NCBI RefSeq assembly: GCF_037201965.1
Contig: NZ_CP147518.1
Coordinates: 1,053,001 to 1,117,000 of the forward strand
Length of the DNA: 64,000 bases
Source of the DNA: Spirosoma sp. SC4-14
GTDB lineage: Bacteria > Bacteroidota > Bacteroidia > Cytophagales > Spirosomataceae
Reading direction: 5' to 3'
The notes under the pieces were generated by a model, which had not been told where the DNA came from, did not search any database, and saw only the letters and a program-made list of their open reading frames with translations. Position 1 is the first letter of the stretch. Every line of letters begins with the position of its first letter. Shown here one piece after another: positions 1 to 64,000 of the stretch. Position numbers and translations under genes: made by a program.

Positions 1-27
1 GAGCCACAAAACCCAAAGTATAGTAGA

Positions 28-474
28 TTAAGAAATTGTCAGAATAGTACCCGACTGGGCAACTGTGTAGGTTGTTAAACCACGACTACCGTTGCTGTTG
101 AGCCCTTTGCCGTTCAAATCGTAGCGAGCACCGTGAGCAGAGCAATAAAACTCATCGTTCAGCAGTTCAATTCGTCGTTCGCCTTCGTGGCTACAGACAA
201 CCGTTACGGCAACATAACCTTTTGAGGTATTGGCCACAACAACACTGTTGGTAACGATATAGCCGCCCTGCTTGAGCAAGGCTGCGTTGGCCGAGCTGCT
301 TAGGTCGACTGTTATTGAGCTGCTAAGAGGAGCGGGAGTTACATCAGCTCCTTTGCTACAGCTAGTTAGTGAATGTCCGGCGCAGTAGACAGCCATCAGG
401 GCGGCTCCCTGCAAACCTAACTGACGTAAAAATTGGTGACGGCTGACAGCCTCATTGATATGTTGCTTCGACAT
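28..474 (-). CDS. Rieske [2Fe-2S] domain lipoprotein
   Basis: A 148-residue exported protein with one Rieske iron-sulfur domain. The cluster ligands are visible as C94-S-H96 and C111-S-A-H114, the CxH...CxxH pattern of the family. The N-terminus has a twin-arginine-like stretch (SRHQFLRQLG) leading into a hydrophobic segment and ending in a lipobox, LTSC39, so the mature protein is probably a lipoprotein on the periplasmic face. No catalytic domain is attached, so it is an electron carrier by inference; the partner is not evident in the neighbourhood. It lies 100 bases downstream of the sigma/barrel gene pair on the same strand, but co-transcription is not shown. Confidence 0.85.
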   Translation of the reverse strand: MSKQHINEAVSRHQFLRQLGLQGAALMAVYCAGHSLTSCSKGADVTPAPLSSSITVDLSSSANAALLKQGGYIVTNSVVVANTSKGYVAVTVVCSHEGERRIELLNDEFYCSAHGARYDLNGKGLNSNGSRGLTTYTVAQSGTILTIS

Positions 475-573
475 ACATACGGTGTTTGATTTAACTTACG
501 AGAGTTGCTGTAAACACCGTTGCCTGCCTTTAAAAGAAATTTAGTTCTACACTAGCATATACAGGCATCGCCA

Positions 574-1986
574 CTACTTGAATAAATCAAGCAATACAGA
601 TGCCTGCAAACCGAAATTATTACCAGATGGGGTGCTGGCTGTAGGGCGGAAATCATACAGATAGTATGGACTGAGCTGTGCCGAAAATCGGGATGTTCGA
701 TACTGAAGCCCTGTTCCAAACATAAAATTGTGGAAAAAGCGCGATTGTACATTGGTGTCGAAAGAATGATGCTGTTCGTCGCCTTTCAGGTAACTTTCGT
801 AGTAGACCTGTTGATACGTTGCCACATCGAAACGGGTGCCAGCTTTGACCAATACAGACCACTTTCGGTGGAAAGGCACATAATAATTGATCGAAACGGG
901 TAGACTGATCAACGACGTTCGAACCGAAATGTCTTCGATTCGGTCATAATTGGCTGGTAAATAGGGCTTATACTGGTCGATAAATTCCTTGCCAGTGGCG
1001 GCATTGAAATCGTCAGGACCATGATGCGATTGGGTGCGAAGCTGCGAAGCTCGTAACCCTACCGAAATACCTAAATTATCCATAGGAAATGCTTCGATGG
1101 ATGGTCCGATACCAATACTATTCGCAGTTGCAATCGACTCAATACCCAAACGCGGCTTCAACGACGATAACCGAAATGGCGAACGATGTTGCGATGCTGG
1201 TTCCACCCTGGCCTGGGTCTCGGTTTTGGGCGTAGGTAATTGATCAACAGCACCCGCCGATTTGGTCGGTTGCCGGTCTATTGAATCGGCGGCAGGTGAT
1301 GAGCCCCGATCTGTTACCGATTCTTCTGCTACCAGTGCAGTACTGGCGGGTGCTTGCAGGATCGAGTCCCTTTCGTTTCTAGCTGGCTGGTCAGTGGGTG
1401 AATTCCGTACAGAGGATTTCTTACTGGCTTGCTTAGGCTGTTTAGATGAAGTTGCCAGGCTGGCAACCGGCACCGATTGCTCTTGTCCAGACCGCTCCTG
1501 TAGTGTCACCGCTTCGTTCAGTGTGGACAGACCGGTTCCTGTAGGCCGACTACCGGCTTCGGGGTTAGATTGCTGCCGACTCGGATGTTCCGAAAATTGT
1601 TTTTTGTCCGGTAAAGTTGGGTCATAATAATGCCGATGCTCTACTATGGTTTTTTTTACGATATAGACAGTGTCGATGCGGTGCGAAGCAATAGCCTCAG
1701 GTACTGAATGGGTAGCCGGGCTTGTTGGCGAGACAGGAGCCGTTTTGGCCAGCGATGGACTTATTTGCTGAATAATCTGCTGATTTTCGCGTAGGGTATA
1801 AAGCGTCATAAGCCAGCCCATAAGCATTAGCCCACTCATTACCCAACCCCCATAGGGCAAAACCCACGACCACAAGCCACCAACAGGAAGTCGTTTTCGA
1901 AACCGATCCCAGGCCTGCGATTGATAAGCTGGCCTGACCGATTCCAGGTTTTTCTTCATTAGTTTGTCGAAACGTTCGTTAGACAT
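574..1986 (-). CDS. Membrane-anchored partner of ECF sigma factor with C-terminal beta-barrel-like domain
   Basis: A 470-residue protein with an unusual plan. Residues 1-38 are basic and cytoplasmic-looking, with an AWDRFRKRL motif seen in membrane partners of Bacteroidota sigma factors. One membrane segment spans about 39-64. A long Ser/Pro/Gln-rich low-complexity region follows to about 270. The C-terminal 200 residues have alternating aromatic/hydrophobic strands ending in LLDLFK, like a small outer-membrane barrel. Its start codon lies inside the 3' end of the sigma gene (8-base overlap), so the two are translationally coupled. By position it is the likely anti-sigma factor or sensor; no named anti-sigma domain is recognised, so that role is inference. 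Confidence 0.75.
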   Translation of the reverse strand: MSNERFDKLMKKNLESVRPAYQSQAWDRFRKRLPVGGLWSWVLPYGGWVMSGLMLMGWLMTLYTLRENQQIIQQISPSLAKTAPVSPTSPATHSVPEAIASHRIDTVYIVKKTIVEHRHYYDPTLPDKKQFSEHPSRQQSNPEAGSRPTGTGLSTLNEAVTLQERSGQEQSVPVASLATSSKQPKQASKKSSVRNSPTDQPARNERDSILQAPASTALVAEESVTDRGSSPAADSIDRQPTKSAGAVDQLPTPKTETQARVEPASQHRSPFRLSSLKPRLGIESIATANSIGIGPSIEAFPMDNLGISVGLRASQLRTQSHHGPDDFNAATGKEFIDQYKPYLPANYDRIEDISVRTSLISLPVSINYYVPFHRKWSVLVKAGTRFDVATYQQVYYESYLKGDEQHHSFDTNVQSRFFHNFMFGTGLQYRTSRFSAQLSPYYLYDFRPTASTPSGNNFGLQASVLLDLFK

Positions 1987-2560
1987 AGTTTCGTCGATTT
2001 ACTGCGTTATTAGAAGTCCATGTCATAAGCAATTCCTGAAGTTTCTGGCGTGCTTTAGCAAGATTAGAACGTGACGTACCTTCATGTATGCCCAGCATCT
2101 GGGCAATTTCGGGATGGGAGTAGCCATCCACAACATACAATGAAAAAACAGTTCGATAGGCAGGAGGAAGTTGCTGGACAACAGCCAGAATTTCGTCGGC
2201 CGCCAGCCGATCCAGTAAATTATCGGATTCTCCAACATCATAGAGTTCGTCGATGTCGGTAAAAACCTGCTTTACTTTATAGCGTCGGTAATGATCAATG
2301 GCCGAATGAACCATTACCGTCCGAAACCACGCATCGAAAGGCTGTTCCGGATCGTAGTAGGCAATTTTATTGAGCACACGAAGGAACCCATCGTCAAACA
2401 TTTCTTCGGCTTCTTCCCGACTGTCGGCATACCGTAAACAAATGTTCACCCCAAAACTGTAATACGCTTCAAATAGCTGCTTTTGAGCAGCCGGTTTCTG
2501 ATGGCGGCAACCGTCCAGAATCTCGGGCAAGGCTAATGATCTGCTTCTCCGGAATAGCAC
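1979..2560 (-). CDS. ECF-type RNA polymerase sigma factor
   Basis: A 193-residue sigma-70 family protein of extracytoplasmic-function size. Region 2 lies at about residues 25-95, with the LRYADSREEAEEMFDDGF helix and the FDAWFRTVMVHSAIDHYRR segment that contacts the -10 element. Region 4 lies at about 125-180 and contains the helix-turn-helix YSHPEIAQMLGIHEGTSRSN. There are no extra domains. The first in-frame start is GTG at 2560; no upstream ATG is available. It overlaps the following membrane protein gene by 8 bases, a typical sigma/regulator pair. The target regulon cannot be told from the sequence, although self-regulation is common in this class. Confidence 0.93.
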   Translation of the reverse strand: MLFRRSRSLALPEILDGCRHQKPAAQKQLFEAYYSFGVNICLRYADSREEAEEMFDDGFLRVLNKIAYYDPEQPFDAWFRTVMVHSAIDHYRRYKVKQVFTDIDELYDVGESDNLLDRLAADEILAVVQQLPPAYRTVFSLYVVDGYSHPEIAQMLGIHEGTSRSNLAKARQKLQELLMTWTSNNAVNRRNYV

Positions 2561-2977
2561 AAGTGATAGAGGTGGTTACGTTCTATAGTATACTTACGCA
2601 TTCGGGAGCGACTACCGTTGCCTGTTCTTATAGTTTATTTAGTACTGGCTGTTATAGCTGTCAAATGGAGCTCCCGGATTAGTGTAAATAACAGGTCAGA
2701 AAAGTGCTTGTAAGTTGTTATACGTTCATTTTTAGGGTGTTAACTTGCGGGCTGTTGCAATAAGAGCCTACCAGCCTGCTGTTATCCGGTTCTTATAATG
2801 TATAGATATGAAAACGGTTTAACCTGTTCTCAACAAGACTATGTAAGCCGCAATATTCGATCTGTCGGTTAAACTAATTCCAGATTTACGTTATTTATTA
2901 ATTTTAAGGTAAATTAGTAGCGTTTTACGTAATCTAAAGCTCACTTGAGACCTCAGGAAGAATTTTCTAAAACTGAA
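2561..2977. other. Intergenic region, no gene seen
   Basis: About 417 bases between the divergent sigma factor and AAA ATPase genes. It must hold both promoters, but I see no clean TTTG/TAnnTTTG pair on either strand. The last 100 bases are AT-rich. A phrase, ACCGTTGCCTG, near 2611 is repeated near 517 upstream of the Rieske gene; its meaning is unknown. Confidence 0.5.
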
Positions 2978-4057
2978 ATGTTGCGCTACCTGACGGCTGA
3001 AAGTCGTATGCCTAGTCATCAAATTATTCAGAACTTGTATATCCCCAGCGATCTGGATCGGGAGTTTCCGATGGCCCCACACTTTGTGCAGGCTTTTGGG
3101 AGCTATCCGAATTACCTGCATTTTAACGATGATTTCAAGATGTCGGCCCGTGAACTGCTGATTGAGCGCGGCTTCGATCTGATTAACCACTCGACGCGGG
3201 TTAACGACGACGGCTGGCACACCGTTGAGCGGATCTATCAACACAGCGACGGTATCATACTGAAAGCCGAGTTTGTGGGCGAGCGTTTTTTTCGGTTATA
3301 TGGATTCTACCGCGACGAAGCTTCGGCTAAAGCGCTTCTGGCCGGAGTTGAAGAACATAAATACGTCCATGAAGAAAATCAGACGCATATCTATCTGATT
3401 CAGAGCGGACTGGGTGGCTTGCATACCGAGCGAGTCGACATTGTTCCGCCCGAAATCAATCTTGATTTATATTATAACGACGACTTTGGTCCGGTTCATG
3501 AACGGCTGGTTAGCCTGCTGGCTCAACCCAAAAGCAAAGGCCTGATTCTGCTACATGGCGAACCCGGCACCGGCAAAACAACCTATATTAAATACCTGAG
3601 TTCGCTGGTCAAAAAGGATATGCTGATTTTGCCACCTTATATGACCAATTACCTGACATCGCCCGAAATTATTCCGTTTTTGCTCGATAATAAGGATTCA
3701 GTGCTGATTATCGAAGATGCCGAACGTATTCTACAGGCTCGCGAAGCCGGGGGCGATACCAATAGTGTTTCGAATATTCTTAACCTGACAGACGGTCTAC
3801 TGGCCGATTGTATGCACATTCAGGTAATTGCTACCTTCAATGCCAGCAAACATCTGTTAGATAAAGCACTGCTCCGCAAAGGTCGCCTGATGGTCGATTA
3901 TGCGTTTGGTAAATTATCGCCTTCCAAAGCCAACGAGCTTTTGGCTCATTTGAATGTCGAGTATCGAACCAAAGAACCAATGACTCTTGCCGACATTTTC
4001 AACATCGACGAACAAACCATTTCGGGCGAGCGGCAAGAAATTAAAATGGGCTTCTAA
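2978..4057 (+). CDS. BCS1-like AAA ATPase
   Basis: A protein of about 359 residues from the ATG at 2978 (a TTG at 2945 would add 11 residues; the ATG is preferred). The C-terminal half is an AAA module. Walker A is GEPGTGKT (194-201). Walker B is VLIIEDAE (242-249), with the E-D order found in BCS1-type ATPases rather than the usual D-E. A sensor-like segment IATFNAS is followed by LLRKGRL, resembling the BCS1 second region of homology. The N-terminal 180 residues have no recognised domain and could bind substrate. The stop codon is only 8 bases from the convergent neighbour. A remodelling or unfolding role is inferred from the family; the substrate is unknown. Confidence 0.8.
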   Translation: MLRYLTAESRMPSHQIIQNLYIPSDLDREFPMAPHFVQAFGSYPNYLHFNDDFKMSARELLIERGFDLINHSTRVNDDGWHTVERIYQHSDGIILKAEFVGERFFRLYGFYRDEASAKALLAGVEEHKYVHEENQTHIYLIQSGLGGLHTERVDIVPPEINLDLYYNDDFGPVHERLVSLLAQPKSKGLILLHGEPGTGKTTYIKYLSSLVKKDMLILPPYMTNYLTSPEIIPFLLDNKDSVLIIEDAERILQAREAGGDTNSVSNILNLTDGLLADCMHIQVIATFNASKHLLDKALLRKGRLMVDYAFGKLSPSKANELLAHLNVEYRTKEPMTLADIFNIDEQTISGERQEIKMGF

Positions 4058-4090
4058 AGCCAGAGCTAAGGCTTCGCTTTAGAAGCTCTG
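4051..4090. terminator. Bidirectional hairpin between convergent stops
   Basis: Two competing stems overlap the convergent stop codons: CTTCTAAAGC (4051-4060) pairs with 4076-4085, or CAGAGCT (4061-4067) pairs with 4084-4090. This could end transcription from both sides. There is no long T-run, so confidence is limited. Confidence 0.4.
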
Positions 4091-4581
4091 GGCTGATGCA
4101 GGTTCGATTTTTTGCGCTCTTGTCGGCGTTGTTCCAGTTCTTCTATTTTATCTTCGTGAATCTCTTCGGCTTCTTCAATCGAATGCGACTCCGACAAATT
4201 CGATTCGGCTTTGGCCCGTTCGGCCAGTACGCCAAAGAATTGGTGTAAGGCATGTAGCTCGGCTTCGGTGAGATCTTCAACATTCAGCAAACGATTGCTG
4301 GCTTTTCGGTTTACGGCTATTAACTCATTGAGTTTAATTTGCATCGCCAGCGAATCCTTATTCTGCGATTTCTGAATTAAAAATACCATCAGAAAGGTGA
4401 TAATGGTTGTGCCGGTGTTAATTACCAATTGCCAGGTGTCTGAATAACCAAAAATTGGCCCCGTGATGAGCCAGATAATTACGGTTAATAAAGCCAGCAA
4501 AAAAGCAGTCGATGAACCAGTTGCCTGCGTAGCTTTTGACGCAAATTTTTCGAAAAAGCGAGTGAACTTATTCGTTTCCAT
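4066..4581 (-). CDS. Low-affinity iron permease family protein
   Basis: A 171-residue membrane protein. Two hydrophobic segments at about 24-41 and 51-69 frame the loop GPIFGYSDTWQL, and the downstream FLIQKSQNKDSLAMQIKLNELI is characteristic of the low-affinity iron permease family (PF04120). The C-terminal 70 residues are charged and probably form a cytoplasmic coiled coil. Bacterial members are about this size, shorter than the fungal Fet4 transporters, and iron transport by them is not established. The gene stands alone, convergent with the AAA ATPase. Confidence 0.82.
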   Translation of the reverse strand: METNKFTRFFEKFASKATQATGSSTAFLLALLTVIIWLITGPIFGYSDTWQLVINTGTTIITFLMVFLIQKSQNKDSLAMQIKLNELIAVNRKASNRLLNVEDLTEAELHALHQFFGVLAERAKAESNLSESHSIEEAEEIHEDKIEELEQRRQERKKSNLHQPRASKAKP

Positions 4582-4700
4582 GAGAGGGAGCTATAGTTAG
4601 CTTAAACTAAACGGATTAGTAAGGAATTTGTGAGATTAAATGATTTTAATGTATTTATTGGGGCTGTTCTATTGCTCTGCGCCATGTGCTTCCTGGAAGT

Positions 4701-5675
4701 TTACTGATGGCTAAGGCTATCGGCTAATGCCTGGTACGATACATTTTTAGTCTGTCTATAAAACCGGAGCCGATAATTGTTGGCGGCTGCCTGTCGTTCC
4801 GCATCCGTACGGGCAATGGCTGGCATGTCTGTAGTTGACTTACGATTGCTATTAACTATCACTTTTTCCAGAAGAATGGCATCGTTCGTTAAACTGGCCT
4901 GCTCAAAATCATTAGTAATTGCCCGATCCAGCGCGTCGGATACAACCGCATTCAGGTGCTCATCCGCCCGATCCGCGTGGGTATGCGAAGAACGATACAG
5001 AAGCAGATAAGAAAAGGCTCTCGTGTCTGACGATTGAAGGCTTTCAGCTATGAATGCTACTATCTCATGACTTGTGCGTTCCGTTTCGGTCAGTGCATCG
5101 ATATAGGCATCCAATACATCGTTCACTGGCCGGTTAAGCAACTGGCGGGTTGCTATGTATTTTTTAAGAAAAGCCGGTTCATGACGGCCCTTCGCGTAGT
5201 CTCTATCGCCTTTGGCTATTGTTCCCTTAAATGGCGACATCGATAGTACATGATCGACCTGCGCCAGCATAGCATTCACACCTCCGTAGCCAACAGCGCG
5301 GTGAATCAGTCGACCATCGGAAGCGATAAACAGAGCCGTTGGATAACTGGCTACCGCATACCGTTTCGCAATTTCGTGCCCTTCTCTTAGCTCAGCATCG
5401 AGCCGGTAATTAATGAAATGAACATTATAGGATGCACCAATCCTGGGGTTCGGAAAAGCCTCCCGATCCATACGTTTGCAGGGCGGACACCAGGTTGTGT
5501 AGACGTCCAGAAAAATAGGTTTGTTCTGACGTTTGGCCTCGGCCAGTGCAGCATTCCAGGAGCCTTTGAAGAACATTACGCCAGATTGATGGCTGGGTTG
5601 ACCAAAAACTAATCCAGACGGTATCCTGAGGATCAGTAACATAGCCAGAAAGAGCCGGGGCAGGAGCCGTTTCAT
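4701..5675 (-). CDS. Periplasmic thioredoxin-fold protein
   Basis: A 324-residue exported protein. A signal peptide covers about residues 1-25 and is followed by a thioredoxin domain at about 35-145. The active site is TTWCPPCKRM, with redox cysteines C63 and C66, and the cis-proline region is ASYPTALF. The remaining 180 residues are helical, with no recognised domain; such tails are common in Bacteroidota DUF255/thioredoxin-like proteins. CPPC rather than CGPC suggests a reductase or disulfide-handling role in the periplasm. It starts 38 bases after the stop of the AraC gene on the same strand and may be co-transcribed with it. Confidence 0.88.
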   Translation of the reverse strand: MKRLLPRLFLAMLLILRIPSGLVFGQPSHQSGVMFFKGSWNAALAEAKRQNKPIFLDVYTTWCPPCKRMDREAFPNPRIGASYNVHFINYRLDAELREGHEIAKRYAVASYPTALFIASDGRLIHRAVGYGGVNAMLAQVDHVLSMSPFKGTIAKGDRDYAKGRHEPAFLKKYIATRQLLNRPVNDVLDAYIDALTETERTSHEIVAFIAESLQSSDTRAFSYLLLYRSSHTHADRADEHLNAVVSDALDRAITNDFEQASLTNDAILLEKVIVNSNRKSTTDMPAIARTDAERQAAANNYRLRFYRQTKNVSYQALADSLSHQ

Positions 5676-5713
5676 TCAATTCTGTTTTAAGGGCAATAGC
5701 GCAGATTGACTTA

Positions 5714-6688
5714 TCATCTGCGAGCTATTCGGCTGGGAAGGTAGCCAAAAGTACGTTTAAAAGCTGCCGAAAAATGGTGAGTTTCGCTATAGCCAAGCTG
5801 CATGGCAACTTCGTAGATGGTTTTATCGGTGTCGCGCAATAACTGATGGGCATAGTTCATCCGAAGGCTGTTCAGATAACCAAATACGGTGGTGCCAAAC
5901 AACTCCCGATAACCTTTTTTGAGCTTATAATCGTTTAAACCAACTGTTCGGGCGAGTTGTAACAACGAATAAGGTGCAAGAGGATCTGTATCAAGAAGTT
6001 CTTTAACGGCATACACTTTGTCGATGTCGCTGGCTTTGAGCGATGTCGGCCGATGGCTGTATTGAGCATCTGCCTGGCCGATTTGCTGACGTAATAAATC
6101 AATTACGACCGTTTCCAGGTAGAGTCGCTTAAGAGGGTGTCGATGACCAATCTGGGTCAGATGAATCAGGTCAGTTTGCAAGCTAGCCGTAAAAGGCAGG
6201 TTTCGGACCGAAGCCGCTGTTGCCCGCTGCTGTACAAGATGAGTAAACAATTGAGCGAGTGTTGGCGAACTTTCGTCGGCAAATCGACAGAAGAACGTTT
6301 CGGTCAATTGAATACCAACATACTGATGATGACCCGTTTCGAACCGGCTACAGACATCGGCAGAGGGGCGATAACTCAGATTGTGTTGCTTAGGAGCCAA
6401 CTCACTCAATACCGACGACTGCCATGACCGATGGCCCTGTAACTGAAACAGCATTTCGACGGATGGGAAATCTTCCATTGTTCGAATAACGTCCGATTGT
6501 GAAATCTGGAACTGCCCGTAGTGAATACGTACTCCCTGAAAACAAATCTCTACCAGTTCGCCCTGAGCAACCTCATCGGCCAGCGGAGTGCGGGTTTCAG
6601 AATAACCCATCGTTCCGTGAAATTCGGCCGGATAAGTCTGATGAAACTCATCGAAGTAATGGCCATGATTGCTTGCGAAAATTTTCAT
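5714..6688 (-). CDS. AraC family transcriptional regulator
   Basis: A 324-residue DNA-binding regulator. The C-terminal 105 residues hold the two helix-turn-helix motifs of the AraC/XylS family: the first around YSLLQLARTVGLNDYKLKKGY, the second around KTIYEVAMQLGYSETHHFSAAF, ending FGYLPSRI. The N-terminal 215 residues do not show a recognised sensing fold. It is divergent from the glycosidase-like gene at 6833 and upstream of the thioredoxin gene, so either could be a target. The inducer cannot be guessed. Confidence 0.92.
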   Translation of the reverse strand: MKIFASNHGHYFDEFHQTYPAEFHGTMGYSETRTPLADEVAQGELVEICFQGVRIHYGQFQISQSDVIRTMEDFPSVEMLFQLQGHRSWQSSVLSELAPKQHNLSYRPSADVCSRFETGHHQYVGIQLTETFFCRFADESSPTLAQLFTHLVQQRATAASVRNLPFTASLQTDLIHLTQIGHRHPLKRLYLETVVIDLLRQQIGQADAQYSHRPTSLKASDIDKVYAVKELLDTDPLAPYSLLQLARTVGLNDYKLKKGYRELFGTTVFGYLNSLRMNYAHQLLRDTDKTIYEVAMQLGYSETHHFSAAFKRTFGYLPSRIARR

Positions 6689-6832
6689 GTAACGAAACTA
6701 CGCAGAAAGCATGGACTGCCCAAGTTTCAGATTCTGTTAACTAATCCGTTTGGCGGGCCATAAAATCCGCTTTGCGTGGCAAGAGGCAAAAACGAAGAAA
6801 ATACGTTTGCATTCAACTTAACACACAGACAG

Positions 6833-7792
6833 ATGCAACCATTCTCATTTGGTATTTATCCCGGTAGTGCAACCGGAGCCGAAAGCGGTTTATTGACGGG
6901 CCTTCCCGATCGGCCCGAAGCAATTATAAGTGCTCTGAATGAATTACAACCAGTTGAAAAGCCATTCATTGTTCGGGCTTATATGGGCTATATTGGCGCC
7001 GGAAAGGTAGAAGCTATAACACCCGGCAATTTTCTACAATACCTGGCTCCCAATCGTAAACTCGATCTGGTTTTGTGTTACCGCGCTATCGACGACCCAT
7101 TTGAGGTATGGACCAATTTTGTCCGATCAATTATTCGGCAATATGGTGCTGATCTGACAACTCTCCAGATTACCGAAGAAGCAAACTCCACCGGTCCCGG
7201 TGGCGATGGCATAACACCAAACGTGCGGGCTGCGCTGGTGGCTGGTGTATTGGCCGCAAAAGCTGAAGTACAGCGGCTGGGGCTTACGATTAGGATTGGA
7301 TTCAGCGCAACAATCAACTTCAATCCGGCCGACGATTTCTGGACCGACCTGCTCAAAATTGGTGGGCAACCTTTTGTGGAGTCCCTCGATTATGTAGCCC
7401 TCGATTTTTTTGCCGATGTGTTTATTCCGTTACCGCCCAACGTGCAGTTAGAAGAAGCTGTGCGCCATGTGTTACACCAGTTTCGAAACGTCAGTATGGC
7501 GCAGGCACAAATTCCGGCTACCGTACCGATTTATATCGGCGAAAATGGTTGGCCAACAAGTGCTAATCGTTCCTGCGAGCGGCAAGCCGAAGTGCTCGAA
7601 ACCATTATCCGAACCATCTATGACGAGCGGCAAACGTTCAATATCCATCGTTACGAACTTTTTAATCTTCGTGATGCCGATAGTTCGCAGGACGATATTT
7701 TCTATCAGTTCGGCATTTTGCGCGACGATTATTCACAAAAACCGGCTTATCAGGTATTTCAAAAACTGGTGACGGAGCTAACAGCTTTATAG
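6833..7792 (+). CDS. Glycoside hydrolase-like TIM-barrel protein
   Basis: A protein of 319 residues from the ATG at 6833 (GTG at 6776 would add 19 residues without a signal). The pattern fits a clan GH-A (beta/alpha)8 barrel: an acid/base candidate at the end of strand 4 in LQITEEAN (E115/E116) and a nucleophile candidate at the end of strand 7 in YIGENGWP (E237). The GENGWP motif resembles GH17 and related enzymes. No signal peptide is visible, so the protein is probably cytoplasmic, which is unusual for a polysaccharide hydrolase. It is divergent from an AraC gene. The exact family is uncertain. Confidence 0.65.
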   Translation: MQPFSFGIYPGSATGAESGLLTGLPDRPEAIISALNELQPVEKPFIVRAYMGYIGAGKVEAITPGNFLQYLAPNRKLDLVLCYRAIDDPFEVWTNFVRSIIRQYGADLTTLQITEEANSTGPGGDGITPNVRAALVAGVLAAKAEVQRLGLTIRIGFSATINFNPADDFWTDLLKIGGQPFVESLDYVALDFFADVFIPLPPNVQLEEAVRHVLHQFRNVSMAQAQIPATVPIYIGENGWPTSANRSCERQAEVLETIIRTIYDERQTFNIHRYELFNLRDADSSQDDIFYQFGILRDDYSQKPAYQVFQKLVTELTAL

Positions 7793-7861
7793 CTAATTGT
7801 GTTATCGTTTGGCAATTGACCCCAATGAACTAATACACCCCTGCTCTTGTCTTTGGGGTAT

Positions 7862-9718
7862 ATGGCAAAAATCGTAACTCCACACGCTAAGTCTACTGAT
7901 ACTAAGGAACAAATAAGCTGGCGCGAACGCTTTGCGGCCCTGGCAAACCTGCCTGCCTTCTTTCGCCTGGTCTGGGAAACCTCTCCGGGTCTGTTCATCG
8001 GCAATGCTTCCCTGCGACTGATTCGGGCAGCTATTCCTGCAGCAACACTGTATATTGGTAAACTCATTATTGATCAGGTTGTCGCGCTTTCTAAACATAC
8101 AGATGCTCCCGACAATGTAAACTACTTATGGTGGCTGGTTGCCGCAGAATTTGGTCTGGCTATAATCTCGACGGCGCTCGGGCGGGCGGTTTCCTTAATG
8201 GATAGTTTGCTGGGCGATTTGTTTGCTAACAAAACATCGATCCGGCTGATGGAACACGCAGCCACGCTGGATCTGGAACAGTTTGAAGATGCTACGTTTT
8301 ATGATAAGCTCGAACGGGCCCGCAGGCAAACTACCGGGCGAACTGTGTTGCTGTCGGGCGTTTTTGGGCAGGTTCAGGAACTGATTTCGGTCGGGTTTCT
8401 GGCGGCTGGTCTGGCCGTATACAACCCCTGGTTGTTGTTGCTGATTCTGGTGGCGGTAACTCCTTCGTTCATTGGCGATAATTATTTTAATCAGCGTAGT
8501 TATTCGCTCTCACGATCCTGGACACCCGAACGGCGCGAACTCGATTACCTGCGCTACATTGGTGCCAGCGACGAAACCGCTAAAGAAGTCAAAATTTTTG
8601 GCCTGTCCGATTTTCTGATCGACCGATTCAAAACGCTTTCGTGGGACTATTACCGCAAAAACCGATCGCTGGCCATTAGTCGGGCTGGGTGGGGAACCTT
8701 GCTGACCACTCTCGGCACAGCCGGTTATTATGGTGCCTATGTCTGGATTGTGTTGCGAGCCGTAAATGGGCAGATTTCGCTGGGCGATCTGACTTTTCTG
8801 GCGGGTTCGTTCCGGCAGGTTCGGGGATCACTCGAAGGAATTCTGCTGCAATTCAGTAGTCTGACGCAGGAAGCAATCTATCTACAGGATCTGTTCGACT
8901 ATTTCGCCATTCAGCCGCTTATTCATTCTCCTGGTACGGCACGCCCGTTTCCAAAACCAATTCGGGAAGGGTTTGTCTTCGAAAATGTTGGCTTTAAGTA
9001 TTCGAACAGCTCCGAACGCTGGGCGCTGCGTAATTTGTCGTTCACGCTCCATGCGGGCGAAAAACTGGCGTTGGTAGGCGAAAATGGTGCCGGAAAAACA
9101 ACGCTCGTTAAACTACTTGCCCGCCTGTATGATCCTGCCGAAGGCCGAATTCTGTTAGATGGGTACGATTTGCGCGAATATGATCTGATCGAACTGCGAC
9201 GGAATATCGGCGTTATTTTTCAGGATTATACCCGTTTCAAAATGTCGGCGGGAACCAACATTGCCGTTGGTGACATCGATGAGCGAACCAATCAACCACG
9301 CATTGAAGCCTCGGCTCAGCAAAGCCTGGCCGACACGGTGATTGCCAAACTGGCCGAAGGCTATAATCAGCAACTGGGTCGTTCGTTTGGCAAAGGGGTT
9401 GAACTGTCGGGCGGAGAGTGGCAGAAAGTGGCGCTGGGACGGGCCTATATGCGCGATGCCCAGCTCATTATTCTCGATGAGCCAACAGCCGCTCTCGATG
9501 CCCGTGCCGAATATGAAGTCTTTCAGCGATTTGCCAAACTTACCGAAGGCCGGTCGTCGGTAATTATTTCGCACCGATTCAGCACCGTTCGTATGGCCGA
9601 CCGGATTCTGGTACTGGAAAACGGTACCTTACTTGAAATCGGTAGTCATTATGAACTGCTCGAAAAAGACGGTCGCTATGCTGAGTTGTTTGGGTTGCAG
9701 GCACGTGGCTATCAGTAA
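7862..9718 (+). CDS. ABC transporter, fused permease and ATP-binding protein
   Basis: A half-transporter of about 618 residues from the ATG at 7862. The N-terminal 330 residues form the exporter-type membrane domain with about six hydrophobic segments. The C-terminal domain has Walker A GENGAGKTT, Q-loop GVIFQDYTRF, signature LSGGEWQK, Walker B LIILDEPTAALD and the H-loop ISHRFSTV. The layout is that of type IV exporters such as MsbA or lipid/peptide exporters. As a half-size protein it should act as a homodimer or with a partner elsewhere. It follows the glycosidase-like gene by 69 bases. The substrate is not predictable. Confidence 0.92.
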   Translation: MAKIVTPHAKSTDTKEQISWRERFAALANLPAFFRLVWETSPGLFIGNASLRLIRAAIPAATLYIGKLIIDQVVALSKHTDAPDNVNYLWWLVAAEFGLAIISTALGRAVSLMDSLLGDLFANKTSIRLMEHAATLDLEQFEDATFYDKLERARRQTTGRTVLLSGVFGQVQELISVGFLAAGLAVYNPWLLLLILVAVTPSFIGDNYFNQRSYSLSRSWTPERRELDYLRYIGASDETAKEVKIFGLSDFLIDRFKTLSWDYYRKNRSLAISRAGWGTLLTTLGTAGYYGAYVWIVLRAVNGQISLGDLTFLAGSFRQVRGSLEGILLQFSSLTQEAIYLQDLFDYFAIQPLIHSPGTARPFPKPIREGFVFENVGFKYSNSSERWALRNLSFTLHAGEKLALVGENGAGKTTLVKLLARLYDPAEGRILLDGYDLREYDLIELRRNIGVIFQDYTRFKMSAGTNIAVGDIDERTNQPRIEASAQQSLADTVIAKLAEGYNQQLGRSFGKGVELSGGEWQKVALGRAYMRDAQLIILDEPTAALDARAEYEVFQRFAKLTEGRSSVIISHRFSTVRMADRILVLENGTLLEIGSHYELLEKDGRYAELFGLQARGYQ

Positions 9719-9836
9719 ACCGGGAATGGCCAGTGGCCCAGATAGAGTAGTACTTACTGATACCATGCTTATTTAAGTAGGCCTTTCGCCTGAAGCTGTT
9801 TAAACGGGTTCGATATTATCTAAACACGTGTCAAGC

Positions 9837-10445
9837 ATGAAAACACTTCTCTTCTTTAGTACTGCGCTCGGTTGTGCCTCGGCTGTTCTGGCTCAGACGC
9901 CTACAATTCCTCCGGCGGCCATACAAATCAAAACAGCAGTACTGGCCGCTCCCGTCAACAAGCGAGACAGCGCCACAGTATATGGGTATTCACCCAAAAA
10001 TGAATTTGTGCTGCTTCGGCAGGGAACGAACGAACTGGTTTGTCTGGCCGACGATCCTGCTCAGAAAGGGCTTAATGTAGCCTGTTATCATAAGGATCTG
10101 GACCCATTTATGGCGCGTGGACGTGCGCTGAAAAAAGAAGGTAAAAAAGCTGATGAAATTCTGAAAATTCGTGAAGAGGAAGTAAAGGGAAAGATACTTT
10201 TGATGCCCGAACACCCATCAACATTATTCGTCTACAGAGCTAAAGACGAAAATTATAACGCCAAGACAGGCGATGTAAAAGATGGCTATCTGCGCTATGT
10301 GGTATACATACCCTATGCTACTGCCGAAAGTACGGGTTTGCCTACTAAGCCCGAAGGTCCTGGTATGCCGTGGCTTATGGATGCGGGTACGCACCGCGCC
10401 CATATTATGATTAACCCGCCAGAATCGTCATCAGATCACCATTAG
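9837..10445 (+). CDS. Secreted protein of unknown function
   Basis: A 202-residue protein starting at ATG 9837; an in-frame GTG nine bases earlier is less likely. A clear signal peptide ends near SAVLAQ (residue 20). The mature region has a compact N-terminal beta-rich part with a CLADDP...ACYH pair of cysteines, a Lys/Glu-rich helix in the middle, and a conserved-looking end, MPWLMDAGTHRAHIMI. I recognise no family. The two cysteines about 15 residues apart could form a disulfide in the periplasm. It is on the same strand as the ABC exporter (118-base gap) and the outer-membrane protein that follows. Confidence 0.75.
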   Translation: MKTLLFFSTALGCASAVLAQTPTIPPAAIQIKTAVLAAPVNKRDSATVYGYSPKNEFVLLRQGTNELVCLADDPAQKGLNVACYHKDLDPFMARGRALKKEGKKADEILKIREEEVKGKILLMPEHPSTLFVYRAKDENYNAKTGDVKDGYLRYVVYIPYATAESTGLPTKPEGPGMPWLMDAGTHRAHIMINPPESSSDHH

Positions 10446-10521
10446 TGTTTATTTACCTACAAAAAAGTATGAATAGCTTTTTAGCCGATTTTACCGTGCA
10501 CTAAATCTCTGAACGCTGGTA

Positions 10522-10552
10522 TTGGAAAGGGAGTACACATTTAGCATTTTTG
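10522..10552 (+). promoter_or_regulatory. Candidate Bacteroidota promoter
   Basis: TTG at 10522-10524, a 20-base spacer and CATTTTTG at 10545-10552, one mismatch from TAnnTTTG. It would give a leader of about 20 bases before the ATG at 10574 and argues against the earlier TTG start at 10550. Confidence 0.35.
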
Positions 10553-10573
10553 CTGGTATCTCGCCCCTCCATT

Positions 10574-11926
10574 ATGCTAAAAAGTGTATTTATTTGGATT
10601 TTATGGCTATTTATGGGTTCTGCATATGCGCAGCGCATGACTGGCAGTTTGCTTAGCAATTATGCGGGTACCAACGGGCTTTATCTGAATCCATCATCAA
10701 TTGCCGATTCGCGCTGGGGAACGCACATAAATTTTACGACACTATCGCTACAGGCAGTTGCGCAACCACGACTGCCTCTGGCCACCCTTCCATTTGCCAG
10801 GGCAAACATAAAACTGCATGGCGATCCGTTAGCTATCAAAGACGCCGATGTGCGGGGGCCGGGAGCAATGTATCAGTTGCCCAATAATCACTCGTTTGCC
10901 ATAACAACCCGGTATCGATCCGATCTTAATCTGACGGGAGCTTATGACCTGATCAACTGGTTTCAGGGCGATTTGGCAGCCCTGCCCGATGCGGTCCGAA
11001 CGGCCCAGCTAACGTCGGATGCCTTTGGTGAACTTGCTTTGTCGTATGCGTTGCCTGTGTTAGATCAGGAGCAGCATTTTATTAAGGTGGGAGGTACATA
11101 TAAATACATACGGGGGCTACAAACAACTCAGTTAAACGCAACCGGACGTTTTGGTGCACCCACCGACCAACTGAATTATTCGCTGAATAGTCTGCAAACA
11201 ACATATTCTGATTTAGTCACGCTGAATAAGTTAACGTTTTCAGATGCTTTGCTTGGGAGTGTTCCGGGCATTGGACACGGTTTCGATCTGGGCTTTACGT
11301 ATGAATTCAGACCGGAAGCTGAATCGTTTCGGTATCAAAAGGATGGTAAACGGCTGACCGATGCATCGATAACGAAATATAAATTCCGGCTGGGGGTGGC
11401 GCTGCTCGATATTGGTAGTATTCGGTATAAGAATGCGAGTTCCTGGTTTGTTCAACCGCGCGATGGTTCGTTGCTTCAATCGGACGTTCAACCGCCACGA
11501 ACTCCCACACAGGTGCGCGATGCTGTGGCCCGCTCGCTAGGTATTGTACCTGAAGGTACCATTGGAGACCTGTCCATGAAATTGCCGCAAACACTATCGA
11601 TTCAGTTAGATGCTCAACTGAAAGATGGGTGGTTTGTAGGCGCTGCCTGGTGGAAACCTGCCAATGCATCGGCGGCCGCCCAGCATCGGGCCGAACTCAT
11701 TACGATTGGTCCGCGCTATGAATCCGAAAAGCGTGAATATTCGGCAATGATCAACTATTGGCAGCCATTGGGCAAAGTATCCATCGGCGCTCATGCCCGG
11801 TTTGGCGTATTCACAATCGGCAGCGACAACCTGCTGGGTTTTATTACTAACAATGGGCTGTCGTCGCATCTGTTTATGGGCGTAACTATGTCGCTTGCTC
11901 CTAAACGGCTGGCCGATCAAAAGTAG
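10574..11926 (+). CDS. DUF5723-like outer-membrane protein
   Basis: A 450-residue exported protein with a signal peptide ending at GSAYAQ (about residue 20). The start of the mature protein, YAGTNGLYLNPSSIADSRW, resembles the opening of Bacteroidota DUF5723 proteins. The rest has many short amphipathic strands, including KVGGTYKYIRG and GFDLGFTYEF, and ends with strand-like segments typical of an outer-membrane barrel. Function is unknown. The OmpA-domain gene follows 148 bases downstream, suggesting a shared cell-envelope role. An ATG at 10574 is chosen because a candidate promoter overlaps the earlier TTG. Confidence 0.75.
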   Translation: MLKSVFIWILWLFMGSAYAQRMTGSLLSNYAGTNGLYLNPSSIADSRWGTHINFTTLSLQAVAQPRLPLATLPFARANIKLHGDPLAIKDADVRGPGAMYQLPNNHSFAITTRYRSDLNLTGAYDLINWFQGDLAALPDAVRTAQLTSDAFGELALSYALPVLDQEQHFIKVGGTYKYIRGLQTTQLNATGRFGAPTDQLNYSLNSLQTTYSDLVTLNKLTFSDALLGSVPGIGHGFDLGFTYEFRPEAESFRYQKDGKRLTDASITKYKFRLGVALLDIGSIRYKNASSWFVQPRDGSLLQSDVQPPRTPTQVRDAVARSLGIVPEGTIGDLSMKLPQTLSIQLDAQLKDGWFVGAAWWKPANASAAAQHRAELITIGPRYESEKREYSAMINYWQPLGKVSIGAHARFGVFTIGSDNLLGFITNNGLSSHLFMGVTMSLAPKRLADQK

Positions 11927-12074
11927 CCAATGTCACTCATAACACGTTTTAAGAACCCGTTAGTCGCATATTTCAGAGGACTTCAACGTTTTCGATTTAC
12001 AGCCGACGTTCGTGCCGACGCGTTGGTATCAGGGCTAAAAGTCGGAATTGGCAGAGGAAAACGATGATCAAACA

Positions 12075-13472
12075 ATGAGCAGACCAGGTCTATCGGCCCA
12101 TTTTACCCGATCTATACTGGTCGTTGCGCTCATCGGCTCCCATTCGCTGGCTGCTTTGACGTTCGGTAGAACCTGCTCAGAACCTAAGCGATTTACCCGC
12201 TCAGACACCATCCCCAGAGCAAACGCACTAGCGATAGTGATTCGGGTTGTTGATGCCGAAACAGGCAATGTTGTATCGATGGCGCAGGTTAGCGCCGTCG
12301 ATGAGCAGACTCAACAAACGATTGAGTCCCATTTTGATCGCGCGGCTATTCAGCATACCATACTGGCCTTGCCCGGCACTTCACTGACTGTTCGGGCCAC
12401 TGCGCAGGACTATCTAATCACGAAGGTTCGACTGCCCGATCTGCGCAGTGCGCGGCAGATTACAATGAAGCTGCTGAAAAGTAAGCCCAGTGTTTTAACA
12501 ATTAAGGTGTTTTCGGAGAAAATCGACCAGCCACTGAATTCGGCAGTGGTGACTATAACCTCTCGAATGAACGGGCAGACAGCGCATTTCTCGCTGACCA
12601 ATGGGATACTGGTGCGCGCCTTTACGGAATCTGATGAGTTAACGATTCGGGTCAGTGCCGCAGGCCACAAACCCGTTGATCGACAGTTGGTAGTGGAGGT
12701 ACTTCCGTCGGGCAAGGTCTACGAATTTGATGTAGAACTGGATAAGATAACAGCTTCAACAAACCTACGAGCTGTCGACAGCCTGACGGGTAAGCCTATT
12801 GCCGATGCCCGATTTACACTGCTGGCCACATCGGGTATAAAACCTGAAGCCATGATGTTTTTTGCAGTTAAAGGAGTTACTACCGTTCAATTGGCAGCAG
12901 GCGAACGATACCAGTTTACTGTTGATGCCAGGAACTACAAAGAGGCAATAGGAACCCTCTCGACGGAGAACGGTAAGGGCGATATTACGATTCGACTTAA
13001 GCCCATAAAGTCGCTGGTCGACACGAAAGAGGTGACCGCAACCAAACCAAACGTCACACCTGCTTCATCGTTACCAACATCCATTGGGTCACTTTCGGCC
13101 GTAACAACAAAGTCGTTTGGTCGGGTTGAAAAAGGCAAGGCAATCCGGTTAAATCGAATTTATTTCGATCAGAGTAGCCCTGTCCTTCGGAGCGAATCGT
13201 ATGCTGAACTCAATCAGCTTGCAGATTTACTCATGCAATCCCCATCCATTCGGATTGAGATTCGGGGCCATACCGATAATCAGGGCGATTTTGATCTTAA
13301 CACAAAGCTATCACGCGATCGTTGTCAGGCCGTTATCGATTATTTGACCGAGAGAGGAATTCAACGCAATCGACTAAAAGCCATTGGACGGGGGCCGCTC
13401 GATCCGGTAGCTCCTAACAACAATGAAGAAAATCGGAAGAAAAACCGCCGTGTCGAATTTGTAGTGCTTTAA
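12075..13472 (+). CDS. OmpA-domain envelope protein with carboxypeptidase-regulatory-like repeats
   Basis: A protein of about 465 residues with a signal peptide over the first 30 residues. Three consecutive beta-sandwich segments (about 45-140, 145-235 and 240-320) each contain a variant of T-G-x-P-I-x-x-A, as in carboxypeptidase-regulatory-like domains. The C-terminal 105 residues are an OmpA/MotB peptidoglycan-binding domain, with IYFDQSSPVL, the GHTDNQG loop and LSRDRCQAVIDYL; the peptidoglycan-contacting Asp and Arg are both present. It probably links the cell wall to the outer membrane. The start is ATG 12075 rather than the earlier TTG at 12048. Confidence 0.85.
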   Translation: MSRPGLSAHFTRSILVVALIGSHSLAALTFGRTCSEPKRFTRSDTIPRANALAIVIRVVDAETGNVVSMAQVSAVDEQTQQTIESHFDRAAIQHTILALPGTSLTVRATAQDYLITKVRLPDLRSARQITMKLLKSKPSVLTIKVFSEKIDQPLNSAVVTITSRMNGQTAHFSLTNGILVRAFTESDELTIRVSAAGHKPVDRQLVVEVLPSGKVYEFDVELDKITASTNLRAVDSLTGKPIADARFTLLATSGIKPEAMMFFAVKGVTTVQLAAGERYQFTVDARNYKEAIGTLSTENGKGDITIRLKPIKSLVDTKEVTATKPNVTPASSLPTSIGSLSAVTTKSFGRVEKGKAIRLNRIYFDQSSPVLRSESYAELNQLADLLMQSPSIRIEIRGHTDNQGDFDLNTKLSRDRCQAVIDYLTERGIQRNRLKAIGRGPLDPVAPNNNEENRKKNRRVEFVVL

Positions 13473-13474
13473 TT

Positions 13475-13500
13475 GGTCATTAGTCTAAAGACTAATGACC
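13475..13500. terminator. Palindromic bidirectional terminator
   Basis: A perfect 26-base palindrome with 12-base arms (GGTCATTAGTCT / AGACTAATGACC) and a 2-base centre lies two bases after the OmpA-gene stop and ten bases before the convergent oxidoreductase stop. It is well placed to terminate both transcripts. Confidence 0.7.
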
Positions 13501-13510
13501 AGCGGCATTG

Positions 13511-14896
13511 CTAAACTTCTTTGGGCAATTCGCCCCGGAACGCATCTTTTTTGCTGACGGATTCCAGCTTTACCGGTTTTCCTTCGCGGGCCGATTGGTA
13601 GATGGCTTCCATAATTTTCTGATCCTGAAGCCCTTCTTCACCAGGTGTAAAGGGAACCTTATCTTCCATGATGCATTCCGAAAAATGATCCATTTCGGTC
13701 GCAAACTGATCTTTGTCGGCTATGTTGTGCTGAGTAAGCTGATTTTCTTTACCCTGCGCCTGGCTGGTTTCCAGTTTTAGACCCGTATATGGAAACGCTG
13801 GGTCCATTCTGATCCAGCCCGTTTCGGCCAGCACCTTATAGTTCCTGTCTTCATGATGGCCATAGCTTGTGGCACAACTGGCCTGAACGCCACTCGGAAA
13901 CTTCATTAACCAGTTGACTTGCTCTTCAACCTCCTTAAATCTCGGATCGTTAGGCGTGCTGTGGACATAGCCAACTACTTCGGTAGGTTCTTCGCCCAGC
14001 AGATACCGGATCGTATTTAGGCAGTAGAGACCAACATCGGGCAGCGAGCCCCCACCTGCCAGTGCCTTCTTAAAGCGCCAGTGGCTTGGGTTATCGGAGT
14101 TCTGACCGTTGTTGGCCACAATGGATTTGATTTTACCAAATTCCTCTTTCTGAACCATGTCGCGCACCATCCGATGATGGGGTTCATACTGAATCCGATA
14201 GGCGACCATAAGCTTACGATTGGCTTTTTTGCAGGCATCGATCATCGACTGACACTCCTGAGCTGTGTTGGCCATTGGCTTTTCGCACAGAATATGCTTG
14301 CCTGCCTTGGCCCCTCGGATTGTATATTCGGCGTGCATACCATTCGGAAGCACAATGTAAATGGCCTTCACTTCGGGGTTATCGCGCAATTTGTCGTAGT
14401 CGGCATAGCTGTAACAACTTTCGGGCTTTATGCCATATTGAGCTGCTACTTTCTTGAGCTTGTCGGGACTACCACTAACCAGTGCCACTACTTTCGATTT
14501 TTTACAGGCCCCAAAAGCGGGTAGAATCTGATTTAAGGTAAGATGCCCAAGACCTACCACCGCATAACCAACGCGCATATCTTCGGGCAGGGGAGTAGGG
14601 GTTGGGCCTTCCTGTTGTTCTGTTTTTGCTTTAATTTGCTCCAGCTCAATGGGTTTGCTAACTTCATCGGGAACTTCAGCAGGAGGAGAACCAGCAGGTA
14701 ATTTGGGGGCAGAAGCGCCCGTTTTAGCCGCCGTCGATGTTTTGGTTTCTGATGGATTGTCGCAGGCGGCAAAGGCACTACTAATCGCACCAAGGGCCAA
14801 ACCGCGACCGGTAGTTTTTAAAAACTCCTGACGCGACAGTCCTTCGGGAGCTGTGCCGTCTGTGAGCAAGTTCATCAAACGAACAATCGGTTTCAT
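13511..14896 (-). CDS. Tat-exported Gfo/Idh/MocA family oxidoreductase
   Basis: A 461-residue oxidoreductase. The N-terminus carries a twin-arginine-like signal, LSRQEFLKTTGRGLALGAI, with a possible lipid-anchor Cys at AAC. A low-complexity Pro/Ala/Glu linker covers about 55-105. The NAD(P)-binding domain begins with RVGYAVVGLGHL and includes the CEKPMA motif with the conserved lysine. The C-terminal domain is the alpha/beta substrate domain of the Gfo/Idh/MocA family. Export through Tat fits the glucose-fructose oxidoreductase type, which folds with its cofactor before transport. The substrate, probably a sugar or polyol, is not evident. It is convergent with the OmpA gene and divergent from the DUF3267 gene. 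Confidence 0.88.
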   Translation of the reverse strand: MKPIVRLMNLLTDGTAPEGLSRQEFLKTTGRGLALGAISSAFAACDNPSETKTSTAAKTGASAPKLPAGSPPAEVPDEVSKPIELEQIKAKTEQQEGPTPTPLPEDMRVGYAVVGLGHLTLNQILPAFGACKKSKVVALVSGSPDKLKKVAAQYGIKPESCYSYADYDKLRDNPEVKAIYIVLPNGMHAEYTIRGAKAGKHILCEKPMANTAQECQSMIDACKKANRKLMVAYRIQYEPHHRMVRDMVQKEEFGKIKSIVANNGQNSDNPSHWRFKKALAGGGSLPDVGLYCLNTIRYLLGEEPTEVVGYVHSTPNDPRFKEVEEQVNWLMKFPSGVQASCATSYGHHEDRNYKVLAETGWIRMDPAFPYTGLKLETSQAQGKENQLTQHNIADKDQFATEMDHFSECIMEDKVPFTPGEEGLQDQKIMEAIYQSAREGKPVKLESVSKKDAFRGELPKEV

Positions 14897-14964
14897 AACG
14901 TTGTAGTTTTGTTCTGAAAACCGGCTTACTTGTGCTTTGTTCCAAAAACCAATCGAATGCTGCT

Positions 14965-15627
14965 ATGCGACCAACCGTCGAAGAACTTCACCAGTCCGAA
15001 CAGTATCTATTGATTGAGTCGTTTGCTATTGATGAGATGAATCAGTTTGTGGCACGTGAACTGGGAATGGCTAGGCAACCTCCTCAATCGTTGAACAAAC
15101 GTGGCTGGAAAAACTGGTTACGCTTGGTCGTAATAATGGTATTCGGTGCTAGTGTAGGCTATCTGATTAGCACTGAGCTTATAAAATTAGTATCAGGAGA
15201 GGGTATGTCGCCTTTGTTGGTGCAGGCCGGGGCTGGTTTTTTAGCTTTCTTTCTGATCTTACCCATTCATGAATTTATTCATGGGCTGGCTTTTCGATAC
15301 ATTGGTTCGCCCGAAGTGCACTATGGATGGTCGCTGAAAAGCCTGATGGTGTATGCCTATAGCCAACTCTTTCCAACAACCATGGGCGAAGTTGCCTTTG
15401 TGGCGGCAATGCCTTTTGTGGTACTTACCGTTGCCGGATTGGGTGCCCTGGCTATCTGGCCAGCCTATACTGTTTTCTGGGTTACCCTGCTCCTAATCCA
15501 TACGGTAGGGTGCCTGGGCGATTTTGCCCTGATTCGCTATTACCTCAAAAACCGCCAGCGTATTATTTATACCTACGACGACGTTGAAGGCGAACGTCGG
15601 TCGTATTTTTTTGAAAAACTTATCTGA
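14965..15627 (+). CDS. DUF3267 family membrane zincin
   Basis: A 220-residue integral membrane protein from the ATG at 14965. Four or more hydrophobic segments are visible (about 50-70, 85-102, 145-165 and 170-190). A zinc-protease-like HEFIH motif is at residues 102-106 inside LPIHEFIHGLAF, and the SPEVHYGW segment follows; both are features of the DUF3267 putative zincin family. The substrate and even peptidase activity are unproven for the family. A near-perfect TAnnTTTG box (TAGTTTTG, 14904-14911) lies about 55 bases upstream. The gene ends inside a large inverted repeat. Confidence 0.8.
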   Translation: MRPTVEELHQSEQYLLIESFAIDEMNQFVARELGMARQPPQSLNKRGWKNWLRLVVIMVFGASVGYLISTELIKLVSGEGMSPLLVQAGAGFLAFFLILPIHEFIHGLAFRYIGSPEVHYGWSLKSLMVYAYSQLFPTTMGEVAFVAAMPFVVLTVAGLGALAIWPAYTVFWVTLLLIHTVGCLGDFALIRYYLKNRQRIIYTYDDVEGERRSYFFEKLI

Positions 15628-15728
15628 ACCTGGATTTATAGGACTGACTTTGATTTTGAAACTAGAAAAGCGCTTCAAAGAAGCGAAACCAAACAAAATC
15701 AAAGTCAGTCCTATAAATCCAGGTTCAG
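15624..15728. repeat. Long perfect inverted repeat between convergent genes
   Basis: Two perfectly complementary 34-base arms (15624-15657 and 15695-15728) enclose a 37-base loop, which holds a smaller 6-base-stem hairpin (15671-15685). The left arm contains the stop codon of the DUF3267 gene and the right arm ends two bases before the NIPSNAP stop. It probably acts as a two-way terminator, but the arms are much longer than termination needs. Confidence 0.75.
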
Positions 15729-15729
15729 A

Positions 15730-16491
15730 TTACCTAATGGGTGAATAATCGGTTGGTTTCATGTAGATAGACTCAACCTTTGTGGTGAGGGGACCGTTCT
15801 TCTCCGATTCTTCTTTTACCTTGATCCAGGTTGGATCTTTACGGAATGCATCGAAATGAGCTTTTCCTTCGGCTTCGCTGGGATGAGCCAGAATATAAAC
15901 CAGTTTGGGCTGGCCCCCATCTTTTTCCTGCGTGATCCAGTAACCGATGTGCGTCATGCCGTGCTTGGTGAAGAGTTTTATGGTATGATCGCGGAAACGA
16001 GCCAGCAGATCATCGAGTTTACCAGGAGCGGGGGTATAGGTCCGTAATTCAAAAGTGCGTTCCGGCGATTTTGTTCCGGTTTTCACTTTAGGCGAAATGT
16101 CCGATTCGGTCATGAAAATCTGATCGACATGGTCAACGAGTTTTCCATTGGCTTCAGTTTTGGCCACTACTGCTTTCCATTCCGGATCACTGCCAAACGC
16201 TTTCCAGGATGCGTCGCGAGCTTCGCGGCTTGGATAAGCCAGAATATAAATCAGTTCTTTGTTCGTAGTGTCGGTTGGCGTCCAGTAGCCAATGTTCTCC
16301 ATGCCATGTTTCTCAAAAATCTTTGTTGTGTATTGCCGAAACCGATCTACAATTTCGGCATACTTGCCTGGCATTGGATGATAGATTCGGATTTCATAAA
16401 ATTTTGAGCTGGGTTTGCCTGGCTTAACAATGGCGAATACGGCCGTGCCTACGAACAAACTAAACGCGAGTAGAGAATAGAATTTGTACAT
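15730..16491 (-). CDS. Secreted double NIPSNAP-domain protein
   Basis: A 253-residue exported protein with a signal peptide over the first 20 residues. Two NIPSNAP (ferredoxin-like) domains follow in tandem, at about 30-135 and 145-250. They align clearly: FYEIRIYHPMPGK with FELRTYTPAPGK, KHGMENIGYW with KHGMTHIGYW, and YILAYPS with YILAHPS. Such domains dimerise, so the protein may act as a fused dimer. NIPSNAP proteins are poorly understood; in Bacteroidota they are often exported and near sugar-oxidation genes. It is convergent with the DUF3267 gene. Confidence 0.88.
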   Translation of the reverse strand: MYKFYSLLAFSLFVGTAVFAIVKPGKPSSKFYEIRIYHPMPGKYAEIVDRFRQYTTKIFEKHGMENIGYWTPTDTTNKELIYILAYPSREARDASWKAFGSDPEWKAVVAKTEANGKLVDHVDQIFMTESDISPKVKTGTKSPERTFELRTYTPAPGKLDDLLARFRDHTIKLFTKHGMTHIGYWITQEKDGGQPKLVYILAHPSEAEGKAHFDAFRKDPTWIKVKEESEKNGPLTTKVESIYMKPTDYSPIR

Positions 16492-16577
16492 GATAACAAT
16501 TCGGAGAATGACTGAGTGGTAAATTACTTTATTTTTAGATGATTATTTTGTAAAAAATAGAGACTGGGCTTTATCTA

Positions 16578-16608
16578 CTTGTAAAAAGCGAACGAACACC
16601 TATTTTTG
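16578..16608 (+). promoter_or_regulatory. Bacteroidota-type promoter for alpha-E gene
   Basis: CTTG at 16578-16581, a 19-base spacer and a perfect TAnnTTTG box, TATTTTTG, at 16601-16608. The predicted leader before the ATG at 16645 is about 30 bases. Confidence 0.6.
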
Positions 16609-16644
16609 TTAGTCTCCCTCCGTTGCTAACCCAATTTTTCAACT

Positions 16645-17607
16645 ATGCTGAGCCGCGTTGCCAACTCTGTTTACTGGATGCATCGCTATATAGAACGGGC
16701 CGAAAACTATGCTCGTTTTATGAGTGTTAACTTTAATTTGGCCCTCGATCTGCCACCAAATGTAGAGCAACAATGGGAACCGTTGCTGATTGCTACGGCC
16801 GATGATGTTCTCTTTGCCAAATATTACGATCAGCCAACGCGGGAAAATGTCATTCAGTTTATGACGTTCGATAAGCGGAATCCTAATTCCATTGTGTCGT
16901 GTCTGAGCAACGCCCGCGAAAATGCCCGCACAATCCGTGAGGTTATCTCAAAAGAAATGTGGGAGCACCTGAATCAGTTTTATCTGAAAGTACGCGAAAC
17001 GTCGCCAAAACAGCAGCGTGGACAGGTACAGGCCCAGAATTTTTTTACCGAAATTCGTAACGACACTCAACTGTTCTACGGCATTATTGATGCCACCATC
17101 ACCCGCAATGAAGCCTGGCACTTTGGGCGATTGGGGCGGTTTCTGGAACGTGCCGATAAGACTTCCCGGTTTCTGGACGTAAAATACTTTACGCTGCTTC
17201 CCGAAGTAGAAGCCGTTGGCTCAACACTCGATCTGATGATTTGGTCGGCCGTACTCAAATCTGTTAGTGCCTACAACATGCATCGTCAGCAATATCGGGC
17301 GCTGACACCTTCCAGTATTGTCGAATTTCTGATTCTGGATAAGATGTTTCCGAGGGCTGTTGCGCATTGCATACGGCAGGCCGAATTGTCGCTGTATGAA
17401 ATTTCGGGCAACAATATCACTCACGGATTTGGCAATACTGCAGAGCGAACGCTGTCGAAACTACGGGCAGAAATCGAGTTTACCGAAACTACCGATATTT
17501 TTAAAACAGGCCTGCATCAGTATCTCGACAGTTTTCAAACAAGAACGAACGAAATTGGCGCGGCTATTTTTGAGACCTATTTCGATCTCAAACCTGTGGA
17601 GGTGTAG
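16645..17607 (+). CDS. Alpha-E domain protein (DUF403)
   Basis: A 320-residue, almost wholly helical protein spanning the alpha-E family (formerly DUF403). The family opening MLSRVANSVYWMHRYIERAENYAR is present, as are FGRLGRFLERADKTSR and the C-terminal PRAVAHCIRQAELSL. In most genomes alpha-E genes sit with a circularly permuted ATP-grasp gene and a transglutaminase-like gene, in a set thought to make and cleave a peptide; here the gene is alone. A decayed relative of its 3' part lies at about 26012-26130. The gene has its own promoter and ends at a strong hairpin. Confidence 0.92.
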   Translation: MLSRVANSVYWMHRYIERAENYARFMSVNFNLALDLPPNVEQQWEPLLIATADDVLFAKYYDQPTRENVIQFMTFDKRNPNSIVSCLSNARENARTIREVISKEMWEHLNQFYLKVRETSPKQQRGQVQAQNFFTEIRNDTQLFYGIIDATITRNEAWHFGRLGRFLERADKTSRFLDVKYFTLLPEVEAVGSTLDLMIWSAVLKSVSAYNMHRQQYRALTPSSIVEFLILDKMFPRAVAHCIRQAELSLYEISGNNITHGFGNTAERTLSKLRAEIEFTETTDIFKTGLHQYLDSFQTRTNEIGAAIFETYFDLKPVEV

Positions 17608-17616
17608 GTTCGTTAT

Positions 17617-17659
17617 CTGTTGCTCATTGGTAAACTAACAAATGACCAATGAGCAACAG
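17617..17659. terminator. Bidirectional hairpin terminator
   Basis: Perfect 15-base arms (CTGTTGCTCATTGGT at 17617-17631 and its complement at 17645-17659) around a 13-base loop, between the convergent alpha-E and barrel-protein genes. There is no strong T-run. Confidence 0.6.
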
Positions 17660-17670
17660 CCGATGCCTGA

Positions 17671-18441
17671 TTAATAAAAGATAGGGAATGTTAAGGCCAG
17701 ATAGGCTAGGCCTGAGCGATGGCGAAAGCGATTGTTGTCGGCTTCAACATCGCGGTTATTAACTGTAATTTCAGTTGTTAACCACTGATAACCAAATTTG
17801 ACGGACATGCGCTGATTAAGGTGCAAACGGGCATATACTTCCGATGATAGCGTGCCGATGTCGTTATCGCCCAATAAACGGACATTAAGGCGACTCGGAT
17901 GAGTCTGCTGAAAAACGTTGTTTCCCTGAAAATAAACGGACGAATCGCGGCTGGCGGCTGTTTTGAGGTTATAGTAGCCTGTCGATGATGTGTAGCGGCC
18001 AGTTCGGCTTCGGCCAATGGTTACGCCCAGAAGATCGGCGCTGACACCTAGATCGATAATCCCCAGATTGACCTGCGCCCGAAGGCCTGCACTGAGCGAT
18101 GTCATGGTGACATAATCGAACCGGACGGTATCAATATTTTGCACAAGCAGCGGCTCCGATAAGGCGCCAAAACCGGTTTTGCCACGAGTAAGCCGGGAAG
18201 GGGCGGTGTAATAATTGAGATTATCGCCGTAAAAAGCACCTAACCGCACCGTCCAGCCGAGCGAAAACATCTTGCGTTCGCCAACATTAATAAGCTGATA
18301 ATAAGCTATCGATGGATTGTAATTGCTCTTGCTGTATGACATGCCCACATCGAAACCACTTTTCAGACGAGCCGCAACGGGCGATTGGGCAAAACTATGA
18401 ATAGAAAATAGAGTTAGTAGCGCAACAATGGTTCTCTTCAT
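17671..18441 (-). CDS. Outer-membrane beta-barrel protein, unknown function
   Basis: A 256-residue exported protein with a signal peptide ending near FAQS (residue 19). The mature part is dominated by amphipathic strands such as FDVGMSYSKSNY, SLGWTVRLGAFYG, LSAGLRAQVNLGIIDLGVSADLLGV and VKFGYQWLTTEITV, ending in LAYLALTFPIFY with a terminal aromatic as expected for an outer-membrane barrel. I recognise no specific family. It is convergent with the alpha-E gene, and about 220 bases downstream of glgB's end. Confidence 0.75.
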   Translation of the reverse strand: MKRTIVALLTLFSIHSFAQSPVAARLKSGFDVGMSYSKSNYNPSIAYYQLINVGERKMFSLGWTVRLGAFYGDNLNYYTAPSRLTRGKTGFGALSEPLLVQNIDTVRFDYVTMTSLSAGLRAQVNLGIIDLGVSADLLGVTIGRSRTGRYTSSTGYYNLKTAASRDSSVYFQGNNVFQQTHPSRLNVRLLGDNDIGTLSSEVYARLHLNQRMSVKFGYQWLTTEITVNNRDVEADNNRFRHRSGLAYLALTFPIFY

Positions 18442-18597
18442 GCAAACTAATCAGGATGTACGAGCCGGCAAAGATACGCTCAAAGCCGGGATTCTACTGT
18501 CTTAACGATTAATCTGATTATGCAGTCATTGCCTTTTAATAAAAAGATGTTACTTAAAGGACGTCACTGCGCCCAGATAGCTAAAACAATGGGTAAT

Positions 18598-18634
18598 AAA
18601 AAGGCGTCCTCCTTTTCAGATGTGACGCCTTTTT
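18598..18634 (-). terminator. Rho-independent terminator of glgB
   Basis: An 11-base perfect stem (AAAAAGGCGTC at 18598-18608 with 18624-18634) around a 15-base loop, ending in a U-tract when read on the minus strand. It lies 31 bases past the glgB stop. Confidence 0.8.
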
Positions 18635-18664
18635 GTGGTGAATAGCCCAGGAGTTAACAACTTG

Positions 18665-20695
18665 TTATTCCATTTTTAGTACGATAGCAGCCAGTGGGGG
18701 TATGTTTAAACGGATCGACTGCGAACGGCCGTGCCAGGCCGAATCCTCGCTGTGCATAGGGTGCGGGTTGCCGATTCCACTACCGTAAAATTCGCTGGAA
18801 TCGCTGTTGAAAATTTCGCGATAATTGCCCGCTGCCGGTACGCCAATCCGATACCCACTACGTGGAATGGGCGTCATATTGAGCACAATCAGCAGGGTAT
18901 CTTCTGGCTGGTTCCCTTTTCGAAGATAGGTCAGAACACTATTTTCGCGATCCGATGTATCGATCCATTCGAATCCATCAGCGGTAAAGCTGCGCTCATA
19001 GAGAGCAGGCTCGGAGCGATAAAGGTTGTTCAGCGCTCTCACACAGGCGGCTGCACCTTTATGCGGTGGAAATTGCAGCAAATGCCAGTCGAGACTGGTG
19101 TCGTATTTCCACTCCGATGTTTGCCCAAATTCGCCCCCCATAAATACTAGTTTACTGCCCGAGTGGGTAAACATATACGAAAACAGGAGCCGTAAGTTGG
19201 CGAAACGCTGCCATTCGTCGCCGGGCATTTTACCTACCAGCGACTGTTTGCCATACACCACTTCGTCGTGCGAAAGGGGCAGCATAAAATTTTCGGTGAA
19301 TGCATACACCGTGCTGAAGGTAAAATTGTCCTGATGATATTTCCGATACGATGGATCGCGTTCGAAATAGCGAAGTGTGTCGTTCATCCAGCCCATCATC
19401 CATTTCATGCCGAAACCAAGCCCGCCCGTATAAACCGGCCGCGACACGCCCGGAAAGGCTGTCGATTCTTCAGCAACGGTTTGAACATCAGGATAATGCA
19501 GATAGACAGCTTCATTGATTTCTTTGAAGAGCGAAATGGCTTCCAGATTTTCCCGTCCGCCAAACATATTGGGCTCCCATTCGCCAGCGTTCCGAGAATA
19601 ATCCAGATAGAGCATCGATGCTACGGCATCGACGCGTAAGCCATCGGCATGGAAACGATCGAGCCAGAACAACGCATTCGAAATCAGGAACGAACGCACC
19701 TCGGGTCGACTGTAGTTGAAAATATAGCTTTTCCAGTCGGGATGATAGCCTTTACGTGGGTCGGGGTGTTCATACAGATGTGATCCGTCGAATTCATAGA
19801 GGCCATGGGCATCGCCGGGGAAGTGCGAAGGAACCCAGTCGAGCAATACGCCAATGCCTGCCTGGTGAAGCCGTTCGATCAGGCGCATAAAGTCCTGCGG
19901 AGTTCCGAATCGGCTACTGGGTGCATAATAGCCTGTGATCTGATAGCCCCACGAAGGTTCATAGGGATATTGCATCACAGGCATAAATTCGACATGGGTG
20001 AAGCCCATATCCTGCACATAGGGAACTAGCGCATCGGCAATTTCGCCATAGCTTAGTTCACGATCGGGGTTCGATGGATCGCGACGCCACGACGACAGAT
20101 GTACTTCGTAGACCGAAAACGGTGCGTTAAGTGAGTTTTTGGCTTTTCGGTCGGTCATCCACTGCTGATCCTGCCACTCGTAGTAGGTGTCCCATATAAC
20201 AGAAGCTGTTTTGGGAGGCAGTTCCCACCAGTGGGCATACGGATCGCCTTTTTCGAGCTGGCGACCGCCTTCGTGAACGATGAAATATTTATAGGTTTCG
20301 CCACGACCAATATGCGGAATAAAGACTTCCCAGATACCCGACGAATCCCAGCGGACGTTGAGCGGATGGCTGCCTTTATTCCAGCCATTAAAATTACCGA
20401 TGACTGCAACATAGCGGGCCGAAGGCGCCCAGACGGCAAAATACGTTCCGACAACGCCGTTATATTCAACAACGTGCGAACCAAATTTCTCGTAGAGTTT
20501 CTGGTGCTTGCCGGACCGAAACAGATATATGTCGAATTCAGTAAAGCGGCTGTATGGCCCACTATCCGTCTGGACGGGAGCATTATCGGGCGTCGGTTCA
20601 GTCATCGGCTGTTGGGTTAGCATAGGTTGTGCTGACTGTTCGGTTTCAGCCGGTGGGTTAGTAGACGGTGATGTCGTGGTTTTGCGTTTTGCCAT
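18665..20695 (-). CDS. glgB: 1,4-alpha-glucan branching enzyme GlgB
   Basis: A 676-residue GH13 enzyme that creates alpha-1,6 branches in glycogen. After a 48-residue low-complexity N-terminal tail, a CBM48-type domain (about 75-165, with VGTYFAVWAPSARYVAVIGNFNGW) leads into the catalytic barrel. Conserved GH13 regions are DWVPSHF (286-292), GLRVDAVASM with nucleophile D356, AEEST with the acid/base Glu near 409, and LSHDEV with D477. The C-terminal beta domain follows. It is shorter than E. coli GlgB because it lacks the extra N-terminal domain. The maltokinase-like gene lies upstream on the same strand, 177 bases away, pointing to shared alpha-glucan metabolism. Confidence 0.96.
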   Translation of the reverse strand: MAKRKTTTSPSTNPPAETEQSAQPMLTQQPMTEPTPDNAPVQTDSGPYSRFTEFDIYLFRSGKHQKLYEKFGSHVVEYNGVVGTYFAVWAPSARYVAVIGNFNGWNKGSHPLNVRWDSSGIWEVFIPHIGRGETYKYFIVHEGGRQLEKGDPYAHWWELPPKTASVIWDTYYEWQDQQWMTDRKAKNSLNAPFSVYEVHLSSWRRDPSNPDRELSYGEIADALVPYVQDMGFTHVEFMPVMQYPYEPSWGYQITGYYAPSSRFGTPQDFMRLIERLHQAGIGVLLDWVPSHFPGDAHGLYEFDGSHLYEHPDPRKGYHPDWKSYIFNYSRPEVRSFLISNALFWLDRFHADGLRVDAVASMLYLDYSRNAGEWEPNMFGGRENLEAISLFKEINEAVYLHYPDVQTVAEESTAFPGVSRPVYTGGLGFGMKWMMGWMNDTLRYFERDPSYRKYHQDNFTFSTVYAFTENFMLPLSHDEVVYGKQSLVGKMPGDEWQRFANLRLLFSYMFTHSGSKLVFMGGEFGQTSEWKYDTSLDWHLLQFPPHKGAAACVRALNNLYRSEPALYERSFTADGFEWIDTSDRENSVLTYLRKGNQPEDTLLIVLNMTPIPRSGYRIGVPAAGNYREIFNSDSSEFYGSGIGNPHPMHSEDSAWHGRSQSIRLNIPPLAAIVLKME

Positions 20696-20872
20696 TGTTT
20701 AGGACTAGTATAGCTACGTTATTGAACGTTATCGGTGCCAGAAAGTTAGAAAATTTCCCTTCCGTTCTGCCGGAAAGTTGTGGCAATTTGGTTGAAAGTA
20801 TAGCTCAGTAAGCCGACCGATGGGTTAATGTATCCCCAAACAATTTCAAAAATCGTTTAGGGCTGTCGGTGG

Positions 20873-22534
20873 TTAGGGTCGTTGCGAGTTTAGCAAAGCT
20901 GTTTGCAGCATGGGCACCTCGGGTACATAATCGCCATTGCTCAGACGGATTTTCTCAATCTCGCGAATGACGTCGAAGATACCCCGGAGTGGAATTTTTA
21001 CCCAGGATGGTCGATAACTGATTTCGTAACCCAGTTCGTAAACGGCTTTTTCGAGCAAATAAACCAGCAATAGAAAGTTAATTTCATAATTGTTCTTAAA
21101 CAGTGCATGTGGGGTGCCAAACACATCGAGATACGCATTCATAAACGTATCGCGGATGAGGTAAAACCACCGATCCGAAACCCGCTGCAGGTGTTCTGAG
21201 GTTAATCCATCGGTTTCTACCGAATTGAAGAGTTTGGCCGAAACAGCGTAGTGATACGACCGAATCATGCCAGCCACATCTTTGAGCGGAGAGTGCTTTA
21301 TTTTTCGTTCGGAAATGCTGCTTTCGGGTTCCCCTTCAAAATCGATCATAACAAAGTCGTTGCCGGTGGCCAGCACCTGCCCCAAATGATAATCGCCGTG
21401 GATACGGATGCGTAGCGAATCGAGCGGGCGCTTCCGGAAATCGTCAATGAAGGCTTCAATCATTTCGCGGGCTTCCATAAAAATCCAGGCCAGCCGCTGG
21501 GCGAGCGGATCGAGTTTGGTATAATTGTCGATGAGCAACGCATACCGTCGTTCAAGCAAATCCTCGAAACGTTTGATCAAAAACTCACGATATTCGTCGG
21601 TGAAGGGTTCGGGAGCAAACGATGCGTCGGCATCGGGTTTGTAGAGTGCACAGTGCATTTCACCAGTTCGTCGGCCCAGTAGTTCCACCTTCTCAAAAAC
21701 ATCTTCGCGAATGGCAAATAACCGCTGTGGCACCGCATACAGAAAATCGTTGAGATAGTCGCCGGTTTGCATCCACGAATCCTTTTCGTTAGGAACCATA
21801 CGCTGCACCATACCCAGGGTTATGTCGGGACTATTGTCGCGCTGCCAGACAATGCTGCCACCAAAAGCCGGAATATGCGGAAAATTGCTTTCGTCGGTCA
21901 GAAATGCCACCATATCTACCTCCGGATTGGTTTCGCGGAAGAGTTTTCGGTAGAGTTTCAGGAAGTATTTTTCGCCAAATACCATAGCCGAATTGCTCGA
22001 ATCGACGGGCAACACGCGCGACGGCAGCCTGTTGTCGCCATCCTCCAGGCCTTTGCCTTTGTTAAACAAAAGTTGGCCATCAGGTTGTTGAAGTGCCTGA
22101 TTCTGATAAATATTCGTAAATAAAGTATGGCGGAATCGTTCGTCGTAAATAGCATCGACTAATATGCCTGCTTCACCTGCCAACCTGGCTTTAGCCAGAC
22201 GGCCTTTGTCTGGAATGTCTGCCAGCGCTACCCGATCGGCAATGGCATCGGTAATAAACGACAGCGGGAGTTGATAGCTTTCGGGCGCACCGTCGGTATA
22301 GGTAGCTTCTATGATCAGCAGATAGGCAACGTCGCCATCCTCCAGGGGCAGTGTATGAATTGTCTGGACAGAGAAACCCGTTTGAGAGCGTGCTTTACCA
22401 GCAAACCAGCGACAGGTATTGACATACGAAGGGAGTACTGTCTGGGCCAATGCTTTCCAAAAGTCAGGGTTGGACGCAATTGTATGGGAGGATGACCACG
22501 CAGTTGGCGATATAATTGGTTGAATCGTAGGCAT
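20873..22534 (-). CDS. Maltokinase-like protein (Mak/Pep2 type)
   Basis: A protein of 553 residues from ATG 22534 (TTG at 22555 adds seven). An N-terminal cap contains the CRWFAGKAR segment typical of maltokinases. The C-terminal part has the aminoglycoside-phosphotransferase-like kinase core with the catalytic loop RIRIHGDYHLGQVL and the metal-binding FVMIDFEGEP. Members phosphorylate maltose to maltose-1-phosphate with ATP, feeding the GlgE route to alpha-glucan. They are often fused to trehalose synthase; here the kinase is separate, and no treS or glgE is in the window. Its place just upstream of glgB supports the pathway. Confidence 0.85.
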   Translation of the reverse strand: MPTIQPIISPTAWSSSHTIASNPDFWKALAQTVLPSYVNTCRWFAGKARSQTGFSVQTIHTLPLEDGDVAYLLIIEATYTDGAPESYQLPLSFITDAIADRVALADIPDKGRLAKARLAGEAGILVDAIYDERFRHTLFTNIYQNQALQQPDGQLLFNKGKGLEDGDNRLPSRVLPVDSSNSAMVFGEKYFLKLYRKLFRETNPEVDMVAFLTDESNFPHIPAFGGSIVWQRDNSPDITLGMVQRMVPNEKDSWMQTGDYLNDFLYAVPQRLFAIREDVFEKVELLGRRTGEMHCALYKPDADASFAPEPFTDEYREFLIKRFEDLLERRYALLIDNYTKLDPLAQRLAWIFMEAREMIEAFIDDFRKRPLDSLRIRIHGDYHLGQVLATGNDFVMIDFEGEPESSISERKIKHSPLKDVAGMIRSYHYAVSAKLFNSVETDGLTSEHLQRVSDRWFYLIRDTFMNAYLDVFGTPHALFKNNYEINFLLLVYLLEKAVYELGYEISYRPSWVKIPLRGIFDVIREIEKIRLSNGDYVPEVPMLQTALLNSQRP

Positions 22535-22640
22535 GAAGACAGATCTGATGTGCAAATAGACTCATTTGCTCGCTTTAAGTCAAAAATTTCTTGAATATAC
22601 AACAGCTTTACTGGCGTTTGTGTTAGCCGAATGTTGACAG

Positions 22641-22880
22641 TTAGCGATCAGGAGGCTTTCGGATGGTTGGACGTGTCGAAGGAATTGGATAGCTGGTTTC
22701 CTGGCTAACAGTCCAGTTGGGGAGCTGGCCTGCTAGCTCATGCATTACCTGCTCGCTGGTAACCTCTACCAGCACCGATTGATGGCTTGTATCGATTACC
22801 TGCGTTTTTGTTCGAATAAGTTGAAGGTCATCTTCTGGTAACGGCGAGATGCCCTGAAAGTTTAAAATATATCGACTCAT
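22641..22880 (-). CDS. Small protein downstream of subtilase, possible I9-like propeptide/inhibitor
   Basis: A 79-residue protein with no signal peptide or cysteine. Its predicted order of elements is beta-alpha-beta-beta-alpha-beta: RYILNFQG, PEDDLQLIRTK, a QVID...SVLVEVT strand pair, SEQVMHELAGQL, and NWTVSQETSYPIP. That is the fold of subtilisin propeptides and I9 inhibitors. It starts 57 bases after the stop of the S8 protease gene on the same strand, so an operon is likely. A role as a free chaperone or inhibitor of that protease is inference; I cannot confirm similarity to I9 by search. Confidence 0.6.
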   Translation of the reverse strand: MSRYILNFQGISPLPEDDLQLIRTKTQVIDTSHQSVLVEVTSEQVMHELAGQLPNWTVSQETSYPIPSTRPTIRKPPDR

Positions 22881-22937
22881 AGCTTTAGTAATGCGTGAAT
22901 TGCTTTTCGGTGGATGCTGGTTGAGGCAATTGCCCTA

Positions 22938-24428
22938 CTACGACGTAAACAGCATCCCCGTACCTTCAAAAGTAGCCCCGAAACCCAACAACTGAACGTT
23001 GGTAGCCAGAAACCGGATCATGGCTTCGGAACGGCTTGCATTGCGGGGCATATTGAGTATATCCAGTTGCGACGATAGAAGCCGGGCCGCAACTCCGGTG
23101 GCCATAGGGCAGGCCATCGACGTGCCGCTTAACGGAGCATAACCATCCGGCACCGACGATATAATACCGACTCCGGGAGCAATGAAATCGACTTCGGGGC
23201 CGATGTTTGAAAAAGCCGCTACAAAGTTTTTTTTATCGATGCCGTAGGGGGCAGCGGTATTGGGTGAATCGGTTGTGTTAGCCGGAAAAGTGCCTTTGCG
23301 TCCCATAGCACCAACGGCCAGCGAAAGCGAAAACGAAGCCGGAAAACTAACCGGTTGCCGACCATCGTTGCCGGTTGCTACAAAACAGAGGGTACCATGG
23401 TCATGGGCAAAAGTAATGGCCTGCTGTGTAGCTTCGTCGGGAGGGCCACCGCCAAGACTCATGTTCACAAGGTCGCAGCCATCCGCAACAGCCTGCTCAA
23501 TGGCTTTAACGATAGCAAAATTTGATGCCCCCTCGCTGCCTTTCCCAAACACCCGGTATACATGAAGCTCGGCATGGGGCGCTACGCCCCGAACGCCCGT
23601 TGGGGGTGTGCCATGTGCCGCAATGATACCCGATACGTGAGTACCGTGCTCGTCGACATCGGCAAAATCGGTGGGATCTTCGCCCGTAACGGTGCAGCCT
23701 CCTCCGGCTATGGTCAGGTCAGGATGCGGACCAGCCCCCGTATCAATGACGGCAACCTTTACGCCCTGGCCAGCAGGCATACTATCGGTGGTGGGTGGAT
23801 AAAAGAAGTTCCTGGCGTCCTGATAATCGAGCTTTATGGGCTGAATGGCAAACGTATCGTTGTTTTTGAGCGTAAGGTTTTGTTTCCAGAAACTCCAGTA
23901 ACCCGCCTTCGGATAGATGTATAGCTGATCGATGATGCGATTGCCTATGCTTTTGAAGGTGACAATGCCCTGGCTATTTGAGGTGCCCTGTTCGCCCGCC
24001 CGCTGTTCGAAATCCGTGAAAGCAACCGCCGTAGCGCCAATAATAGGCTTCCCTGATTTAGCATCCTTCAGTTGAATTCTGACACTAACGCGGGGCTGAG
24101 CGGCCAGCGCCGAAGGTTTCTGACGCACTTCGGGCCGCCAGATTTGTGGATAATAGAACACTTCGGGCACAATGCGTAGGCCCGCTAATTCTGCCCGGAG
24201 TGCAGGCAAGGCTATTTCTGGAATGCTGATAAGCTTTGTGCCCGTTTGGCTGGTTGAATCAAGCACAATAGCCTGGTCGGCCAGATCGGTGTTCAGCACA
24301 TCGTTCAGATGAGTATTGACCGTTAGTTTGGCAAAAGTCGCCTGCGTTTCCGATTGAAGCTGCGGAGCAGAGAGTCGGGTTTCTGTTTTAGGTAACAGAA
24401 TATAATGCTGGTAAGTTAGCTGAGCCAT
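22938..24428 (-). CDS. S8 family subtilisin-like serine protease
   Basis: A protein of 496 residues starting at ATG 24428. An N-terminal region of about 110 residues without similarity to a standard propeptide is followed by a carboxypeptidase-regulatory-like beta-sandwich (about 112-200, with GKPIIGATAVAF). The subtilase domain then runs to the end with the full catalytic triad: D229 (VAVIDTGAG), H261 (DEHGTHVSG) and S437 (SGTSMACPMA), plus the oxyanion Asn in ATGNDG (354). No signal peptide is seen, so it may stay in the cytoplasm or use another export route. The 79-residue companion follows directly. Confidence 0.93.
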   Translation of the reverse strand: MAQLTYQHYILLPKTETRLSAPQLQSETQATFAKLTVNTHLNDVLNTDLADQAIVLDSTSQTGTKLISIPEIALPALRAELAGLRIVPEVFYYPQIWRPEVRQKPSALAAQPRVSVRIQLKDAKSGKPIIGATAVAFTDFEQRAGEQGTSNSQGIVTFKSIGNRIIDQLYIYPKAGYWSFWKQNLTLKNNDTFAIQPIKLDYQDARNFFYPPTTDSMPAGQGVKVAVIDTGAGPHPDLTIAGGGCTVTGEDPTDFADVDEHGTHVSGIIAAHGTPPTGVRGVAPHAELHVYRVFGKGSEGASNFAIVKAIEQAVADGCDLVNMSLGGGPPDEATQQAITFAHDHGTLCFVATGNDGRQPVSFPASFSLSLAVGAMGRKGTFPANTTDSPNTAAPYGIDKKNFVAAFSNIGPEVDFIAPGVGIISSVPDGYAPLSGTSMACPMATGVAARLLSSQLDILNMPRNASRSEAMIRFLATNVQLLGFGATFEGTGMLFTS

Positions 24429-24522
24429 GATGCGTTTGGGAGCAAGTGTTGGATAACGCAATATTCAGAAAGAAAACTGTTACAAATCAGTATCTGTTTT
24501 CAATTCTTCCGCTTATTTTTTG

Positions 24523-25281
24523 TCAGGAAAATAGTCCTCTCCGGATTGCGGTTTCTACCGGCGAATAGCTGCCATTTTGCCGGTATAACTGAAGGGGTGT
24601 GGCCGGAAGCAAAGGCGGTTGCGCCATAAAACGAGGGCTTGTGCCCCGGTGGGGTTGTGCCGCATGAATCAGAAACGGATGGCAGATATAGACCGTACCT
24701 GCTTTGCCGGTAGCCAGCGTCATGGGGCGCTCAAAAGAGTTATCCAGCCGTTGGGCTAATTCAATAAACGACAGACCGTTGGCACCTGCCGGTTCGAGTA
24801 GCTTCGGTACGTCCAGATGAGAGCCAGCCAGAATGCGTGTTGGGGCATCATTGACCCCAACATCGGAAAATAAGAACAACAACAGCAAGGCACGGCCAGT
24901 TGAGGTTACATTGAGTCGCCAGGAACCATCGGCTCCCTGAAAACTAGCTTCGGCATGCCATCCGGTATCACCCGGATCGTTGGGACTCGGGAAGCGAATG
25001 GGAAATGTACCCAGACTGCCGCGGGGTAGCCAACGGCCTATACCCACCAGTTGATCGAAAGCATCGACAAGGGTAGGGGCGTTAGCTGCCCGTCGAAACG
25101 GTTCCTGGTTGTAGTCGCCCAGGCGGATAACGGGCTGAGTCCAGCTCGAAGGCTTATCTGGATCGCAGCCTGTGTCTTTCCACAGTATAGCCCGGCCCTG
25201 CTCGGCCAGCTCTTCCGGAAAAGCATTGTCGATACGCAGGAATCCATCGTTAATAAACTGTTCAATTTGCGATTGATCCAT
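24523..25281 (-). CDS. PhyH-family Fe(II)/2-oxoglutarate dioxygenase
   Basis: A 252-residue protein with the jelly-roll pattern of the phytanoyl-CoA dioxygenase family. Iron ligands appear as H109-A-E111 in DTGWHAEASF and a distal His in YICHPFLIHAAQP (H201 or H206); the nearby Arg of RGTSPRFMA would hold 2-oxoglutarate. The proximal motif is HxE rather than the common HxD, though Glu occurs in some members. Members hydroxylate diverse small molecules, so the substrate cannot be named. The gene stands alone upstream of the protease gene on the same strand. Confidence 0.85.
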   Translation of the reverse strand: MDQSQIEQFINDGFLRIDNAFPEELAEQGRAILWKDTGCDPDKPSSWTQPVIRLGDYNQEPFRRAANAPTLVDAFDQLVGIGRWLPRGSLGTFPIRFPSPNDPGDTGWHAEASFQGADGSWRLNVTSTGRALLLLFLFSDVGVNDAPTRILAGSHLDVPKLLEPAGANGLSFIELAQRLDNSFERPMTLATGKAGTVYICHPFLIHAAQPHRGTSPRFMAQPPLLPATPLQLYRQNGSYSPVETAIRRGLFS

Positions 25282-25439
25282 ATCAGACTGGTTTAAAAAG
25301 CGCCTTGGAGAGGATACTCACTTAGCCAGTTGAACCGGGAACTGTGGTAAAATAGCTATAAGCCGAAGCGTATAACTACAGTAACTGCCAAATCGGCGAG
25401 GGGTTTATAGAACGGCATCGATGCGCACCGGGCTTTTCC

Positions 25440-25447
25440 TATCTTTG
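25440..25447 (+). promoter_or_regulatory. Candidate -7 box for GtrA gene
   Basis: TATCTTTG matches TAnnTTTG exactly and lies 21 bases before the ATG at 25469. No clear -33 box is seen. Its position makes the earlier in-frame ATG at 25421 an unlikely start. Confidence 0.4.
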
Positions 25448-25468
25448 CCGTTCGCTTTTATCGTCATT

Positions 25469-25957
25469 ATGGATAGTCAACTATTCAACAGAAGAGATTT
25501 AATTGCTTATTTTATTGTTGCAGCCATTGGAGCATCCTTACAACTGGTTGTGGGTACACTGCTTCAGGAATGGTTTCCGGTAACGTATGAACAGGCTTTA
25601 CTGGCGGGTTATATAGCTTCATTTTTCGTAGGTTTTTACCTTACCAAACTCTTCGCATTCAACGCTAAAAACTCGGCCAAAACCCGCCGGGAAATAGCTA
25701 AGTTTACGCTCGTTTCCATTATATCCTGTATTATCACGGTATATGGCTCCTCGCTGCTTTACAGCCTTTCTGTCGATTGGTTCCGGTCGGTTATTGTTAC
25801 CATTCCTGCTTCAACAAAAGAAGTGAATGTGAATAAACTGGTAGCGCACACATCGGGAATGGGACTGAGCTTTATCAGTAACTACGTTCTGCACAAACAA
25901 TTCACGTTTCGCAATACTGGTTTCTACGACAAACTGAAACGATTGCTGAATCTGTAG
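25469..25957 (+). CDS. GtrA-like membrane protein
   Basis: A 162-residue membrane protein with four hydrophobic segments (about 10-30, 37-55, 75-97 and 125-145). The first, YFIVAAIGASLQLVVGTLL, and the last, which ends in SNYVLHKQFTFRN, follow the GtrA family pattern, including the closing N-Y-x-x-x-K-x-F-x-F. GtrA proteins are thought to assist flipping or transfer of lipid-linked sugars. No glycosyltransferase is adjacent here. The start is set by the candidate -7 box that overlaps the region between the two possible ATGs. Confidence 0.85.
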   Translation: MDSQLFNRRDLIAYFIVAAIGASLQLVVGTLLQEWFPVTYEQALLAGYIASFFVGFYLTKLFAFNAKNSAKTRREIAKFTLVSIISCIITVYGSSLLYSLSVDWFRSVIVTIPASTKEVNVNKLVAHTSGMGLSFISNYVLHKQFTFRNTGFYDKLKRLLNL

Positions 25958-26011
25958 GAGGCTTATTATTCTGGTGTTATGGACTTGATGCCCACTTGAG
26001 GCTGCCACAAA

Positions 26012-26130
26012 CTGTTGCGCATTGCATATGGCAGGCCGAATTATATCCTGCCACTTAAGGCCAATATCAGCACGGAAGGTCTGCTGAGCCGATGCTTAAA
26101 CTGGCCGTAAGCAAACGAGAATAAACGGGT
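26012..26130 (+). pseudogene. Decayed fragment of an alpha-E (DUF403) gene
   Basis: Bases 26012-26042 match 30 of 31 bases of the intact alpha-E gene at 17357-17387 and read VAHCIWQAEL against VAHCIRQAEL. A stop codon follows within nine codons. Weaker matches continue downstream with small gaps (AATATCA..CACGG and GAG..GA.GCT..AAACT..CG), in the same order as in the intact gene. The remnant is in an otherwise gene-free stretch and is not translatable. Confidence 0.5.
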
Positions 26131-26340
26131 AGAGCAGAGTGACCCTGGGCGATGGTTATGCCAGCTGTTGCAGAATCATGAGTAAGGCTGTTTTCATGGC
26201 ATTGGATATTTGCCTGAAAACGGGAATTTTATGCGTGCAGTAGGTATCTGATTGAGAGGGAAGGGATTGTTTTACTGCATGAGCAGGCTGTTTAGTAGAC
26301 GGTAGGGTGGAAGAGGATACTAATGGGTATGGTTCTATTT

Positions 26341-26420
26341 TCAACAGGTACGCACCAGACCGTGCCATACTTAAGCTAGCGTCATCATTAAGCGTGGCTG
26401 GCATGATGCGTACCTGTTGA
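26341..26420. repeat. Stem-loop with 14-base perfect arms
   Basis: TCAACAGGTACGCA at 26341-26354 is the exact complement of 26407-26420, enclosing 52 bases with further partial pairing. It lies just past the 3' end of the minus-strand barrel gene (stop at 26435), so it may terminate or stabilise that transcript. The rest of 25958-26434 holds only the alpha-E remnant and no supported gene. Confidence 0.5.
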
Positions 26421-26434
26421 GTCGATGCAATCAA

Positions 26435-27202
26435 TTAGAACTTAGCGGTGATGCCTAATTTTATGGCCGATACACCATAGCCTACTTCGGCAAAGGCACC
26501 AACTTTGGGCGAAAACATAAACCGCGACCCCAGGTGTAGCCCCACAAATAGGCCACTATTGTAGCTATTGCCATAATAATAGCCATAATCATAGGAGTCG
26601 TTATAGCCAGCATACCGAAACCCAAGTGATGCACCAATGTATGGGTCAAAGTTATTGTTCTGTACGTTCAGCGCTTCGCCTAAATGATACGAAGCTCGGG
26701 CTCCGGCATAAATGAAATTGTATCCACCTGAATAGTAGCCGTAGTTGTAGTGATAGTAATCAATGGAGCCGCCTACCGAAAAATTGTTTTTGGCTCCTAC
26801 CTCAACCGAAACTCCGAGTGGTAGTCCACCACCATAGTACGTTGCCAAGCCCAGGCCAGCATTCAGGTACACCGGCCGAGTGCGGTGCGACGACCGACTG
26901 CCTGTGTGGCTTACGGCCGGACGAGTTGCGGCCTGCGGGCGCGATTGAGGCTGCTGGACGGGGGATGCCTGGTGCGTTTGGGCTGGTGCCTGACTGGCTA
27001 CCGGAGCTGTTGATTGAGGTTTACTGGCTGGTGTGGCTGCTGCGGGCTTGCGAACTGCGCTGGTCGGTGCTGATTTAACAACTGGTTTTTTGGCAGTTGA
27101 AGCGGTTTTGGCAGCCGGACGGTGAACCTGCTGGCCCTGAACAAAATTGACTGAGCAGACAAGGGCAAACGCCAGAGCTGCAATTTTTGTAGACGTTTTC
27201 AT
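26435..27202 (-). CDS. Outer-membrane barrel protein with low-complexity N-terminal region
   Basis: A 255-residue exported protein from ATG 27202, with a signal peptide ending near VQGQQ (residue 24). Residues 25-110 are an Ala/Pro/Gln/Ser-rich, probably disordered stretch. From about 115 to the end it is a small barrel with many Gly and Tyr residues (YYHYNYGYYSGGYNF and DYGYYYGNSYN) and ends LGITAKF, with a terminal Phe as expected for outer-membrane insertion. Upstream in-frame codons to 27277 are not used in this reading because the signal peptide begins at 27202. Function unknown. Confidence 0.75.
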   Translation of the reverse strand: MKTSTKIAALAFALVCSVNFVQGQQVHRPAAKTASTAKKPVVKSAPTSAVRKPAAATPASKPQSTAPVASQAPAQTHQASPVQQPQSRPQAATRPAVSHTGSRSSHRTRPVYLNAGLGLATYYGGGLPLGVSVEVGAKNNFSVGGSIDYYHYNYGYYSGGYNFIYAGARASYHLGEALNVQNNNFDPYIGASLGFRYAGYNDSYDYGYYYGNSYNSGLFVGLHLGSRFMFSPKVGAFAEVGYGVSAIKLGITAKF

Positions 27203-27394
27203 GACAGTATTTGTTGTTTCTGGTTGCTTGAGGAACGATACAAACTTATATCGCCGACCATCGGCTAAACCAGACATGACTGCCTGAACTGCCTAAAGAG
27301 TGTGCTGAACTGTTTAGACGAATGGGTGAAACGGATGAATCGGAAACCGATAGGAATGCAATCGAATTCCCAATGCGATAGGCTCAGGCAGCTA

Positions 27395-27712
27395 TCAACG
27401 ATCTACAGTAGCGGCAGCTTTCAGTACCGATTCGAGCAGTCCTGGAAACTTTTGCTGTAATTCGTTCGACCGTAGTGAAGTGAGACTTTGTGTGCCTTCC
27501 GTCCGAATCTGCACAATGCCCGCTTCGCGCAACACCCGAAGATGATGCGACATGGTTGATTTGGCAACCGGAGTAGGTATAGACCCGCAGGGCTGCTCAC
27601 AGGTCTGTTTCGCGAGACATTTGACAAAGTTTAACCGTACCGGATCACTTAACGCATGTAGAATGCCCGTTAGCGTAATCTGGTCGACCGTGGGGTGGTC
27701 GTATTGTTTCAT
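27395..27712 (-). CDS. ArsR family transcriptional regulator
   Basis: A 105-residue winged-helix repressor starting at ATG 27712. The ArsR/SmtB core is clear: ILHALSDPVRLNFVKCL, then the recognition helix KSTMSHHLRVLREAGIV and the wing IRTEGTQS. Two cysteines, in KQTCEQPCGS, lie in a loop before the recognition helix and could be a metal or redox sensor, but no classic metal-site pattern is complete. It is divergent from the VOC-domain gene, with 212 bases between, the usual arrangement for a local repressor. Confidence 0.9.
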   Translation of the reverse strand: MKQYDHPTVDQITLTGILHALSDPVRLNFVKCLAKQTCEQPCGSIPTPVAKSTMSHHLRVLREAGIVQIRTEGTQSLTSLRSNELQQKFPGLLESVLKAAATVDR

Positions 27713-27924
27713 GATGTTGTTCGGTTCGTCAGGCCAGAAAAGGTGCCGACAATAACTGGAAATAGAACGGTCAGGATGACCCAAAAATTCAGTAAATATC
27801 AGTCCGAGTTCAGCAATAAGACAAAGAGAAACGGATAAAGCCGCACAGAATAAGTAAACGCGGGCTTCTTTGCGGCTTCTTTATGACTGTTGTAATCCTA
27901 CTTACAAACCCTCCTAAAATCATT

Positions 27925-28332
27925 ATGAAAACTACAGTAAAAGAACTGCGCCTGATTCTGACCGTCGATAATCTGGATGAGTTGATCGCATTTTACCGCG
28001 ACACGGTTGGTCTGGAAACGTCGAAAGAATGGCACGAAGAAACGGGTAATGGGATCATTCTGGATGCAGGCCGGGCATCTATCGAACTAATTGATGCTAA
28101 CCATGCCGCACGAATTGATCAGATCGAGGTCGGGAGCCGGGTATCTGGGCCGGTTCGGTTAGCATTGCGCGTAACCGAACCTATTTCCGTTGCTACCGAC
28201 ATATTGACGAGTGGGGGCGCTACGTCGGTAGCACCGCCTACAACGGCACCGTGGAGTGACGTAGCAAGAGTTCAGGCTCCCGATGGGATGCAAATTACTT
28301 TATTTGCTACGTCGACACTGGTTGATAAATAA
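27925..28332 (+). CDS. VOC family (glyoxalase/bleomycin-resistance fold) protein
   Basis: A 135-residue protein starting at ATG 27925, with the repeated beta-alpha-beta-beta-beta units of the vicinal oxygen chelate fold: LRLILTVDNLDELIAFYRDTVGLE at the start and VRLALRVTEPISVATDILTSGG in the second half. The C-terminal APDGMQITLFA strand is characteristic. Members include glyoxalases, dioxygenases and drug-binding proteins; metal ligands are not clear enough to choose. The divergent ArsR gene is the likely regulator. Confidence 0.88.
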   Translation: MKTTVKELRLILTVDNLDELIAFYRDTVGLETSKEWHEETGNGIILDAGRASIELIDANHAARIDQIEVGSRVSGPVRLALRVTEPISVATDILTSGGATSVAPPTTAPWSDVARVQAPDGMQITLFATSTLVDK

Positions 28333-28403
28333 GTGGCAAAAAGAATGGCACGGTAGAACCATTCCCGGTAATGCTTTAGTTCGTCATACTCTTCTGCTGA
28401 ATT

Positions 28404-30092
28404 ATGCTGCGTTCGGTTTGCCAGATAATCCTTGTTTTTCTGTCGGTTAGTACGGCCTGTTTTGCCCAATCGCCTTCACCCGTTTCTATTCAGGTCGATC
28501 TGGCGAAGAGCCAGGGGCCGCTTCGGCCAATATGGGCGTGGTTTGGCTACGACGAACCTAACTACACCTACATGAAGGACGGCAAAAAACTGCTCACCGA
28601 AATCGCGAAGTTGAGCCGGGTTCCGGTCTTTGTGCGAGCGCATAGCCTGCTGGTAACGGGCGACGGTACGGCTGCGCTGAAGTGGGGTTCAACCAATGCC
28701 TACACCGAAGATGCCCAGGGGAAACCGGTATATGACTGGACAATCGTCGACCAAATTTTCGACACCTACATCGAACGTGGTATGAAACCGCTGGCCCAGA
28801 TTGGGTTTATGCCCGAAGCCCTGTCGTCGAAGCCGCAACCCTATCGGCACCACTGGCAACCCGGCGATAACTACAACGACATCTACACGGGTTGGGCTTA
28901 CCCGCCCAAAGACTATGCGAAGTTTGCTACGCTTGTTTATGAATGGGTAAATCATTCGATAGCCCGCTACGGTAAAAAAGAAGTTGAAAGCTGGTATTGG
29001 GAGCTATGGAACGAGCCGAATATTAGCTACTGGAAAGGCACAACGGAGGAATATATCAAACTCTACGATTATACGGCCGATGCGGTCAAACGGGCCTTGC
29101 CAACGGCCCGTATTGGCGGCCCCGAAGTGACAGGGCCTAACTGGGATGTGTCGGAAAAGTTCTTCCGGGCGTTTCTGGATCATGTGGTCAACGGTAAAAA
29201 CTACGTGACAGGTAAGGTTGGGACTCCGCTCGATTTCATTACGTTTCACGCCAAAGGAGCACCAAAAGTTGTCGATGGCATTGTGCAGATGAACATGGGT
29301 ACGCAGCTTCGCGACATCGACAAAGGTTTCGAGATTGTGGCGTCGTACCCAACTCTCAAAAAACTCCCGATTATTATTGGCGAATCGGACCCTGAAGGGT
29401 GTGCAGCCTGCTCGGAGGATCTGCACCCGCAAAATGCCTATCGCAACGGTACTATGTACTCCAGTTATACCGCAGCTTCGTTTGCCCGTAAACATGATCT
29501 GGCCCAGGCGCGGGGCGTGAATTTGCTTGGAGCCGTTACGTGGGCTTTTGAGTTCGAAGATCAACCCTGGTTTCGTGGATTTCGGGATTTGGCTACCAAT
29601 GGAGTCGATAAACCCGTACTGAATGTATTCCGAATGTTTGGCATGATGCAGGGCAACCGAGTAGAAGTTGCGCAAAATCTGGCCTACGATTACCGCAAAA
29701 TCAAAAATGAGAGTGTTCGGGGCGAGCCCGATATCAATGCCTTTGCCGCAAAAGACGCCAGGGAGGCAGCTATCATGGTCTGGAATTATCACGACGACAA
29801 TAAATTGGTGGCTTCATCGTCGGTTACTGTTCAGGTTAAGGGCGTGCCGGGCCAGCGAGTGTTGCTACAACATTATCGCATTGATCAACAGTTTAGTAAC
29901 TCCTATGAGGTCTGGAAAGCAATGGGGTCACCAAAGAATCCAACAGCCGAACAGATTGCTGCCCTCGAAAAAGCGGGCCAGCTTCAACTGCTTACGTCGC
30001 CCGAGTGGATCAACGTGAAAGATGGGACTACAACCTTATCGTTTTCGTTGCCGCGACAGGGCGTTTCTCTTCTTAAACTTTCCTGGGAATAA
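28404..30092 (+). CDS. Secreted GH39-like glycoside hydrolase
   Basis: A 562-residue enzyme with a signal peptide ending at ACFAQ (residue 22). The catalytic barrel holds the acid/base E204 in YWELWNEPNISYW and the nucleophile E327 in PIIIGESDPEG, spaced as in GH39 beta-xylosidases and iduronidases. A C-terminal beta domain runs from about 430. The likely location is the periplasm or cell surface. No transporter or other glycosidase sits beside it, so the substrate is open. A cysteine pair in GCAACSED just after the nucleophile could form a disulfide near the active site. Confidence 0.82.
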   Translation: MLRSVCQIILVFLSVSTACFAQSPSPVSIQVDLAKSQGPLRPIWAWFGYDEPNYTYMKDGKKLLTEIAKLSRVPVFVRAHSLLVTGDGTAALKWGSTNAYTEDAQGKPVYDWTIVDQIFDTYIERGMKPLAQIGFMPEALSSKPQPYRHHWQPGDNYNDIYTGWAYPPKDYAKFATLVYEWVNHSIARYGKKEVESWYWELWNEPNISYWKGTTEEYIKLYDYTADAVKRALPTARIGGPEVTGPNWDVSEKFFRAFLDHVVNGKNYVTGKVGTPLDFITFHAKGAPKVVDGIVQMNMGTQLRDIDKGFEIVASYPTLKKLPIIIGESDPEGCAACSEDLHPQNAYRNGTMYSSYTAASFARKHDLAQARGVNLLGAVTWAFEFEDQPWFRGFRDLATNGVDKPVLNVFRMFGMMQGNRVEVAQNLAYDYRKIKNESVRGEPDINAFAAKDAREAAIMVWNYHDDNKLVASSSVTVQVKGVPGQRVLLQHYRIDQQFSNSYEVWKAMGSPKNPTAEQIAALEKAGQLQLLTSPEWINVKDGTTTLSFSLPRQGVSLLKLSWE

Positions 30093-30123
30093 CCGATTGG
30101 CGGCCCAACTATACGCCTTTCGA

Positions 30124-30148
30124 CAAACACCTCTCCGAACGGTGTTTG
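30124..30148 (+). terminator. Weak hairpin after the GH39 gene
   Basis: An 8-base stem (CAAACACC at 30124-30131 with 30141-30148) and a 9-base loop, 32 bases past the stop. No T-run follows. The rest of 30093-30437 contains no gene; see the regulatory repeats. Confidence 0.35.
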
Positions 30149-30301
30149 CCTGTAAGCCAGAATCTACGACTAAGAACACGTAATTATCGACTAAATCGGT
30201 TAATCGTTTAAACCAATGGCGGCAGATTGTGGTCTCTCAGCGGAGGAGCCATGAAGTTGCGACAATTTCCGGCCAAATGGTGTATCGGCTAGTTTGTATA
30301 A

Positions 30302-30372
30302 CCAGTATTGGGCCAGTCTGCCAGTTATTAAGCCATATTGACCGATTGTAAAGTCATAGCTACCGATTAGTA
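30302..30372 (+). promoter_or_regulatory. Phased direct repeats, candidate LytTR sites upstream of DUF3592 gene
   Basis: Four related 10-mers lie in a row: CCAGTATTGG (30302), CCAGTTATTA (30321), CCGATTGTAA (30342) and CCGATTAGTA (30363), spaced 19, 21 and 21 bases. The cores sit 39, 60, 81 and 100 bases before the candidate -7 box. A closely matching set precedes the GAF-kinase operon. LytTR regulators bind direct repeats about two helical turns apart. Confidence 0.5.
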
Positions 30373-30384
30373 AGTAGGGTTAGG

Positions 30385-30411
30385 TTGCGCAGTATATGTG
30401 CCTCACTTTTG
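30385..30411 (+). promoter_or_regulatory. Candidate promoter for DUF3592 gene
   Basis: TTG at 30385-30387, 16 bases, then CACTTTTG at 30404-30411. It is weak against the consensus, which fits a promoter needing an activator. It lies 13 bases after the last phased repeat. Confidence 0.4.
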
Positions 30412-30437
30412 TTTATCCTCTTTTTACTATTTAGAAA

Positions 30438-30899
30438 ATGGCAACAATTCTTCCGTTACTAATCGCTTTTGGCGGCTTGTTTTTTGGGGCTTTGTTTTTC
30501 TTCGTCGGCTGGTACCTGTGGTATGATGGCCGTGATCTTCGCACGAGTGGGCTTACGGTGACAGCAACCATTCTGAAAAAATTTCGGAAAGCGGATCAGG
30601 GAGCCTGGGGTAATCTGGAAAGTTATTATGCTCAATGTCTGTTTCACGACGCTGCGGGGCAGCCTCGTGAGGTCGATGTGTATATGCACTCAAGGCTTTG
30701 GGCGCAGGTAACTGAAGGCACTACTACGCAGCTTACCTATGTGCCCGACGAGCTGGATGAGCCACTCCCCGGCTCACGATCGAATTGGGAGGTTCGTGGC
30801 ATTGTTGGCGTTGGCCTGATGGCCTTTGCGGTGTTGCTCATTCTTACGCTGACCATTGGCGGCATTCAGGCCTGGCTCAGTGCCAATCATGCGTTTTAA
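30438..30899 (+). CDS. DUF3592 domain membrane protein
   Basis: A 153-residue protein with a hydrophobic segment at each end (about 5-27 and 122-146) and a soluble part between, carrying the DUF3592 pattern: LTVTATILKKFRK, YYAQCLFHDAAGQPREVDVY and TTTQLTYVPDELDEP. The middle part should lie on the side opposite both short tails. Function is unknown for the family. The phased repeats upstream suggest control by the LytTR regulator 5 kb away. It is convergent with the giant kinase gene, with 44 bases between stops and no clear hairpin. Confidence 0.82.
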   Translation: MATILPLLIAFGGLFFGALFFFVGWYLWYDGRDLRTSGLTVTATILKKFRKADQGAWGNLESYYAQCLFHDAAGQPREVDVYMHSRLWAQVTEGTTTQLTYVPDELDEPLPGSRSNWEVRGIVGVGLMAFAVLLILTLTIGGIQAWLSANHAF

Positions 30900-30943
30900 C
30901 GGGTTAATCATTGGTTTTCAGGTGGCTTCCTTAGGGGGAATGA

Positions 30944-33900
30944 CTATTCATTTTGCCCGTCGAGTGCTGGCAGTTGAACAATGACACGCGTACCGGCAGG
31001 TTCCTGCTGATCGGTTGTTTTATCAATAACTACAACGCCCGATTCTTTACCTGTTCGTTGGGTGATGAGCTGAAGGCGCTCTTCGGTTACTTTCAGCCCT
31101 ACACTCTTATGCGACGAAACGGTTCTGCTTTTTAGCTCCTGCGCTTTTTGTCGTCCTACACCATCGTCGTCTATAATACACTCCAGATGGTCGTTTTTGG
31201 GATAAATAGCTACCGTTATTGTGCCACCGGTTTTCTTATGTGCCATACCGTGCAGAATCGCATTTTCGATATAGGGCTGAATAATCATGGGAGGAATAGA
31301 TAATTTTTCCGGCGATAGCGCCGGGTCAATGCCCAATGTGAAGTCGAATTTATGATTGAATCGTAACTGTTCGAGTTCGAGGTAGAGTTGCAATTGCTCT
31401 AACTCGCTGCTCAATGTGACCCACTCCTGGCGGGAGTTATCCAGAATCAGGCGCATCAGTCGGGCAAACTTAACCAGGTACTTGTCGGCATTGTCACTGT
31501 CGTTTTGCAGAATAAACAACCGGATAGCGTTTAGCGAATTGTACAGAAAATGCGGGTTCATCTGCGACCGAAGCGCTTTCATCTCCGAAGCGGCAATACG
31601 TTCGCGGAGTTCGCTTTTTTCCTGTTGCTCGCTGGCTACCCGCTTCTCGCGCCAGCGGGCCAGAGTTACGGCAATAGTCAGAAGCGTTGTTAGGGCAATT
31701 AGTCGAAACCACCAGGTTTGCCAGAAAGGGGCCTGAATGGTTATGGCTAATCGGTAGCCTTCCCGGTTCCAGACGCCATCGTTATTCGAAGCAATCACAT
31801 GCAGCACATAGGAGCCAGGAGGTACATTGGTATAGCTGGCAAAGGGCCGGTCGTTGGTCTGATTCCACTGCTCTTCAAAATTTTCGAGTCGGTAAGCATA
31901 TTGATTACCAGATGAATGATCGAAGCTTAACGCAGCCATTTCGAAGGAAAAAGCATTTTGCGCCGGACCCAGCACCAGACTCGGCGGATTGGCCAGGGGG
32001 CCGGATAGCCAGACCCGATCAACGGTTCGGAACGAAGAAATATAGACCGGCGGGACAAACGAATTAAGTTGTATGTGTTTAGGTTCCAGATAGACCAAAC
32101 CCCGCATGGCTCCGAAATAGAGCCGTCCTGTTGAGTTGAATGCCATAGCTCCTGATTCAAACTCTGCCGATGGACTGCCGTCCGATTCATCAAAAACCGT
32201 GAAGGCTAACCGGCGGGTATCGACGCTGACAATACCCCGACTGGTGCTGACCCAAAGCGTATCGCCGACTAACCGCAGTGCGGCAATGTCGTTGTTGGGC
32301 AGGCCATGTCGGGTCGTATAAATTGTGAAGTGTTGCGTGTGCTGGTTCAAACAGGCAAGGCCATTGTCGGTACTCATCCAGATACGGTTGTGCCGATCTT
32401 CGACAAAATCGGTAACGCCGTCGTCGGGCAGGCTGTTTGGGTTGTCTTCCTGATGCGTATATTCGGCTAGTAGGGTCAGATCAGGGCTGATTTTATATAC
32501 GGGGCCTAAACCGCCAACCCATAAATTATTGTGTCGGTCAAAACAAAGTGTATTGTAATTTTTGCCGGGGAGTTTTCGAATTCGTTCGTCGTTGAATCGG
32601 TTGAAAAAAAGATGGGTTTGTGGGTCGTAGACAGTTAGTTTCTCGTTCGTGCCGAAATATAAACGTTTGTCGGGTCCCTCAACCACACTAAATACCTGAC
32701 TCCCGGCCACAAAATTGTGTCGATCAGAATTGAATTCAGGATAGATACCAGGATGTTCGGGTAGGGGTAAACACAGGATTTGTTCAACTTGTCCTGTAGT
32801 TGGATTAAGTTTATCGAGTCCCGTTGGGCTACCTATCCAAACAGCTCCCTGCGAGTCGGCCAGGATCGAATAGGTGAAGTTATTGTGTAGGCTAGCCGCA
32901 TTTTTGGTGTCGTGCCGATACAGCCGATACGTCTGTGTTTTGGGGTTGATCCACACAATGCCATCGCGGGTTGCTACCCAAAGGCAATTTTTCTGGTCAA
33001 ACGACAGCCCGCAGGCATCCAGTCCCAGAGTGGAGGTTGGGCGGTAGCCTACATCGTCGAAAAGCGAATTGATCTTACTGACGGTTGGATTAAACCAGCT
33101 AACGCCCGCATCGTCGGTGGTTACCCATATAACGCCACTGTTGTCCTCAAAAAGTGCTTTTACCGAGTTTGAGACCAGACTTCTGGGATTTGTTTCATTG
33201 TTGGTATACGACGAAAATCGCCTAGTAGCCGAATCATAGCGGAATAGCCCTCTACCCGTAACGCCTACCCATAAAGTGCCCGTTCGGGTATATAACAATG
33301 ACCCTATTTCCTGATTCGTAGCGTCCAGAGGGAGTTGTCGGAATTGACCGGATGCAGGATCAAGAACCGCAACGTGGCCCATACGAGTGCCTAACAGAAT
33401 CTCTTTCGTTTGTGGGTTAAGCGTCAGTGCCGATACATAATCATACGGCAACGAAGTGGCGATTGATACGTTGTGACGAAAGGATTTAAACTGCCGGTTC
33501 TGTCGATTGTAGGCATATAATCCTGACTGGGTCGCAATCCATAGCGTGGTCCCATCCATCAGCACGCGACGAATGCTATTGGCCGCCTGATGGGAGGCCG
33601 AATCTGACGGTATAACCAGTAATTTGGCTTTGGCTGTTGCCGGGTTAAAGACAACTACTCCACCACTGGTAGCAAACCAAAGTCGACCATCGGGGCTTTC
33701 AGCAGCATGCCGAATCAGGTTACAGCCTGCCCCCAATGAAGCAAAGGAGTAATGTTGAAAGCGTTGCGTTTCAGGCAGAAAACGATTCAGCCCATTTTGA
33801 GTGCCTATCCATAGTGTACCCTTTTGGGCTCGGAAAATGCTGCGCACCAGCCGATTCGATAGCGAATATGGGTTTCCGGGTTGATGCGCGAAGGTAACAC

Positions 33901-34171
33901 ACCGCTGACCGTCGAAACGGGTTAGACCATTAACGGTGCCGAGCCAGATAAAACCCAGCGTATCCTGCGTAATGGACGTAGTGAAATTGGTGGCCAGTCC
34001 CTGTTGTAAGGTCAGCCGCTGGAACAGTATGGTGGATGACTGGCACTGTGCATTTCCCCGGAAAATCACCAGCAAAAATAGCAGCAGATAGCCTCGATAT
34101 TGGCCGTTTGGGGAAAGGCCGCTCAACCCGAATACCTTTTTTGATCCGCTATTACGCTCACTACTGATCAT
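30944..34171 (-). CDS. Two-component propeller LytS-type sensor histidine kinase
   Basis: A 1075-residue membrane sensor. A signal anchor lies at about 26-45. A long periplasmic region follows, built of two-component-regulator propeller repeats (many copies of the GxIWxGT/xxGLxRF pattern, such as LGFIWLGTVNGLTRFD). A Y_Y_Y domain comes next (about 735-805, with YRLENFEEQWN), then a membrane segment at about 815-835. The cytoplasmic part is a LytS-class kinase: phospho-acceptor H874 in MNPHFLYNSL, N-box QPYIENAILHG and G-box DDDGVGRQ. Unlike hybrid sensors of this type it has no receiver or DNA-binding domain, so it needs a partner. The adjacent LytTR regulator is the obvious candidate. Confidence 0.93.
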   Translation of the reverse strand: MISSERNSGSKKVFGLSGLSPNGQYRGYLLLFLLVIFRGNAQCQSSTILFQRLTLQQGLATNFTTSITQDTLGFIWLGTVNGLTRFDGQRCVTFAHQPGNPYSLSNRLVRSIFRAQKGTLWIGTQNGLNRFLPETQRFQHYSFASLGAGCNLIRHAAESPDGRLWFATSGGVVVFNPATAKAKLLVIPSDSASHQAANSIRRVLMDGTTLWIATQSGLYAYNRQNRQFKSFRHNVSIATSLPYDYVSALTLNPQTKEILLGTRMGHVAVLDPASGQFRQLPLDATNQEIGSLLYTRTGTLWVGVTGRGLFRYDSATRRFSSYTNNETNPRSLVSNSVKALFEDNSGVIWVTTDDAGVSWFNPTVSKINSLFDDVGYRPTSTLGLDACGLSFDQKNCLWVATRDGIVWINPKTQTYRLYRHDTKNAASLHNNFTYSILADSQGAVWIGSPTGLDKLNPTTGQVEQILCLPLPEHPGIYPEFNSDRHNFVAGSQVFSVVEGPDKRLYFGTNEKLTVYDPQTHLFFNRFNDERIRKLPGKNYNTLCFDRHNNLWVGGLGPVYKISPDLTLLAEYTHQEDNPNSLPDDGVTDFVEDRHNRIWMSTDNGLACLNQHTQHFTIYTTRHGLPNNDIAALRLVGDTLWVSTSRGIVSVDTRRLAFTVFDESDGSPSAEFESGAMAFNSTGRLYFGAMRGLVYLEPKHIQLNSFVPPVYISSFRTVDRVWLSGPLANPPSLVLGPAQNAFSFEMAALSFDHSSGNQYAYRLENFEEQWNQTNDRPFASYTNVPPGSYVLHVIASNNDGVWNREGYRLAITIQAPFWQTWWFRLIALTTLLTIAVTLARWREKRVASEQQEKSELRERIAASEMKALRSQMNPHFLYNSLNAIRLFILQNDSDNADKYLVKFARLMRLILDNSRQEWVTLSSELEQLQLYLELEQLRFNHKFDFTLGIDPALSPEKLSIPPMIIQPYIENAILHGMAHKKTGGTITVAIYPKNDHLECIIDDDGVGRQKAQELKSRTVSSHKSVGLKVTEERLQLITQRTGKESGVVVIDKTTDQQEPAGTRVIVQLPALDGQNE

Positions 34172-34335
34172 ACGGAAAAGCTGCCCGTTGTATCTTCTAA
34201 TACCGGCGAAGCGAAGATAAAGGCTATTTCAACTGAGCCTGTTTCTGGTTGATGGAACGGTAGTGCTATTTTTAGCAGGATGCCGAATGAGCCTTGAACT
34301 CACAGCGATACAATTGCTAAAGAGCGTTCAGAACC

Positions 34336-34386
34336 GGTAGTTATCGGCCCAGTCGCCCAGTTATTCACTCAAAACACCCAGTTACA
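34336..34386 (+). promoter_or_regulatory. Phased direct repeats, candidate LytTR sites upstream of GAF-kinase operon
   Basis: Three 10-mers with the core AGTTA: GGTAGTTATC (34336), CCCAGTTATT (34356) and CCCAGTTACA (34377), spaced 20 and 21 bases. Their cores lie 80, 60 and 39 bases before the candidate -7 box. The register matches that in front of the DUF3592 gene. They could also act on the divergent giant kinase gene, whose start is 165 bases away. Confidence 0.55.
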
Positions 34387-34398
34387 GGTTAAGACTAC

Positions 34399-34426
34399 TT
34401 TGTTCGTTATTCATGGTTTTTCTTTG
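34399..34426 (+). promoter_or_regulatory. Candidate promoter for GAF-kinase operon
   Basis: TTTG at 34399-34402, 16 bases and TTTCTTTG at 34419-34426, one mismatch from TAnnTTTG. It lies 12 bases after the last phased repeat, and the spacer is the same length as in front of the DUF3592 gene. Confidence 0.45.
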
Positions 34427-34449
34427 ACCTTGATCTAATCCATGCAGGT

Positions 34450-35691
34450 GTGGCGAGTAAAGAAACAATACGTCGATCAACCAGTCTCTGGAAATCTTTG
34501 AAAGGTGAACTCGAAGCCGAACGTATTATTAATGAATTTGCAATGTCGCTGCTTGAACAGAGCACGGTAGATGAAGTCGTTTGGGATGTCGCTAAAAACT
34601 GTATTGCCCGGTTGCATTTTGTCGACTGCGTGGTGTATCAGCTCGATCGTCAACGCAATGTATTGGTGCAGAAAGCGGCTCACGGCCCAAAAAACCCGAC
34701 AGGTCATGTTATTTTACATCCAATCGAAATTCCAGCCGGTGTTGGTATTGTTGGTGAAGTTGCCCGAACGGGTCAGCCCGAGGTAATTGGTAATACGGCA
34801 CTTGATAAGCGTTATATTGCCGACGACGCCGTTCGGAATTCGGAGATTACGGTCCCGATTTGGGTTAATGGCCAGGTGTGGGGAGTGCTGGATGCCGAAC
34901 ATCCACAGGCGAATTTTTTTCAGCCCCAGCATTTGAAGATTCTGACAACCGTGGCAGCTCTCTGCTCGCAGAAAATTAAACAGGTAGAAATGGAAGAGGC
35001 CTACCGGCGGGCCGAACGCCAGCTCATGGAAACCAACCGACGGGTGGCCGAAACCAAGCTAACCGCGCTGCGAATGCAGATGAATCCGCATTTCATTTTC
35101 AATAGCCTCAATTCAATCAATAAGTTTATCTTGCAGAACGATGGCGAGCGAGCATCTGATCTGCTGACTAAATTTTCGCGGCTGATCAGGCAGGTGCTCA
35201 TTAACTCCCGAGCAGAATGGGTATCGTTGCGCAATGAACTGAACGTTTTGCAGATTTATCTGGAACTGGAGCGCCTTCGGAGCGATAATAAATTCGATAT
35301 TCTATTCAGCATTAGCGACGATCTGAATCTCGACATGGTTCACGTACCGTTGCTCATTACGCAGCCTTATGTCGAAAATGCAATCTGGCACGGATTGCTG
35401 CCCATGCAGGGAGGAAAGCCCCAATTGCAGATCCAGTGTCGGCAGGAAAAGGACCGATTAATAATCGATATAGAAGATAATGGTATTGGCCGGGCGGCTT
35501 CGGCCCGGCTTCAGGCCAATAGCCTGACGGCGCATAAAACACATGGCATCGCCATTACGGAAGAACGTCTGAACCTGATCAACGAGATGTATGGGGCCGA
35601 TGCCCGAATTACGATTTGTGATCGCTATAAAGCAGGGAGTACACCCACTGGAACGCACGTTTGCTTTACCCAAAAATTAACCTCTTTCTGA
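34450..35691 (+). CDS. Cytoplasmic GAF-domain LytS-type histidine kinase
   Basis: A 413-residue soluble kinase using a GTG start at 34450, since no in-frame ATG precedes the conserved part. A GAF domain covers about 25-175 (with GVGIVGEVARTGQPEVI and ITVPIWVNGQVWGVLDAEH). A coiled linker leads to the His_kinase domain with H214 in MNPHFIFNSLNS, an N-box QPYVENAIWHG and an ATP-binding region with DNGIGRAAS. It has no membrane segment, so it senses a cytoplasmic signal. Its stop codon overlaps the start of the LytTR gene by one base (TGATG), so the pair is translationally coupled. A paralogous kinase is encoded divergently. Confidence 0.93.
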   Translation: MASKETIRRSTSLWKSLKGELEAERIINEFAMSLLEQSTVDEVVWDVAKNCIARLHFVDCVVYQLDRQRNVLVQKAAHGPKNPTGHVILHPIEIPAGVGIVGEVARTGQPEVIGNTALDKRYIADDAVRNSEITVPIWVNGQVWGVLDAEHPQANFFQPQHLKILTTVAALCSQKIKQVEMEEAYRRAERQLMETNRRVAETKLTALRMQMNPHFIFNSLNSINKFILQNDGERASDLLTKFSRLIRQVLINSRAEWVSLRNELNVLQIYLELERLRSDNKFDILFSISDDLNLDMVHVPLLITQPYVENAIWHGLLPMQGGKPQLQIQCRQEKDRLIIDIEDNGIGRAASARLQANSLTAHKTHGIAITEERLNLINEMYGADARITICDRYKAGSTPTGTHVCFTQKLTSF

Positions 35692-36431
35692 TGACCGCCA
35701 TTTTAGTTGACGACGAAAAACATTGCCGGGATGTGTTGGCCTTATTATTGGCCAAATATTGCCCAACGGTTGATTTGCTGGCTCCCTGTGCCGACGGACG
35801 GGCAGGATTGGAAGCCATTGAACGCTATCGGCCTGATCTGGTTTTTCTGGATATTGAAATGCCGGGCATGAGTGGATTCGATATGCTGGCAGCTTGCCGG
35901 TTTACCAGTTTCCGGGTGATTTTTACAACGGCCTACAATGAGTATGCGATTCAGGCAATTCGGCATAATGCGCTGGATTACATTCTGAAACCAGTTGATA
36001 AGGATGAACTGGTTCAGGCAGTTAGCAAAGCCATTCAGGAGCGGGAGCATCGATCGGCGGCCAGTGTCGACCAGTTTGTCGAATACCTTACACGGCAAAA
36101 ACTGGGCGATCGAATTGCCCTTCCAACCATGGAAGGGCTTCAGATTTTGAAAGCCGATGACATTTACTATTGCGAATCGGATGGGGGCTATACGCACTTT
36201 TTTCTGACTAATGGAAAAAATGTTCTGATATCCAAGACGCTCAAAGAGGTGGAAGAGGTTTTAGAACACAAGGGGTTTTGCCGGGTTCATCATGGCTTTC
36301 TGATCAATCTGCGCTATGTACAGCGGTACATTCGTGGCGATGGGGGTGAGGTTGTGATGGACAACAATAAAACATTGCCTGTTTCGCGAAATAAAAAACA
36401 GGAATTTCTAAGCCTGCTGGAGAAAATCTGA
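35691..36431 (+). CDS. LytTR family response regulator
   Basis: A 246-residue response regulator. The receiver domain (1-120) has the acidic pair DDE near residue 7 and the phospho-acceptor D54 in LVFLDIEMPGM, with the conserved Lys in ILKPVDK. The LytTR DNA-binding domain is at about 143-246 (IYYCESDGGYTHFFL, LEHKGFCRVHHGFLINLRYV, and PVSRNKKQEF at the end). LytTR proteins bind direct repeats spaced about 21 bases, matching the repeats at 34336 and 30302. It is coupled to the GAF kinase gene upstream and followed after 24 bases by a lipoprotein gene. Confidence 0.95.
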   Translation: MTAILVDDEKHCRDVLALLLAKYCPTVDLLAPCADGRAGLEAIERYRPDLVFLDIEMPGMSGFDMLAACRFTSFRVIFTTAYNEYAIQAIRHNALDYILKPVDKDELVQAVSKAIQEREHRSAASVDQFVEYLTRQKLGDRIALPTMEGLQILKADDIYYCESDGGYTHFFLTNGKNVLISKTLKEVEEVLEHKGFCRVHHGFLINLRYVQRYIRGDGGEVVMDNNKTLPVSRNKKQEFLSLLEKI

Positions 36432-36455
36432 CAATCAGCCCAACAAACGGTTGTT

Positions 36456-37292
36456 ATGATACCCTCACATTTACTACGTTATCGAACCTGTGTTTTTCTT
36501 ACACTGGCTTTTCTGATGATGCGCTGCGGACGATCTGATTTATCGACCGGATCGGTGACCGATCCTGCCCTGATCCAGGTGACTATAGAGGTTCATCGGC
36601 GAGTATGCTATGATGGAAATAGCAGTAGTATAAAAGCTTTCCTGAAAGATGGAGCCGGGAAGACCATTGCCAACAAAGCCATTCAGATCCGGGTCAACGG
36701 AAAGCCTATGCGACTCAACAATGGGTCGTCGAACTATTATGGCGCTTTTCCCTATTACGAACTCCTGGCCGATTCGCCGGAAACCGTTCTGGGGGGCGCT
36801 ACCTATGCCTTTTCGATGGTCCTGACGGATGGGAACGAATACAACATTGGCCGTATTCAGACGCAGCCCGATCTAACCAGTCAGCAGATTTTGCTGCCGC
36901 CATCACACTCTCGTAAACAACCGTTAGCGGTGCAATGGCAGCAGGTTGAACCCGGCAATTTCTGGACGGCCTTTCAAAAACGGTGGCAGGGCGAAACGTC
37001 GCATAGCCAACTGACAATTTCGAAAGTCAACGAAAAGAAAGACAAGTGGGGAAACGACATTCAGGACGAAAGCAGTGCCAACGAGGCCGATTATCTGACT
37101 GTTGAAGTGGGGAGAGGTAGTGATTCCTACACGATTCCGATTACTTATTTTCAGCAGCCCCTGGCCGATTTCAATGCGTTGAGCCTGTTGCTAACCTCCA
37201 TCCGAACCGTTAAGCCCGATGGTACATTCCGAACCGGTAGTGCCATTACCAGTGAGCATTCAACCTTTTATAAAGTAAAAATCACGGATTGA
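36456..37292 (+). CDS. Lipoprotein of unknown function in LytTR operon
   Basis: A 278-residue protein with a signal peptide and lipobox-like end, LMMRC24. The mature part begins with a beta-sandwich-like segment (VTIEVHRRVCYDGNSSSIKAFLKDGAGKTI, with IQIRVNGKPM) and continues with mixed strands. I recognise no family. It lies 24 bases behind the LytTR gene on the same strand, so it is probably the third gene of that operon and a periplasmic or outer-membrane component of the same response. A hairpin at 37336-37365 follows. Confidence 0.78.
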   Translation: MIPSHLLRYRTCVFLTLAFLMMRCGRSDLSTGSVTDPALIQVTIEVHRRVCYDGNSSSIKAFLKDGAGKTIANKAIQIRVNGKPMRLNNGSSNYYGAFPYYELLADSPETVLGGATYAFSMVLTDGNEYNIGRIQTQPDLTSQQILLPPSHSRKQPLAVQWQQVEPGNFWTAFQKRWQGETSHSQLTISKVNEKKDKWGNDIQDESSANEADYLTVEVGRGSDSYTIPITYFQQPLADFNALSLLLTSIRTVKPDGTFRTGSAITSEHSTFYKVKITD

Positions 37293-37335
37293 AATTGGCC
37301 ATTTGCCGTCGGCGTCATTGGTTAATTAATCATTG

Positions 37336-37365
37336 GTCATTTGTTTTATTCCAATACCAAATGAC
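37336..37365. terminator. Short inverted repeat between convergent genes
   Basis: GTCATTTG (37336-37343) pairs with 37358-37365 around a 14-base loop, within a stretch of several CATTTG/CAAATG copies. It lies between the convergent lipoprotein and VWA genes and is a plausible two-way terminator. Confidence 0.4.
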
Positions 37366-37372
37366 AAATTGA

Positions 37373-40138
37373 CTACTTGACTTTTTTTGCCTGTGCTTCC
37401 AGAATCAACTGACCATTGGCGTTCGTTTGCGTGACGTGGGTATAAGTGCCTTTGCCTAATTGGGCCAATTTTTTCAACACATTGCCTTTTATCTCATTAC
37501 GGCCAACTGTAAATACCGTCAGATAAACATCCTGACTGGCCGATGCACTAACCAATTGGTATATATCGTCGCTTATTGGAAATTCGCCGTCGGTAGCCAG
37601 AACAATGCGGTTGTTTCCGGCCCGAATGTATTGTTTGTTGGCAACTTTATAGGCCAGCCGGATACCTCCATTGCCATCGGTGTCACCATCAGAACGAAGC
37701 CCGTCAATCACCTGGGCGATCTCATCGGCGCGGGCGCCCGAAGTGGGTTTGAGTGCCACCCGCGCTTTCCCCGAATAAACCACAATTGAGATCTGATCTT
37801 CGGGACGGAGTAGCGCCAGCAGCGATTTAATAGATTTTTTTAGCAATGGCAATTTATACGGAGAATCCATCGAAGCCGATACATCGAGTAATAACACCAT
37901 ATTGTTTGCGGCAAAACCGTTCAGCGAATTTGGGTATTCCTGCCGTCCACCCCGGTCAACATAAACCGTGTCTACCCGAGATCGATCTACATACACCGTA
38001 TCGTGCTGAATCCTGGCCTGATTGGATACATTGGGCCAGGATTCAGTAGACGACCCACTAACGGGTTTCGTTGCAGCAACCGTAACCACAGGGTTGGAAG
38101 GGGTAGGGGCTGGTTTTTCGGGAGGTGTGGTTGCTTCCGAAACCGGTGGTTTCGACTGGGGAGGAACTGCCCGCCGAAAGACAAACAGATTAGGCTGGTT
38201 AATCGCCTTGAGCACACCAACGCGGGCCAGTTCGCTGAATTTGTTGTACTCGTAAACGAGCTGGTTGTTGAAGAAATAATAAAACTCTTCGTAAGGATGG
38301 TTTGCGTATGAGTTGGATGTTGTTTTAACGTGCTGCACCTTTTCGGCCAGTTTCAAAGAATTATCGGCAATGTCTTCGTAGGGTGAGTAGGGACACAGAC
38401 CATTGTTGCGACCAAGCCGTTTCAACCCTTTCAGATTCTGGTATTCGTCCTGAATAAGCGTTCGGGCATTGTCCTGAATTTTTTCGGTTTGAGGTAGTTG
38501 ATTGACTTCACCTTTCAGATACGCCTTAACACCAAACAGTACATCTTTATCGTTGTCGAGCATCTGCTGGAGGGCTTTCCCGGCTACCTGCCAGGAGTCG
38601 CCAGGGTTTTTGAGCGGATAACTTTCGTGAATCCGTCGAACATCCTGATAGAGACGCTCCTTTTTTCGATCAAAAGTATCGAACAAATACGTATAGCGGT
38701 CCAGAATTGCATCCGATCGTTTTAGCTGATCCTGAAGATAGTGCTTCTGGTGGGTGTAGTCGATCAATTCGATGCTCAGACCATCCATTTCCTTAAGTAT
38801 GTTAAGTAGTACTTCGGCCTGTTTGTTGATTGGGTTGCGGTACGGTTGCGGCAGTTGCTGACTGTTGCTAATGAGAAGCTGGTACTCCGAAACCGGTACT
38901 TTGTACTCGTCGTGCGTATAGGTGAGGTTGTTGCGCCGGTTAGGAGCAGGATTTCGGTAGTATTCGGCCGCCGACTGATAGTTTCGCAGCACTACCTGCA
39001 GGTGATTCATCTGTCGCAGCGATTCGTTAATAAATTCCACATAGGCCGATAGCGCCATAAACAGTGCGTCGGTGGCTGGTGCGGTTGCTGGTTTTACCGT
39101 AAAGGTAATAGGAGTGCTGTCGATGAACGGTGCTGTTTGAGACTGGGCTGAGGTTGTTTGTTGCGGAGCGTCAAAGAAAAATTTCGGGCAGAATTTCGGG
39201 TATGTTAACAGTTGTTTAACCGAAGTGCTGTAGCTCACGAACGAATGTTGCCAGCTAATCAGATCGTTGTTGATGTGGTTGATAAGCGACAGATAAACTT
39301 CATTGTTATGACGGGCATTTTGGCGAGCTGCAAACGTATTGTCGTCAAGGCCCCGTTTTTTAATATCCAGAATTCCCTGTAATCCTTCTCTAAAGGAGGA
39401 AACCATGCTCGACGCCGGATATCCCACAGCCGACTGAGCCTGACCAAAAGCCGAAATACGTTTGGAGTCGGCCAGCATACTTTGTTGTACGAGTTCGGCG
39501 GGCCAGTTGGGCTGGGTAGTTTCGTTGAGGTAGTACGATAGCGTATCGAGTAGTTTGAACTGACTTTGAATGACCTGCTCCATTTCCTTTTCTGTGTGCA
39601 GGTAGGCGTCGTTGGGCAGGTAGGGCTGGTAGCGCCTGTATACCCGCTGAATTTGCTTGAAAAGCGAATCTTTATCCTGGCTGAACTGATTGAAAAGCAT
39701 CTGAAATTCGCTCAGTAGAGCGTCGGATTGTTTTAGGTTGTCGCGTTGGTAATCGTTGAGCCGAACGTAAGTTTCGAGCTTTTTGCCGGTCTGATCAATT
39801 TTATTCAGTAGTTGCCAGAGCGCTTTGGTGCCCGCATCCAGACGCTGTTTTTCGGCTGGCGTCATGCCGTCGGTTTCCAGCGCTTTGGTATAATAGAACT
39901 CGTCCAGCGGCCCCGACGAGGCTAATCGGAGGTGGTTGTTCGGATTTTTTCGATAATACTCCGCATCGGCGTAGTAGGTCTGAATCTGGTGGAACCGAGT
40001 CATAACTTCATCGACCGAGTGATTCAGAAACGCAACGTATGCGTTCAGCGACTGCTGGGGAGTGTTCTGGGTCGTATAGGCCGATGCGTACACGCCGGAA
40101 AGGATCAGTAGACTACAGAAAAACAGAAAAGAGTGCAT
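37373..40138 (-). CDS. Exported VWA-domain protein with duplicated coiled-coil region
   Basis: A 921-residue protein with a signal peptide (1-20). Two long helical regions are clearly related: about 31-315 and 363-655 share LNAYVAFLNHS / LSAYVEFINES, AEYYR, LKQSDALL / LKRSDAIL, and FKQIQRVYRRY / YQDVRRIHESY in the same order. A Pro/Thr-rich linker (about 658-700) and a twin DTVYVDR repeat (713-729) lead to a von Willebrand A domain (about 746-915). Its metal site is DVSAS (752-756), followed later by GDTDGNGG and LATDGEFP. VWA domains bind ligands through the metal. No known family matches the helical part; a surface or periplasmic adhesion or scaffold role is inference. Confidence 0.85.
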   Translation of the reverse strand: MHSFLFFCSLLILSGVYASAYTTQNTPQQSLNAYVAFLNHSVDEVMTRFHQIQTYYADAEYYRKNPNNHLRLASSGPLDEFYYTKALETDGMTPAEKQRLDAGTKALWQLLNKIDQTGKKLETYVRLNDYQRDNLKQSDALLSEFQMLFNQFSQDKDSLFKQIQRVYRRYQPYLPNDAYLHTEKEMEQVIQSQFKLLDTLSYYLNETTQPNWPAELVQQSMLADSKRISAFGQAQSAVGYPASSMVSSFREGLQGILDIKKRGLDDNTFAARQNARHNNEVYLSLINHINNDLISWQHSFVSYSTSVKQLLTYPKFCPKFFFDAPQQTTSAQSQTAPFIDSTPITFTVKPATAPATDALFMALSAYVEFINESLRQMNHLQVVLRNYQSAAEYYRNPAPNRRNNLTYTHDEYKVPVSEYQLLISNSQQLPQPYRNPINKQAEVLLNILKEMDGLSIELIDYTHQKHYLQDQLKRSDAILDRYTYLFDTFDRKKERLYQDVRRIHESYPLKNPGDSWQVAGKALQQMLDNDKDVLFGVKAYLKGEVNQLPQTEKIQDNARTLIQDEYQNLKGLKRLGRNNGLCPYSPYEDIADNSLKLAEKVQHVKTTSNSYANHPYEEFYYFFNNQLVYEYNKFSELARVGVLKAINQPNLFVFRRAVPPQSKPPVSEATTPPEKPAPTPSNPVVTVAATKPVSGSSTESWPNVSNQARIQHDTVYVDRSRVDTVYVDRGGRQEYPNSLNGFAANNMVLLLDVSASMDSPYKLPLLKKSIKSLLALLRPEDQISIVVYSGKARVALKPTSGARADEIAQVIDGLRSDGDTDGNGGIRLAYKVANKQYIRAGNNRIVLATDGEFPISDDIYQLVSASASQDVYLTVFTVGRNEIKGNVLKKLAQLGKGTYTHVTQTNANGQLILEAQAKKVK

Positions 40139-40219
40139 AGACTACGGCATCTGATTCGAATCTACTAAAAGTAAGCGGTAGCCCAGGAAGTTGCCAGAAG
40201 TAGTTAATAACCGGTATAG

Positions 40220-40275
40220 ATAAACAAATAAGCGGTGGCTTTTTAATGCTAAAAAGCCACCGCTTATTTGTTTAT
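40220..40275. terminator. Large hairpin terminator of DUF1223 gene
   Basis: Perfect 25-base arms (40220-40244 and 40251-40275) with a 6-base loop. Read on the minus strand it lies 12 bases after the DUF1223 stop. Both arms carry a run of five A or T beside the loop and an AT-rich base. Confidence 0.8.
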
Positions 40276-40286
40276 GAAGGAAATAC

Positions 40287-41036
40287 TTACAATTGTTTGG
40301 CACCAACAACCTGTTGCGTATCAGTTCGTTGTACGTAAATCAGCACTGCCGTCTGGTCGGCCGTCAGCTTGTCGGGTAAGTCGAGGCTTACATGGCCTGA
40401 AGTACCTGGCGAATCCAGGCTTTTGAACTGACGAACTACGTTGGTGTTAACCAGCGTTCGCCCGCCGTTTTCGCCATTTCGTACGGCCGTCCGGGCTTCT
40501 TTTTGCAGTAATGCTACATTAACCCGATACGGCCCCGTTGATGAGAGTTCATAATCGATTGTTACCTGTTTGGCGTTTCGGGTCAGTTTGCCATCAACCC
40601 CAACAAACGCCGATGCGGGTTGTTTCTGAATGGCCTGAACAGCCTGCTGAATGCGCCCACGCTGCCCTCCAATTACGTCCTGCTGCCCATTGATAACTAC
40701 TTGTGGCGTATAGGTTTGCGAGTGTAATACCCGATCATATTGGCGCTGACGATCGGTAAACTGTTTGTTACTGAATGGGTCCTGCCAGCCCAGTCGATTC
40801 CAGTAATCGACATGAAACGAGAGGCCATACACCGCCTGGCCCGCCTGCGCAGCCTGCTTTGTCAACTCCTGCAATGCCTGATCGGCTGGTGGGCAACTGG
40901 AGCACCCCTGCGATGTAAATAACTCAAGCACTACAACGGGCTGCGGTATGGGTTTACGTGGTTTTTCGGTCGTTGAAGGAACGGCCCCGTAGAGCATAGC
41001 GGCTGCTACGAAGAGCGATAAAAACGAATAGCTCAT
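40287..41036 (-). CDS. DUF1223 family thioredoxin-fold protein
   Basis: A 249-residue exported protein with a signal peptide over the first 20 residues. The DUF1223 core is clear: LELFTSQGCSSCPPAD (cysteines C45 and C48), LSFHVDYWNRLGWQDPFS and TPQVVINGQQDVIGG. The fold is thioredoxin-like with a CxxC pair, so a redox role in the periplasm is likely, though the family has no proven activity. It is followed by a strong hairpin and separated from the molybdopterin gene by another, so it is probably a single-gene transcript. Confidence 0.9.
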   Translation of the reverse strand: MSYSFLSLFVAAAMLYGAVPSTTEKPRKPIPQPVVVLELFTSQGCSSCPPADQALQELTKQAAQAGQAVYGLSFHVDYWNRLGWQDPFSNKQFTDRQRQYDRVLHSQTYTPQVVINGQQDVIGGQRGRIQQAVQAIQKQPASAFVGVDGKLTRNAKQVTIDYELSSTGPYRVNVALLQKEARTAVRNGENGGRTLVNTNVVRQFKSLDSPGTSGHVSLDLPDKLTADQTAVLIYVQRTDTQQVVGAKQL

Positions 41037-41058
41037 GTTGATGCGTGAGTTTTAATTA

Positions 41059-41091
41059 AACCCTAAAAGGTTTCCAAAACCTTTTAGGGTT
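41059..41091. terminator. Hairpin terminator after molybdopterin/cytochrome operon
   Basis: Perfect 15-base arms (AACCCTAAAAGGTTT at 41059-41073 with 41077-41091) and a 3-base loop, 21 bases past the stop of the molybdopterin gene on the minus strand. Confidence 0.65.
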
Positions 41092-41112
41092 GTTTGCCAG
41101 ATGCGTATAACC

Positions 41113-41913
41113 CTAAAGGCCAACGTAATAGTCGTAGCCACGTTCGGCCCAGAAATCGCGCGGACGCTCATCTGTAAAAAACAGCCGACCAATCCGTTTT
41201 AGATTCTTGACACCATATTTGACTGGAATAATCAACCGCAGGGGGGCACCGTGTGGAGCCGTAATGGGTTCGCCGTTGAGTTCATAGGCCAGCAACGTTT
41301 GCGGATGCAATGCACTTTCTATATCAATACCCACATAGTAGCCCTTGTCGGGTGTTTCGAGGCCAACGTACTTATACATATCGTCGGTATTGTCGGCACT
41401 GATTTCGGTTCCACTATGAGTGCCAATTTTGTATTTAGCAATAAAGTCCGAAAGACGAACGCCCCCCCAGTGCTGAACCTGGCTCCAGCCTTCGATACAC
41501 TTGAATTCATAAACGATTTCGTGCCTGGGCAATGCTTTAATATCGTCGATAGATAGGGTTAACGGCTGTTTGCCGGGACTTTCTACCTGTAAGCTCCAGT
41601 CTTCGGGAATTGGGGTTTTTAGACCATCGTACCCATTGACACGTGCTTTTTTGGCGGCAGCTTCAACCGGGAATGTTTTTACCAGATGCGTGTTGCTGAA
41701 ATAGGTACGGGCAATAGTTTCGTTAGTGAACAGAACCTTGCGTAAGGGGCTGCGGATGCCCAGCAGTTTCGGACTGCGGGTGATCCAGTTATAAACCCCA
41801 AACGGCACAGCAGCCGCTACGGCAAACCAGCCAAACGACTTGAGCATTCGACGACGAACAATCGATTCGGGAAGATCTTCTTCGGGAAGTTTAGGCTCTG
41901 TGGATGCGTTCAT
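41113..41913 (-). CDS. Molybdopterin-dependent oxidoreductase (sulfite oxidase fold)
   Basis: A 266-residue exported enzyme. The N-terminus has a twin-arginine motif (VRRRMLKSFG) followed by a hydrophobic segment, as in Tat substrates. The catalytic domain belongs to the sulfite oxidase/MsrP fold: the molybdenum-ligand Cys is C139 in FKCIEGWSQ, and APHGAPLRLIIPVKYGVKNLK binds the cofactor. Members reduce or oxidise S or N compounds in the periplasm. It overlaps the cytochrome b gene by four bases (ATGA), so the pair is coupled; the partner supplies or accepts quinone electrons. The substrate is not predictable. Confidence 0.9.
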   Translation of the reverse strand: MNASTEPKLPEEDLPESIVRRRMLKSFGWFAVAAAVPFGVYNWITRSPKLLGIRSPLRKVLFTNETIARTYFSNTHLVKTFPVEAAAKKARVNGYDGLKTPIPEDWSLQVESPGKQPLTLSIDDIKALPRHEIVYEFKCIEGWSQVQHWGGVRLSDFIAKYKIGTHSGTEISADNTDDMYKYVGLETPDKGYYVGIDIESALHPQTLLAYELNGEPITAPHGAPLRLIIPVKYGVKNLKRIGRLFFTDERPRDFWAERGYDYYVGL

Positions 41914-42632
41914 GATAAGCTGGGGTTAGGAGTCGCTTCGGGTTGGGTGGGTGGTTCTGGCGCTACGGGTTGAACCGGGGTGGGCTTTAACACTTCGAAG
42001 CCGGTTACCATCGACTGGAAGTTCTGCCAGCCAGCACGAATCACCTGTGCAATGTGAACCAGAAAGAACAGTACATAACCAATGGTTAGCATAAAGTGCT
42101 CCATCCGGGCCGCTTTATAGCCACCAAGCAGGCCCGTTAGCCACGCAAACTGGGTTGGTTTATAGATAGCGTACCCGGTCAGAATCGATCCGGCTCCCAT
42201 AAGCATAATTGAAAAATAGGCGATCTTCTGCGCGCCATTGTATTTGACAAAGGGCGGCTGTGTTTTGCGCAGACCCAGATCGTAGAGCGTTACCTGAATG
42301 GCATCGCGAAACGAATGCCGGTCGGGAACCAGATGACGCCATTCGCCCGAGAGAAACGTATAACTCACATACAAAAGCCCGTTCAGCAGAAAAATCCACA
42401 TAAATACAAAATGCCAGGCCATACCTTCGGCCAATCGACGAGATACGCCCAGGAATTTATAGAATCCATCCGGGAAAAACGATATCAGCGTATAGTCGCC
42501 AATCTGGATTTTGTAAGGATCATAAGCCCAGTAAATGAGCAATCCGCTCCAGATCATGACGAACAGAACCGGAAAGTTGATCCAGTGAAACCACCGAATT
42601 GCCAGTGGGTGTTTGTGTACGATTCGTTTCAT
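41910..42632 (-). CDS. Cytochrome b membrane subunit
   Basis: A 240-residue integral membrane protein with about four or five hydrophobic segments (about 15-35, 65-90, 125-150 and 183-208). Candidate heme-ligand histidines are in AIRWFHWINF, GMAWHFVFMW and MEHFMLTIGYVLFFLVHIAQ, as in the Ni/Fe-hydrogenase/thiosulfate-reductase type b-cytochrome family. It should pass electrons between quinol and the exported molybdopterin subunit, whose gene overlaps it by four bases. The protein ends in a Pro-rich cytoplasmic tail. Confidence 0.88.
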   Translation of the reverse strand: MKRIVHKHPLAIRWFHWINFPVLFVMIWSGLLIYWAYDPYKIQIGDYTLISFFPDGFYKFLGVSRRLAEGMAWHFVFMWIFLLNGLLYVSYTFLSGEWRHLVPDRHSFRDAIQVTLYDLGLRKTQPPFVKYNGAQKIAYFSIMLMGAGSILTGYAIYKPTQFAWLTGLLGGYKAARMEHFMLTIGYVLFFLVHIAQVIRAGWQNFQSMVTGFEVLKPTPVQPVAPEPPTQPEATPNPSLS

Positions 42633-42719
42633 TTATCAGTAGGGTTCCGGAATGACAACACGATAGTATAACAAATCCGGCTACTAATTTGTCGCCCAGC
42701 CGTCAATTTGCATGATAAA

Positions 42720-42818
42720 GTTTTTTTCTGACAGGATGAACAGGATTTTCAGGATTAATTTTTGATAATAGCTAGCCAATTAATCCTGAAAATCCTGTTC
42801 ATCCTGTCAGAAAAAAAC
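42720..42818. repeat. Very long perfect inverted repeat
   Basis: Perfect 41-base arms (42720-42760 and 42778-42818) around a 17-base loop. The right arm contains three near-copies of a 10-base unit with the core ATCCTG. It lies between the AhpD-like gene's 3' end and the cytochrome gene's 5' end, so it can end the former transcript. Sequences of the CCTGTTCATCCTGTCAG type recur in many Bacteroidota genomes, from memory, so this may be a dispersed repeat. Confidence 0.8.
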
Positions 42819-42862
42819 ACTTGTCTTACAACCGAACCAATATGTTGCAGAACCTTAGGCGA

Positions 42863-43417
42863 TCACAGTTCTACGGTTTCAAGAACAGGAGCGGCCGGGA
42901 AATCGACCGGAATTTGGGTGGTGCTGTGCAGATAATTTGAAATAATCTTATCGCCAATCAGCAATAGCAGATCGACAAGTGCGCTTTGGGCGTAGCCAGC
43001 CGCAATAAAATTGTCGATTAGTTCGGGAGCCGGATGCCCTTTGGTTTCGGTAATGGCTTTAGTGAGTTTGACAAGCGCATCCAGCTTGGGATCGAAATCG
43101 GCATAACCTGCACGAAGTTGTAGAATCTGCTCGTCGGTAAAGCCATTCATTTTGCCTAGTGCCGTATGAGCTGCCAGACAATAGATACAGTTATTCGCCT
43201 GCGAAACAGCCAGATTGACGGCTTCGCGTTCTTTGGCCCGGAAAGCTCCTTTGGTCTGACTTTGCTGGAAGGCCAGGTAAGCCCCCAATCCGTTTTCTGA
43301 AAGCCCGAAGGTGGCATATAAATTAGGAACGAAACCTAATCCTTTCTGTAAATTATCGAAAAGTTGCTGATTTTGAGCCGAAACCTCGTCGCGGGTCGGT
43401 ACAGTGAAGGTTGCCAT
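42863..43417 (-). CDS. Carboxymuconolactone decarboxylase/AhpD-like protein
   Basis: A 184-residue protein from the ATG at 43417. It has the AhpD-like pattern of the CMD family with the redox motif CIYCLAAHTALGK, in which the two cysteines and His act in peroxidase or reductase chemistry, and a following EQILQLR segment. The fold works as a homo-oligomer. The start is chosen because a candidate promoter lies upstream and the longer reading lacks conserved residues. It is on the same strand as, and 110 bases after, an AraC gene that may control it; a link to oxidative stress is inference. Confidence 0.86.
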   Translation of the reverse strand: MATFTVPTRDEVSAQNQQLFDNLQKGLGFVPNLYATFGLSENGLGAYLAFQQSQTKGAFRAKEREAVNLAVSQANNCIYCLAAHTALGKMNGFTDEQILQLRAGYADFDPKLDALVKLTKAITETKGHPAPELIDNFIAAGYAQSALVDLLLLIGDKIISNYLHSTTQIPVDFPAAPVLETVEL

Positions 43418-43452
43418 TGTTGCGTTTAGTTTTGTTTGTCTGATTGACATTG

Positions 43453-43482
43453 CAAAGGTGCAGCCGACAAACGTGCTCCAAA
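43453..43482 (-). promoter_or_regulatory. Candidate promoter for AhpD-like gene
   Basis: On the minus strand: TTTG (43479-43482), 18 bases and CACCTTTG (43453-43460), one mismatch from TAnnTTTG. The leader to the ATG at 43417 would be about 30 bases. Confidence 0.35.
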
Positions 43483-43527
43483 ATGGCAGTATTTCCCGTT
43501 GTCTTACCAATTCTTCCCGAACCCTCG

Positions 43528-44385
43528 TCAGGTGCTGGCCAGTTTTAGCCGAAGGTGCTCCTTAAACTCCGACGGCGGCAGGCCCGTTTCTTTCTTGAAA
43601 AAGCGACTGAAATGAGCGACTTCCTCAAAACCTAGTTCGTAGGCAATCTCTTTTGTCGACTTATCAGTATAGAGCAACAGCCGTCTGGCTTCGAGGGCAA
43701 TGCGCTCATGAATAATGCTCAGCGGACTTTTCTGGTTATACAAGGCAAACAGATTCGATAGCGTTTTGGGCGATTTGTTCAACAGGTCGGCGTAGTTGCT
43801 TACGGCGTGTAGCTTACGGTAATTGTTTTCGACTAGCAGGTTAAATTGCCGAACAATGTCGAGATCATTGTCAGAAAGCTCCGGGTCGATGTATTGCTGT
43901 TTGGCCAGCCGGGTCAGTTTAATGATCAGCCGTTTGAGAAGCATCCGCAGCATTTCGCCCTGTACGGAATCGTGCGTGGTGAATTCGTCTTCAAAAACCG
44001 TCAGGAGTGCACCGAATTTACGCTGCTCGTCGGTATCTACATCCAGAAATAGCGACCCTTTGGAGCCATAAAACAAAAGCCCTACGCAGGATACCTCTTT
44101 GTCATGATCGATAATGCAGTAAAATTCGCGGTCGAACTGCCAGGCAACGATATTTTCAGGACGCTCAAAATCGAACGATTGATTAACCATCAGTGGCAGA
44201 ATAGACTGCGCAGGAAATACATACTCAATGCCGTCAATTACGACACTCTGATCATCTCCCCGGTTCCAGGCAATGGTGAGCAACCGATGATGGCGTTCCC
44301 GAAAGAAATGGCGGCTAAAAGTCGGCTCCTGGCAAAATAACTTTAGAACCCCCTCTGTTTTGGGCTCTTGATACGAATAGAGCAT
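43528..44385 (-). CDS. AraC family transcriptional regulator
   Basis: A 285-residue regulator. The C-terminal 100 residues carry both AraC helix-turn-helix motifs, with KLHAVSNYADLLNKSPKTLSNLF and STKEIAYELGFEEVAHFSRFF, ending in TGLPPSEFKE. The N-terminal part resembles a cupin-like sensing domain (LLTIAWNRGDDQ, FPAQSILPLMVN). It is divergent from the MBL hydrolase gene, with 117 bases between them, and upstream of the AhpD-like gene. Either could be its target. The inducer is unknown. Confidence 0.92.
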   Translation of the reverse strand: MLYSYQEPKTEGVLKLFCQEPTFSRHFFRERHHRLLTIAWNRGDDQSVVIDGIEYVFPAQSILPLMVNQSFDFERPENIVAWQFDREFYCIIDHDKEVSCVGLLFYGSKGSLFLDVDTDEQRKFGALLTVFEDEFTTHDSVQGEMLRMLLKRLIIKLTRLAKQQYIDPELSDNDLDIVRQFNLLVENNYRKLHAVSNYADLLNKSPKTLSNLFALYNQKSPLSIIHERIALEARRLLLYTDKSTKEIAYELGFEEVAHFSRFFKKETGLPPSEFKEHLRLKLAST

Positions 44386-44473
44386 ACGGCTGGCGAATTA
44401 CTACGGAAGGCAACATATTTTTTACAGAAAAAGTAACAGGGGAGTAATCGACTGGTCTTACTGCCTGAACTAT

Positions 44474-44481
44474 TACTTTTG
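44474..44481 (+). promoter_or_regulatory. Candidate -7 box for MBL hydrolase gene
   Basis: TACTTTTG matches TAnnTTTG exactly, 21 bases before the ATG at 44503. No clear -33 box is seen, which would fit activation by the divergent AraC protein. Confidence 0.45.
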
Positions 44482-44502
44482 CCCGATAACTATCAACCGC
44501 AT

Positions 44503-45342
44503 ATGACACTACAAACTCTCGATACGGGCCTGTTTAAACTGGATGGTGGCGCTATGTTTGGCGTTGTGCCCAAACCGCTCTGGAACAGGCTGAATCCGGC
44601 CGATGAACAGAACCGATGCACCTGGGCGATGCGTTGCCTGCTCTACGAATCGGGCAATCGATTGCTGTTGGTCGATACGGGAATTGGCAACAAGCAGGAC
44701 GCTAAATTTTTCGGTCATTACGATTTGCACCCTGCCGATGTTTCGCTGATCGGATCAATCGAGCAGGCGGGCTATTCTACTGCCGACGTAACCGATGTGC
44801 TGCTTACGCATCTGCATTTCGACCACGTTGGCGGGGCCGTTAAACGAGTGGACAGTCAATTGCTGCCCGTTTTTTCGAATGCTACCTACTGGGTTCACTC
44901 GGCCCACTGGCAATGGGCCGTTAACCCGAACCCACGTGAAAAAGCCTCGTTTCTGCGCGAAAACATCATGCCCTTGCAGGAGAGTGGTCAGTTGCAGTTT
45001 CTGGTCAAAAGCGAGTTTCCTATACCTGACATCGAATTAATTTATGTAGATGGCCATACCGAAAAAATGGCCTTACCGATCTTCACCATCAATGGCCGAA
45101 CGGTTGCTTTTATGGCCGATCTGATTCCATCGTCGGCACATGTGCCATTGCCTTACGTAATGAGTTACGATGTACGGCCATTGATGACTATGGACGAAAA
45201 AGCCCGCTTGCTGCAAAAAGCCGCCGACGAAAACTGGATTCTGGTATTTGAGCATGATCCGATAACGGAAGCTGCCACGGTTGAAATGACAGAACGAGGA
45301 GTTCGGGTGAATGCGACTGGACGGCTTGTCGATTTTTTATAG
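44503..45342 (+). CDS. MBL-fold metallo-hydrolase
   Basis: A 279-residue protein starting at ATG 44503. The metallo-beta-lactamase fold is indicated by LLVDTGIGN, the metal-binding HLHFDHVGG (HxHxDH) motif, a His in WVHSAHWQW, the DGHTE motif and the terminal FEHDP. Two zinc or iron ions are expected at the active site. Members include lactonases and other hydrolases; the order of motifs resembles quorum-lactonase-like proteins but does not prove activity. It is divergent from an AraC gene whose protein probably controls it. Confidence 0.9.
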   Translation: MTLQTLDTGLFKLDGGAMFGVVPKPLWNRLNPADEQNRCTWAMRCLLYESGNRLLLVDTGIGNKQDAKFFGHYDLHPADVSLIGSIEQAGYSTADVTDVLLTHLHFDHVGGAVKRVDSQLLPVFSNATYWVHSAHWQWAVNPNPREKASFLRENIMPLQESGQLQFLVKSEFPIPDIELIYVDGHTEKMALPIFTINGRTVAFMADLIPSSAHVPLPYVMSYDVRPLMTMDEKARLLQKAADENWILVFEHDPITEAATVEMTERGVRVNATGRLVDFL

Positions 45343-45408
45343 CCTGTTGTCGACTCTAAACCAAAAGCGTAAACCTGCCGTTATGCAATTATATTGTATT
45401 GTCAGACA

Positions 45409-46188
45409 ATGAAAATTGGATTAGTGTTATCGGGTGGCGGAGCACGCGGTATCGCTCACCTGGGGGTTATCAAGGCATTGAACGAGATGGGAATCGGTTT
45501 CGATCAGATAGCCGGAACCAGTGCCGGGGCCGTAACCGGGGCCTTGCTGGCTCAGGGTTATTCGCCCGAAGAAAGTCTTAAAATAATCGAGTCGTCGCCG
45601 TTTCTTCGTCGGCTGCGGCCAGCCTGGAGCCGTATGGGATTACTTCGACTCGATACGATTGTCGATATTTATCGGAAGTATATACCCCACGACTCGTTCG
45701 AAGAACTACAAATTCCATTGCATGTAGTAGCCGTTGAACTGAACGATGGCGAACAGGTGGTGTTCAACAAAGGTGAACTGATTCGGCCGGTGCTGGCGTC
45801 CTGCTGTTTGCCGGGCATTTTCGAACCATTCTTAATCAACAGAAAACAGTATGTTGATGGGGGCGTGTTAAATAACCTGCCGGTCGATGTGATCGAAAAT
45901 AAAGTCGATGTGCTGATTGGGTCCCATTGCAATGTGCTGGGCCCGCGGAAACCGATAACCTCGATGCGGGGGGTAATCGAGCGGAGCCTGGTATTGGCCG
46001 TGCAAAGTAAAACGAAAGAGCGCTTTGCCCGATGTAATGTGCTGATCGAACCGCCCCAACTGGCTCAGTATACCACAGCGGATATTGGAAAAGCACGGGA
46101 ATTGTTTCGGATCGGGTATCAGCATACCCGGTCAATGGCGGCTCAGATTGAAAAAAGCCTAAAAGTCCCGCCTGTTGAGATCTCATAA
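45409..46188 (+). CDS. Patatin-like phospholipase
   Basis: A 260-residue patatin-domain protein starting at ATG 45409. The oxyanion loop is GGGARG (9-14), the nucleophile S38 lies in GTSAG, and the catalytic Asp is D150 in DGG. No signal peptide or barrel domain is attached, so this is a cytoplasmic-type member, unlike the exported patatin-barrel fusions common in Bacteroidota. Lipid acyl hydrolysis is expected. It lies 66 bases after the MBL gene on the same strand and ends at a strong terminator. Confidence 0.92.
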   Translation: MKIGLVLSGGGARGIAHLGVIKALNEMGIGFDQIAGTSAGAVTGALLAQGYSPEESLKIIESSPFLRRLRPAWSRMGLLRLDTIVDIYRKYIPHDSFEELQIPLHVVAVELNDGEQVVFNKGELIRPVLASCCLPGIFEPFLINRKQYVDGGVLNNLPVDVIENKVDVLIGSHCNVLGPRKPITSMRGVIERSLVLAVQSKTKERFARCNVLIEPPQLAQYTTADIGKARELFRIGYQHTRSMAAQIEKSLKVPPVEIS

Positions 46189-46214
46189 ATGAGTGCCAAA
46201 ATCGTGTCGTCTTC

Positions 46215-46246
46215 AAAAGCGCCAGGCCTATAAGCCTGGCGCTTTT
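46215..46246 (+). terminator. Rho-independent terminator
   Basis: A perfect 13-base GC-rich stem (AAAAGCGCCAGGC at 46215-46227 with 46234-46246) and a 6-base loop, closing with TTTT. It follows the patatin gene by 26 bases. Confidence 0.85.
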
Positions 46247-46539
46247 GTTTGTAGTTATGGAAGTAAAGTTTACTTATTTTATAGATTAGATGTATTTATT
46301 GAGAGGAAATATTAGATAGCCTTTCCTGAGTAGTTTTCCGTTATTTTTTAGCACTTATAAGCCCTGGTGTAATTTATGTATTATAGGTATAAGTAACCAT
46401 TATTTGCCCCCTTCTTAGCGTGTATTATCAATTAGGTGTTTCTTGTGATAAATGAACAGATATGAATTTGTAGAATAAGCTTTTATGAAAATCATTAAAT
46501 GCCAATCTATATTCTATATAAATGGTGTTTGATAAATAA
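46247..46539. other. AT-rich intergenic region upstream of first susC
   Basis: Strongly AT-rich, with no supported gene. It separates the patatin terminator from the susC promoter. I see no clear operator or repeat. Confidence 0.5.
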
Positions 46540-46570
46540 TTTGCAATTTGTTAATGCTTTTTTAATTTTG
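46540..46570 (+). promoter_or_regulatory. Bacteroidota promoter of first susC operon
   Basis: TTTG (46540-46543), 19 bases and TAATTTTG (46563-46570), a perfect match to the consensus. The leader to the ATG at 46611 is about 35 bases. Confidence 0.65.
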
Positions 46571-46610
46571 CTGTTAATACTCATATTTCTTAACCTATTC
46601 AAACTAATTT

Positions 46611-49600
46611 ATGAGGAAAATTCTACTAGTGAGTATACTCATAGTATGCTCAATATGGGTTCCGGCATGGGCGCAGGAGCGAGTAATTACGGGTAAGGTT
46701 GTAGCGTCGGAAGACGGAACGCCGATGCCTGGAGTGTCTGTTGTTCTGAAAGGCACGACTCGCGGAGCCAATACCGATGCTAATGGGGCTTATTCGATTG
46801 GGGTCCCGGATCAGGGAGGTAAGCTAATTTTCAGCTTTGTAGGATCTGCTTCGCAGGAAGTCGAAATTGGTAACCGGTCAGTTATCGATATTAAACTGGC
46901 TAACGATTCTAAACAGCTTAGTGAAGTTGTAGTGACAGCCGTTGGGATTCAGCGCGAAAAGAAAGCGCTTGCCTATGCTGTTTCGAATGTTAAAGGTGAT
47001 CTTCTTCAGCAACGCTCCGAGCCTGACCCACTTCGGGCGCTTTCTGGTAAAGTACCCGGCGTTAATATTACGGCTGGTGGCGGTGCTCCTGGCCAGGCTA
47101 CCAAGATTAATATTCGCGGAAATACATCATTTACGGGAAATAACCAGCCCTTGTTTGTTGTTGATGGTATTCCGTTCGACAATTCCTCCAACGCAGCTGG
47201 ATCTGATTTCAACAGCAACAGCGTTGTTTCGAACCGGGCCTACGATATTGATCCCAACAATATTGAAGCAATGACTGTGCTGAAAGGTGCGGCTGCTTCG
47301 GCCCTGTATGGGTCGCGTGCAGCTAATGGGGTTATTGTCATTACGACCAAATCGGGCAGTAAATCGGCCAAGAAAGGGCTGGAAGTAACCTACAACGGCT
47401 CCTATTCAGTTGAGAAAATCTCGTCGATTCCCGATTATCAGGATACCTATACACAAGGCTCGAACCAGCAGTATAACGGGGGATTTATTGGTAACTGGGG
47501 AACGGTGTTTCCATCGGAAGTGGATCGGATTAATGGACAGCTGGGCTTTACACGCTATTCGAAGACCATTGAAACCGGAGCGCCCGAAGGCCAGATTTAT
47601 CACCCACTTACCTCGCCTTATATTTCGTATACCTATAACCGATACCTGAGTGTATTCCCTGACCTGGTTGGGAAAACGGTTCCCTTGCAGCCATACGACA
47701 TCATTGGTGGATTTTTTCGTCAGGGTAAAGTATTTGAGAATGGCGTGAATATTAGCTCTACGGGCGACAAGACAACGCTGAACGCGGGTATATCCCGGAT
47801 GAAGAACGACGGAATTATTCCGAACTCGAATACGGAGCGGACTTCGTTGAACTTTGGCGGGTCGGCAACACTCATTAACGGGCTGCACGTATCTGGCAAT
47901 GTCAATTATGTCAATACGACTCAGCAGAGTCCACAGTCGGGCGCTTCCTATTTTACGGATTATAGTAGTGGTTCGACCGGTTCTATCTATGACCGTTTGT
48001 TTTACCTGCCTCGTAACTACAACCTGAATGGGTATCCGTTCGAAAACCCGGTCGATGGTTCGAATGTATTTTATCGTGCGCTGGATAACCCACTCTGGAC
48101 GGCCAAATACAACCTCTATAACTCGCGCGTAAATCGTGTGTTTGGAAACATGGCCCTCAGCTACGATGTAGCTCCCTGGCTGAACCTGACCGCACGCGGT
48201 GGGGTGAACACCTATCACGAAACCCGAACAAATAAAATCCGGCCGGGCGGAACAACTGTTCCTCTGGGACGTGTGTCTCGTACAGAACTGACCAATACCG
48301 AAACGGATCTGACATTCCTGGCTACAGCATCGCACGATTTTTCGGAGCGGTTTTCTGCCCGATTGCTGGTTGGTTTCAATGCCAACGAGCGGTATTATAC
48401 CGAAGCCGTTGAAACCGGCGATCAGGTAATCGACGCCAATGTGCTGACTGTTTCGGGGACACTGAGCCAGAACGCCACCGAATACAGCCGGAAGCGTCGT
48501 TTATACGGTGTTTTTAGCGAGTTGGGTTTGTCGTACAACGACTTTGCTTTCCTGACGGCTACGGTTCGTAACGACCATTCATCAACGTTGCCAACATCGA
48601 CAAACAGCTACTATTATCCGTCGATTTCTGGCTCGTTTATCTTCACGCAGGCCTTCAACATGCCAAAGAATATTCTCAACTTTGGTAAGATCAGAGCCAA
48701 CTATGCCACCGTGGGTAAAGATGCTGATCCCTATCAGGTACTAACGGCCTACAACATTGGACGCGATTATGTAAACGGAACGGCCTATTCATTAGCTACT
48801 CTGCCGTCGACGTTGAACAACTCTCAATTGAAGCCTGAGTTTACGACCGAAACTGAAATTGGAACGGAGTTACAGTTTTTCAACAATCGGATCAATATCG
48901 ATCTGGCTTACTTCTATCGCAAATCGACGAACCTGATTGTTTCGCGCCGTATTCCGGCGTCAACGGGTTTTTACAACGAAGTGACAAATGCTGGGCAGAT
49001 CGACAATAAAGGGCTTGAAATTGCCTTTACGGTCGTTCCAATTCGGTTATCGAATGGCTTCGAGTGGAATTCGACGGCGGCTTTCACCCGGTTGCGGTCA
49101 AATGTGGTCGATGCCGGACCAGCCAACGAAATTTTCCTTGGCGGCTCTGGTTTATCATCGCTCGGCACCATGCACCGGGTTGGCAATCCATACGGCATGA
49201 TCTATGGTACGGTAAATGCCCGCAGTGAATCGGGGAAACTGCTGATCAACCCAACCACCGGCTTGCCTTTTACGCTGCCGCAGTCGCAGTTGCTGGGCAA
49301 TCCTGCTCCGAAGTTTACCCTGGGCTGGACCAATACATTCTCGTTTAAGGGCTTTACACTATCGGCGCTGATGGATTACCGGGCAGGGGGTAAACTTTTC
49401 TCGGCAACAGCAGCTTCTTTGTTGTTACGCGGTCAGCTCAAGTCGTCGGAAGACCGGGAAGCGATGCGCGTGATTCCGGGCGTACTGGGCGATCCGGCTA
49501 CCTATAAGGCTATTCTGGAAGATGGTAAGGAAGTGAAGAACACTATTCCGATGACGGCCTTCCAGTTCCACTTCTCCAACGGATTTGGGGCCTATGGAGC

Positions 49601-49886
49601 CGACGAGACCAACGTATATGATGCTACCGTTATTCGTCTGCGCGAAATCACATTGGGTTATACCTTCCCCAAAGATTTACTGAGAAAATATACGAAAGTA
49701 TTCGGCAGCCTGCGGATATCGGCTTCGGGACGGAACCTGTGGTTCTACGCACCCAACATGCTGAAAGGACTCAATTTCGACCCGGAAGTTTTGTCGAACT
49801 ATGCTGATTCGAACATTCAGGGCTTCGACCTTGGTGCCGCTCCATCGACCCGGCGCTTTGGCCTGAATATTACGGCATCGTTCTGA
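46611..49886 (+). CDS. SusC/RagA family TonB-linked outer-membrane protein (locus 1)
   Basis: A 1091-residue TonB-dependent transporter. A signal peptide ends at WAQ (about 21). A carboxypeptidase-regulatory-like domain follows (about 22-95, VITGKVVASEDGTPMPGVSV), then a plug domain (about 105-230, including ALSGKVPGVNI, NIRGNTSF and LYGSRAANGVIVITTK), then the 22-strand barrel to the terminal Phe. With the downstream SusD partner it should import a large substrate powered by TonB. No sigma/anti-sigma pair is beside it. The leader and signal-peptide DNA closely match those of the second susC gene. Confidence 0.96.
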   Translation: MRKILLVSILIVCSIWVPAWAQERVITGKVVASEDGTPMPGVSVVLKGTTRGANTDANGAYSIGVPDQGGKLIFSFVGSASQEVEIGNRSVIDIKLANDSKQLSEVVVTAVGIQREKKALAYAVSNVKGDLLQQRSEPDPLRALSGKVPGVNITAGGGAPGQATKINIRGNTSFTGNNQPLFVVDGIPFDNSSNAAGSDFNSNSVVSNRAYDIDPNNIEAMTVLKGAAASALYGSRAANGVIVITTKSGSKSAKKGLEVTYNGSYSVEKISSIPDYQDTYTQGSNQQYNGGFIGNWGTVFPSEVDRINGQLGFTRYSKTIETGAPEGQIYHPLTSPYISYTYNRYLSVFPDLVGKTVPLQPYDIIGGFFRQGKVFENGVNISSTGDKTTLNAGISRMKNDGIIPNSNTERTSLNFGGSATLINGLHVSGNVNYVNTTQQSPQSGASYFTDYSSGSTGSIYDRLFYLPRNYNLNGYPFENPVDGSNVFYRALDNPLWTAKYNLYNSRVNRVFGNMALSYDVAPWLNLTARGGVNTYHETRTNKIRPGGTTVPLGRVSRTELTNTETDLTFLATASHDFSERFSARLLVGFNANERYYTEAVETGDQVIDANVLTVSGTLSQNATEYSRKRRLYGVFSELGLSYNDFAFLTATVRNDHSSTLPTSTNSYYYPSISGSFIFTQAFNMPKNILNFGKIRANYATVGKDADPYQVLTAYNIGRDYVNGTAYSLATLPSTLNNSQLKPEFTTETEIGTELQFFNNRINIDLAYFYRKSTNLIVSRRIPASTGFYNEVTNAGQIDNKGLEIAFTVVPIRLSNGFEWNSTAAFTRLRSNVVDAGPANEIFLGGSGLSSLGTMHRVGNPYGMIYGTVNARSESGKLLINPTTGLPFTLPQSQLLGNPAPKFTLGWTNTFSFKGFTLSALMDYRAGGKLFSATAASLLLRGQLKSSEDREAMRVIPGVLGDPATYKAILEDGKEVKNTIPMTAFQFHFSNGFGAYGADETNVYDATVIRLREITLGYTFPKDLLRKYTKVFGSLRISASGRNLWFYAPNMLKGLNFDPEVLSNYADSNIQGFDLGAAPSTRRFGLNITASF

Positions 49887-49914
49887 TTCATTTACCTAAT
49901 TCTTGATCGGATAT

Positions 49915-51693
49915 ATGAAAATTTCAATCATACATATTGGTAAGGGGTTATTGGCTACGGCCCTTACATTGTCGCTGACGAGTTGTGATATTACCAATCT
50001 CGACATCAACACAGATCCCAATAAACCGGCTTCTGCTGCTCTGAACCTGCTGCTGCCACCTGCCGAACTGGGGGCATTAAACATCGGTGTGGTAGGTATT
50101 ACTTCAAGCAGTACTACTTACTCACCGGGCAACTTTCGTAGTGTGGTTGATAATTCATCAGGATTTGTCGGCCATATGAACAGTGCCGACGATTATAACC
50201 TGACCAACAACTCCTACAACGGCACCTGGAACGCCTACTATCGGAATATGCAGAATGTAGAACAGATTCTGCGGGCAACTACCGATGGCAAAAATCCCTA
50301 TTATCGGGGAATCGCACTAGCCCTGAAAGCTTACGCCATGGGCAATATGGTCGATATGTTTGGCGATGTGCCATATTCGATGGCCTGGCAGGGAAACGTG
50401 GATGGCACTGACCGAAATGTTGCCTTCGACAAAGATTCAGAAATTTATGAAGATCTGCTGAAACTTTGCGATCAGGCACTGGCTGAGTTTGCCAAGGCGC
50501 AACCTGTATCGGTCTCGGGCGATTTTATTGGGAATGGAAATGCTACTACCTGGACGCGGTTAACCAAAACCATCAAACTGCGGCTGCTGATGAATTCGCG
50601 GAAAGGCCGCGCCAACGGCAATGCCGAGCTGAAAGCGGCTTTTGATGCAGGCGGATTCATCACTACTTCGTCGCAGGATTTTTACTATCAGTATTCCAAG
50701 CAAATTTCTCCGCAGGACGACCGGCACCCGTGGGCCATTAGCACCTACAACGCAGGTAACGGTTTTACCTACATCAACCATCAGTTGATGGGCGAAATGA
50801 TCCTCAATAAAGATCCACGCTTTGGTATGTATTTCTTCCGCCAGACCGATAAGGTCCTGGATGCCAGCAACCCAACTGACCGGGGTACTATTCCATACGG
50901 TGGTACGTATATACCAACGCGCCCGGCGTTTCTGGCCGAATACAAACGGGTGTTCTATAACGATAAGCAGGACCCAACTACCGACGATATCAAGTTCCTG
51001 GCCGGAATCTTCGGTCGCGACCGGGGCGATAATACAGGAGCTCCTGCCGATGGCACATTGCGCACCGTTCCTGGGGCGTATCCAGCGGGCGGTTTGTATG
51101 GTGGTCGCGAAATTGCACCCAAAGCACTGACCGGATCGAAAGATGGGGCCACCGGAAACGGGATCTGGCCACTGATTATGAGCTGGAACGTGAAGTTCTA
51201 TCAGGTTGAGGCTATTCTGGACGGAACCGGTGTAACGGGCGACGCCCGCGCTATTTTCGAAACCGCCATGCGTGAACAGATTGCATCGGTAACCAAGTTT
51301 GCACAGGCTGCCGATCCAAAAACGCCAGCACCGGCAGCGGCCGACATTACGGCCTACGTAAATGCCTGGCTGGCACTTTACGACGCTGCTCCAAGCAATC
51401 AGGGTAAATTAAACGTTGTGGCCAAGCAAATCTGGTTCTGTTCGTGGGGGCAAGGTCAGGAAATCTGGAACCTGATGCGTCGGACCGGCTACCCGGTGCA
51501 GGGGCCATTCAAACAATTCTCAACAGGTATTCAGTCTCCTATTCTGAAACCCGGTCGTCAATATGCACTTCGGTTACCCTATCCGGCTCAGGAGGGTAAT
51601 TTGAACAGCAACGCGGCTAAATATGTGTCGGATATTATTTTCGACCGTGACCCTGTATTCTGGGATAAGGTAAAGGTTAAGTGGGAATTCTAA
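49915..51693 (+). CDS. SusD/RagB family outer-membrane lipoprotein (locus 1)
   Basis: A 592-residue lipoprotein with lipobox LTSC24, starting at ATG 49915, 28 bases after susC. The mature part follows the nutrient-binding SusD-like group, with tetratricopeptide-like helices (YYRNMQNVEQILRAT and IALALKAYAMGNMVDMFGDVPYSMA). It should cap the SusC barrel and bind the imported substrate at the cell surface. It is longer than the classic 520-550 residue SusD. The lipoprotein gene at 51767 follows in the same operon. Confidence 0.94.
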   Translation: MKISIIHIGKGLLATALTLSLTSCDITNLDINTDPNKPASAALNLLLPPAELGALNIGVVGITSSSTTYSPGNFRSVVDNSSGFVGHMNSADDYNLTNNSYNGTWNAYYRNMQNVEQILRATTDGKNPYYRGIALALKAYAMGNMVDMFGDVPYSMAWQGNVDGTDRNVAFDKDSEIYEDLLKLCDQALAEFAKAQPVSVSGDFIGNGNATTWTRLTKTIKLRLLMNSRKGRANGNAELKAAFDAGGFITTSSQDFYYQYSKQISPQDDRHPWAISTYNAGNGFTYINHQLMGEMILNKDPRFGMYFFRQTDKVLDASNPTDRGTIPYGGTYIPTRPAFLAEYKRVFYNDKQDPTTDDIKFLAGIFGRDRGDNTGAPADGTLRTVPGAYPAGGLYGGREIAPKALTGSKDGATGNGIWPLIMSWNVKFYQVEAILDGTGVTGDARAIFETAMREQIASVTKFAQAADPKTPAPAAADITAYVNAWLALYDAAPSNQGKLNVVAKQIWFCSWGQGQEIWNLMRRTGYPVQGPFKQFSTGIQSPILKPGRQYALRLPYPAQEGNLNSNAAKYVSDIIFDRDPVFWDKVKVKWEF

Positions 51694-51766
51694 AACCTGT
51701 CGCTCGTTTTGTCAGATGTAGACAAACTAAACGATAAAACGAGCTCACCAACATTAGAAAACTTAT

Positions 51767-52447
51767 ATGAAAAAGACTATAATTTACGCATTTACAATTG
51801 GCTTTCTGACATTGATTGGCTGTCGCGATGAGTCGCTGAACCCTATCCCTGATTGGGAACCAGGTGTTCATGGGTTTGGTGTATTTGCCGACATAACCGA
51901 AGGAGCTGTTGGATCAAGCAACAAGGCGAACATTGCCGACTATGGCAAAAATTTCCCACTTTCGGCGCAGAATGCCGATGCCGCCAAAGTAAACTTTAAA
52001 CTACGCTGGGTATCGCTCGACAACAAGCTAACGGTCAGCAAAATTGAGGTTTACGTCGACATGATTGAGTCATATACCGATCCCGATGGTAACCCTAAAA
52101 CGGCTTCACTGGGAAGTGGTGGGGTTTTGGCAAAGACCATAACACCAGCTGCTGGCAACCGGCAGTGGAATGCGTTTAGTTTGTCGCCAACGGAAGTATA
52201 CAATCTTTTTAAAGATGCTACTGTTAAATACGACAAGGTGAATGCGGTGCCAGTGTTTAATAATCCGGCTACACCACGTCCGGCAGGAGCCTGGTTTAAC
52301 AAAACTGATAAATTTGTGCTGACCTGGCGATTGACAACTACCGATGGGCTGGTGTTTAAGACCTGGGAGCCGAGTAGCATTTGCGCCGATCCAACGGCCG
52401 TTTCAGAAGCGAGTGCCAACTGTAGTTTGACCTGGAGTGCTCGTTAA
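51767..52447 (+). CDS. Lipoprotein, third gene of susCD locus 1
   Basis: A 226-residue protein with signal peptide and lipobox TLIGC19. The mature part looks like a beta-sandwich of about 190 residues (VNFKLRWVSLDNKLTVSKIEVYVDMIES and FVLTWRLTTTDGLVFKTW); two cysteines near the end (SICADP...ANCS) may form a disulfide. I recognise no named family. Position behind susD suggests an accessory surface-binding lipoprotein, as in other Sus-type loci. A strong terminator follows directly, so the operon probably ends here. Confidence 0.8.
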   Translation: MKKTIIYAFTIGFLTLIGCRDESLNPIPDWEPGVHGFGVFADITEGAVGSSNKANIADYGKNFPLSAQNADAAKVNFKLRWVSLDNKLTVSKIEVYVDMIESYTDPDGNPKTASLGSGGVLAKTITPAAGNRQWNAFSLSPTEVYNLFKDATVKYDKVNAVPVFNNPATPRPAGAWFNKTDKFVLTWRLTTTDGLVFKTWEPSSICADPTAVSEASANCSLTWSAR

Positions 52448-52473
52448 TCTAGTGTTGTAATCATATAATATTG

Positions 52474-52506
52474 ATAGCGAACTTCAGTTGAGGTTCGCTA
52501 TTTTTT
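52474..52506 (+). terminator. Rho-independent terminator ending susCD locus 1
   Basis: A 9-base perfect stem (ATAGCGAAC at 52474-52482 with 52493-52501), extendable to about 12 with a G-T pair, followed by a T-run. It lies 26 bases past the lipoprotein stop and only 14 bases before the next start codon. Confidence 0.85.
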
Positions 52507-52519
52507 CTATATTGGAGGC

Positions 52520-53764
52520 ATGAAGGGCGTGTTCTGTACCTTTTTAGTGCTGCTGATTTGGGCAAACGCCATAGCCCAGCCAGTGACCTATACTACTCAC
52601 ATTCGGCCCATTATTCTCCGTAATTGCGCCGTGCCCTGCCATCATCCCGGTGGCGTAGGGCCGTTTAACCTACTTACCTACGAAGACGTTGCCAAGCGGG
52701 GAAAGTTTGTGGCCAAAGTAACTCAAAGCCGTTATATGCCGCCTTTCCCGGCCGACCGCCAGTTTCAGCAGTATGCCAACGAACGGGGGCTTTCGGAAAC
52801 GGAAATTAATACGATTCAGGAATGGGTGAACGGAGGAATGGTGCAGGGAGAACCGGGCAACAGGCAGGAGGCTAAGAGCGTGGGGCCAGGGGCTGAGGGC
52901 GTGGTGCAGGGGGCTAAGCCAGATCTTGTGCTGCGGATGAAACCCTACGCAATTCAGGGTGATGGACGGGAGGATTTTCGGTATTTTCATGTGCCCATGA
53001 ACCTGAAACAGGACGTTTGGGTCGAAGCAATTGAGTTTGTGCCCGGAAATCGGAAGTTGCTCCACCACAGTCGGATCATGGTCGATTCGACCGGGACAAT
53101 GGCCGCCATTGATGGCATTGCTGAAGACGACCCTCGATTGAAGGAATTTCAGAAAACTCCCCTTGCCGACGAATTTTTGTATGGCTGGGTACCAGGCAAT
53201 GATCGGGTTACGTTTCCAGATGGAGCTGCCAAGCGTATTCGGGCGGGCAGTGATCTTATTCTGAATATTCACTATTCGCCGTCGGCCCGGCTCGATCAGG
53301 ACCAATCGGAAGTGCGGCTATATTTTGCCAAAAAGCCCGTAACACGGCCAGTATATACCCTTACGTTAACCGAAAATAATATCACGAATCAGCCTTTTCT
53401 GTTGCCTTCGGCCACTCGACCTGCGTTTTTTATGAATTATGGCCCTCTACCCGATACGGTGTATCTATTATCAGTGTTGCCCCATATGCACCGGCTTGGA
53501 CAGTCGATCAGGGCGTTTGCCATTACACCCGATGGCGATGCGGTTAACCTGATTAATATACCGGCCTGGGATTATAACTGGCAGTTGAGCTATTTCTTTA
53601 AACAGCCACTCGTTTTGCCAAAAGGCTCAACCATTATTGCCGAAGCCCACTACGATAATACTGATCAGAATCCACTGAATCCGAACCAACCAGCCAAAAC
53701 CGTTGGCTATGGCTGGAACTCTACCGACGAGATGATGAATCTGGTTTTCTATTATCTTAAATAG
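52520..53764 (+). CDS. Cytochrome c-like / copper type II monooxygenase-like fusion protein
   Basis: A 414-residue exported protein with a signal peptide ending at AIAQ (residue 20). An N-terminal heme-binding segment reads RNCAVPCHHPGGVGPF: the cysteines C36 and C40 with H41 form CX3CH rather than CX2CH, with a candidate distal Met in YMPPFP (M73). A G-rich spacer (about 115-135) leads to a domain with the copper-ligand candidates LLHHSRIM, NIHYSP and LPHMHRLG, matching the copper type II ascorbate-dependent monooxygenase C-terminal domain. It would act in the periplasm. The substrate is unknown. It ends in a tandem repeat, convergent with a redoxin gene. Confidence 0.78.
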   Translation: MKGVFCTFLVLLIWANAIAQPVTYTTHIRPIILRNCAVPCHHPGGVGPFNLLTYEDVAKRGKFVAKVTQSRYMPPFPADRQFQQYANERGLSETEINTIQEWVNGGMVQGEPGNRQEAKSVGPGAEGVVQGAKPDLVLRMKPYAIQGDGREDFRYFHVPMNLKQDVWVEAIEFVPGNRKLLHHSRIMVDSTGTMAAIDGIAEDDPRLKEFQKTPLADEFLYGWVPGNDRVTFPDGAAKRIRAGSDLILNIHYSPSARLDQDQSEVRLYFAKKPVTRPVYTLTLTENNITNQPFLLPSATRPAFFMNYGPLPDTVYLLSVLPHMHRLGQSIRAFAITPDGDAVNLINIPAWDYNWQLSYFFKQPLVLPKGSTIIAEAHYDNTDQNPLNPNQPAKTVGYGWNSTDEMMNLVFYYLK

Positions 53765-53907
53765 AATGATTGAATTGTTGAATGATTGAATTGTTGAATG
53801 ATTGAATTGTTGAATTGTTGAATGACTGAATAATGGTACGCCGTTGCGGTTAAAAACACATGACCTATAACTTACCAATTCAACAATTCAACAATTCAAT
53901 CATTCAA
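53764..53907. repeat. 16-base tandem repeats forming a long inverted repeat
   Basis: From 53764 a 16-base unit, GAATGATTGAATTGTT, is repeated exactly three times and then partly. Bases 53794-53823 are the exact complement of 53878-53907, giving 30-base arms around a 54-base loop. It lies between the convergent monooxygenase and redoxin genes; the redoxin stop codon abuts the right arm. A two-way terminator is the simplest role. Confidence 0.8.
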
Positions 53908-54480
53908 TCATTCAATCAGGCAGCCTACCGCGTCGGTACGCGGCTGAACAACCGACTTTCCTGCCAATAGAGCGGTCAATGCATCCTTTAGATAGTACTG
54001 GGTAGCCTGTGGCCGATGTTTTCCCAAATCGACATACCAGTTGTCAATTGCTCCCTGATAGCTCACTTTTCCATCCGATTGCATTACTACTACTTCTGGC
54101 GTAACACGCACCCTGAAATGGCGGGCAAGTTGCGTATTGATATCGGGTTTTCCGGCAAAAGGTAGTTTATACTCGACCCGAAAGCGTTGGATCGCTGCTG
54201 GCGTATCGGTCCGTAATGGAAACACGGCAATGAACCGAACATCCGAATGGCTGAAATGCTGATAGACTTCTGCCAACCGGACTACGTATTGCTGGCTAAT
54301 TGGGCATTCGGTATTGAGAAAAACATATACAGTCAATGTTTTCCTTGCGGCCGATACCGATTGATGCCCGCTAAGGCAGAGAATCAGCAGTAGTATCAAA
54401 ACCCAATCCAGATAAGGCTGACACGGTTGAATACCAATTTTTTGTTGGTCAACTGGTGGTTGATAATTGCTCATTGGCAT
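53908..54480 (-). CDS. Thioredoxin-fold redoxin-like protein
   Basis: A 190-residue protein with a hydrophobic segment at about 27-45 serving as signal or anchor. The thioredoxin fold is seen in LTVYVFLNTECPIS, with C59 as a single active-site Cys, VRFIAVFPLRTD, and the cis-Pro region RVRVTPEVVVMQSDG. The C-terminus ends VGCLIE. The T-x-C-P-I and V-G-C-x-I motifs are those of redoxin domains which, in other bacteria, are found fused to cytochrome c and copper monooxygenase domains like those of the convergent neighbour (from memory). A role in copper or heme delivery to that protein is inference. Confidence 0.8.
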   Translation of the reverse strand: MPMSNYQPPVDQQKIGIQPCQPYLDWVLILLLILCLSGHQSVSAARKTLTVYVFLNTECPISQQYVVRLAEVYQHFSHSDVRFIAVFPLRTDTPAAIQRFRVEYKLPFAGKPDINTQLARHFRVRVTPEVVVMQSDGKVSYQGAIDNWYVDLGKHRPQATQYYLKDALTALLAGKSVVQPRTDAVGCLIE

Positions 54481-54766
54481 ACCCTGCGTTTGTTATAAGA
54501 ATATAAATTTTTCTATGATTTACTCATTTGGTTATGCCTTAAAAATGGCAGAGTATATTAATTGTGTAAATATACGCATTGTATTTTTGGGAGAATGAGT
54601 AATTATTTTAAGCTTTATTACTCGATCATTTCAGTTTTGTTAAGTTTGTTTTAATGAGTAATAGACGTTGTTTTTGTTTTAATTGAATTTTAATCATCAA
54701 AATAATATTTTGTATGCTTAGGATAGGATAGAATTAATATTTACGATGCTTGCGCACAACAAAAAA
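54481..54766. other. AT-rich intergenic region upstream of second susC
   Basis: No gene seen. It contains an additional promoter-like pair: TTG (54562-54564), 17 bases and TATTTTTG (54582-54589), which would give a leader of about 240 bases. Confidence 0.4.
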
Positions 54767-54798
54767 TTTGTATTGTCTTTTTCTAAGATCTAGCTTTG
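54767..54798 (+). promoter_or_regulatory. Bacteroidota promoter of second susC operon
   Basis: TTTG (54767-54770), 20 bases and TAGCTTTG (54791-54798), a perfect match to the consensus. The leader to the ATG at 54838 is about 33 bases, much like locus 1. Confidence 0.65.
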
Positions 54799-54837
54799 CC
54801 GTAAACAAACGTTTTTTTAACCTAGCACTAAACTTAT

Positions 54838-57800
54838 ATGAGGAAAATTCTATGTATGAGTATACTCTTCGTATGCTCACTCTGGAGCGCTGCCTGGGCT
54901 CAGGAGCGAAGGATTATTGGTAAGGTGACGTCGGCCGAAGATGGCTCTCCTTTACCGGGCGTTTCTGTATTAATAAAAGGTACAACAAAAGGCACCGTAA
55001 CTGATGCAACTGGGCTTTATGACATTGCAGTACCCAATGCCAAAGGGACAACGTTAGTCTTTAGCTTTGTCGGTACAGTAACCCAGGAAATCGCAATTGG
55101 TAATCTGTCGGAATTGAATGTGAGTCTGGTCTCTGATTCCAAGTTGCTTACCGAAGTCGTTGTAACAGGTAGTGGGGTTGAAACCAGTAAAGCCAAACTA
55201 GGGATTTCGGTAGAAAGTGTTTCGGGGAAAAACCTGCCGCAAACCCCCACTGCGTCGATCGACCAGGCCCTGATCGGTAAAATTCCCGGTGCCCAGATTT
55301 CGTCCGTTAGTGGTAACCCTGGCGACCCGGTCAACATTCTGCTTCGCGGTATCAACTCCGTACAGGGTGGTACCAAGCCGCTGATCATGGTGGATGGTGT
55401 GCAGGTTGCGGCTACCGATATCAACTCGCTGGATCTGAGCAACGTCGACCGTGTTGAGGTAGTACAGGGCGCTGCTTCGGCTTCTATCTACGGTGCGCAG
55501 GGTGCAAATGGTGTAATTCAGGTGTTCACCAAGCGCGGAAAAAAAGGCCGGATTGCGGTGAATGTTTCCAGTAGCTATGCTTCAAACCAATTCCTGAACA
55601 CCGGCAATGTGCATAAGGCAGAGTTGCATCCTTATATGACGGATGCCAACAACAACATCATTGATGTTAATACAGGAAAACCACTGGATTATAATGAAGT
55701 TGGTTCTATTGAAGGAATCTCGTATCAGTACGGTGGCGCTACTCGCTACGGAATTCAGGATATCCGCAACGTGGCCGATAAACCCTATAATGCGAACCTG
55801 AAATATTACGATCACTTTAAGCAGGTTTTCCAGACCGGCGGCACATCAAACAACAGCATCAATATTTCAGGCGCATCGGAAAAAAGCGACTTTTCAATTG
55901 CTGCATCTAACAACCATACGCTTACTCCAATTCTGAAAAACGGCTATGTCGACAGAAGCAACCTGTCGGCCAACCTCGGCACAGAGCTGTTCAAAGGGTT
56001 TACCATACGGTCTACCACCCAGTTGGTCTACACCAAAAACACACTCCACCCAGGTTTAGGTGCGCCCGGTGGCTATGATTATGGTAAAGGTAACTCATTG
56101 GGTAGCGTTGGTACAGTATTTAGCTTTCTGAATACGTCGCCATTCTTCGATCTGACCCGTAAACTGGCCGATGGTACCTATCCGCAATACCAGACGGCTG
56201 ACTTTTTGAGTGTGAATGCTGGGAATCCATACTATCAGCAGGAGTACACCAGTGGTCTGGATAATAAAATTGACGTAGTGCAAAATTTTGATGCCGACTA
56301 TAAGGTAAATAAATTCCTGGAGTTGGACGCGAAATATGGTATCAACTACCGAAACGAAACAGCCCGCTGGACCTATTACAACCAGACACAGAATATTAAT
56401 TCGAACTACTATCCGACCTGGATCAGCAATTTTGCGCCGGATGCACAGGGGGAAATCGACAACTGGCAGTACAACACTACATTCCAGAACTTTCTGGGTA
56501 CAGCCTTCATTCGTACCGATTTTCAGGATGACTTCCATTCGAAACTGCCCATCCAGACCAGTACGCAAATCACATTCGATTATCGTAAGAAGAAATATAC
56601 TGAATACGATACCTATGGTTTAGGGTTGGGCCTGGCACCACCTTATAATATCTCATCGACCTCATCGCAGGCTGTCTATCGTGATTATGTAGAGCCATTT
56701 GTAACGTATGGCTATCTGGTTAACCAGAAAATCGACTTTGGCGATTATGGTGGTATTACGGCTGGTTTCCGGAGCGACTGGTCGTCGGCATTCGGTGGTG
56801 GTTCAACACCATTTACATTCCCGCACTTCGATGGGCGTATTGCGCCACTGGCTTTCTTTAAGAACAGTAAACTGGCGAACACGCTTTCGTACTTCAAACT
56901 CAGAGCTGCTTATGGCGAAGCGGGTATTCAGCCAGGTGCTTTTGACCGCTACCCAATTCTGAACCAGCAAAACCTCGGACCTGGTCTTGTATATACCGTT
57001 CCGACCACCAGCAACAACCCAAATTTGCAGGTAGAAGTATCGAAAGAACTTGAAATTGGTACCGACTTTACGATCAGTGGCAATTCGGGACGTACGTGGC
57101 TTAGCGCTATTAATGGTTCGTTTACGTACTGGAAACGGAAAAGCCAGAATGTAATCTATACGGTTAGCGTGCCGCCTTCGCTCGGGTCAACGGGGCAGTT
57201 AACGAACGCTATCGATATGTCGTCGAATGGCGTACAGTTCTCGCTGAATATTCCGGTCTATAACTCGAAAAACCTGAAATGGGATTTCACAACCAACTTT
57301 GGCCATCAGATCTCGATGATCGATAAGATTTCGGGTGGTGCCGATATTATTCTGACTTCGAACGCGGGCAGCACGGCGCTGGTACTGACGCCGGGCAAGC
57401 CAATTGGCCAAATCTATGGCTATAAGGCGATGACCAGCCTGGACTATACCAATCAGGAAGGCCAACGCTACATTACACCCGGCAACGAATCGAACTACAC
57501 CATGGTCGATGGTCGGGTAGTGGACAAGAAGACTTATCAGATTCAGTTTACGAACGAAACATACCCACTGGCTAACCCAAACCCAAAATTCAACGTTTCG
57601 TTCATCAATGGCTTTACGTTTAAAGATTTCCTGACGTTTAATTTCCAGATCGACTGGGTGTATGGAAGCCATTTGTACAATCAGACAAAAGAATGGATGT
57701 ACCGCGATGGGATCAGTGGCGATTTTGCCAAGCCCGTTACGATCGATGGCAAAACCGGTGCCTATACGGCCTACTGGTCGAGTGCTTATTATGGCCTATG

Positions 57801-58098
57801 GGGTAGTTTGCGGGGTGCTGGTAACAATGCTACGAAAGACTTCTATCTTGAAGACGCTTCGTTTGCCCGGCTGCGGAACATTTCGCTGGCGTTCGATCTG
57901 GCTAAAGTTGCCAAACTGCCATTCAACAAGTGCCAGTTGGTGCTGACCGGACGGAATATCTTCACTATCACGAAGTACACCGGTTATGATCCTGAAATCA
58001 GCTCAGGTTCTTCGAACTCATCGTTCGACAGAGGGGTAGACCACAGTACGCTGCCAAACATCAAGTCGTATCAGGTTGGTCTGAACATCGGGTTCTAA
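54838..58098 (+). CDS. SusC/RagA family TonB-linked outer-membrane protein (locus 2)
   Basis: A 1086-residue TonB-dependent transporter. A signal peptide ends at WAQ; a carboxypeptidase-regulatory-like domain (RIIGKVTSAEDGSPLPGVSV) is followed by the plug (SIDQALIGKIPGAQI, NILLRGINSVQGG and IYGAQGANGVIQVFTKRG) and the barrel, ending VGLNIGF. The plug differs from locus 1, so a different substrate is likely. The 5' leader and first 70 coding bases closely resemble those of locus 1, which points to an ancestral duplication. The SusD gene starts 20 bases downstream. Confidence 0.96.
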   Translation: MRKILCMSILFVCSLWSAAWAQERRIIGKVTSAEDGSPLPGVSVLIKGTTKGTVTDATGLYDIAVPNAKGTTLVFSFVGTVTQEIAIGNLSELNVSLVSDSKLLTEVVVTGSGVETSKAKLGISVESVSGKNLPQTPTASIDQALIGKIPGAQISSVSGNPGDPVNILLRGINSVQGGTKPLIMVDGVQVAATDINSLDLSNVDRVEVVQGAASASIYGAQGANGVIQVFTKRGKKGRIAVNVSSSYASNQFLNTGNVHKAELHPYMTDANNNIIDVNTGKPLDYNEVGSIEGISYQYGGATRYGIQDIRNVADKPYNANLKYYDHFKQVFQTGGTSNNSINISGASEKSDFSIAASNNHTLTPILKNGYVDRSNLSANLGTELFKGFTIRSTTQLVYTKNTLHPGLGAPGGYDYGKGNSLGSVGTVFSFLNTSPFFDLTRKLADGTYPQYQTADFLSVNAGNPYYQQEYTSGLDNKIDVVQNFDADYKVNKFLELDAKYGINYRNETARWTYYNQTQNINSNYYPTWISNFAPDAQGEIDNWQYNTTFQNFLGTAFIRTDFQDDFHSKLPIQTSTQITFDYRKKKYTEYDTYGLGLGLAPPYNISSTSSQAVYRDYVEPFVTYGYLVNQKIDFGDYGGITAGFRSDWSSAFGGGSTPFTFPHFDGRIAPLAFFKNSKLANTLSYFKLRAAYGEAGIQPGAFDRYPILNQQNLGPGLVYTVPTTSNNPNLQVEVSKELEIGTDFTISGNSGRTWLSAINGSFTYWKRKSQNVIYTVSVPPSLGSTGQLTNAIDMSSNGVQFSLNIPVYNSKNLKWDFTTNFGHQISMIDKISGGADIILTSNAGSTALVLTPGKPIGQIYGYKAMTSLDYTNQEGQRYITPGNESNYTMVDGRVVDKKTYQIQFTNETYPLANPNPKFNVSFINGFTFKDFLTFNFQIDWVYGSHLYNQTKEWMYRDGISGDFAKPVTIDGKTGAYTAYWSSAYYGLWGSLRGAGNNATKDFYLEDASFARLRNISLAFDLAKVAKLPFNKCQLVLTGRNIFTITKYTGYDPEISSGSSNSSFDRGVDHSTLPNIKSYQVGLNIGF

Positions 58099-58117
58099 TC
58101 GTAAACGTCTTTTACAC

Positions 58118-59800
58118 ATGAAACGCTCTATAAAAAATAAATTCATCTATACGGCTTCATTAACAGCCATTTTGCTTGGAGGGGTATCCTGTAAGGATCA
58201 ACTGGATGTAGGCAACCCAAACGCACCGACGGTTGCAGCCAACGTGAATACCGAAAGCGGTCTTATTTCGCTGGCCCAGGGTGGCGTGTATATCAACGGT
58301 TTTTATAATGGCGATGGCTGGCTGGGAAATAGCTACTTCTCGTTGCCGCTGGGCTATCAGGAATTGATGGCCGACAACCTCGGTGCCGATGCCTCGAACA
58401 ACCAGATCACCACAATCGGGGTGCCCGACTATATTATTCTGGACGACGGTACGAAGGTGACAAACTCAGCTCCGCAGATAAGCATTATTCGTTCGTATAA
58501 CAGCCGGGCGGCCACGGGAGCTGGTAACAACGCCATCTATTACCAGTGGTTAAATATGTATGCGCTGAATAATGCCTGTAACGAAGTATTAGCGCTTGTT
58601 GATGGTATTAAGTTTTCGGGCGATGCTACCAGCCGGACCAATACCATTAAAGCCTGGTGTTACTGGTGGAAAGGGTTTGCCTATGCCTCAATCGGATCGA
58701 TGTATTATTCGGGTCTGATCGAAGATAAAGCGGGGCAGACCGATGGTAATTATGTACTCCATGATGCCATTATTAACCAGTCGAATACCTTCTTCAATCA
58801 GGCGGCTACCACATTAGGAACTATCAGCAGCGAGTCGGACTATGAAGAAGTATTGGGCCAGTTGATTCCCGCCTTTACGCAGGTTGGCAATGGCGGTATT
58901 CCAACTATCGATATGTGGAAACGGAATATTAACACCATGCTGGCTCGCAATATTCTGGTGAACAAGCTGTCGCCGTTTGTCAATGGCAATCCGAGCGCCA
59001 CGATCTCTAAGTCGTCGACAACGGCCATGACCGATGCCGACTGGAATAGTGTATTGACACTGGCTACTGCGGGTATTCAGAAAGGCGATATCGTATTTAC
59101 GGGACGGAGTGTAGCCTCTAACTACTTCTTCTCGGCTTCGGGGGGTACGGTTGCGGCTCTGACAACGGGCGTAAATACGGCCACTACGTTCAAAATCAGC
59201 GAGCGGTTTATTCAGTCGTTCAACGCGGGCGATAAGCGGTTTACCAACAACTTCAATACCAACACCACTTACAAAAACAACTATACGTTTACAACGCGCT
59301 ATAGCATTACCGATGGGGGTAATGGCGAGCCTGGCGTATATGTGTATGGAACCAAGGCTGTTGGTGAGTATGAAGTCTACATTGCGGGTAGCTACGAGGA
59401 AAACCAATTGATGCTTGCCGAGGCAAATATCCGTTTGGGTAACATTGAAAAAGGGTTAGGCTATATCGATGCAGTGCGAGCCTATCAGGGAGCCGGTGTT
59501 GCACCCGTAGCTGGTACGGGCCTTTCGCTGGCCAAAGCACTGACTGAGCTAACCAAAGAACGCCGTGTGTCGTTGTTTGGCCGTGGTCTGGCCTACTACG
59601 ATAGCCGTCGCTGGGGCTGGACCTACGATGTATCGGTGGGTGGCGGAAGCTATGGCAACACCGTTGTTACAACGGCCGGTGCCATCAATAAGAACGTAAC
59701 CATTAGCTACAACTTCATGGATTACTGGGATGTACCGGCCGATGAGTCGGTTCTGAATCCGTCTACATCCGGCGTTTCAACGACAAATCCGAATTATTAA
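58118..59800 (+). CDS. SusD/RagB family outer-membrane lipoprotein (locus 2)
   Basis: A 560-residue lipoprotein with lipobox GVSC25, 20 bases after susC. The helical SusD fold is indicated by YQWLNMYALNNACNEVLALVDG, AWCYWWKGFAYASIGSMYYSGL and the C-terminal ELTKERRVSLFGRGLAYYDSRRWGW, the last being a well-conserved family motif (LxxERRxExFxEGxRxxDxxR). It should cap the cognate SusC barrel on the cell surface. No glycosidase or other enzyme follows; the operon ends at a terminator. Confidence 0.95.
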   Translation: MKRSIKNKFIYTASLTAILLGGVSCKDQLDVGNPNAPTVAANVNTESGLISLAQGGVYINGFYNGDGWLGNSYFSLPLGYQELMADNLGADASNNQITTIGVPDYIILDDGTKVTNSAPQISIIRSYNSRAATGAGNNAIYYQWLNMYALNNACNEVLALVDGIKFSGDATSRTNTIKAWCYWWKGFAYASIGSMYYSGLIEDKAGQTDGNYVLHDAIINQSNTFFNQAATTLGTISSESDYEEVLGQLIPAFTQVGNGGIPTIDMWKRNINTMLARNILVNKLSPFVNGNPSATISKSSTTAMTDADWNSVLTLATAGIQKGDIVFTGRSVASNYFFSASGGTVAALTTGVNTATTFKISERFIQSFNAGDKRFTNNFNTNTTYKNNYTFTTRYSITDGGNGEPGVYVYGTKAVGEYEVYIAGSYEENQLMLAEANIRLGNIEKGLGYIDAVRAYQGAGVAPVAGTGLSLAKALTELTKERRVSLFGRGLAYYDSRRWGWTYDVSVGGGSYGNTVVTTAGAINKNVTISYNFMDYWDVPADESVLNPSTSGVSTTNPNY

Positions 59801-59832
59801 TGGATTTGTAGAAACCAATCATTTATTTCTGG

Positions 59833-59863
59833 GAAGAGGCTCATCTGTAAGGTGAGCCTCTTC
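59833..59863 (+). terminator. Terminator of susCD locus 2
   Basis: A perfect 11-base stem (GAAGAGGCTCA at 59833-59843 with 59853-59863) and a 9-base loop, 32 bases past the susD stop. Confidence 0.75.
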
Positions 59864-60280
59864 TGTATGTAAGGGCAACGTTCTGGCTTTAGTTTGCGTA
59901 ATCCAGTACGGGGAATGTGGTTATGAATGAAGGCGTATTAATCGGCTGATTAGCAAGGTCGTTTGAATCAGGATTTACTGCGGTATTCATGAATTTTAGA
60001 ATAACTGATTCAAATACAACTGTTAATGCCATTTTTTAGGGTAAAAAGCCGATAATTCTGTGGCTAGTTCACCTATAGATTTATACGACGAGCGTTTTTT
60101 TTTCGTTAAAAGCGGTAGCATCCTGCTGGATTTTCAGTACATTGTTTTGCTGTCTGAAGAAGTTTTACCCAGCGTAGCAATGCAATGTGGTTTATTTATA
60201 CGGAACACAGACCCGTGAAACGCTGCTCTGAAAAAACTAGTAACAACCTTAACTGATTTTGCCTGGATTATAACGTATAC
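59864..60280. other. Intergenic region upstream of third susC
   Basis: About 417 bases with no supported gene. The nearest promoter-like element is TGATTTTG (60254-60261), one mismatch from TAnnTTTG and 20 bases before the start codon, without a clear -33 box. Confidence 0.4.
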
Positions 60281-63200
60281 ATGAGGAACTATTACGGGAT
60301 TATTATTTGCGGAGTCTTACTGGCTTTGTTGCCAGTTCGGCTATGGGCTCAGGGGCAGCGAATAACGGGTAGGGTCATATCAGTTCAGGATGGCCTCCCA
60401 ATACCTGGAGTCAATATTCAGATTAAAGGCACAACAACCGGCGTCAGCACCGATGCGAACGGTAACTACAGCCTCACGGTTCCGGGTAGTTCGGCCGTTC
60501 TGGTGCTAACCTCTATCGGATTAGTATCGCAGGAAATTACTGTTGGCAACCGAACGGTAATCAATGTGCAGATGCAGGAAGCCATCAATGAATTAACCCA
60601 GGTTGTCGTAACGGGTTATAATACTACTCAGCGGAAAGATATTACGGGCTCTATTGCCTCCGTATCGCCCGAAAAATTTAAGAACATTCCCGTCGCCAGT
60701 TTCGACCAGGCCCTTCAGGGCCAGGCGGCAGGTGTGCAGGTATCGCAGTCGTCGGGAACACCGGGTGGCGGCCTGACCGTACGCATTCGGGGGAACACGT
60801 CGATTTCGGCCAGCAACCGCCCGTTGTTTATTGTCGATGGTGTTCCGGTAGAAGATGGTGCCCTGACTGGCCGCGATTTCGGTGGCCAGCAGGATAATGC
60901 CTTTTCGCTCTTCAATGCCAATGACATCGAATCCATCGAAGTGCTTAAAGATGCCTCAGCCAAGGCTATTTACGGATCGCGGGCGGCTAATGGTGTGGTG
61001 CTCGTAACGACCAAGCGTGGTAAAGCCAATCAGAAAACAACGTTTACGGCCGATGTGCAGCGCGGCATGACCGACATTGTGCGCCGGCCTGACCTGCTGA
61101 ATTCGTCCGAGCTACTGGATTTACAACGCGAAGCCGTAACCAATGCCGGTTTAGATCCCGATAAGCTCGGCCTGATCAAAGGCGTTACGGACGGCGTTAA
61201 TACCAACTGGGTCGATGAGGTGCTTCGGAAAGGAGTCTATCAGCAATATCAGCTATCGACCCAGGGCGGCAACGACAAAACACAGTTCTACCTGAGTGGT
61301 AGCTATCGCGATGAGCAGGGCGTTCAGCTCAACAACCAGTTTACACGGTATACCGGCCAGTTTAAGTTCGACCATAAAGCCACGCAGAAGCTCTCGTTCG
61401 GAACCAACATGACGCTTTCGCGGGCGTTTAACAAACGGGTGAAAGGCGATAACTTTCTGGATGGTGTTTATTCGGGTGCTATGAAAAGCTTGCCGTATTA
61501 TTCGCCCTACAACGACCAGGGTAAGCTAACCGTGCCGAACGATCCAGACTATCCGGGTTTCCCGAACTTTAATCCGGTAGGGCAGGCGGTGCTTCCCCGC
61601 TTCAACACACTGACGGTTAAACTGCTGGCTGGTTTATATGCCGAGTATGAAATTATTCAGAACCTGCGTTTCCGCTCGAAAGTGAGTATCGATTACAACA
61701 ACGTAACCGAAGATAATTTCGAACCCTCGACAACGGCCATTGGCGGTTATCTTGCGAGTGTGGGGTATCAGGGCTACGGCGATTTTACAAACACGAGTTT
61801 ATCGACATTCATTAATACCAACACGCTGAATTATAATTTTCAGATAGCCGAAAAACACCGCTTTACGGCGCTTGGAGGGCTGGAAATTCTACAGCATACA
61901 CAACGGTCAGGCAATGTGCAGGGCCGATTGTTCCCTAGTAATGATTTTACCTATATCACATCGGCTGGTATTGTCGATCAGGGAACGTCGGATGTTATAA
62001 ATAACGGCCTGTTCTCAACGTTTGGTGAAGTACATTACGACTACGATGAAAAATACCTGGCAACTATAACAACCCGTTACGACGGTTCGTCGCGGTTTGG
62101 GCAGGATCGTCGGTTTGGAATATTTCCATCGGCTTCGCTGGCCTGGCGCATATCGAGCGAAAACTTCATGGAAAAATTTCGTTTCCTAAGCGATCTGAAA
62201 TTGCGGGCCAGCTTTGGCTACACAGGTAACGAACGAATTGGCGACTATCAGTTTCTGGGTACCTGGTCGTCGGTAACCTACAGTGGTGCAACCGGCGTAG
62301 GACCGCAGGCCCTGGCTAACCCACTGCTCCAGTGGGAGCGCACCCGCGAAGCAAACGTAGGGCTCGATGCCTCGTTTCTGAGTGGTCGCTTCAACCTGAC
62401 GGTCGACGCCTACGATAACCTGACCGATAAATTGCTGTTTGCTCAACCCATTCCGCAGACAACGGGTTTCAGTACCGTGCAGGGTAACATTGGCAAGGTG
62501 GGTAACCGGGGTGTTGAACTGACTATATCGACGGTAAACATTGACCGGGCTGTTCGCTGGAGTACCGATTTGAACCTGTCGCATAACGAAAACAAAGTAG
62601 TTGAGCTGGCCAGTACCGAGCCGCTGTTCAGAGGCTATACCGGAAATGGCGTGGGCGGCACCAACGTGATCATGCAGGGGCAACCCTTAGGGACTTTCTG
62701 GGGCCTTAAGTTTCTGGGCGTTGACCCCGCAACGGGCAATGCGATTTACGACGATAAAAACGGCGATGGCCGCATCACGCCCGACGATGGTCAGGTTATT
62801 GGCAACGCCCAGCCAAAGTTATATGGCGGTTTCACGAACCGGGTTTCCTGGAAAGGTATCGATCTGAGTGTGTTCTTCCAGTTCTCGTATGGCAATAGTA
62901 TCCTGAACTTTTCAAATGCCACGGCGCTCATGAACTCCGGGGCCGATATTCAGAACAACCAGTCGCGGCTGGCGCTGAAACGCTGGCGGAAAGAGGGCGA
63001 TATTACCAGCGTTCCCAAGTATGAATATCAGAATACCTATAACGATTATCTGAGCAGCCGCTTCCTCGAAGATGGTTCGTATCTGAGATTGAAAAATGTG
63101 TCACTGGGCTATAATTTCCCCAAAAAGTGGATCAGCAAGTATAAAGTGGGCAATGCGCGGTTGTATGCATCGGCCACCAACCTGCTAACCTGGACCCGCT

Positions 63201-63319
63201 ACTCAGGGCCTGATCCGGAAGTTAGTACACTCGATGGCTCGACAACAGCGCAGGGGATCGACTTCTTTACGTTCCCGCAGGTAAAAACGGTATTGGTAGG
63301 GCTCTCGCTCTCCTTCTGA
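60281..63319 (+). CDS. SusC/RagA family TonB-linked outer-membrane protein (locus 3)
   Basis: A 1012-residue TonB-dependent transporter, shorter than the other two. A signal peptide ends at LWAQ (about 23); the regulatory-like domain is RITGRVISVQDGLPIPGVNI; the plug includes SFDQALQGQAAGVQV, VRIRGNTSISASNRPLFIVDGVPV and IYGSRAANGVVLVTTKRG. The barrel ends LVGLSLSF. It contains an EF-hand-like loop, DDKNGDGRITPDD, in the barrel's later part, common in this family and possibly calcium-binding. The SusD gene begins 34 bases downstream. Confidence 0.96.
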   Translation: MRNYYGIIICGVLLALLPVRLWAQGQRITGRVISVQDGLPIPGVNIQIKGTTTGVSTDANGNYSLTVPGSSAVLVLTSIGLVSQEITVGNRTVINVQMQEAINELTQVVVTGYNTTQRKDITGSIASVSPEKFKNIPVASFDQALQGQAAGVQVSQSSGTPGGGLTVRIRGNTSISASNRPLFIVDGVPVEDGALTGRDFGGQQDNAFSLFNANDIESIEVLKDASAKAIYGSRAANGVVLVTTKRGKANQKTTFTADVQRGMTDIVRRPDLLNSSELLDLQREAVTNAGLDPDKLGLIKGVTDGVNTNWVDEVLRKGVYQQYQLSTQGGNDKTQFYLSGSYRDEQGVQLNNQFTRYTGQFKFDHKATQKLSFGTNMTLSRAFNKRVKGDNFLDGVYSGAMKSLPYYSPYNDQGKLTVPNDPDYPGFPNFNPVGQAVLPRFNTLTVKLLAGLYAEYEIIQNLRFRSKVSIDYNNVTEDNFEPSTTAIGGYLASVGYQGYGDFTNTSLSTFINTNTLNYNFQIAEKHRFTALGGLEILQHTQRSGNVQGRLFPSNDFTYITSAGIVDQGTSDVINNGLFSTFGEVHYDYDEKYLATITTRYDGSSRFGQDRRFGIFPSASLAWRISSENFMEKFRFLSDLKLRASFGYTGNERIGDYQFLGTWSSVTYSGATGVGPQALANPLLQWERTREANVGLDASFLSGRFNLTVDAYDNLTDKLLFAQPIPQTTGFSTVQGNIGKVGNRGVELTISTVNIDRAVRWSTDLNLSHNENKVVELASTEPLFRGYTGNGVGGTNVIMQGQPLGTFWGLKFLGVDPATGNAIYDDKNGDGRITPDDGQVIGNAQPKLYGGFTNRVSWKGIDLSVFFQFSYGNSILNFSNATALMNSGADIQNNQSRLALKRWRKEGDITSVPKYEYQNTYNDYLSSRFLEDGSYLRLKNVSLGYNFPKKWISKYKVGNARLYASATNLLTWTRYSGPDPEVSTLDGSTTAQGIDFFTFPQVKTVLVGLSLSF

Positions 63320-63353
63320 TTTAAAACCGACTTGGTAATTACTGATATTTGAT

Positions 63354-64000
63354 ATGACTCGTTTCTTCCGAAATATTCTAGTACTCATCGTTCTGCTCAA
63401 CCTGGCCTCCTGCAACCAGATTCTTGATAAGGAGCCGGTAGCCCTGCTGGTCGACGATCTGGTGCTGAACGAACCCAACGATGTGCAGCCTGTTCGGATT
63501 GGTTTATACAGCGCGCTTCGGAGCATGGCAGCCCCCAACATGATTGCCGGTGATTTTACGGCCGATTACATCCAGCATAATGGAACATTCACCGACGAGC
63601 GCGAACTGGCAACCAAGCAGCTTACTGCTACCAATGGTGCCGTCGATCAGTTATGGGCTACCCTTTACGGTACAATTTACGGTGCCAATTTTATCCTTGA
63701 AAAACTGCCACAGGTGAGTGGTGTCACGGATGCAACCCGAAAACAGGTGATGGCCGAAGCCCGGTTTATGCGCGGCTGGGCTAATTTTATTGGGGCCTAT
63801 ACCTATGGCGATATTCCGAAAGTGACAACCATCGACCGGGTTGCCAACACGAATATTCCCCGAACGCCCAGGGCCGATATTCTGGCTTCGGTAATTGCTG
63901 ACTATACGGCGGCTTTGGGTGATTTGCCTTCTGTAGCATCTGGCTCAACCGACATTACGACCAATGCGACTTATTTGAATAAGATCAATTGCCAGGCAGC
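63354..64000 (+). CDS. SusD/RagB family outer-membrane lipoprotein (locus 3), 3' end outside window
   Basis: The reading frame from ATG 63354 stays open to the window edge (215 complete codons). It begins with a signal peptide and lipobox LASC20, then NQILDKEPVALLVDD. The TPR-like SusD fold is seen in LWATLYGTIYGANFILEKL and VMAEARFMRGWANFIGAYTYGDIPKV, a strongly conserved SusD motif. As the partner of the SusC gene just upstream it should bind the imported substrate at the surface. The C-terminal half is cut off by the window. Confidence 0.93.
   Translation, partial: MTRFFRNILVLIVLLNLASCNQILDKEPVALLVDDLVLNEPNDVQPVRIGLYSALRSMAAPNMIAGDFTADYIQHNGTFTDERELATKQLTATNGAVDQLWATLYGTIYGANFILEKLPQVSGVTDATRKQVMAEARFMRGWANFIGAYTYGDIPKVTTIDRVANTNIPRTPRADILASVIADYTAALGDLPSVASGSTDITTNATYLNKINCQA

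Follow-up and report, generated by a model that had tools for sequence, protein, structure and literature searches.

A LytTR-domain response regulator encoded in a 64 kb stretch of Spirosoma sp. SC4-14 DNA (the window) probably activates its own operon, gene 30438 and a scattered set of targets through direct repeats located upstream of a −7 box (Table 1). The regulator would bind two, or sometimes three, ACCnGTTAT-like repeats spaced about 21 nt apart and recruit RNA polymerase there; the start of the last bound repeat lies 41 nt upstream of a Bacteroidota −7 box. By acting on its own kinase–regulator operon it would generate positive feedback, and it would also act on gene 30438 and on scattered genes that are mostly for small membrane proteins, lipoproteins and secreted proteins. 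We infer that it binds these repeats, that it activates rather than represses, and that it is phosphorylated by the GAF kinase and perhaps also by the divergent Reg_prop kinase. An earlier note on this DNA had proposed a LytTR regulon with autoregulation, and at the level of sequence this is well supported by conservation of register and by co-occurrence of sites with the LytTR gene. The regulon looks wider than that note proposed.

Table 1 Features of the window relevant to the proposed regulon
Feature	Position	Strand	Basis or remark
Operon repeat 1, GTAGTTAT	34337..34344	+	variable among relatives
Operon repeat 2, CCAGTTAT	34357..34364	+	in-register conservation
Operon repeat 3, CCAGTTAC	34378..34385	+	in-register conservation; 21 nt after repeat 2
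Operon −7-like box, TTTCTTTG	34419..34426	+	CTTT-type box at same place in 19/22 orthologous promoters
GAF / His_kinase sensor kinase, GTG start, 413 aa	34450..35691	+	domain matches and relatives
LytTR response regulator, proposed binder of the repeats	35691..36431	+	domain matches; start taken as 35691, the listed open reading frame using an upstream TTG
Gene 30438 promoter repeat 1, CCAGTTAT	30321..30328	+	
Gene 30438 promoter repeat 2, CCGATTGT, degenerate	30342..30349	+	
Gene 30438 promoter repeat 3, CCGATTAG, degenerate	30363..30370	+	
Gene 30438 −7-like box, CACTTTTG	30404..30411	+	same box in 5/5 orthologous promoters
Gene 30438, 153-aa membrane-type protein, DUF3592 in the earlier note	30438..30899	+	no Pfam match
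Candidate VWA-gene site: CCGCTTAT (40235), CCGGTTAT (40214), box TACTTTTA (40173)	40166..40235	−	matrix score
VWA-domain protein, candidate target in own genome	37373..40138	−	
Divergent Reg_prop / Y_Y_Y / His_kinase sensor kinase	30944..34171	−	possible second input

The regulator has Response_reg (3.9e-22) and LytTR (1.6e-19) Pfam domains, and the listing from a search of solved structures matched receiver domains. The GAF/His_kinase gene lies directly upstream in the same operon, an adjacency that is kept in relatives. The cores described in the earlier note are present where it placed them: a script check finds AGTTA at 34339, 34359 and 34380, which is 80, 60 and 39 nt before the operon box at 34419, and the cores of gene 30438 (AGTTATT at 30323, GATTGTA at 30344 and GATTAGT at 30365) begin 81, 60 and 39 nt before its box at 30404. 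The DUF3592 label did not hold, as the 30438 protein matches 0 Pfam families at E 0.001 and at E 1; its likeness to DUF3592 is a resemblance only.

Kinase relatives occur at E 1e-60 in 14 of the 36 genomes of the genus (own genome counted); across the family, 55 of 222 genomes, from 4 of 36 genera, have them at E 1e-80. We compared 22 upstream regions from genera g1, g22 and g31, excluding more distant relatives. The last two repeats and the −7-like box keep their register: repeat 3 follows repeat 2 by 21 nt in every one of the 22 aligned operon promoters, three being weak cases, and in 19 of the 22 the 21-nt core spacing is followed by a CTTT-type box at constant distance. L040, L042 and L058 have a weaker core pair and GTAGTTGC at the place of the box. 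Repeat 1 varies: its distance to repeat 2 is 20 or 21 nt, and in the g22 promoters it is not recognisable. Register is likewise conserved in 5/5 promoters of the 30438 family, and the 27 promoters together (22 operon and 5 of the 30438 family) align without gaps across 76 columns. Between the repeats and the box, the column that is invariant across 26 aligned sites is the T of nCT(A/G), 23 nt before the box start. A −33 box with a 16-nt spacer, which the earlier note took to be shared by the two promoters, was rejected as a conserved feature, the spacer not being kept among the relatives' promoters and the −33 region not being a conserved TTTG. We take g22 to be Larkinella because the site sequences at the Larkinella loci L273 and L274 are identical to those of the g22 genomes. 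Both loci carry two strong same-strand sites about 210–240 nt apart upstream of the kinase gene (L273:1437 and 1647; L274:1408 and 1648).

The spacing of about 21 nt, which the earlier note had likened to LytTR sites, is kept across operon promoters from two genera and matches the published layout, in which two 9-bp repeats separated by a 12-bp spacer lie directly before the promoter (PMC2714321, PMC6193735). These papers describe cooperative binding of such repeats, through which HdrR autoregulates. For the housekeeping sigma factor of Flavobacterium, the −7 box is described as TAnnTTTG (PMC9723704), and the layout reported here fits both the LytTR sites and this box.

For scoring we used a matrix built from 18 operon sites, all from other genomes; the training sites of this matrix and of the model used below were chosen by us. 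Over both strands of the window three matches exceed 9 bits: the operon (30.3), the VWA gene (15.0) and gene 30438 (13.9). Across 318,730 own-genome positions the next best after those three is 13.2 bits in L028, at a place crossed by a 136-codon open frame, and then 6.0. The 30438-type promoters of relatives score 28.1 (G005), 27.4 (G002), 25.9 (G004) and 14.9 bits (G033) with this operon-only matrix. When the box is left out and only the cores are scored, the in-register pair of gene 30438 falls to 2.6 and a low rank (G033 5.5); its first two repeats reach 20.0, second behind the operon. More sites of the same spacing occur in the relatives' neighbourhoods, before genes for an ankyrin membrane protein, a 130-aa membrane protein, lipoproteins and a 186-aa secreted protein. 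An initial pattern search of the own genome, which gave at least 151 matches versus at least 82 for its control, was set aside.

Orthologues of the LytTR gene (73–90% identity) are present in 14 of the 36 genus genomes, own counted, and other relatives are at most 49% identical. A first model, R1, found two strong matches in the own genome but not the VWA site; a second, R2, was therefore built on a larger set of sites (26, Larkinella sites included). Its per-genome counts are lower bounds, at most 134 candidates being scored in each genome. At E 0.05 each of the 14 genomes with the LytTR gene has at least 2 to 14 matches; among the 22 genomes lacking it, G002, G033, G027 and G012 have at least one each and 18 have none among the candidates scored. 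The matches in G002 and G033 belong to the 30438-type gene, the G002 site having been in the training set; that in G027 is partial (2.3e-4) and that in G012 has E 0.048. Counting only sites more than 20 kb from the operon, and setting aside the 30438-type sites of G002 and G033 in genomes without the LytTR gene, at least 59 sites fall in 12 of the 14 LytTR-bearing genomes at E 0.05, versus at least 2 in 2 of the 22 others (G027 and G012). At E 0.01 the counts are at least 49 in 12 of 14 versus at least one. G025 and G030, which have the LytTR gene, show no such distant matches among the candidates scored; G025 is 84% complete. Absence of the LytTR gene is less certain in G026, G027 and G029 because these genomes are incomplete (82%, 80% and 71%, respectively). 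At least 8 to 17 matches are found in each of seven Larkinella genomes and at least three in G209.

Of 99 listed R2 matches, 40 were fetched (37 away from the operon, 3 near it). Among these, 33 have no open frame of more than 150 codons running across them, which holds for 519 of 2000 stretches drawn at random from these loci, and 39 have a likely start within 157 nt. The sites in L160 and L166 lie 123 nt before a 284-aa open reading frame that we take to resemble indole-3-glycerol phosphate synthase, an odd member among the targets.

In the own genome R2 gives at least four matches: the operon, gene 30438 and the VWA gene, all three in the training set, and a new one (3.4e-5) before the gene for a 94-aa membrane protein (G000:C1:2235155-2235436). 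We scored target families with a matrix containing no own-genome site and no site from the families tested, for which 99.99% of 408,354 background positions lie below −2.4 bits; this set includes some true sites and has a maximum of 66.9. For the 94-aa gene, 7 of the 9 genes in LytTR-bearing genomes score 17.5 to 32.8 bits with the box 56–86 nt before the start, no site being found in G030 and G025, and none of the five genes in genomes without the LytTR gene has a site (−10.6 to −28.6 bits; one is in the 71% complete G029). A gene with a DUF4468 (Pfam) domain is present in 14/14 genomes with the LytTR gene and 4/22 without. Ten of the 14 score 17.5 to 33.7 bits and the others 8.2 (G015), 0.7 (own genome), −5.1 (G025) and −23.8 (G030); none of the four in genomes without the LytTR gene has a site (−21.1 to −26.5 bits). 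The own DUF4468-type gene, L269 (G000:C1:4854261-4854803), has a weak site in which TACATTTG occupies the position normally taken by the box. In the candidate site of the VWA gene, which scores 18.2 bits in the own genome with the target-family matrix, the box is 35 nt before the ATG. The 18 other VWA genes scanned score at most 0.0, with G018 and G033 near 0, and the VWA gene as a conserved target is unsupported outside the own genome. The VWA protein is present in 20 of the 36 genomes, and its tree, a gene tree rather than a species tree, needs 6 changes of LytTR label, 5 of them forced by supported branches.

All 12 fetched Spirosoma neighbourhoods that contain the operon have the divergent kinase next to it, as does G209; neither of two Larkinella neighbourhoods does. 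Spirosoma neighbourhoods hold two kinases (34450–36431, with its regulator, and 30944–34171 in the window), one of them without an adjacent regulator gene, and one LytTR gene common to both. That the divergent kinase feeds the same LytTR regulator is our guess. The operon-trained matrix found no site on its side in the window. Opposite-strand sites of at least 18.5 bits occur in five relatives' neighbourhoods (L069, L070, L073, L081 and L082), and in L073, L081 and L082 they precede the divergent kinase; those in L069 and L070 were rejected as sites of that kinase, as a 308–322-aa open reading frame lies between and is itself preceded by the site. A broader reading, which we put forward tentatively and would not yet favour, is of a two-genus regulon in which one LytTR regulator, served by two kinases (the divergent one with its own opposite-strand sites in some species), would switch on itself and scattered envelope genes, the bound activator replacing the −33 element of the Bacteroidota housekeeping sigma factor in a promoter class of fixed geometry.

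LytTR-type repeats at gene 30438 and other targets could instead be bound by another LytTR regulator, or by several paralogues. The own genome has 55 LytTR matches, and counter-evidence to the proposed regulon comes from G002 and G033, which retain the 30438-type gene and its repeats without an orthologue of the operon's LytTR gene, showing that these repeats can outlast the regulator or serve another one. In these two genomes a similar 261–266-aa open reading frame follows the 30438-type gene (L071:10144-11115 in G033, L072:10807-11607 in G002), where the window has the kinase–LytTR module; in G033 the VWA gene is kept beside this region. Matrix matches also stand beside one group of paralogues (21.5 bits in L115 of G023, 10.1 in L100 and 2.8 in L114), and the best among 16 paralogue loci elsewhere in the genus are 21.5 (L115), 10.1 and 6.7 bits. 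However, the 22 genomes without the orthologue have other LytTR genes, yet the sites away from the operon are concentrated in the LytTR-bearing genomes as counted above, and a scan reaching 1.5 kb to each side of 29 other own LytTR loci gave scores below −1 at 26 and scores of 18.2 (L028, inside an open frame), 6.5 and 6.0 at the remaining three. We consider this explanation improbable, although related regulators may share the motif or part of it because of the matches in L115 and L028 (18.2). At L115:2272 (+), L100:1458 (−) and L114:2266 (+), beside LytTR paralogues that are 47–49% identical, there is a conserved segment comparable in length and layout, with different repeat letters (CTCACCCAAA ... 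TACTCATT ... GGTAGGA), and this segment may be the paralogue's own site.

Even less probable is that the operon's regulator represses its own operon and targets. PlnD is a LytTR repressor that binds the same kind of repeat as the activator PlnC (PMC2714321), but repeats that precede the box by a constant distance, together with a −33 region that is not a conserved TTTG, would fit activation. A chance pattern is very improbable: an individual core is short and own gene 30438 has degenerate repeats, but this explanation is contradicted by the in-register conservation, the co-occurrence with the LytTR gene and a reversed-sequence control that gave a maximum of 5.3 bits across 31 sequences, against 39 to 41 bits. 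On this control and the matrix scores in the window we rejected it. Activation by the operon's own LytTR regulator remains the preferred reading.

Beyond Spirosoma and Larkinella, a scan covering 19 of 80 LytTR-relative loci gave no match above 1.9 bits at 14 of 15 other loci, whose LytTR relatives are at most 57% identical. The exception, L281, has an 80% identical LytTR gene and matches of 40.3 and 18.0 bits; its record is titled Flavobacterium sp. SUN052, and it may be a mislabelled contig, a transfer or a true relative. If the proposed regulon is correct, it provides a testable site, a first target list and the layout of a promoter, and a single signal would connect many small membrane and secreted proteins that are as yet unnamed.

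AgrA of Staphylococcus aureus is a response regulator with a LytTR domain whose core, ACAGTTA, appears similar to the Spirosoma repeats, and it differs in phylum, promoter type and targets. The literature listings and abstract openings consulted contain no description of a LytTR binding site or regulon for Spirosoma or other Cytophagales; repeats have been noted before LytTR Regulatory System-like operons of Bacteroides (PMC6193735). With receiver and LytTR domains, a sensor kinase and 9-bp repeats with a 12-bp spacer before its own operon, the Spirosoma system has the predicted make-up of a two-component LytTR system and falls outside the LytTR Regulatory Systems, which have a membrane inhibitor instead of a kinase. 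It resembles PlnC/PlnD of Lactobacillus plantarum, two-component LytTR regulators described as acting on tandem 9-bp repeats with a 12-bp spacer, including those of their own regulatory operon; unlike Spirosoma, they use the repeat TACGTTAAT and −35/−10 promoters, serve bacteriocin peptide quorum sensing and belong to another phylum (PMC2714321). It also resembles HdrRM/BrsRM of Streptococcus mutans in autoregulation and in 12-bp-spaced direct repeats of similar letters (for example ACCACTTAT), but whereas that regulator is held by a membrane inhibitor, the Spirosoma regulator contains a receiver domain and is partnered by a kinase (PMC6193735).
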